Source: a virus. From it: a stretch of 26,131 nucleotides of DNA. A model generated the notes under the pieces. It saw only the letters and a program-made list of their open reading frames with translations, ran no database searches and had not been told where the DNA came from. Made by a program: the position numbers and the translations under genes. Location: positions 1-26,131 of the IMG/VR virus record IMGVR_UViG_3300048625_000010, one strand, 5' to 3'. Below are positions 1-26,131 of the stretch, in pieces. The first letter of the stretch is position 1. Each line of letters opens with the position of its first letter.

Positions 1-2010
1 GTTATGACAGACGAGTACAACGTGTACAAATGTCTAGACAATAACAACAACGCTATTTCTACATACAAACCAATCGGCACTGTTGTAGATCCAGTTATTA
101 TGCCAGACGGTTACATGTGGAAATACTTGTATAGTATTCCAATCGCTTTGCGCAACAAATTCTTGACTGACGTTTATATGCCAGTCGTAAACTCTATCCG
201 TTCACAGTTCTACTCTAATGGAGAGATTCTAAACGTTGTTCTAGAAAACAACGGACAAAACTATACATTCGCATCAATCTCTGTGGCTGGTGACGGGTAT
301 CGTGAATCAGATCCATTACTGTTGCAGAACGTTCAAATCTCTGCGCCTGGAACTGGTTACACTTCTGGTGCGACTATCACTATCGATCCACCATTTGCTG
401 GCGCAAACTCTTGGACCAATGCTGTTGGTATTCTGTTGGGTCAGAAGGTAGAATACAATAATAACTTATATGAAGCAACTGTATCTGGTACACTGGCTTC
501 TCCTGCTCCAACACATAAGTCTGGTGTGGTTACAAACGGCACCGCATCATTAAAGTATATCGGTACACGTGCCACAGGTACAGTTACTGTATCAGCTGGC
601 GCTGTGACAGGCATTGTACTAAAAGGTTCTGTGTTAGAAGTTAACATGACTAGTCCAGGTTCTGGATACACTTCTGCTCCTGCTATTACATTGTCTGGTG
701 GCGGTGGATCTGGTTTTGTCGGCGCAGCTGTGATGAATGCTACTGGTGTTCAGAAAGTTTATGTTTCTAACTCTGGTGACAACTATACTTCAATCCCAAC
801 TGCTAAATTTGGTAATCTGTGGACAGCTTCTACTGCTTACACAGTTGGAACTCAGGTTTTTTATTCTAACCGTTTATACACTGTAACTACTGCAGGTACT
901 ACAAACACAGCAGCACCGACTCATACTTCTGGCGCTGTTGTTAACGGTACTGCAACTCTAACATATGTTGGTTCTCCAGCTACTGGTACTGTTGTATTGA
1001 AATATGGTTCTGGATATTCTTCATTACCAAACATCCAAATTCAACCAGTTTCTGGCGGTGCTGGCGCAACTGGGTATTTTGTTGGTCTTAAGTCTGAAGC
1101 TAAACTGATTCCATTAGTATCTGATGGACAGATTATTGGCGTACAGATTGATAATGGTGGTGTTGGTTACACATACGCTAACTTGACAATTCAAGGTGAT
1201 GGTACAAATGCTGTTATCTCTGCTGACTTATCTCCAGGTGATATTAACACAATGCAGGCGAACACAGAGTTGTTGACTCCAGATGGTCGTATCATGGCAT
1301 ATCCAGTTATCTCTGGTGGTTTCGGCTACGGAGAAAACCCAACTGTCACTATTGATGGAGATGGCACAGGAGCTACTGCTCATGCTATCATTGAAGGTGG
1401 TGCTGTTAAGAAACTAATTGTTGATGGATATGGCACTGGTTATCGCTGGGCTACTATTACAATTTCTGGTAGCGGCTTCGGGGCAAAAGCTCGTGCTGTT
1501 ATGGCACCATATGGTGGCCATGGTAAAGACCCAATCACTGGTATGTTTGCTAGAACTCTTATGTTCTATACTAACATCTCTAAAGATACCAACCAAGGAT
1601 TTAACGTTAATAACGATTTCCGTCAGTTAGGTATTATCAAAAACCCACGTCAGTTCGGCGCATACGGTAACTTGAAGAGTGCGATTGCATCTGCATGTTA
1701 TGTAGTAACAGGGTTTGTTGATACATCAGCATTTAAGCAAGACATGCTTTTGACTGTTGGTGATTCTGCTCGTCGTTTCCGAATTGTTTCTTTGACTACT
1801 ACTGGTATGTTACTGCAATCACTGGATAACTATGTTCCAGTTGTTGGAACTGTATTCATTAACCCTACTGGGCAGACATTCGCTTCGTCTGGTGTTACTG
1901 CTCCAAGCGCAGATAAATACTCTGGTCACATCCTGTTTATTGATAACAAACAGGCGTTCACACCTACAGCTGACCAAACAGTTACGTTAAGAACTGTTAT
2001 CAAATTCTAA
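1..2010 (+). CDS. gp8: Baseplate wedge protein, gp8-like, 5'-truncated, enlarged by repeat insertions
   Basis: The frame is open from base 1. The first ATG (base 4) is probably internal, because gp8-like sequence (VYKCLDNNNN, then a DGYMWKYLYSIP segment) starts at once and T4-family gp8 has about 100 residues before it. gp8 is a dimeric wedge subunit of the contractile-tail baseplate. The C-terminal part (NDFRQLGIIKNPRQFG) is also gp8-like. Between these ends lies a long insertion of short beta-type repeats with a GxGY core (for example GTGYTSG, GSGYTSA, GVGYTYA, GFGYGEN, GTGYRWA). It also holds two modules that begin with Trp near bases 412 and 820 and contain an APTHxSG motif, resembling family 5/12 carbohydrate-binding domains. 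The visible 669 residues are twice the length of T4 gp8 (334). The next gene, for a DUF4815 protein, fits a baseplate cluster. The core identity comes from recalled family motifs; the function of the inserts is unknown. Confidence 0.75.
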   Translation, partial: VMTDEYNVYKCLDNNNNAISTYKPIGTVVDPVIMPDGYMWKYLYSIPIALRNKFLTDVYMPVVNSIRSQFYSNGEILNVVLENNGQNYTFASISVAGDGYRESDPLLLQNVQISAPGTGYTSGATITIDPPFAGANSWTNAVGILLGQKVEYNNNLYEATVSGTLASPAPTHKSGVVTNGTASLKYIGTRATGTVTVSAGAVTGIVLKGSVLEVNMTSPGSGYTSAPAITLSGGGGSGFVGAAVMNATGVQKVYVSNSGDNYTSIPTAKFGNLWTASTAYTVGTQVFYSNRLYTVTTAGTTNTAAPTHTSGAVVNGTATLTYVGSPATGTVVLKYGSGYSSLPNIQIQPVSGGAGATGYFVGLKSEAKLIPLVSDGQIIGVQIDNGGVGYTYANLTIQGDGTNAVISADLSPGDINTMQANTELLTPDGRIMAYPVISGGFGYGENPTVTIDGDGTGATAHAIIEGGAVKKLIVDGYGTGYRWATITISGSGFGAKARAVMAPYGGHGKDPITGMFARTLMFYTNISKDTNQGFNVNNDFRQLGIIKNPRQFGAYGNLKSAIASACYVVTGFVDTSAFKQDMLLTVGDSARRFRIVSLTTTGMLLQSLDNYVPVVGTVFINPTGQTFASSGVTAPSADKYSGHILFIDNKQAFTPTADQTVTLRTVIKF

Positions 2011-2016
2011 TAAATA
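2009..2016 (+). promoter_or_regulatory. T4-type late promoter -10 element (AATAAATA)
   Basis: AATAAATA matches the T4 late consensus TATAAATA in seven of eight positions and overlaps the gp8 stop codon. Transcription would start near base 2022, about 20 bases before the ATG of the giant DUF4815 gene. A purine-rich ribosome binding site (AAGAAGAG) lies at 2030-2037. Confidence 0.55.
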
Positions 2017-2042
2017 AAGAATAACATTTAAGAAGAGTAAAA

Positions 2043-5000
2043 ATGATCGATTTCAATACCGAACCGTATAATGATGATTACGACGAGAACAAGAAGTTCT
2101 ACCGTATTCTGTATCGTCCATCGTTTGCTGTTCAGGCTCGTGAACTGACTCAGATGCAGACAATTCTGCAGAATCAGATTTCTCGTCATGGTGATGCTAT
2201 TTTCAAACAAGGTGCGATGGTAATCCCAGGTCAGTCATCTGTTGAAACTATCACACAACCAAACAAGGGCGCTGATTACGTTACGCTACAATCCGTTTAT
2301 AACGGTGTAGCAGTTCAAACGTTCGTGGCTTCTCTTAAGGGTAAGACGATCATCGGTTCTTCTGGTGTAACTGCTGAAGTTATCGTAGCTCAAGATTCTG
2401 AAAACACAGACCCAACTACACTGTATATTCGCTACACAACAACTGGTAGCAACAATACAACTCAAACTTTCTCCAACGCTGAAGTTATCACTACTGAAGA
2501 CGGAATTTACTCTTTCCAGACCTCTACTTCTAATGCAGTTGGTAAAGGTTCTCTGGCTACTGTTCAACGTGGTGTTTACTACATCAACAAACACTTTTGT
2601 TTAGTTGAAGAACAGACTATTGTTCTAGACAAATACAGCAATACACCTTCTTACCGTATCGGTTTGAATGTTGCTGAATCTATCGTAACACCAGAAGAAG
2701 ACGAAACATTACTTGACAATGCACAGAACAGCTATAACTTTGCTGCTCCAGGTGCTCATCGTTACTACATCGATCTAACTTTAACTAAGTTACCAGTTGA
2801 TAGCACAAGCGATCAAGACTTTATTGAGCTTATCCGTGTTGTAGATGGTAAGATTAAAACTATCGTTGACACTACTGCATACTCTATGATTGGCGATGAA
2901 CTCGCTCGTCGTACATATGATGAATCTGGCGATTACACTGTACGTGAATTCTCTATTGATGTTCGTGAACACCGCAATAACGATCGTGGTGCATGGACAC
3001 AAAACACTGCATATTTAACTGGTGACATTGTTACCAGTGGTGGGCAAACATATGTTGCTAAATTAAGTGGTACATCTGTTACTACTGCTCCTGTTCATAC
3101 TACTGGCACTGCATATGACGGTCCAGGTTCTACTGGTATCAAATGGGAATTCAATACAACACCAGCATACAACCGTGGTATCTATAAAGATGGTTCTGAG
3201 TCTAAACTCGCCATTGGTCTAGAACCAGGAAAAGCCTACGTTCGTGGTTATGAAATCCAAAAAGATTCTACAACTTATGTTGCGGTTGATAAAGCACGTG
3301 CATATGATCAAGCACTAAACAGCATCATCCAACCTACTGCTGGTAACTACGTTTTGGTGACAAACGCCAATAACCTACCTCCACTAGACACTTGCGATAT
3401 TATCTCTTTACGTGATCAAACAACTGGATCATCTGTTGGTACCGCTGCTGGTAACCAAATCGGTACTGCTCGTGTTCGTTTCATGGAATGGCACTCAGGT
3501 GCTTTGTATGGCGCTACTGCTGTATACAAACTAGGTTTGTTTGATATCCAAATGAACTCTGGTAAAGATTTTAACCGCAATGTTAAATCTTTCTTCTACA
3601 GTGTAGCCAGCGCTGACGCTAACCTCAGCTTTAGTTCTGATATTAGCCCAATTTCTACTCCATTGGTTGGTTCTGTCACTGCTTCTGCTACATCATTGAC
3701 TGGTACTGGAACATCATTCCAGACTGATCTAGTCTCTGGCGATTATATCGTTGTTGATGGTGCATTGATTCGTGTTACAGGTACGCCTTCTTCTCAGAAC
3801 GCTGTTACAATCACTACTAGCTCTTTCACAGGCAAGGCTTACTCTCTAGCAACTACTCAGTTGTTAGAAGCTAATAATTCTAGCTTGGTGTTCTCTCTAC
3901 CTGATTACGCCATCCGTTCTGTACGTGGCGCTGGAACTTCTGGTGTTAACAACACAACATACGTTTGCTACCAAAAATTCACACAGACTGCTTCTGGCGT
4001 TACTGTGAACTTATCTACATCTGGTACATTCTCTTCTGCTTCTGGAGCAACAAACTACATCGTAGTTGACAATGATGCTGCAGCTGGTGGTGCAATTATC
4101 AATCCAGTTTCTATCGTAGTTTCTGGTTCTACTGCAACTATTACGGTTCCTTCTGCTCAGTCTGGTCGCTCAATCTCTGTTATCGCTGCGGTTATCCGTA
4201 ACGGTTCTGGTTACGAAAAGACTAAAACACTTACATCTGCTACTGAGACATTTACTACTGCTGCCGCTGCACAAGCTGCTATTGTCTACCTAGACAAAGC
4301 TGACGTGTTCCGTATCGTAAGCATCAAGATGGCTCCATCTGCTGCTTTTGGTACAACTCCAGCTTCTAGCGCATATACTCAAGACATCTCAGATCGTTAT
4401 GAGTTTGATAATGGCCAACGCCAAAGCCACTATGATTGGGGTCGTCTAAACCTAATCCCGTCTTTCACTGCTCCATCTAATCCTGTACAAGTCGTGTACG
4501 AATATTTTGAACACGGTGTTGGTGATTACTTCGACATTAACTCTTATAGCAACGTTGACTACAATCAAGTCCCAGCAGTATTGCGTGACTCTCTAGATTT
4601 CCGTCCACGTGTTGCTAACAAGTCTGCAGGTACTGTTAAGAACTTTGTCTCTACTGGTGGTTCTATCACTGGCATTCCAAAGCGTGGTGAAAGCGTAACA
4701 TCTGATTACAGCTACTACCTAGCACGTAAGGATAAGATCGCATTGGACTTCAACGGTAAGTTCTTTGATATCACTGGTGTGCCATCTACAAATCCAGGCG
4801 ATCCACAAGACCCAGCATTAGGTATGGTTCTATACAACCTAACCCTTGAGCCATACACATTCTCTACTTCTTCTGATAGCATTGCTGTTCAAAAGATGGA
4901 GAACAAGCGTTACACAATGCGTGACATTGGTAAGCTAGAGTCTCGTATCAATAACCTTGAATACTACACTTCTCTTTCTCTTCTAGAGCAAGAAACACAG

Positions 5001-8000
5001 TCTATGAAAATCACCACAACTGGTGGTCTAGATCGTATGAAGAATGGTTTCGTTGTTGATAACTTCAGTGGTAACAACATCGGTAACAGCAAGTCTAAAG
5101 ACTACTTCTGCTCTATCGATATGGAGAAGAATCAACTTCGCCCATTCTACACTTCTTACAACGTTAACCTTCTAGAGAAAAACTCTAACTCTGGCCAACG
5201 TGCTGCTTCTAACTATCAATTGAACGGTGATATTATCACTCTTCCAATTATAGATACTCCAGTATTGATCAAGCAAGACTACGCTTCTCGTTTGGAAAAC
5301 ATTAACCCATTCGCTATCTACACCTTCTTGGGTAACGTAGACATCAACCCACCATCTGATGATTGGTTTGAAACTACACGTATGCCTGATATCGTACAGC
5401 AAGTTGAAGGTAACTACAACACAATTAAAGACCTAGCAACTCGTGCTGGTATTATTGGCGATGCTGGTTTTGGTACTGTATGGGGTGCATGGCAGACTGA
5501 ATGGTTGGGAACACCGTTCTCTACTGGCACACAAACTCTAGAAGCTGATCGTCGTTACGGTGATGGTGGTTCTGCTCTTGACGCCCAGTTCGGTCTTGGA
5601 CCAGCTGCTTCTGGTTGGGCACATCGTGTTGTTAAAGTTGAAAACTTTGCACAAGCTGTTGGTCAATCACGTACTGGTGTTAAGACTTCTCTAGCAGTTA
5701 AGACTGACTATGAGACTGTTGCAGACCGTACTGTTTCTACTGCAGTTATTCCTTACATCCGTTCTAGAAACCTATTGGTGCAGACTAAGGGTCTAAAGCC
5801 AGCTACTCGTTTCTATGCATACTTTGATGACATCGATGTTAGCGCATTCGTTACACCTTCTGTTAAGTTGGTATACACAGCTGGGTCTGGCGCATTCGAC
5901 TTGTCTACAAACGTTGGTGGTTCTGCTTCTGAAACTAAACGCCGTATTGCTGGTGATTCTCAAGTATGTTTGAATCGTGGTGACGTTATTTCTAACTCTC
6001 TAAACACTGCTTCTGGCGTTGTTATTGGTAAGTATACTGATCCAGATACTGGTACAACGGTTCTTGAATTAGCCAACGTTATCGGCACATTCTCCAATGG
6101 TCAAACATTCACAGGTTCTGTGTCTGGTGCTTCTGGTACTGTTATTTCAGTTACTACACCTACAACTTTAATCACTAATAAGAACGGTGAATTGAACTTC
6201 TTGTTTGATATTCCAAACACAGACTCTGTACGTTTCCGTACTGGCTCACGTGAATTAAAACTTATCGATGCTTCTACTTCTACTGGTCAATGGACATCAC
6301 GTGGTCGTGGACTCTATCGTGCAGAGGGTGTTCTTGAAACTAAACAAGCATCTGTTAATGCTGTTCGTAATGCTGAATTGGTTAAAGAAATCATCGGTCC
6401 AAACGACGATCCAGCTGCTCGCCAGACAATCTATCAAGGTGCTGGTAGCCGTGTAGTTTCTGATACTGGTTGGTACGATCCACTTGCTCAATCATTCTTG
6501 GTTCAGCAAAAGGGTGGTGCATTCTTGACTGGCGTTGATATCTTCTTCGCTACAAAAGATGATCGTATCCCTGTTACGCTAGAAATCCGTGAGATGGTCA
6601 ACGGAACACCTGGAAAGAACGTTCTGGCATTTAGCCGTACTACTCTAAACCCAGCTCAAGTTAACATATCTTCTAATGTTGTGACTCTAGATGGTGCGTC
6701 TTACCCATCTTATGACACACCTACCCAATTCAAGTTTAACACACCTGTATACGTACAAGACAATACTGAATACGCCTTTGTTCTTCAGTCTGACTCTAAC
6801 AACTATAAGGTTTGGATCTCTAACATGGGCGATACAATTCCAGGGACTTCTGGAAGAACTATCTCTGAGCAACCATATGCTGGTGTTCTGTTCAAATCAC
6901 AGAACGCATCTACATGGACTCCAGATCAAAACCAAGATATCAAGTTCACTATCTACCGTGCTCAGTTCGATACTAGCGTTGTTGGTAACATTAGCTTCGT
7001 TAACGATGTGGTGCAATACGATACAATCGAAGTTGATCCGTTCCAGATCGTAAGCGGTTCTACTACAGTTCGTGTATGGCACTATGACCATGGTATGTAT
7101 ACTGGTTCACGTGTAACTATCAAAGGTGTTGCATCTGATATCAACGGTATTCCTGCTGCTGAGTTGAATGGTGACCACGTTATCTCTAACGTAGATGCTA
7201 ACAGCTATACTATCACAACTACTACTGCTGGCACATCTAGCGGTTACGGTGGTGGTTCTGCTGTTAAGGCAACTCGTAACGTAACTTACGATATCATCAA
7301 CCCATCTATCCAGATGCAGACTTTCTCTGATACTAAGTCTAGCTTCTCTATCTTGACCTCTTCTGGTAAGGCTATTGATGGTTCTCAAACACCATATGTT
7401 GCTGATACTACATATACTCCATGCTTGGTTAAAGAGAATAACTTCTTCTCTTCCCCACGTGTGATTGCTTCTGAAATCAACGAAAATACCTTGATGGGTG
7501 GTAATAAGTCTGTAACATTCTCTGCTCAGATTTCTACTACTAATGACGCTGTTTCTCCAGTTATTGATACTGCACGTACTAGCTTGGTTGCTATCTCTAA
7601 CAAGATTAACCAACCTACAGAAGCAAACACAAACGTGGCTGCTCTAGATTCTAAGTCTATTATCACTGGTTCTACTAACTGGGCATTCACTACAACTGGG
7701 TTTAGCTCTACAAACGCTACAATCCGTGGTTCTATGGCTGCTATTGGTATTGGTCGTTACGTGACTATTTCTGGCTCTGCAACTACAGCAGGTAACTTGG
7801 GTACATTCTTGGTGACTGGTTTCACAGATGATGGTACCACAGCTACTATCACTCTAAGCGGATTCTCTGGAACTGCTGAGACTGCTCTTTCTGGTTCTGT
7901 AGTTTCTGTCCGTGAATTGTTCTTTGATGAAATCACTCCAGAAGGTTCTTCTACTCTTGGTAAGTATGTAACTACACCTATCAAGTTTGCAAACTCTTCT

Positions 8001-8294
8001 ACATACCTACGTGTTCGTTTTGCGGCTAACATCCCTTCTGAAGCTACGGTTAAAGTGTTCTACAAGACTAGCGTTGGCGATACTAAGCAATTAGCAGCGA
8101 CTAAATATACACAGATGACTCCAGATTCTACCATCGTTAAAGTGGAAAATGGTAACCCTGCTTTCTCAGATATCGACTTTACGCTAACTGGTTTAACACC
8201 GTTTGACGGCTTGGTAGTTAAGATTGTTCTGCAGTCTACAAATAGCTGTGCTGTTCCAATTATTAAAGACTTACGAGTTATTGCCTGCCCATAA
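2043..8294 (+). CDS. Giant DUF4815-family baseplate/tail fibre structural protein
   Basis: A 2083-residue protein. Its N-terminus (FNTEPYNDDYDENKKF, then SFAVQARELTQMQTILQNQI) is the hallmark of DUF4815 proteins found beside gp8 in marine T4-like phages. They are thought to be baseplate or fibre components; the exact role is not settled. Visible parts: a beta-module around residues 98-156 containing SSGVTAEV; a Trp-led carbohydrate-binding-like module at about 317-374; a module of the type GTGTSFQTDLVSGDYI near 560; a predicted coiled coil at about 951-985 (KLESRINNLEYYTSLSLLEQ); a second beta-module with IGTFSNGQTFTG at about 1321-1374; and an HGM-type module at about 1677-1735. There is no signal peptide or membrane segment. 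It is preceded by a late promoter, and its stop overlaps the next start (TAATG). It fills the place of T4 genes 9 to 12, so it may replace several of them. Family call confident, role inferred. Confidence 0.8.
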   Translation: MIDFNTEPYNDDYDENKKFYRILYRPSFAVQARELTQMQTILQNQISRHGDAIFKQGAMVIPGQSSVETITQPNKGADYVTLQSVYNGVAVQTFVASLKGKTIIGSSGVTAEVIVAQDSENTDPTTLYIRYTTTGSNNTTQTFSNAEVITTEDGIYSFQTSTSNAVGKGSLATVQRGVYYINKHFCLVEEQTIVLDKYSNTPSYRIGLNVAESIVTPEEDETLLDNAQNSYNFAAPGAHRYYIDLTLTKLPVDSTSDQDFIELIRVVDGKIKTIVDTTAYSMIGDELARRTYDESGDYTVREFSIDVREHRNNDRGAWTQNTAYLTGDIVTSGGQTYVAKLSGTSVTTAPVHTTGTAYDGPGSTGIKWEFNTTPAYNRGIYKDGSESKLAIGLEPGKAYVRGYEIQKDSTTYVAVDKARAYDQALNSIIQPTAGNYVLVTNANNLPPLDTCDIISLRDQTTGSSVGTAAGNQIGTARVRFMEWHSGALYGATAVYKLGLFDIQMNSGKDFNRNVKSFFYSVASADANLSFSSDISPISTPLVGSVTASATSLTGTGTSFQTDLVSGDYIVVDGALIRVTGTPSSQNAVTITTSSFTGKAYSLATTQLLEANNSSLVFSLPDYAIRSVRGAGTSGVNNTTYVCYQKFTQTASGVTVNLSTSGTFSSASGATNYIVVDNDAAAGGAIINPVSIVVSGSTATITVPSAQSGRSISVIAAVIRNGSGYEKTKTLTSATETFTTAAAAQAAIVYLDKADVFRIVSIKMAPSAAFGTTPASSAYTQDISDRYEFDNGQRQSHYDWGRLNLIPSFTAPSNPVQVVYEYFEHGVGDYFDINSYSNVDYNQVPAVLRDSLDFRPRVANKSAGTVKNFVSTGGSITGIPKRGESVTSDYSYYLARKDKIALDFNGKFFDITGVPSTNPGDPQDPALGMVLYNLTLEPYTFSTSSDSIAVQKMENKRYTMRDIGKLESRINNLEYYTSLSLLEQETQSMKITTTGGLDRMKNGFVVDNFSGNNIGNSKSKDYFCSIDMEKNQLRPFYTSYNVNLLEKNSNSGQRAASNYQLNGDIITLPIIDTPVLIKQDYASRLENINPFAIYTFLGNVDINPPSDDWFETTRMPDIVQQVEGNYNTIKDLATRAGIIGDAGFGTVWGAWQTEWLGTPFSTGTQTLEADRRYGDGGSALDAQFGLGPAASGWAHRVVKVENFAQAVGQSRTGVKTSLAVKTDYETVADRTVSTAVIPYIRSRNLLVQTKGLKPATRFYAYFDDIDVSAFVTPSVKLVYTAGSGAFDLSTNVGGSASETKRRIAGDSQVCLNRGDVISNSLNTASGVVIGKYTDPDTGTTVLELANVIGTFSNGQTFTGSVSGASGTVISVTTPTTLITNKNGELNFLFDIPNTDSVRFRTGSRELKLIDASTSTGQWTSRGRGLYRAEGVLETKQASVNAVRNAELVKEIIGPNDDPAARQTIYQGAGSRVVSDTGWYDPLAQSFLVQQKGGAFLTGVDIFFATKDDRIPVTLEIREMVNGTPGKNVLAFSRTTLNPAQVNISSNVVTLDGASYPSYDTPTQFKFNTPVYVQDNTEYAFVLQSDSNNYKVWISNMGDTIPGTSGRTISEQPYAGVLFKSQNASTWTPDQNQDIKFTIYRAQFDTSVVGNISFVNDVVQYDTIEVDPFQIVSGSTTVRVWHYDHGMYTGSRVTIKGVASDINGIPAAELNGDHVISNVDANSYTITTTTAGTSSGYGGGSAVKATRNVTYDIINPSIQMQTFSDTKSSFSILTSSGKAIDGSQTPYVADTTYTPCLVKENNFFSSPRVIASEINENTLMGGNKSVTFSAQISTTNDAVSPVIDTARTSLVAISNKINQPTEANTNVAALDSKSIITGSTNWAFTTTGFSSTNATIRGSMAAIGIGRYVTISGSATTAGNLGTFLVTGFTDDGTTATITLSGFSGTAETALSGSVVSVRELFFDEITPEGSSTLGKYVTTPIKFANSSTYLRVRFAANIPSEATVKVFYKTSVGDTKQLAATKYTQMTPDSTIVKVENGNPAFSDIDFTLTGLTPFDGLVVKIVLQSTNSCAVPIIKDLRVIACP

Positions 8295-8521
8295 TGACAG
8301 AATTTTTGAAGGTAATAGGACATGATGGCTTGGTTAGAGACCCCTCTAGCGGAGCTATCATAAATACAAACAGAACTGAATACGAAGAATATATTGTTCG
8401 TATGAGAGAAGCTGAACAGCGTGAAAACGCAATTTCTCAACATACGGTTGAGATAAATAATATAAAGAACGAATTGCAAGACATAAAATCGTTAATTCTT
8501 CAACTCTTGAACAAAGATTGA
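8294..8521 (+). CDS. Small coiled-coil protein of unknown function
   Basis: A 75-residue protein whose ATG shares one base with the stop of the giant gene, so it is probably translationally coupled to it. The first 25 residues contain VIGHDGLVRDPSSGAI. The remainder is charged and heptad-like (EYIVRMREAEQRENAIS, then EINNIKNELQDIKSLILQLL), which predicts a helical coiled coil. Small proteins of this kind are seen after DUF4815 genes in marine T4-like phages. An assembly or chaperone-like role for the preceding structural protein is possible but not shown. Arg is split between AGA and CGT. Confidence 0.7.
   Translation: MTEFLKVIGHDGLVRDPSSGAIINTNRTEYEEYIVRMREAEQRENAISQHTVEINNIKNELQDIKSLILQLLNKD
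8452..8459 (+). promoter_or_regulatory. Possible internal late promoter (GATAAATA)
   Basis: GATAAATA differs from the T4 late consensus at the first base only. It lies inside the small coiled-coil gene, 80 bases before the next ATG at 8539, whose own gap of 17 bases is too short for a promoter. Matches like this occur by chance in AT-rich coding DNA, so the call is weak. Confidence 0.25.
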
Positions 8522-8538
8522 ACTAAAGGAAATCTACA

Positions 8539-9720
8539 ATGGCATCAGTTAGCGCTGCAACAATCACGACTCGTGCTGGTAAGGGTAGTCCTCTTACCAA
8601 CTCTGAAGTCGATGCAAACTTTAACAACTTAAATACACAACTCCAGTTAGCCCAAACTGCTGCTAGCTATACTGCTGCAGACGTACTGGCTAAACTGGTT
8701 ACTGTCGACGGTTCTGGCTCTGGTCTAGATGCCGACTTACTGGACGGCATGAATTCTGCCACAGCAAATACGGTTAGCACTATTGTTGCCCGTGACGCTT
8801 CTGGTAACTTCTCTGCTGGTACAATTACCGCTACGAACTTCTCTGGTACATTTAGCGGCGTTGCTGCTATCACTAGCGGTTCTATCACTCTTAGCACTCA
8901 GTTAGCTATTGGTTCTGGTGGTACTGGTGCTACTACTGCTGCTGGTGCTCGTACCTCTCTTGGTCTAGCTATCGGTACAGACGTTCAAGCCTATGATCCA
9001 GAATTAGCGGCTTTAGCTTCCGTGACCTCTGCTGCTGACACTGCTCCATACTTTACTGGTTCTGGGACTGCTTCAACTTATACTGCGACATCTTATATGC
9101 GTGGTCTAATGGGTTCTGCAGCAGCAGCAAACGCTCGTACTACTCTAGGTTTAGCAATCGGCACAGATGTTCAAGCATATTCTGCTGAGCTCGTTGCTGA
9201 ATCTGGTCTTGCTGCAACTGGTATGATCGCTCGTACTGGTTCTGGTGCCCGTGCAGCACGTACTATTACTCAAGGCGCTGGTATTACTATCACTAACGGT
9301 GATGGTGTTGCTGGTAACCCAACCATCGCTGCAAACGTTACATCTGTTCAAGGTAACACTGGTGCTGTCGTTGTTTCTGTTCCAGTTACATCTGTTCAAG
9401 GTAACACTGGTGCTATTACTGTTACAAACATTTCTGGTGGTGCAGGTACAGTTCCATGGACTGGTGTTCAAGGTCCACCGACTGCTCTAAGCCAGTTCTC
9501 GAACAACTTAGGTAACTATGGCGGTTGGGTTCCATCTAATACTAAAACAATGGGTGGTCGTTTCCCTTGGGGCTTCTCTAACGGAACACAAGGTAACTGC
9601 GGTAACATTATTGCAGGTTATCAATCATACTTGTATGAAGATACAGGTTCTGGCGCACAGGCTTACTACTATACACAAAACTGCTCAAACTGTAATTGCA
9701 ACTGCAACTGCAACTGCTAA
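8539..9720 (+). CDS. Tail-fibre-like protein with C-terminal Asn-Cys repeat tail
   Basis: A 393-residue protein. The N-terminus ([19 protein letters not shown]) is a segment common at the start of fibre-type proteins in marine T4-like phages, probably an attachment part. The middle has typical fibre repeats: [13 protein letters not shown] at 86-98, two copies of [12 protein letters not shown] near 140 and 203, and two copies of TSVQGNTGA near 268 and 284. The C-terminal domain (about 310-380) is rich in Gly, Asn, Tyr and Trp. The last 13 residues alternate Asn and Cys, with six Cys (C382, C385, C387, C389, C391, C393). Only one other Cys is visible (GNCGN). Such a tail could bind metal in a trimeric fibre tip, form disulphides or thioethers, or be the substrate of the radical SAM enzyme encoded two genes downstream. 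A ribosome binding site (AAAGGA) precedes the ATG. Fibre type is well supported; the receptor and the tail chemistry are not known. Confidence 0.75.
8797..8831 (+). repeat. 35-bp exact repeat shared with a second fibre gene (copy 1)
   Basis: These 35 bases, encoding [12 protein letters not shown] in frame, recur without a mismatch at 15817-15851 in the 750-residue fibre gene. Flanking similarity (CGTGA plus one variable base) extends the match to 40 of 41. Exact identity at silent positions suggests recent copying or recombination between the two genes. Confidence 0.85.
9337..9414 (+). repeat. Two direct 30-bp repeats inside the fibre gene
   Basis: The 30 bases at 9337-9366 are repeated exactly at 9385-9414, 48 bases apart. 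They encode [10 protein letters not shown] twice. The unit length is a multiple of three, so loss or gain of a copy keeps the frame. Confidence 0.85.
9691..9717 (+). repeat. Hexanucleotide tandem repeat encoding Asn-Cys
   Basis: Three exact copies of AACTGC (9700-9717) follow one near copy (AATTGC) and a TGT codon. They encode the (Asn-Cys)n end of the fibre-like protein and run up to the TAA stop. Slippage would change tail length by two residues without a frameshift. Confidence 0.85.
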
Positions 9721-9732
9721 TAAGAGATTACT

Positions 9733-10599
9733 ATGACTATAATTTATAAAAACCCAACCGCAAAGCGTCACCACGATCAAGTAATTCCTGAAACTGGAAC
9801 GCCTCCGACTATTAAAATATACGTTGATGTGCAGCCTTCTTATTTTGAAATTAAGATGTCATATGATACGGTTAACATATTTGATATCACTATCGATGAC
9901 CAAGAGCCAGAAACTCGCACAGAAACTAAAACACATTATTTGCTTTGGCATAAACTTCCTCTTACTGCTCTACAGGGTAACACTGGATTTTCTGACCAGT
10001 CTTTGTGGGCGATTGCAGATAATGTAAAATTAGAAACTGGTGAACGAAATAAATTTGATCAAAATGGCGATCCAGAAGCATGGGTTATTAGTTCTAATGA
10101 ATTGGTAGATGCGTTTGCCAATACAGTAGCTACCAAACCTTCAGTATCATACACAGATAGCTCTCCAGCATATGACACAACATATGACGTTTTTGTGCCG
10201 TTCCTAAACGGATTGGACATGACTAAATGTGAATACAGACTGTACTTAGATCAAAACCTCACTTATGAGATTGATCCAACAAGCCCAGCAGCTGCAGATA
10301 TCGTTGATGTTTCTGGTAGAGTCAAAGAAATGATCGCCCCTATTACTGTGACTGGTCCGTCAACTATTGACGCAGATTCTACTATAACAGTGGATGTGAC
10401 AACAATTCCAGGGATTTATGCAGTCTATCTAGAACAGGTCTATGGCATTCTACCAAAAACCAAAGTTCTAATTGATGCTGCAGGTAACGGGTCGTTTAAA
10501 GTTTTAACTAGCGGTATGGATGTCGGAGACACCGTCGAAGTTAAAGTTGGATTTAAGAAGTGGGTTAATAGAGCCACGTACTCAAAAACTATTTCTTGA
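9733..10599 (+). CDS. Unknown 288-residue protein with Ig-like C-terminal region
   Basis: I do not recognise a family. The start (MTIIYKNPTAKRHHDQ) has no signal peptide or membrane helix. The middle has an aromatic stretch (THYLLWHKLPL) and an acidic part. The last 90 residues, from about PITVTGPSTIDADSTI, look like an Ig-like beta-sandwich ending in KWVNRATYSKTIS. There is one Cys (TKCEYR). The ATG lies 12 bases after the fibre gene stop, with AAGAGA as a probable ribosome binding site, so it is co-transcribed with that gene. Three of its six Arg codons are AGA, unlike the CGT-rich structural genes. A hairpin and late promoter follow. It could be a fibre partner, a second virion protein or a carrier for the downstream enzymes; nothing decides among these. 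Confidence 0.65.
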   Translation: MTIIYKNPTAKRHHDQVIPETGTPPTIKIYVDVQPSYFEIKMSYDTVNIFDITIDDQEPETRTETKTHYLLWHKLPLTALQGNTGFSDQSLWAIADNVKLETGERNKFDQNGDPEAWVISSNELVDAFANTVATKPSVSYTDSSPAYDTTYDVFVPFLNGLDMTKCEYRLYLDQNLTYEIDPTSPAAADIVDVSGRVKEMIAPITVTGPSTIDADSTITVDVTTIPGIYAVYLEQVYGILPKTKVLIDAAGNGSFKVLTSGMDVGDTVEVKVGFKKWVNRATYSKTIS

Positions 10600-10609
10600 T
10601 TTAACAACG

Positions 10610-10617
10610 ACTAAATA
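10610..10617 (+). promoter_or_regulatory. Late promoter -10 element (ACTAAATA)
   Basis: ACTAAATA lies in the 63-bp gap before the radical SAM gene. The expected start point, near 10623-10624, falls inside the left arm of the hairpin at 10619-10641. The CTAAATA form recurs in the gaps at 17289 and 20851. Confidence 0.5.
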
Positions 10618-10618
10618 C

Positions 10619-10641
10619 TTTCTGGGGCTAGACCCCAGAAA
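10619..10641 (+). terminator. Hairpin, probable terminator after the 288-residue gene
   Basis: A perfect 9-bp stem (left arm 10619-10627 ending GGGG, right arm 10633-10641 starting CCCC) with a 5-base loop, followed by a T-rich stretch (ATTCATTTT). The tail is weaker than a classic T run, so partial termination or a role as a 5' stem-loop is also possible. Confidence 0.55.
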
Positions 10642-10662
10642 TTCATTTTGAAGGTATACATA

Positions 10663-12045
10663 ATGTCACAGTTCACTATCACAGCATTAAACCCAGTAAC
10701 ACAAGAAAAGACTAAGTTATTTTATAACAGCAAAGATAGTCTGTTAACGTGGGACAACGGCGCATCAGTCATAGCAAATCCCAAAACTCAACCAGAAGTT
10801 ACAACACCCTCTAAGATTGAGACAGGTAAATCAGATCTTTCTATTATTAAGATCCAACTAGGTTTATCATGTAATTACGAATGTGATTACTGCTCTCAAC
10901 GTTTCGTCCCGCAAGCTGATCAAACTAACCCAAACGATGTAGATCCATTCGTCAATAACATGTCCACGTGGTATCATGGTGGAGAAGATGGATTAGGTAA
11001 AGGAACTAAGTTTGAATTCTGGGGCGGCGAGCCATTCGTTTACTGGAAAACATTTAAGCCACTAGCTGAAGCCATTAAGAAAAAGTATCCTAACGGTAGC
11101 ATGTCTGTTATCACAAACGGTAGCTTATTTGATTCTACAAAGAATCAATGGCTAGATGATCTTGAGTTTAGTATTTCAGTATCACATGATGGTCCAGGTC
11201 AACCAGTGCGTGGTCCAGACCCACTTGATGATCCAGAAGCTAAGAAACATATCTTAGACATTTACAAACGTCTTGCCCCAAAACATCGTTTTAGCTTTAA
11301 TGCTATGATCAATAGCAAGAACATTAGCCGTGTAGCAATCCAAGCATTCTTTGAAAACTTAGTTAGAACAGAACTTGGTGAAGACTATCTTCAATATCTT
11401 GTAATCGGCGAGGGTGGTTTCGTGGACGCCTATGACGAAGGTGGACTGGAAAATTCTCTAAAAGACACAGAAGAAGAAATCAAGTTTAGAGAATTTACGT
11501 TCAGTGAGATGCGAACAGGTAAAGCAGATCGATTCATTAGCGTTGGCCAAAAGATAGATGCATTTATCAAGTCATTAGCCCATGGGGTTAAATTAGACTC
11601 AGTACCACAAAAATGTGGTATGGATAAATCAGACCAAATAGCAGTCGACTTAAATGGTAACGTACTAACATGTCAGAACGTAAGTCCAGTATCTACTAGC
11701 CCATCTGGAGTTTCTCATCATATTGGCCACGTATCAAACCTAGCTGCTGTAGAAATTAAAACATCCACGCACTGGAGAGATAGAGAAGATTGTTCGAACT
11801 GTCCAGTCATTCACCTATGTAAAGGTGCGTGTATGTTCTTATCTGGTCCACTATGGGACTCTTCTTGCAACAATGCATTCAGTGACAATATTGTAGCATT
11901 TGCGGCGGCAATCGAAATCATGACAGGGCACATCCCTATCTACATTGATGGACCACTAAGAGAAGATAGAAAAGACATCTATTGGATGGTCCACGGGAAG
12001 CCGCAAAAAGCGACAAGAAAAATCATTCCAATCACGGTGGGTTAA
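10663..12045 (+). CDS. Radical SAM/SPASM-domain enzyme (peptide-modifying type)
   Basis: A 460-residue protein. The ATG at 10663 is preferred over an in-frame TTG at 10648 because AAGG lies 8 bases upstream of it. The radical SAM cluster motif is C70-x3-C74-x2-C77 (CNYECDYC), which holds the [4Fe-4S] that cleaves S-adenosylmethionine. GGEP at 121-124 is the SAM-binding motif. The C-terminal half has the complete seven-Cys SPASM pattern: C318-x13-G-x4-C337, then C377-x2-C380-x5-C386-x3-C390-x11-C402, which binds two auxiliary [4Fe-4S] clusters. Enzymes with this layout modify peptides or proteins (sulfatase maturases, sactipeptide and ranthipeptide maturases, PqqE). A leader of about 55 residues precedes the barrel. 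The first five Arg codons are CGT, the last nine AGA or CGA. The nearest Cys-rich candidate substrate is the Asn-Cys tail encoded at 9679-9717. Enzyme class is firm; reaction and substrate are inferred. Confidence 0.9.
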   Translation: MSQFTITALNPVTQEKTKLFYNSKDSLLTWDNGASVIANPKTQPEVTTPSKIETGKSDLSIIKIQLGLSCNYECDYCSQRFVPQADQTNPNDVDPFVNNMSTWYHGGEDGLGKGTKFEFWGGEPFVYWKTFKPLAEAIKKKYPNGSMSVITNGSLFDSTKNQWLDDLEFSISVSHDGPGQPVRGPDPLDDPEAKKHILDIYKRLAPKHRFSFNAMINSKNISRVAIQAFFENLVRTELGEDYLQYLVIGEGGFVDAYDEGGLENSLKDTEEEIKFREFTFSEMRTGKADRFISVGQKIDAFIKSLAHGVKLDSVPQKCGMDKSDQIAVDLNGNVLTCQNVSPVSTSPSGVSHHIGHVSNLAAVEIKTSTHWRDREDCSNCPVIHLCKGACMFLSGPLWDSSCNNAFSDNIVAFAAAIEIMTGHIPIYIDGPLREDRKDIYWMVHGKPQKATRKIIPITVG

Positions 12046-12348
12046 ATGAGTTTTATTGATGAATATTTGATAGAGATTAACCAGATGCCAAAATATGGCG
12101 AGAAGATGGATCTCTATACAATAAAAGACTATTTCTTTTATGATTCCAATACTAAGGAATACGGGCACAAAGACACAGTTATCCCAGTGTCTTATCTCCT
12201 AAATAAAGAAGAAATGCCTGACCCCGAAATGATCAGGACTATTATAAATAGTAAAATACCTATCATGAGAAGACTGATAGACCTAAATAATCAAAAGGAA
12301 AGTTGGATTTTTGATACCAACGTTTTAAAGGAAACTAGAAATGACTAA
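12046..12348 (+). CDS. Unknown 100-residue protein between radical SAM and DctP genes
   Basis: The ATG follows directly on the TAA of the radical SAM gene with no gap, and the end overlaps the DctP-like start by 8 bases, so all three are probably coupled. The protein is charged, with LYTIKDYFFYDS and a helical segment around PEMIRTIINSKIPIMRR. No Cys, signal peptide or membrane segment is visible, and I recognise no family. All four Arg codons are AGA or AGG. A partner or accessory subunit of the enzyme upstream is conceivable from position alone. Confidence 0.6.
   Translation: MSFIDEYLIEINQMPKYGEKMDLYTIKDYFFYDSNTKEYGHKDTVIPVSYLLNKEEMPDPEMIRTIINSKIPIMRRLIDLNNQKESWIFDTNVLKETRND
12243..12250 (+). 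promoter_or_regulatory. Perfect T4 late promoter consensus (TATAAATA) inside the 100-residue gene
   Basis: TATAAATA is an exact match to the T4 late -10 element, 91 bases upstream of the DctP-like ATG. It would give that gene its own late transcript. A chance match in AT-rich coding DNA is possible. Confidence 0.4.
12282..12289 (+). promoter_or_regulatory. Possible late promoter (CCTAAATA) before the DctP-like gene
   Basis: The same octamer occurs in the gaps at 17289 and 20851, and again at 12198-12205. From here a transcript would start near 12295, about 46 bases before the DctP-like ATG. Confidence 0.35.
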
Positions 12349-13285
12349 ACATGTAAAATGGGTTATTGCCCACGAGCCAATCGGTTTGTTTTTGAAAGTA
12401 GCAGAACGATTCGCTAAAGAAGTGAACGAGAAGACCGATGGCGCATTTGACATTGAAGTTCTCTCTCTTTCAGACTATTCTACCAAATACAATGATGGTA
12501 AGGCTATCACCAAACATGATCTATTAAACTTGATCGACACAGGTGTTATCGAAATGAGCCACATCTATTCCAACTGGTTGGGTGACTACAATAAAGACTT
12601 GCACGCATTGGATCTTCCATTCTTATTCGCTGATCACGACCATGTCGACCGTGTTCTAGAAGGTGAAATTGGCAAGGGTCTATTGGCAGGTGTTGCTGCC
12701 AAGAGTAACGTACAAGGTCTAGCATTCACTTACTCTGGTGGTTACAAAATTGTACCAGCTAAGAAGGCTATCACTAAAGTTGAAGACTTCCAAGGTATGG
12801 ACATCCGTACTAGCAAGAGCCCAGTATGTATGGAAATTTTCTCTACACTAGGTGCTACTCCAAACCAATCTATCGACATCGAACACTTAACTGAAGCTGG
12901 TAAAGCTGGTCTAGTTGATGGCGGTGAATCTACATACGTTCGTGTGTTCCCATTGAACCAGACTGAAGCGTTTGGTTACATCAATGAAACTAATCACAAC
13001 CTCTTGTTAACTAGCATCATCGTTAACAAAGATTGGATGTCACAGTTCGACGAAGAAACTCAACAAATTCTATCTGACGCAGCTTTCGTTGCAGCACGTC
13101 AAGAACGTCGTGAGTCTGTTGCTGATGTTCCAGGGATCATCGCTGACTTCCAAGCTAAAGGTGTTGAGTTGGTAACTATGTCTGCTGATGAAAAAGCTAA
13201 GTTTGTTCAAGCTACTTCTAAAGTTTATGACACGTTTGCTGACTACTTTACTCCAGGTCTAGTTGAGAAGATTCAACTACACTAA
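12341..13285 (+). CDS. DctP-type TRAP solute-binding protein lacking a signal peptide
   Basis: A 314-residue protein matching the mature part of TRAP-transporter substrate-binding proteins. The first strand WVIAHEP is followed by AERFAKEVNEKTDGAFDIEV, then ALDLPFLFADHDHV, then FQGMDIRTSKSPVCMEIF with the conserved Arg that normally pairs with a substrate carboxylate, and AGLVDGGEST in place of the usual GxVDGxE. Family members are exported and normally have an N-terminal signal; here the fold begins within ten residues of Met, so the product should stay in the cytoplasm or enter the particle. No TRAP membrane subunit is encoded in the window. Six of seven Arg codons are CGT, as in the virion genes and unlike the flanking genes, and three promoter-like motifs lie just upstream, which points to high late expression. 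RBS is AAAGGA. Fold confident; role (ligand scavenging, receptor mimicry or virion component) open. Confidence 0.85.
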   Translation: MTKHVKWVIAHEPIGLFLKVAERFAKEVNEKTDGAFDIEVLSLSDYSTKYNDGKAITKHDLLNLIDTGVIEMSHIYSNWLGDYNKDLHALDLPFLFADHDHVDRVLEGEIGKGLLAGVAAKSNVQGLAFTYSGGYKIVPAKKAITKVEDFQGMDIRTSKSPVCMEIFSTLGATPNQSIDIEHLTEAGKAGLVDGGESTYVRVFPLNQTEAFGYINETNHNLLLTSIIVNKDWMSQFDEETQQILSDAAFVAARQERRESVADVPGIIADFQAKGVELVTMSADEKAKFVQATSKVYDTFADYFTPGLVEKIQLH

Positions 13286-13293
13286 GCGATAGT

Positions 13294-13301
13294 GATAAAT
13301 A
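13294..13301 (+). promoter_or_regulatory. Late promoter -10 element (GATAAATA)
   Basis: Seven of eight match to TATAAATA, placed directly before the terminator hairpin at 13303. The expected start near 13307-13308 falls inside the left arm of that hairpin, so transcripts from this promoter would not form the full stem. Confidence 0.5.
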
Positions 13302-13302
13302 C

Positions 13303-13327
13303 AAGGGAGCTTCGGCTCCCTTTTTTA
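13303..13327 (+). terminator. Strong intrinsic terminator after the DctP-like gene
   Basis: An 8-bp GC-rich stem (AAGGGAGC with GCTCCCTT) closed by a TTCG tetraloop and running into six T residues. TTCG-capped stems are typical of T4-type terminators. It should end transcripts coming from the DctP-like gene, 18 bases after its stop codon. Confidence 0.9.
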
Positions 13328-13340
13328 TTCTGAGGACATT

Positions 13341-14378
13341 ATGATTCTATATTACAACACCCACAAAATTTCAGAGATTATCAAAGATCAAAAACATCTG
13401 ATTGAACGAAGCCCGTTTCTATTACCAAACACAGAGAGTTTATTCAATTCATATGAAAAATTTGGGTTAAACAAACACAACGCAGTGTATGATAGAACAG
13501 GACATCTCCCCCATTATTTGAATATGTCGGTTGGTGCACATCCAATCCCACCAAAAGTTGAGAATTACAATAAATCTTTTTGGGAAATAACTGAACAGAG
13601 AGCAAAAGAATTATTGGCAACTGACAAACAGATTAATGTTATGTGGTCTGGTGGTATCGATAGCACTTACATCTTATTCACATTACGACATTTTGCAAAT
13701 GATCCAGATCAGATAAAGGTGTATGGTACATATAACTCTATTATCGAATCTGGTGATTTATTCGATAGAAGAATCAAGAATGAGTTTAAACATAAGATCA
13801 AAGTGTCCTCTCGAAATGATATGAATTTTGAGGAAGATTCTCTCTATGTTAGCGGTATGTGCGGGAATCAATTATTTGGTCCAACTGATGATATGTTTGC
13901 GTCAAATAACGCAACGGCAATGTTCCACCACACTCTTGGAACACCAGAAACTATCTACGAACCATACGAGAATAACATAAATCCAGAACTACTGGAATTC
14001 TTAGACCCTATCATTAAAAATTCACCTAAGAAAATCGAAACAGTCAATGACCTTCGTTGGTATTGCATTTTTAACTTAGATTGGTATACTGCTCTGTATG
14101 AGCATAAAATCCTACTGACACCAGAAGTTGCTAATAGAGTACACGGTTTCTTCAGTTCTGAGGAATTCCAGTCATGGTCGGTTAATACGAAAGAGCCATT
14201 CACTAAAGTTAGGGGAAACCCTAACACCCATAGATGGCAAATGCGACAGATTTTGGATGAGATGTTTGATGAACCTCATTACGCATACAATAAACCGAAG
14301 AAAATTTCCACGTTTTCCTTCATAGAACCCCAATGGTTATTTTTACTTGACGGGTACCATAACGTGTTGAATGACTAA
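13341..14378 (+). CDS. Asparagine-synthase-like PP-loop ATPase without glutaminase domain
   Basis: A 345-residue protein with the pyrophosphatase loop SGGIDS at 103-108 (VMWSGGIDSTYILF), which binds ATP in asparagine synthases and related N-type ATP pyrophosphatases. A second AsnB-like segment is GMCGNQLFGP at 172-181, a degenerate form of the SGxGADELFGGY motif. There is no N-terminal glutaminase domain with a catalytic Cys2, so it cannot use glutamine in the usual way and would need ammonia or an amine acceptor, as lasso-peptide cyclases (McjC type) do. The first 90 and last 110 residues have no recognised domain. RBS is TGAGGA. Eleven of its twelve Arg codons are AGA, CGA or AGG and only one CGT, unlike the adjacent virion genes, which suggests lower expression or separate ancestry. 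Other PP-loop reactions (adenylation in tRNA or queuosine chemistry) remain possible. Confidence 0.75.
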   Translation: MILYYNTHKISEIIKDQKHLIERSPFLLPNTESLFNSYEKFGLNKHNAVYDRTGHLPHYLNMSVGAHPIPPKVENYNKSFWEITEQRAKELLATDKQINVMWSGGIDSTYILFTLRHFANDPDQIKVYGTYNSIIESGDLFDRRIKNEFKHKIKVSSRNDMNFEEDSLYVSGMCGNQLFGPTDDMFASNNATAMFHHTLGTPETIYEPYENNINPELLEFLDPIIKNSPKKIETVNDLRWYCIFNLDWYTALYEHKILLTPEVANRVHGFFSSEEFQSWSVNTKEPFTKVRGNPNTHRWQMRQILDEMFDEPHYAYNKPKKISTFSFIEPQWLFLLDGYHNVLND

Positions 14379-14395
14379 TTACAAATCTCCTCGTT

Positions 14396-14403
14396 TATAA
14401 ATA
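14396..14403 (+). promoter_or_regulatory. Perfect T4 late promoter (TATAAATA)
   Basis: An exact consensus match in the 55-bp gap after the PP-loop gene, 31 bases before the ATG at 14434. It should start a late transcript for the following structural genes near 14409. Confidence 0.75.
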
Positions 14404-14433
14404 AGATGATAAGAATCATTTTAGGATTGAACG

Positions 14434-14769
14434 ATGGCGACAATAAGCAATCTATTCGTGGATGCGGGAGCAACCTACAGTAACATTATTACCGTAGCTG
14501 CCACAAATGGACAACCTTTAAATTTAACTGGGTATACGGCTAAGTCTCAAATGAGAAAGTCGTATAGCTCATCTGTAGCCTATAACTTCACCGCATCTAT
14601 CTACGATGCAGCGAACGGAAAAGTTCGCCTTCAACTAGATTCAGACCAGTCTTCAGCAGTTCCTGCTGGGCGCTGGCTATACGACGTAGAAATAACTTCA
14701 CCTTCTGGGTCAAAGACCAGAGTGGTCGAGGGTATCGTAACAGTGAATCCTCAAATAACGCAGATTTAA
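14434..14769 (+). CDS. Small BppU-like Ig-fold structural protein
   Basis: A 111-residue protein. The pattern GATYSNIITVAATNGQPLNL-TGYTAKSQMR, then AVPAGRWLYDVEITSPSG and VVEGIVTVNPQ is that of the N-terminal domain of phage upper baseplate proteins (BppU/DUF2479 type), a beta-sandwich. Here the domain stands alone, as in many marine T4-like phages. It is probably a virion protein that links a fibre to the baseplate. It follows a perfect late promoter, with a likely ribosome binding site in TTAGGA. The next gene starts one base after the stop. Confidence 0.7.
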   Translation: MATISNLFVDAGATYSNIITVAATNGQPLNLTGYTAKSQMRKSYSSSVAYNFTASIYDAANGKVRLQLDSDQSSAVPAGRWLYDVEITSPSGSKTRVVEGIVTVNPQITQI

Positions 14770-14770
14770 A

Positions 14771-15016
14771 ATGACAGATACAATTGCTATTGTACAACCC
14801 GATGAAGCACTTCAGGTAGCAGTCTCTGAGGGTGTTCTTACACTTTCTTCATCAAATGTGGCTAACCCTGCCACTGTAGAATCAATCTCTAATATTGGAG
14901 ATGTTGATACATCAGTTAGGGCTAATGGGTCTATTTTGGTATACAAAACAACAACAAACAAGTGGACTTCCACAACCACCCTCGATGCTCAGAACATGGA
15001 AGGTGGAGAATTTTAA
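14771..15016 (+). CDS. Small fibre-associated structural protein
   Basis: An 81-residue protein that starts one base after the previous stop, so it is probably coupled to it. The segment ISNIGDVDTSVRANGSILVY followed by KWTSTTTLDAQNMEGGEF is a variant of a short module (L-x-D-V-x, then G-x-x-L-x-Y, then W) found in phage fibre proteins. A related form occurs in the 204-residue protein downstream (LATLSDVNLATPKTQQVLTY). No Cys, membrane segment or signal. Probably an adaptor or fibre piece. Confidence 0.6.
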   Translation: MTDTIAIVQPDEALQVAVSEGVLTLSSSNVANPATVESISNIGDVDTSVRANGSILVYKTTTNKWTSTTTLDAQNMEGGEF

Positions 15017-15030
15017 TGGAGAAATAAAAG

Positions 15031-17283
15031 ATGGCATCTATTATTAGAATTAAACGTTCTAGCACATCAGGCAATCCAAGTACATTGGGTGCTGGTGAGT
15101 TAGCGTATTCAGCCTTAACAGATAACGGATCAAACGGTGGTGATCGCTTATACATTGGTATGGGCACAGAGACTAGCGGCAACGCTGTCAACCACGTAGT
15201 TATCGGTGGTAAGTACTTTACCGATATGCTGGATCACAATCCAGGTACATTAACAGCATCTTCTGCTATCATCCTCGACTCTAACAAGAAGATCGATGAT
15301 TTACTAGTAGATAACTTAGAACTTAACGGTAACACTCTAAGCACAACTAATACCAATGGCGATTTACTAATCACACCAAATGGTACTGGTAAGACAGTTG
15401 TTACTAACTTATACATTGGCGACAGCAATACATCTTTAACTGAGTTCATTTATGACGCTGTTGGTGGCACTATTACTGCTGGTACTGGCATCACATCTAC
15501 TGTAAGTGATGGTGATAACACTACAACTCTTTCTATCACTAACACTGGTGTAACTGCAGGTAGCTATGGTTCTGCTACTGCTATCCCAACATTCACAGTT
15601 AATGCTCAAGGTCAATTAACTGCAGCTGGTACTGCAGCATTAGCGACTACCCTAAACATTGCTGGCGATACTGGTACAGATGGCGTAGCGCTATTAAGTG
15701 ATACTCTAACTTTTGCTGGTACAAACGGTCTAAGCGCAGCTGTTACAAATAACGCAGTAACAATTACATCTAACGCTACTAATGCTAATACTGCATTGGC
15801 TATCGTTAAACGTGATGCTTCTGGTAACTTCTCTGCTGGTACAATTACCGCAGCATTGGTTGGTAACGCATCAACTGCTACTACCCTACAAACTGCTCGT
15901 ACAATTACATTGAATGGTGATTTATCTGGTTCTGTATCGTTCAACGGTTCTTCAGATGTAACTATTACTGCTACTATCCAAGCGGATTCAGTTGCTCTTG
16001 GTAATGATACTACTGGTAACTATATTGCTACCATCGCAGGTACAGCCAACCAAGTAAACGTATCTGGTTCTGGTACTGAAACTGCTGCTGTAACTCTAAG
16101 CCTACCACAAGATATCCACTCTGGTGCTGCTCCATCATTCGCTGGTATGTCTCTAAGCGGCAACCTAGCGATGGGTTCAAATACCATCACTGGTCTTGCA
16201 GATCCAGTTAATGCTCAAGATGCTGCCACAAAGGCTTATGTTGACGCTGCTCGTGCTGGTCTAGATGTTAAACAATCTGTTCGTGCTGCGACTACTGGTA
16301 ACATCACATTAAGCAATACACAGACTATTGATGGGGTTGCTCTTAACGTCGGTGACCGTGTTCTTGTTAAAGACCAAACAACTGGTTCTCAAAACGGTAT
16401 TTACGTTGTTGCTTCTGGCACATGGGCACGTGCTTCTGATGCTGACGCTCCAAACGAAGTATCTCCAGGTCTATTCTTGTTCGTCGAAGAAGGTAATCTA
16501 AACGGTGATAATGGTTTCGTTATTACTTCAGACGCTCCACTTACAGTTGGTACTGACGCAATTGTGTTCACCCAATTCTCTGGCGCTGGTCAGATCGTTG
16601 CTGGTAACGCTTTAACAAAATCTGGCAATACACTTGATGTTGTTGTTGCAGGTTCTGGTGGTATTGAAATTGTTTCTGATGCACTACAATTAAAATCTAC
16701 ATTGGCTGGCGCTGGTTTAGTTTATGGTTCTGGTGTTCTAGATGTTGTTGGTACTGCAAACCGCATCACAGTTAACTCAGACTCTATTGACATCGCATCA
16801 ACTTATGTTGGCCAGACTTCATTAACTACACTTGGTACTGTTACAACTGGTGTGTGGAATGCTACTGTTGTATCTCCAACTTATGGTGGTACTGGTGTCA
16901 ATAATGGTTCTAACACACTAACTCTTGGTGGTAACCTAACAACTGCTGGTGCCTATTCCACTACGTTGACAATGACTGGTGCTACAAGCATCACATTACC
17001 AACTACTGGCACTTTGGCCACTTTGGCTGGAGCTGAGTCTTTAACAAATAAGACTATTGATGCGTCTAATATTGGTGCCACTACTCGTGGTACTGGTGCG
17101 TTCACAACTCTTGCTGCTAATGGTGCTGCAACTCTAACTTCTACATTGACAGTTAGTGGTGCTACAACCCTTAACTCTACTCTTGGTGTTTCTGGCAACG
17201 TAACAGTTGCTGCTAACATCTCTGGTGCAGGCGCTGGAACTTCTACTCTTGATGGTTTCAACATTGACGGTGGTACATACTAA
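15031..17283 (+). CDS. Large tail-fibre-like repeat protein (750 residues)
   Basis: The N-terminus (IIRIKRSSTSGNPSTLGAGE, then LAYSALTDNG and DRLYIGMG) is an attachment-type module shared in pattern with the 204- and 389-residue proteins downstream. Next come Gly/Thr-rich fibre repeats ([34 protein letters not shown] at about 261-274), then a TKAYVDAARAGLDVKQSVRA module at about 399-419 of the kind common in phage and prophage fibres, then repeats such as PTYGGTGVNNGSNTLTLGG and ESLTNKTIDASNIGATTRG. The end, STLDGFNIDGGTY, is Cys-free. No Cys is visible in the whole protein. GGAG at 15018-15021 serves as ribosome binding site. A long trimeric fibre or whisker is likely; no receptor-binding tip can be named. 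Confidence 0.75.
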   Translation: MASIIRIKRSSTSGNPSTLGAGELAYSALTDNGSNGGDRLYIGMGTETSGNAVNHVVIGGKYFTDMLDHNPGTLTASSAIILDSNKKIDDLLVDNLELNGNTLSTTNTNGDLLITPNGTGKTVVTNLYIGDSNTSLTEFIYDAVGGTITAGTGITSTVSDGDNTTTLSITNTGVTAGSYGSATAIPTFTVNAQGQLTAAGTAALATTLNIAGDTGTDGVALLSDTLTFAGTNGLSAAVTNNAVTITSNATNANTALAIVKRDASGNFSAGTITAALVGNASTATTLQTARTITLNGDLSGSVSFNGSSDVTITATIQADSVALGNDTTGNYIATIAGTANQVNVSGSGTETAAVTLSLPQDIHSGAAPSFAGMSLSGNLAMGSNTITGLADPVNAQDAATKAYVDAARAGLDVKQSVRAATTGNITLSNTQTIDGVALNVGDRVLVKDQTTGSQNGIYVVASGTWARASDADAPNEVSPGLFLFVEEGNLNGDNGFVITSDAPLTVGTDAIVFTQFSGAGQIVAGNALTKSGNTLDVVVAGSGGIEIVSDALQLKSTLAGAGLVYGSGVLDVVGTANRITVNSDSIDIASTYVGQTSLTTLGTVTTGVWNATVVSPTYGGTGVNNGSNTLTLGGNLTTAGAYSTTLTMTGATSITLPTTGTLATLAGAESLTNKTIDASNIGATTRGTGAFTTLAANGAATLTSTLTVSGATTLNSTLGVSGNVTVAANISGAGAGTSTLDGFNIDGGTY
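15817..15851 (+). repeat. 35-bp exact repeat shared with the Asn-Cys fibre gene (copy 2)
   Basis: Identical to 8797-8831 over 35 bases and in the same reading frame, encoding [12 protein letters not shown]. The two copies are about 7 kb apart in direct orientation, so recombination between them would remove the accessory genes between 8.8 and 15.8 kb. Confidence 0.85.
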
Positions 17284-17288
17284 TACTG

Positions 17289-17296
17289 CCTAAATA
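17289..17296 (+). promoter_or_regulatory. Late promoter -10 element (CCTAAATA)
   Basis: The octamer lies six bases after the stop of the 750-residue fibre gene. The expected start near 17302-17303 lies just before the hairpin at 17307, leaving a leader of about 45 bases that contains it. Confidence 0.5.
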
Positions 17297-17306
17297 CAAT
17301 TAGTTC

Positions 17307-17337
17307 GCTGGGGTTTTTACCCCAGCTTTAACCTTTT
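17307..17337 (+). terminator. Hairpin terminator after the 750-residue fibre gene
   Basis: An 8-bp stem (GCTGGGGT with ACCCCAGC) closed by four T, followed by TTTAACCTTTTT. The T tract is interrupted, so termination may be partial. The ribosome binding site of the next gene (AGGAAG, 17338-17343) follows directly. Confidence 0.7.
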
Positions 17338-17348
17338 TAGGAAGATGA

Positions 17349-17963
17349 ATGAGTAATAAAATTATACTCAAGAAGTCATCAGTTGGATCAAAAGTACCAA
17401 CTACTGATGACTTAGTGTACGGTGAGTTAGCATTAAACTATGCTGATGGTAAACTGTATTTCACAGATTCTTCCAACACAATTCAATATCTCGGGTCAAG
17501 TTCAGCAACTCAGACTCTGACGAATAAAACCCTGTCCTCTCCTGTTCTAGCAGGAACACTGACTGTTAATAACAGTGTCGGCACGTCAGGACAGGTTCTT
17601 ATGTCCACTGGATCTGGTGTCCAGTGGTCTTCTCCAAATGCTGGTGCGTTAGCGACTCTGTCTGACGTTAACCTAGCTACTCCAAAAACACAACAAGTTC
17701 TTACATACAACGGTACGCAATGGGTCAACGCTGATTCGAACGCTGTTGTAGCATCTGCTGTTTTCGCCTCTTCTCAATATGATATGGGTCTAACTACAGA
17801 TGGTGTAATCACGGTTCGTGAAGATGAGGGTTTGGTTACAGGTACATCAAACAACATCTATGACTTAGGTGTATTGAGCTTTACGGGTATTATCTCGTTA
17901 AACAACATTGACCAGTCAGTCAAATCAGACTATCTCGGTTACTCTATTATTTTCGGCTTCTAA
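17349..17963 (+). CDS. Short fibre-like structural protein with attachment module
   Basis: A 204-residue protein. The N-terminal 50 residues (IILKKSSVGSKVPTTDDLVY, then GELALNYADGKLYF) match in pattern the start of the 750-residue protein. TQTLTNKTLSSPVLAGTLTV and LATLSDVNLATPKTQQVLTY are typical fibre motifs. The C-terminal 60 residues (from about VFASSQYDMGLTTDG) form a different, compact-looking domain. Probably a short fibre or an adaptor co-assembling with the 960-residue protein that starts 9 bases downstream. Confidence 0.65.
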   Translation: MSNKIILKKSSVGSKVPTTDDLVYGELALNYADGKLYFTDSSNTIQYLGSSSATQTLTNKTLSSPVLAGTLTVNNSVGTSGQVLMSTGSGVQWSSPNAGALATLSDVNLATPKTQQVLTYNGTQWVNADSNAVVASAVFASSQYDMGLTTDGVITVREDEGLVTGTSNNIYDLGVLSFTGIISLNNIDQSVKSDYLGYSIIFGF

Positions 17964-17972
17964 GGATATACA

Positions 17973-20855
17973 ATGGCACGTCAGTTAATTGAAAAATACA
18001 TATTCTCTCCAAATGCTGCAGGGGTTGGTACTCTCAAATTTCCTGGAAAAGTTGATCTGACTCAACTTTTGATTATTGCGAACAAGACTCAGCAAACAAA
18101 CATTTATGCGATCGGTGACCCAACTAAGAATGGCACAATCTCATACGATCCGAATGATACTACGTTTACTGGCGATTCTTCCCAGTACTCTGAACAGGTT
18201 GGTGCTAGCACAGTAACATTTGCTGCTAATACAGCTACTATGCTTTCTTCTGATAAGATCGCCATCTATACTGACGCTCCAAAACAAATCGGTAACATTG
18301 TTCGTCCATATGCGTTTGGTGTTGACGCTATTGAACGTCAACGTGTCGCCCAGCCAATGGCTATGATTGACGCTGACTTTGAGTACGGTCTTCAGCCAAC
18401 TAAGTGGCAGAACTACTCAGATATTCGTGGCATTCCAGGTATTTACGAAAAACCAGGTCTTGACTTGTTCATGACTAACATTACGTCAGACGGCGGTAAC
18501 CCATCTGTTATGACAGTAACTTGTTCACAGGCTCATGGTCTTGCTGTGGCCCAACCTGTTATTATCTTCGGTACTGCTGGTGTATCAAATGCTGCTCGTT
18601 CTGAGGGCGCATTCGTAGTATCATCAGTTCCTGACTCTACAACATTTACATTCTTCGCCAAAGGTATCGTTGGTGTGAACGGCACTTCGGTTTATAACCA
18701 ATCAACATATGCTCGTCGTGGTGGTTTCTATGCTGGTGCGGATCTTCCAATTACTGGATACGTATCTGATGCCAACTCTCCATCTAAGATTACAGTAACT
18801 TGTTCTGCACCACATGGATTGGTTGCGGGGTGCCCATTGGTTAACGTAGTAACATCTTCTGGAACAAACCATTCCCTAATGGGCGGTAACTTCTTCGTTG
18901 AAACAGTCCCATCTTCAACTACATTTACATTTACTGCTCGAGTTGGTGGGGCGGTTGCAAACTCAAGTATTATTGCTAAGACCTATACTCGATCAGATGC
19001 TTATGTTCAACATCGTCCATTTGATGGTGGTGTTAACATCGGTACATTCTTACCATCACATGGTGCTTCTGTTTCTCGTCAAACAAAGAAATACATGCGT
19101 TACCAATCTGGTAAAGGTATGCTCTGGACTTCTGGTGTTTTGTTTAACCCAGTTATGAACTTGGATCAGATTTCTGCTGCTGGTACTAGCGTGGGATCTG
19201 TTATTACAGTTTCTACTGAAATCGACCATGGTCTTCAAGCTGGTGCGACTATTCAGATCGCTGGTGTTGTAACATCAGGATATAATGGAACATATGGCGT
19301 ATCTTCCATTATTAACGAATCTACATTTACAGTCAACGCTACATCTACGCTGGGCTCTACTGCTGCTGTTATCACTAACCTTCCACGTGTCACTGTTAAA
19401 AACTGGGTTGGAGCTTCTACTCGTTGCGGTCCATTCGATGACCAAAACGGTATTTTCTGGGAATTTGATGGACAAGAATTAGCGGTCGTTAAACGTTCAG
19501 CAACTTACCAGCTGTCTGGTTTCGTTTCTGTTACGGCTGGGTCTCAGAACGTTGCTGGAACTAACTGCCGTTTCACTCAACAATTAAAAGTTGGTGATGC
19601 TATTGTTATTCGTGGTATGACATATCGTATCGGTTCTATTACTGACGACAACACTATGTCTATTAACCCAGAATATCGTGGAGTAAACAACTCATCTGGT
19701 ATCAAAATTGCTCAGGTTATTGATACCCGTATCCCACAATCTCAATTCAACATTGATAAGATTGATGGTACAGGTATCTCTGGTTACAATATTAACCTAA
19801 ACAAGATGCAGATGCTTGGTATCTCCTTCTCTTGGTACGGTGCGGGTTTCATCGACTTTATGTGTCGTGGCGGTGATGGTAATATGATCCAAGTTCATCG
19901 CATGAAACAAAACAACATTAATGACGAAGCATACATGCGCACAGGTAACACTGCTGTTCGTTACCAAGCTATCAATGAATCTGCAAGAGATCGTTTAGCT
20001 GCATCTATGTCTAATACTCAAACAACGATGGATCTAGTTGATGCGTCTCGTTTCCCGTCTACAGGTGGTGTTATTTTAGTCGACAGCGAATATATCTCAT
20101 ACACAGGTAGAAACGGCAACCAGTTAACTGGATTGACTCGAGGCGCATCGTTCTCTATGTTCGTTGGTGGTTCTAACAAAACCTTCTCTGGCGGCTCTGC
20201 TGCAGTACATGCTGTCGGTAATGGATATAACTCAGTTACTTTGATTAGTTGCACATGTTCTCCAATTATTAACCACTGGGGTTCTTCGTACATTATGGAC
20301 GGTAACTTCGACTCAGATCGTGGTTACTACTTTAACTATGCTGCAACTGGTGTCACACTTTCTGGTGGTCAAGCCAAGACTGCGTTCTTCCTGCGTTTAG
20401 CTCCATCTGTGTCAAACTCAATTGCAGGTAACTTCGGTGATCGAGATCTTATTAATCGCTCTCAGTTGCTATTGCAGAACTTACAAATTCAATCAGACGT
20501 TCCAGTTCAAGTTTATGGTATTCTAAACCCAGGCAATATTGATGCTTCTACATTAACATGGACTGCGGTTAACACTGTTGGTCTGGGTTCTCAGCCATCA
20601 TTCGCTCAAGTGTCAACTAGCGTTACTACTGCTGCAACTCCAGGTGAGCAGAACTTCTCAACTCTTGGTCAGCCAGCAGGTTTCGCTGAGATTGACTTGA
20701 AGAACTTGAAAGAATTAACAAACTCAGCAATTGGTGGTTATTCAAATTATCCAGATGGACCAGACGTTTTAGCTGTTGTCGTTAAGAACATCGCATCTTC
20801 TGGTAGTGCATCAAACATTAACATTAACTTATTCTGGTCTGAAGCCCAAGCCTAA
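17973..20855 (+). CDS. Large modular virion structural protein (960 residues)
   Basis: The N-terminal 160 residues (MARQLIEKYIFSPNAAGVGT onward, with IVRPYAFGVDAIERQR) resemble a structural protein found in marine T4-like phages. Three beta-modules follow, each with an HGL core and a TTFTF or STFTV end: at about 180-230 (CSQAHGLAVAQPV), 273-325 (CSAPHGLVAGCPL) and 410-460 (TEIDHGLQAGATI). A GDAIVIRGMTYRIGSI module sits at about 515-575, a conserved core with MLGISFSWYGAGFIDFMCRG at about 612-632, and an LVDASRFPSTGGVILVD / YTGRNG module at about 671-735. It is probably a fibre or baseplate appendage. AAGGAT precedes the ATG. No signal or membrane segment. Structural role likely; the exact part of the particle is unknown. 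Confidence 0.75.
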   Translation: MARQLIEKYIFSPNAAGVGTLKFPGKVDLTQLLIIANKTQQTNIYAIGDPTKNGTISYDPNDTTFTGDSSQYSEQVGASTVTFAANTATMLSSDKIAIYTDAPKQIGNIVRPYAFGVDAIERQRVAQPMAMIDADFEYGLQPTKWQNYSDIRGIPGIYEKPGLDLFMTNITSDGGNPSVMTVTCSQAHGLAVAQPVIIFGTAGVSNAARSEGAFVVSSVPDSTTFTFFAKGIVGVNGTSVYNQSTYARRGGFYAGADLPITGYVSDANSPSKITVTCSAPHGLVAGCPLVNVVTSSGTNHSLMGGNFFVETVPSSTTFTFTARVGGAVANSSIIAKTYTRSDAYVQHRPFDGGVNIGTFLPSHGASVSRQTKKYMRYQSGKGMLWTSGVLFNPVMNLDQISAAGTSVGSVITVSTEIDHGLQAGATIQIAGVVTSGYNGTYGVSSIINESTFTVNATSTLGSTAAVITNLPRVTVKNWVGASTRCGPFDDQNGIFWEFDGQELAVVKRSATYQLSGFVSVTAGSQNVAGTNCRFTQQLKVGDAIVIRGMTYRIGSITDDNTMSINPEYRGVNNSSGIKIAQVIDTRIPQSQFNIDKIDGTGISGYNINLNKMQMLGISFSWYGAGFIDFMCRGGDGNMIQVHRMKQNNINDEAYMRTGNTAVRYQAINESARDRLAASMSNTQTTMDLVDASRFPSTGGVILVDSEYISYTGRNGNQLTGLTRGASFSMFVGGSNKTFSGGSAAVHAVGNGYNSVTLISCTCSPIINHWGSSYIMDGNFDSDRGYYFNYAATGVTLSGGQAKTAFFLRLAPSVSNSIAGNFGDRDLINRSQLLLQNLQIQSDVPVQVYGILNPGNIDASTLTWTAVNTVGLGSQPSFAQVSTSVTTAATPGEQNFSTLGQPAGFAEIDLKNLKELTNSAIGGYSNYPDGPDVLAVVVKNIASSGSASNININLFWSEAQA

Positions 20856-20858
20856 ATA
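20851..20858 (+). promoter_or_regulatory. Late promoter -10 element (CCTAAATA) overlapping a stop codon
   Basis: The octamer includes the TAA of the 960-residue gene. A transcript would start near 20864-20865, leaving a short leader with the AGAGGA ribosome binding site before the ATG at 20879. Confidence 0.45.
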
Positions 20859-20878
20859 TATCGAATTAGAGGAAAACT

Positions 20879-22048
20879 ATGTCAACACAAGTACAATTTA
20901 GACGAGGTACAACAACACAGAACAATGCGTTTACAGGCGCTATTGGTGAAATTTCTGTTGACACCGATCTTAAAACAATTCGTCTACATGATGGAACTAC
21001 CGCTGGTGGTGGATCCACTATGCTTAACAACGTTTCTACTCAGACTGCTCTGAATAAAACATTCAGTACTGGTTCTGCGTGGCAAGGTAACGCTGTAGCA
21101 TTAGCTTATGGTGGTACTGGTTCTTCGCTATCTGCGGTAGCGGGTGCTGTTGCATATTCTACTTCTGGTGGATTGTCTCTATCTTCTGCTGGTACATCTG
21201 GTCAGCTATTAGTATCTGGTGGTACTAGTGCTCCAACTTGGGTTTCTGCTTCTACAATTTCAGCGGGTACATCTGCTCTTGCTGCTACTGCTACTAACAT
21301 TGCTGGCGGCTCTGCTGGTCAGTTAATGATTCAGGCTGACACTGGTTTAACAACATTCATTACAGCTGGTGCTTCTGGAACATTCTTACGTTCTGCAGGC
21401 GCTGGTTATGCTCCAACATGGGCTACTGCTGACGTTACCATCGGTACTACTACAATTGCTCTTGGTAGTTCTTCTACTGTTCTTGCTGGATTAACAGCGA
21501 TAACAACTGTAGACCTCACTGTCAACGGCAACTTGACCGTCAACGGCACAACTACAAACATCAATACAGTTAACTTAACTGTTACTGATAAAAATATTGA
21601 ATTGGGTAAAGTATCGACTCCTACTGATACTACTGCTGAGGGTGGCGGTATTACTCTAAAGGGTGCTACTGATAAGACTATTACATGGGGCGCTGCAACT
21701 GGTTGGCAACTAGACGATGGCATCAAAACGACAAGAGCATTTACTGCAACTACTTCTAACAGTTCACCGACTGCTATTTTAACTGCAGCGACTGCGACAT
21801 ATCGTTCTGGATCTATGCAGATTCAAGTGACAAACGGTTCTACATATCGTCTGGCAAACTTGATGTTCGTGCACGATGGAACAAACGTTACTCTTTCTGA
21901 GAACTACCTAGTTGGCGTGGATGTTCAAACTGCATCAACAAATACTACATTTACAGCTTCCATCTCTGGTGGCACTCTAACTGTTTATGCTACTGCTGCA
22001 AGCGGTACATCTGTGGTTAAGGGCGAAGCAAATCTATTCAAGGTATAA
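20879..22048 (+). CDS. Fibre-like structural protein with Mtd-type N-terminal module
   Basis: A 389-residue protein. The start (VQFRRGTTTQNNAFTGAIGE, then ISVDTDLKTIRLHDG) is the short N-terminal module seen in Mtd-like and many other phage fibre proteins. The middle has fibre repeats. Around residues 218-280 is the segment LTVNGNLTVNGTTTNINTVN, then VTDKNIELGKVSTPTDTTAE and GGITLKGATDKTITW, which is frequent in structural proteins of marine T4-like phages. The last 100 residues form a beta-rich end (STYRLANLMFVHDGTNVTLS). It sits directly before gp13, where T4 has the fibritin gene wac, but no fibritin-like coiled coil is seen. Probably a collar or baseplate fibre. Confidence 0.7.
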   Translation: MSTQVQFRRGTTTQNNAFTGAIGEISVDTDLKTIRLHDGTTAGGGSTMLNNVSTQTALNKTFSTGSAWQGNAVALAYGGTGSSLSAVAGAVAYSTSGGLSLSSAGTSGQLLVSGGTSAPTWVSASTISAGTSALAATATNIAGGSAGQLMIQADTGLTTFITAGASGTFLRSAGAGYAPTWATADVTIGTTTIALGSSSTVLAGLTAITTVDLTVNGNLTVNGTTTNINTVNLTVTDKNIELGKVSTPTDTTAEGGGITLKGATDKTITWGAATGWQLDDGIKTTRAFTATTSNSSPTAILTAATATYRSGSMQIQVTNGSTYRLANLMFVHDGTNVTLSENYLVGVDVQTASTNTTFTASISGGTLTVYATAASGTSVVKGEANLFKV

Positions 22049-22051
22049 TAA

Positions 22052-23008
22052 ATGGCTATTCCAACATCTAGAGAAAGTCTAAAACAATACTGTCTAAGAG
22101 CACTCGGTGCTCCAGTATTGGAGATTAACGTTGACGACGATCAACTAGAAGATCGTATTGATGAATGTCTAGACTACTGGCGTCTATACCACTATGATGG
22201 TATAGAAGAGATCTATTTGAAGCAACAGATTCGTGCTTCTGAAATTGTGTTATCTTCTAATAACGCCCAAGATTTTGCGTTAGAAGAACACATCACAGGA
22301 GCGACTTCTGGAGCTAAAGCTACAGTAACTCGTGAATCTCAGCGTATGTCTGCTGGCAATTTATTGCTTGTTAAGAATATTGTTGGAACATTTATTGCAG
22401 GTGAAGCTATTCATGGAACGACCGTAACGGCAACTACCGTTTCTATCACACCACGTGAATATGATAATCGTTACATCAATATCCCAGACTATGTGTATGG
22501 TATCACTGATGTGCTTTCTATCGGTCAAGCATCTTCTTCTAAGAACATTTTCGACTTACAATATCAATTACGTTTAAATGACTTGTATGACCTAACTTCT
22601 ACATCTATCATTTACTATACTACTGTTATGCAGCATCTAGACTTACTAGACTGGACTCTTAACGGTAAAGACAATTTCCGTTTTAACCGTTTACAAGATC
22701 GCATGTATCTTGATATCAACTGGCAGTCTGATGTGCAATTCGGTGACTACATTATCATCAAATGCTATCGTGCCATGGATCCAAATCAGTGGTCCAAGGT
22801 CTGGAATGAACCATGGCTAAAACGATATGTCACAGCGCAGTTTAAGAAACAATGGGCAGTGAACATTAAGAAATTCTCTGGCATTCAACTTCCAGGTGGT
22901 GTTACATTAGATGGCGACAAGTTATACTTAGAAGCTACACAGGAAATTAGAGAGCTAGAAGACGACTTGCAGAACAAATCTGCTCCACTCAACTTCATAA
23001 TGGGTTAA
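22052..23008 (+). CDS. gp13: Neck protein gp13
   Basis: A 318-residue protein, close to T4 gp13 (309). RALGAPVLEINVDDDQLEDR near the N-terminus and the C-terminal half (IYYTTVMQHLDLLDWTLNGK; FGDYIIIKCYRAMDPNQWSK) are characteristic. gp13 forms part of the head-completion neck between portal and tail. Residues about 79-133 (ITGATSGAKATV ... IVGTFIAGEAIHG) look like an inserted beta-module also present in the giant protein at 6004-6165. The gene starts 3 bases after the previous stop, and gp14 follows after one base. Arg codons are mostly CGT. Confidence 0.9.
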   Translation: MAIPTSRESLKQYCLRALGAPVLEINVDDDQLEDRIDECLDYWRLYHYDGIEEIYLKQQIRASEIVLSSNNAQDFALEEHITGATSGAKATVTRESQRMSAGNLLLVKNIVGTFIAGEAIHGTTVTATTVSITPREYDNRYINIPDYVYGITDVLSIGQASSSKNIFDLQYQLRLNDLYDLTSTSIIYYTTVMQHLDLLDWTLNGKDNFRFNRLQDRMYLDINWQSDVQFGDYIIIKCYRAMDPNQWSKVWNEPWLKRYVTAQFKKQWAVNIKKFSGIQLPGGVTLDGDKLYLEATQEIRELEDDLQNKSAPLNFIMG

Positions 23009-23009
23009 G

Positions 23010-23909
23010 ATGACAACAACTAATGTTTACTTCTCACACGGTACCCGCAATGAGCAGTACCTTGTTGAAGACCTAATCATCGAATCGTTACGTATGTATG
23101 GTAACGAGGTCATGTACATTCCAAGAACATTAGTTTCTAAAGACGAGATTCTTGGCGAAGATCGTTTGAGCGAATTTAAGTCTGCATTCCCTATCGAAAT
23201 GTATTTCGAGAATGTAGACTCTTTCGGTGGACAAGGCGCATTCATCCAAAAGTTTGGTCTTATGGTTGAACAGTCTGCTACATTAGTAGTAGCTCGTCGT
23301 CGCTGGGAACAATTCGTAGGTCGTTATGGTGCCACTACTGTTCCGAATAGACCAAACGAAGGCGACTTGATCTATTTCCCATTATCAAAAGGTTTGTTCG
23401 AAATTAAGTTCGTACAACACCAAGATCCATTCTACCAACTCGGTAAGCTATACGTGTATAAGCTACAAGTTGAATTGTTCCAGTATGCTTCTGAAGCTAT
23501 CGATACTGGTATTGCCGCTATTGATGCATTTGAGTCGCTCAAGACATTCAATACGAATACAACACGAAATCCAAACGGAGAAGTCGTGAAGACAACTATA
23601 ACAAATGGTGGCTCTGGATATACCACTGCTACTGTCTCGTTGGTAAGTTCTTCTGGTTATGGTGCTGTACTAACTCCAGTTATAACTAATGGTGTTATCA
23701 CTTCTATTACCATTGATAATCCAGGGACTAAGTATCAAACACCTCCGCTAATTACTATCAATGGTGATGGAGCTGGCGCAGAAGCAACGTGTGATGTTGA
23801 GGTTAATATTGACAAATCAGACTCATTCGGCGACAACAATAAATTTAAACAAGAAGCATCAACAGTTCTTAACTTTGATGAGTCTAATCCATTCGGCGAG
23901 ATTAAATAA
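23010..23909 (+). CDS. gp14: Neck protein gp14, with C-terminal repeat insertion
   Basis: A 299-residue protein (T4 gp14 is 256). NVYFSHGTRNEQYLVEDLII, MYIPRTLVSKDEILGEDRLS and the motif ESFDS-like VDSFGGQGAFIQKFGLMVEQ are typical. gp14 completes the head with gp13 and lets the tail join. Residues about 190-268 are an insertion of GxGY-type repeats (TNGGSGYTTATVSL; NPGTKYQTPPLITINGDGAG), the same type as in the gp8-like protein. The end (DSFGDNNKFKQEASTVLNFD) returns to a gp14-like acidic tail. The stop overlaps the gp15 start by one base. Confidence 0.9.
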   Translation: MTTTNVYFSHGTRNEQYLVEDLIIESLRMYGNEVMYIPRTLVSKDEILGEDRLSEFKSAFPIEMYFENVDSFGGQGAFIQKFGLMVEQSATLVVARRRWEQFVGRYGATTVPNRPNEGDLIYFPLSKGLFEIKFVQHQDPFYQLGKLYVYKLQVELFQYASEAIDTGIAAIDAFESLKTFNTNTTRNPNGEVVKTTITNGGSGYTTATVSLVSSSGYGAVLTPVITNGVITSITIDNPGTKYQTPPLITINGDGAGAEATCDVEVNIDKSDSFGDNNKFKQEASTVLNFDESNPFGEIK

Positions 23910-24652
23910 TGCTTAACGGAAACGTATATTACCACGGCATCATTCGTAAGAGCATTGTTGCCTTTGGTCGATTATTCAGCGATATCTACATTGACCGTAA
24001 AGCTGGTGATTCAGTTAATGGAACAACATCGCAACGACTACAAATTCCCCTAGCATACGCTCCAAAAGAAAAATGGATTGTTCGTTTGGACTCTGATCCA
24101 AACTTAGAAAACAATACATATACAACTCTGCCAAGAATGTCATTTGAGATTACTGGTTATAGATACGATGCTAATCGTAAAACCAACCGTATGCAACAAG
24201 TCAAATCTGGTACTGGACAGAATCAGTCTGCCGTTTATACCCCAGTGCCATACACATTAGATATGTCTTTGTATATTTTAACAAAGACTCAAGAAGATGG
24301 TTTGCAGATTATTGAACAGATTCTTCCAACATTTACTCCAGATTATACATTAACTATCAACGCCATTCCAGAGATGGGAATCCAAATGGATGTTCCTATC
24401 GTTCTAAATAGTGTTCAGGTTGACGATGAATATGATGGGTCTTTTCAAGATCGTCGATTCGTGACGCATACATTAAATTTTGAGATGAAGATGAATTTAT
24501 ATGGTCCAGTCACCAGTAAAAATGTCATCTCTCAAGTTAACGCTAATATTGGAAACAACGAAAACTTCGATAATCCAAATCAAACATTCGTAGCGACAGG
24601 TGATACTACTACATCAACAGTATCCAGTGAAGACTGGATGAACAATTTTTAA
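23909..24652 (+). CDS. gp15: Tail sheath stabiliser / connector gp15
   Basis: A 247-residue protein; T4 gp15 has 272. The start NGNVYYHGIIRKSIVAFGRL followed by FSDIYIDRK and RLQIPLAYAPKEKWIVRLDS is diagnostic for the family. gp15 forms a hexameric ring that caps the tail and sheath and connects it to the neck. It overlaps gp14 upstream (one base) and the terminase gene downstream (one base), so the three are probably translated in a coupled way. The C-terminal 50 residues are Asn/Thr-rich and end in SSEDWMNNF. Confidence 0.9.
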   Translation: MLNGNVYYHGIIRKSIVAFGRLFSDIYIDRKAGDSVNGTTSQRLQIPLAYAPKEKWIVRLDSDPNLENNTYTTLPRMSFEITGYRYDANRKTNRMQQVKSGTGQNQSAVYTPVPYTLDMSLYILTKTQEDGLQIIEQILPTFTPDYTLTINAIPEMGIQMDVPIVLNSVQVDDEYDGSFQDRRFVTHTLNFEMKMNLYGPVTSKNVISQVNANIGNNENFDNPNQTFVATGDTTTSTVSSEDWMNNF

Positions 24653-26131
24653 TGGCATCAGAAAATTATAACTCGAACGGTAATTTAAAGGCAGCTGGTG
24701 TTCAGGTAAACTATACAGCCGATCAGGTTCAGGAGTATATGAAATGCTCTCAAGATCCGATCTACTTTATTAGAAATTACTGTATGATTGTTTCGCTTGA
24801 TCATGGGTTGATCAAGTTCGATCTATATCCATGTCAGGTAAATAAGATTAACGTTATCCATAATAACCGTCGTGTTATTCTTATGGAAGGTCGTCAGCAA
24901 GGTAAGACGACTACATCTGCTGCCTACATCCTTTGGTACACTCTATTCCAAGCAAATAAGAACGTAGCTATTTTGGCTAACAAAGCAACTGCTGCTCGTG
25001 AAGTTTTGGACCGTTACCAAACAATGTATGAGGCTCTTCCTTTGTGGTTGCAACAAGGTGTTACAACTTGGAACAAGGGTGACATTGAATTAGAAAACGG
25101 TTCTAAAGTATTCACGGCAGCTACATCTGCTTCTGGTATTCGTGGTAAGTCTGTTAACTTATTGTACGTTGACGAAGCTGCGATTATTCCAAACACTGTG
25201 GCAGAACAGTTCTTCACTTCTGTTTACCCTACTATTTCTGCGGGTCAAACAACAAAGATTCTTCTTTCATCTACACCACTCGGCTACAATCACTTCTGGA
25301 AGTTTTGGAATGATGCTGAGAAAGGTCGTAATGGATTCGTGCCGCTATTCATTCCTTACTGGGAAATTCCAGGTCGTGATGAGAAGTGGGCACAAGAACA
25401 GAAGATGATGCTCGGAGAACTAAAGTACAACCAAGAGGTTGCTTGTAAGTTCTTGGGTTCTAGCTTAACGCTGGTTAACGCCGATGTTATCGCTAGAATG
25501 TCTGTAGATCCACTAATCTATCAGAAAGATGGTTTAGACATCTATGTACGTCCATCTGCTGGGCATACATATTGTATTATTGCTGACGTTGCTAAAGGTG
25601 TTGGTGGAGATCACTCTGCTTTCCAGATTATCGACATCACAGAAGTGCCTTATCGTATAGTTGGTAAGTACAGAAATAACGAGATTAGCCCGCTGTTGTA
25701 TCCTAACGTTTTATACAAGATTGGTAAGGAATACAACGAGGCTTATATCTTAATTGAAACTAACATTAGTGAACAGGTTGCTCACATCCTTTATAGTGAA
25801 CTCGAATATGAGAACATTCTAATGGTGAACCGACACACAAATGGTCAAGTTATCGGTGGTGGCTTCGGTGGAGGTAAAACTCAACTGGGTGTTAACACTG
25901 ATAAGAAGGTCAAACGCATTGGATGTCACAACTTCAAAGCTATGGTCGAAGAAAATAAGCTGATTGTCAACGATGCTGATACAATCTCTGAGATCTCTAC
26001 ATTTATTGAGGTTAAGGGTTCATATGCAGCAGACGAAGGTTATCACGATGACTTGGTAATGCCTTTGGTTCTCTTTGGTTGGCTTACAACTAACCCGTAT
26101 TTTAAAGAGCTAAATAATGTAAACCTCCGAG
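24652..26131 (+). CDS. gp17: Terminase large subunit gp17 (3'-truncated by window edge)
   Basis: The ATG overlaps the gp15 stop (TAATG), and 493 codons are visible before the edge. gp17 packages DNA into the head with an N-terminal ATPase and a C-terminal RNase H-fold nuclease. Seen here: Walker A GRQQGKTT with K85 (T4 K166), Walker B LLYVDEAA with D174 and E175, and the coupling motif LLSSTPLG. The nuclease acids are D312 (IIADVAKGVGGDHSAF), E369 (ILIETNIS) and D466-D467 (YHDDLVMPLVLFGW), corresponding to T4 D401, E458 and D542. The N-terminus before Walker A is about 80 residues shorter than in T4. No gene 16 (small terminase) lies between gp15 and gp17. It reads from the gp15 transcript. 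Confidence 0.95.
   Translation, partial: MASENYNSNGNLKAAGVQVNYTADQVQEYMKCSQDPIYFIRNYCMIVSLDHGLIKFDLYPCQVNKINVIHNNRRVILMEGRQQGKTTTSAAYILWYTLFQANKNVAILANKATAAREVLDRYQTMYEALPLWLQQGVTTWNKGDIELENGSKVFTAATSASGIRGKSVNLLYVDEAAIIPNTVAEQFFTSVYPTISAGQTTKILLSSTPLGYNHFWKFWNDAEKGRNGFVPLFIPYWEIPGRDEKWAQEQKMMLGELKYNQEVACKFLGSSLTLVNADVIARMSVDPLIYQKDGLDIYVRPSAGHTYCIIADVAKGVGGDHSAFQIIDITEVPYRIVGKYRNNEISPLLYPNVLYKIGKEYNEAYILIETNISEQVAHILYSELEYENILMVNRHTNGQVIGGGFGGGKTQLGVNTDKKVKRIGCHNFKAMVEENKLIVNDADTISEISTFIEVKGSYAADEGYHDDLVMPLVLFGWLTTNPYFKELNNVNLR

Follow-up and report, generated by a model that had tools for sequence, protein, structure and literature searches.

The window, which is the whole stretch of DNA analysed here, comprises 26,131 nucleotides of a virus record (IMGVR_UViG_3300048625_000010). 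As listed in Table 1, the genes for a fibre-like protein, an Ig-like companion (K), and a radical SAM/SPASM enzyme lie in a row on the same strand. The enzyme gene is the second after the fibre-like gene, as an earlier note on this DNA had stated, with one gene between them. A giant structural gene (phrog_358) and a gene assigned to phrog_473 by PHROG matches lie directly upstream of the fibre-like gene. The fibre-like protein has a T4-like fibre N-terminal region, a low-complexity beta body, and a Cys-rich C-terminus. The earlier note, made from the letters alone, described its tail as 13 residues alternating Asn and Cys with six Cys. The length and the six Cys residues were confirmed, while the strict alternation is broken by one Ser residue among the six Asn and six Cys.

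Table 1. Features of the tail-enzyme locus in the window
Feature	Position	Strand	Size, motif, and basis
Fibre-like protein, presumed substrate	8539..9720	+	393 aa; ORF; PHROG tail fibre/structural matches
C-terminal Asn-Cys run	9679..9717	+	13 residues; translation, codon and run statistics, homologous runs
Companion K, Ig-like protein	9733..10599	+	288 aa; clustering, operon patterns, model, Pfam Big_1 on a relative
Radical SAM/SPASM enzyme, presumed tail maturase	10663..12045	+	460 aa; phrog_1802; SPASM and Fer4_12 matches; model
Radical SAM cluster motif	10870..10893	+	CNYECDYC (CX3CX2C; C70, C74, C77); invariant in the alignment of 42 diverse homologues
Seven-Cys SPASM motif	11614..11868	+	C318-X13-G-X4-C337 ... 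C377-X2-C380-X5-C386-X3-C390 ... C402
Possible accessory cassette	12046..14378	+	Pfam/PHROG; link to the tail positional only
Accessory 100-aa protein	12046-12348	+	
Signal-less DctP solute-binding protein	12341-13285	+	
Asn-synthase/PP-loop-like protein	13341-14378	+	

Is the Asn-Cys run a simple DNA-repeat artefact? The tail uses both AAC and AAT for Asn and both TGC and TGT for Cys, and a single repeated hexamer is used in just 12 of the 110 Asn-Cys runs collected. Thus, the pattern exists at the protein level, and the repeat explanation was rejected. Ahead of the run, 79% of 243 Cys residues are preceded by Asn, and this fraction is 87% for those at most 80 residues away from the run, while Asn precedes 4.3% of the Cys residues in control ORFs (overall Asn share, 8%). 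This difference indicates that Asn-Cys is the motif. In isolated motifs of the protein body, Asn is found chiefly at position -1 of Cys and not at -3, and long runs tolerate Ala and Asp at late positions. Two families of 184-aa and 202-aa proteins also end in NCNCNC. They look like a separate matter, no radical SAM gene was found in their partial records, and they were left out of the body-motif statistics. For the 393-aa window substrate, shorter relatives of 87-173 residues exist.

The enzyme was taken to start at the ATG at 10663, which is preceded by a GAAGG ribosome site, rather than at the TTG at 10648 of the mechanical ORF. Its residues 25-417 match the profile of phage radical SAM proteins (phrog_1802) with an E-value of 4.9e-63. 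The earlier description of a complete radical SAM motif and a seven-Cys SPASM motif held: the three cysteines of the former and C318, C337, C377, C380, C386, C390, and C402 of the latter are all invariant among the 42 homologues, and no eighth invariant SPASM Cys was found in this alignment. The invariant CX3CX2C motif and the fold matches of the model assign the protein to the radical SAM superfamily, and the pattern CX9-15GX4C ... CX2CX5CX3C ... C assigns it to the SPASM subfamily, whose profile TIGR04085 scored 33.3 bits (cut-off 27). The structure model (pLDDT 93.5) matches CteB best (Z 23.6), followed by ChlB (21.1) and anSME (20.0). The best NCBIfam match was PapB (E 3e-14), at 52.9 bits against a cut-off of 340, and the other ranthipeptide and sactipeptide maturase models scored lower. 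The anSME model TIGR03942 (E 1.5e-11; 44 bits, cut-off 349) and the QhpD model TIGR03906 (36.7 bits, cut-off 453) also remained below their cut-offs. Pfam gave no PqqD/RRE match in the enzyme. Only three short strands precede residue 60 in the model, which do not make a complete RRE, and the alignment with CteB begins at residue 1. The family is divergent, with 33-66% identity to the window enzyme.

Co-occurrence of the tail and the enzyme was then assessed. Among bacterial and prophage enzyme loci with at least 4.5 kb of upstream DNA, 44 of 53 encode an Asn-Cys-run protein just upstream of the enzyme, and most of the others are fragments, remnants, or distant radical SAM genes. Nearly every viral enzyme locus with sufficient upstream DNA also has such a protein. 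Conversely, when random DNA matches to NCNCNC-stop in viral contigs were inspected, 39 of 59 in-frame matches lay beside the enzyme gene versus 1 of 60 out-of-frame matches (Fisher p 2e-15). In 15 enzyme-carrying bacterial whole genomes, the NCNCNC matches sit at the enzyme locus in 15 of 15 cases. All eight NC-tailed relatives of the window fibre with at least 4 kb of downstream DNA are accompanied by the enzyme, versus none of the 29 relatives lacking the tail. At L239, the fibre relative is untailed, but the next gene encodes an NC-rich 122-aa protein. The association thus holds both ways. Enzyme homologues do not regularly occur without a Cys-tailed protein, a pattern that would have spoken against the earlier suggestion that the enzyme may modify the tail; that suggestion gains support from the two-way association. 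The substrate link between the tail and the enzyme is strong, and the Asn-Cys tail is very probably what the enzyme acts on.

Some loci deviate. No NC run was found near the enzyme homologues of L197, L204, and L214. The radical SAM genes near a fibre relative at L303 and L304, where no NC run was seen, are of another family, scoring about 144 bits at most, versus at least 330 for linked members. The radical SAM genes of Campylobacter phages and human-gut contigs were likewise rejected as members, matching over the barrel only (22-33%), and L224 has no NC run. A search of plasmids for the enzyme gave none.

A conserved operon, NC-run protein, K, in some cases a 2-oxoglutarate (2OG) oxygenase, and the radical SAM enzyme, recurs across several bacterial phyla, in phages as well as prophages, and many of these operons contain the oxygenases. 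Of 138 loci, 103 contain K, which mostly lies between the tail gene and the radical SAM gene. It has a beta-rich N-terminal region and a C-terminal bacterial Ig-like domain of the Big_1/intimin type (model pLDDT 89.8; Z 10.3 to intimin for residues 202-288). Fold searches gave clear matches for the Ig domain only, and no trustworthy match for the N-terminal region. In 8-9 loci, a Hint domain starts directly after the NC run, whereas the window protein has no Hint domain. The Hint start CFPAGT lies right behind the run in Achromobacter phages and in Burkholderia and Rhodospirillales loci, reminiscent of Hedgehog/intein-like autoprocessing, and one relative (L001) matches Pfam Hint at 46.6 bits (cut-off 32.1). 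Hint presence requires three state changes on the enzyme tree. Its position and these changes suggest that an exposed NC C-terminus matters. Removal of the Hint domain from such tails would expose an NC C-terminus, either before or after it is modified.

Known roles of radical SAM/SPASM enzymes are the production of peptide natural products and the maturation of a few enzymes. The preferred reading, to which I assign a probability of about 0.6, is that the phage encodes here a cassette that matures a virion (fibre-tip) protein, probably by forming Cys-Asn thioethers. The fibre-like protein would be synthesised with its C-terminal Asn-Cys pairs, which the neighbouring SPASM enzyme would bind. 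A 5'-deoxyadenosyl radical would abstract a hydrogen atom of the Asn (or Cys) moiety, and each Cys sulfur would most likely be joined to a neighbouring Asn carbon. The fibre may thereby end in a short and rigid knob that resists proteases and redox changes. In other phages, the pathway may be extended by 2OG oxygenases, and self-cleavage of a C-terminal Hint domain may free the modified end. Taken separately, a thioether product is slightly favoured, and the chances are about even that the tail, once modified, is part of the virion with a role in adsorption or stability.

The known systems nearest to this cassette are the ranthipeptide synthases (CteB/SCIFF, PapB/freyrasin, and the NxxcA maturase), which share a radical SAM domain, a seven-Cys SPASM domain, and an adjacently encoded substrate with repeated Cys. 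Like other makers of RiPP natural products, however, they act on small precursor peptides that carry a removable leader, while the substrates here are mostly fibre-like proteins of 300-400 residues whose motif forms the very C-terminus. The window enzyme also falls far under the curated cut-offs and shows no complete RRE in its model, and the phage systems add an Ig protein, 2OG oxygenases, or a Hint domain. In NxxcA, Cys23 is linked to Asn20, a precedent for an Asn-Cys thioether (PMC8326336). Every NCNC includes an N-x-x-C, but the precedent maps imperfectly since Asn in the body lies mainly at -1. QhpD likewise modifies a structural subunit and not a natural product, putting Cys-Asp/Glu thioethers into quinohemoprotein amine dehydrogenase (PMC8326336), but it is bacterial and has a single dedicated substrate without an (NC)n run.

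That CteB, a thioether synthase, is the best structural match speaks for the thioether, as does the presence of only seven SPASM Cys residues, the number found in enzymes whose AuxI site is open, although a non-Cys AuxI ligand is possible. On the other hand, CteB, ChlB, and anSME are all near in fold, and a shared fold does not fix the chemistry. Some other reaction on the tail (formylglycine formation from Cys, epimerisation, a C-C cross-link, or a hydroxylated or dehydro product made with the 2OG oxygenases of many operons) is unlikely but the most serious competitor. anSME is close in structure, profile, and motifs, and GenBank annotates the homologue of phage JWF as such. However, the extra Cys by which anSME fully ligates AuxI (PMC6231123) is missing, the phage locus has no sulfatase, and the Asn-Cys tails lack the sulfatase motif C-x-[PA]-x-R, their Cys being strictly paired with Asn.

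The remaining explanations take the tail or the enzyme elsewhere. Alternating Cys residues would share one face of a beta strand, so that the Cys of three stacked fibre chains could form a metal- or Fe-S-binding tip, which the enzyme merely primes or repairs. Iron binding is known for the HxH needle tips of T4-type fibres, and several relatives have His-rich stretches directly before the run. This is nevertheless improbable, because it leaves unexplained both the dedicated radical SAM gene and the Asn that precedes almost all Cys residues of small non-fibre proteins. It is very doubtful that the run forms ordinary inter-chain disulfides and that the enzyme acts on K instead. As a neighbour, K is no less conserved than the tail, but it has no invariant residue and no conserved Cys (20% mean column identity), and it is absent from most Hint-type loci that retain the tail and the enzyme. 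Equally far-fetched is an enzyme serving another product, a cofactor or host-metabolism gene, and adjoining the fibre through a shared variable host-recognition cluster. Other kinds of radical SAM cassette do occur in such clusters (PMC7029224), as with the distant genes at L303 and L304. However, the NC-tail pairing is kept across phage types, over the whole divergence of the enzyme, and in whole bacterial genomes.

Maturation of the tail by its neighbouring enzyme remains preferred. The same probability is given to its wider form, a widespread, unrecognised class of phages applying radical chemistry to their own receptor-facing virion proteins. A dedicated SPASM enzyme would turn fibres with Asn-Cys tails, as well as small fibre-like proteins, into poly-thioether, RiPP-like tips, and some lineages would add 2OG oxygenases and Hint self-processing. 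One unusual motif ties this divergent enzyme family to fibre-like virion proteins in T4-like phages, siphophages, large phages, and prophages. Since many unrelated phages carry such a protein with a dedicated radical enzyme, one of a type that cross-links peptide cysteines, they probably rework their own fibre tips chemically. To my knowledge, this has not been described before, and I am aware of no published phage fibre that ends in (Asn-Cys)n or has a maturase. A search of open-access journal papers found nothing on a phage fibre with a radical SAM enzyme and a Cys tail, which is a weak absence. Should the tails be modified, covalent chemistry invisible to sequence-based receptor-binding prediction would be part of phage host recognition, and recombinant fibres produced without the enzyme would not be the right product. 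The tail-enzyme system is present in two cultured Achromobacter phages, JWF and 2-1, whose virions are accessible to direct mass spectrometry. Their enzyme homologue is at about 46%, and their tail NCNCDCNC is followed by a Hint domain. In loci of the L048, L051, and L181 type, an NC-rich protein of 131-173 residues is encoded directly upstream of the enzyme gene, and such pairs offer a simple in vitro system. In the L051 type, the small protein has 133 residues and the adjoining enzyme 488.

The presumed substrate in the window resembles phage fibres of the T4 and lambda types, and its gene, behind the phrog_358 structural gene, is part of a host-recognition cluster of T4-like kind (cf. PMC7029224). 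The possible accessory cassette downstream of the enzyme gene was seen only in the T4-like subgroup, where it is conserved in about 26-29 loci, either before or after the radical SAM gene.

As summarized in the table, the 26-kb window comes from a T4-like phage, and its fibre-like gene is followed by the genes of a conserved companion (K), the radical SAM enzyme, a 100-residue protein, a DctP-like protein and an Asn-synthase/PP-loop-like protein. It is known that a variable host-recognition cluster sits after VrlC in marine T4-like relatives (PMC7029224), and the giant gene may be VrlC. The DctP-like protein lies inside this cluster and has no signal peptide. Its gene and that of the 100-residue protein are kept together in about 26 related loci, and it might act as a decoy or belong to the virion.

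Features of the window and of loci (L-numbers) fetched for comparison
Feature	Position	Remark
Giant structural gene	2043-8294	phrog_358
Short virion protein	8294-8521	phrog_473
Fibre-like gene	8539-9720	393 aa, 13-residue Asn-Cys end
K	9733-10599	288 aa
Radical SAM/SPASM enzyme	10663-12045	ATG at 10663; phrog_1802
DctP, TRAP-type solute-binding protein	12341-13285	E 7e-50
Asn-synthase/PP-loop ATPase-like gene	13341-14378	
NCNCNC-ending proteins, two families	L050, L106, L099, L129 and L053, L091, L114, L142	184-202 aa
Stand-alone NC-rich gene	L239:8953-9321	122 aa
Distant radical SAM genes	L303/L304:1-3541	352 and 443 aa
His-rich stretch before NC run	L006:5773-6978; L014, L015, others	fibre relatives
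Collagen-like protein with NC-run end	L198:2345-2788	Magnetovibrio MAG

Viral contigs were scanned blindly for NCNCNC-stop coding patterns, which gave 119 stretches. It was found that the enzyme is present beside 39 of the 59 stretches in frame with an ORF, in contrast to one of the 60 out of frame (Fisher p 2e-15, which is optimistic because some contigs are near-duplicates). Three of the 20 in-frame stretches without the enzyme have it elsewhere in the record, and most of the others belong to the same fibre families but are short ends. Two unrelated families of short proteins (table) are genuine exceptions, and their partial records contain no radical SAM gene. The co-occurrence check proposed in the earlier note came out in its favour: among 79 loci with relatives of the window fibre's body, the enzyme was found in 8/8 NC-tailed relatives with at least 4 kb downstream, while its family was found in 0/29 untailed ones, four of which have a distant radical SAM gene. 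The tail can also exist as a stand-alone gene; in L239, an untailed fibre gene is followed by a gene for an NC-rich protein and then by K. In L303 and L304, the distant radical SAM genes lie within a T4-like host-recognition cluster, after a further Cys-containing gene that the locus edge truncates and before a 251-residue gene; this is a different radical SAM cassette.

I also read the loci from the enzyme side. In 27 viral loci and two Achromobacter phages, an Asn-Cys-run protein lies upstream of the enzyme in nearly every viral locus with sufficient upstream DNA. Seventy bacterial-genome loci were collected, and the run is present upstream in 44 of the 53 with at least 4.5 kb there; thus, enzyme homologues regularly lacking a Cys-tailed protein, which would have spoken against the earlier note, were not seen. 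Among the nine run-less loci, four are fragments or remnants (L155, L208, L213, L220), two are distant sequences (L222, and L216, where an NC protein is encoded farther downstream), and L197, L204 and L214 are true exceptions. When coordinates were compared in 15 enzyme-carrying bacterial genomes, all 15 NCNCNC-encoding matches (overlapping matches counted) fell at the enzyme locus. These distributions strongly suggest that the tail is the substrate of the enzyme.

The conserved motif is Asn-Cys, not Cys alone. Across 81 non-redundant tail proteins, Asn precedes 79% of the 243 Cys residues located before the run, rising to 87% within 80 residues of the run, against a control of 4.3% and an Asn share of 8% in these proteins. 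At positions 1-3 of the run, Asn is nearly universal, while Ala or Asp is allowed later. The presumed substrates range from 400-residue fibres down to proteins of 87-98 residues, the latter encoded two or three times at a locus; NC-studded proteins of 131-173 residues are encoded directly 5′ of the enzyme gene. In many fibre relatives, a His-rich stretch (e.g. HLDTNHHFDPHHHH) directly precedes the run, which suggests a metal site near the tip. The Magnetovibrio protein, whose collagen-like sequence is GPTGPQGPAG, is encoded near a distant enzyme homologue.

Clustering of neighbours gave the common gene order NC, K, (2OG oxygenases), enzyme. K has a bacterial Ig-like domain at its C-terminus, and the oxygenases belong to PF13759 and PF13640. 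The latter were not found in the locus DNA of the T4-like group including the window, in which the Asn-synthase-like gene accompanies the enzyme instead. ATPases of this type activate carboxylates in other peptide modifications. In eight or nine loci, a Hint domain beginning with CFPAGT directly follows the run, a state requiring three changes on the enzyme tree. Hint self-cleavage would give these proteins an NC C-terminus as well, so it appears to be the exposed end that is important.

The radical SAM (CX3CX2C) and seven-Cys SPASM motifs described in the earlier note are complete, all ten Cys being invariant in an alignment of 42 homologues (down to 33% identity). Pfam, NCBIfam and PHROGs assign the enzyme to radical SAM/SPASM proteins, but it scores far under every cut-off of their named maturase models and is outside every named family by this measure. 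The solved structure closest to its AlphaFold model (pLDDT 93.5) is CteB (Z 23.6, rmsd 4.1, 366 residues), followed by ChlB (Z 21.1) and anSME (Z 20.0). AuxI can stay open in enzymes with seven SPASM Cys, such as CteB, and is fully ligated in anSME and SuiB (PMC6231123). The window enzyme shares the seven Cys with CteB and its AuxI is probably open too; the alignment shows no eighth invariant SPASM Cys. This absence favours CteB-like chemistry but is not proof, since PqqE uses Asp as a ligand. In the ranthipeptide NxxcA, Cys is linked to the Asn three residues earlier (PMC8326336). Because of this precedent, the thioether synthase (CteB) as closest fold and the probably open AuxI, Cys-Asn thioethers are the most likely product. 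Every NCNC contains the NxxcA-type spacing; however, isolated motifs have Asn at -1 rather than -3, which counts against such pairing. A cross-linked tip might resist proteases, reductants and unfolding, or alternatively meet the receptor with a fixed shape.

The proposed working resembles that of QhpD and of ranthipeptide maturation, and the new part is the presumed substrate, a phage virion protein occurring across many lineages. A search of open-access literature found no description of an Asn-Cys-tailed phage fibre with a radical SAM enzyme, in line with the earlier note, which knew of no named system. In a set of about 50,700 phage records, full-length relatives of the enzyme are confined to Achromobacter phages JWF and 2-1, and these are natural test objects.
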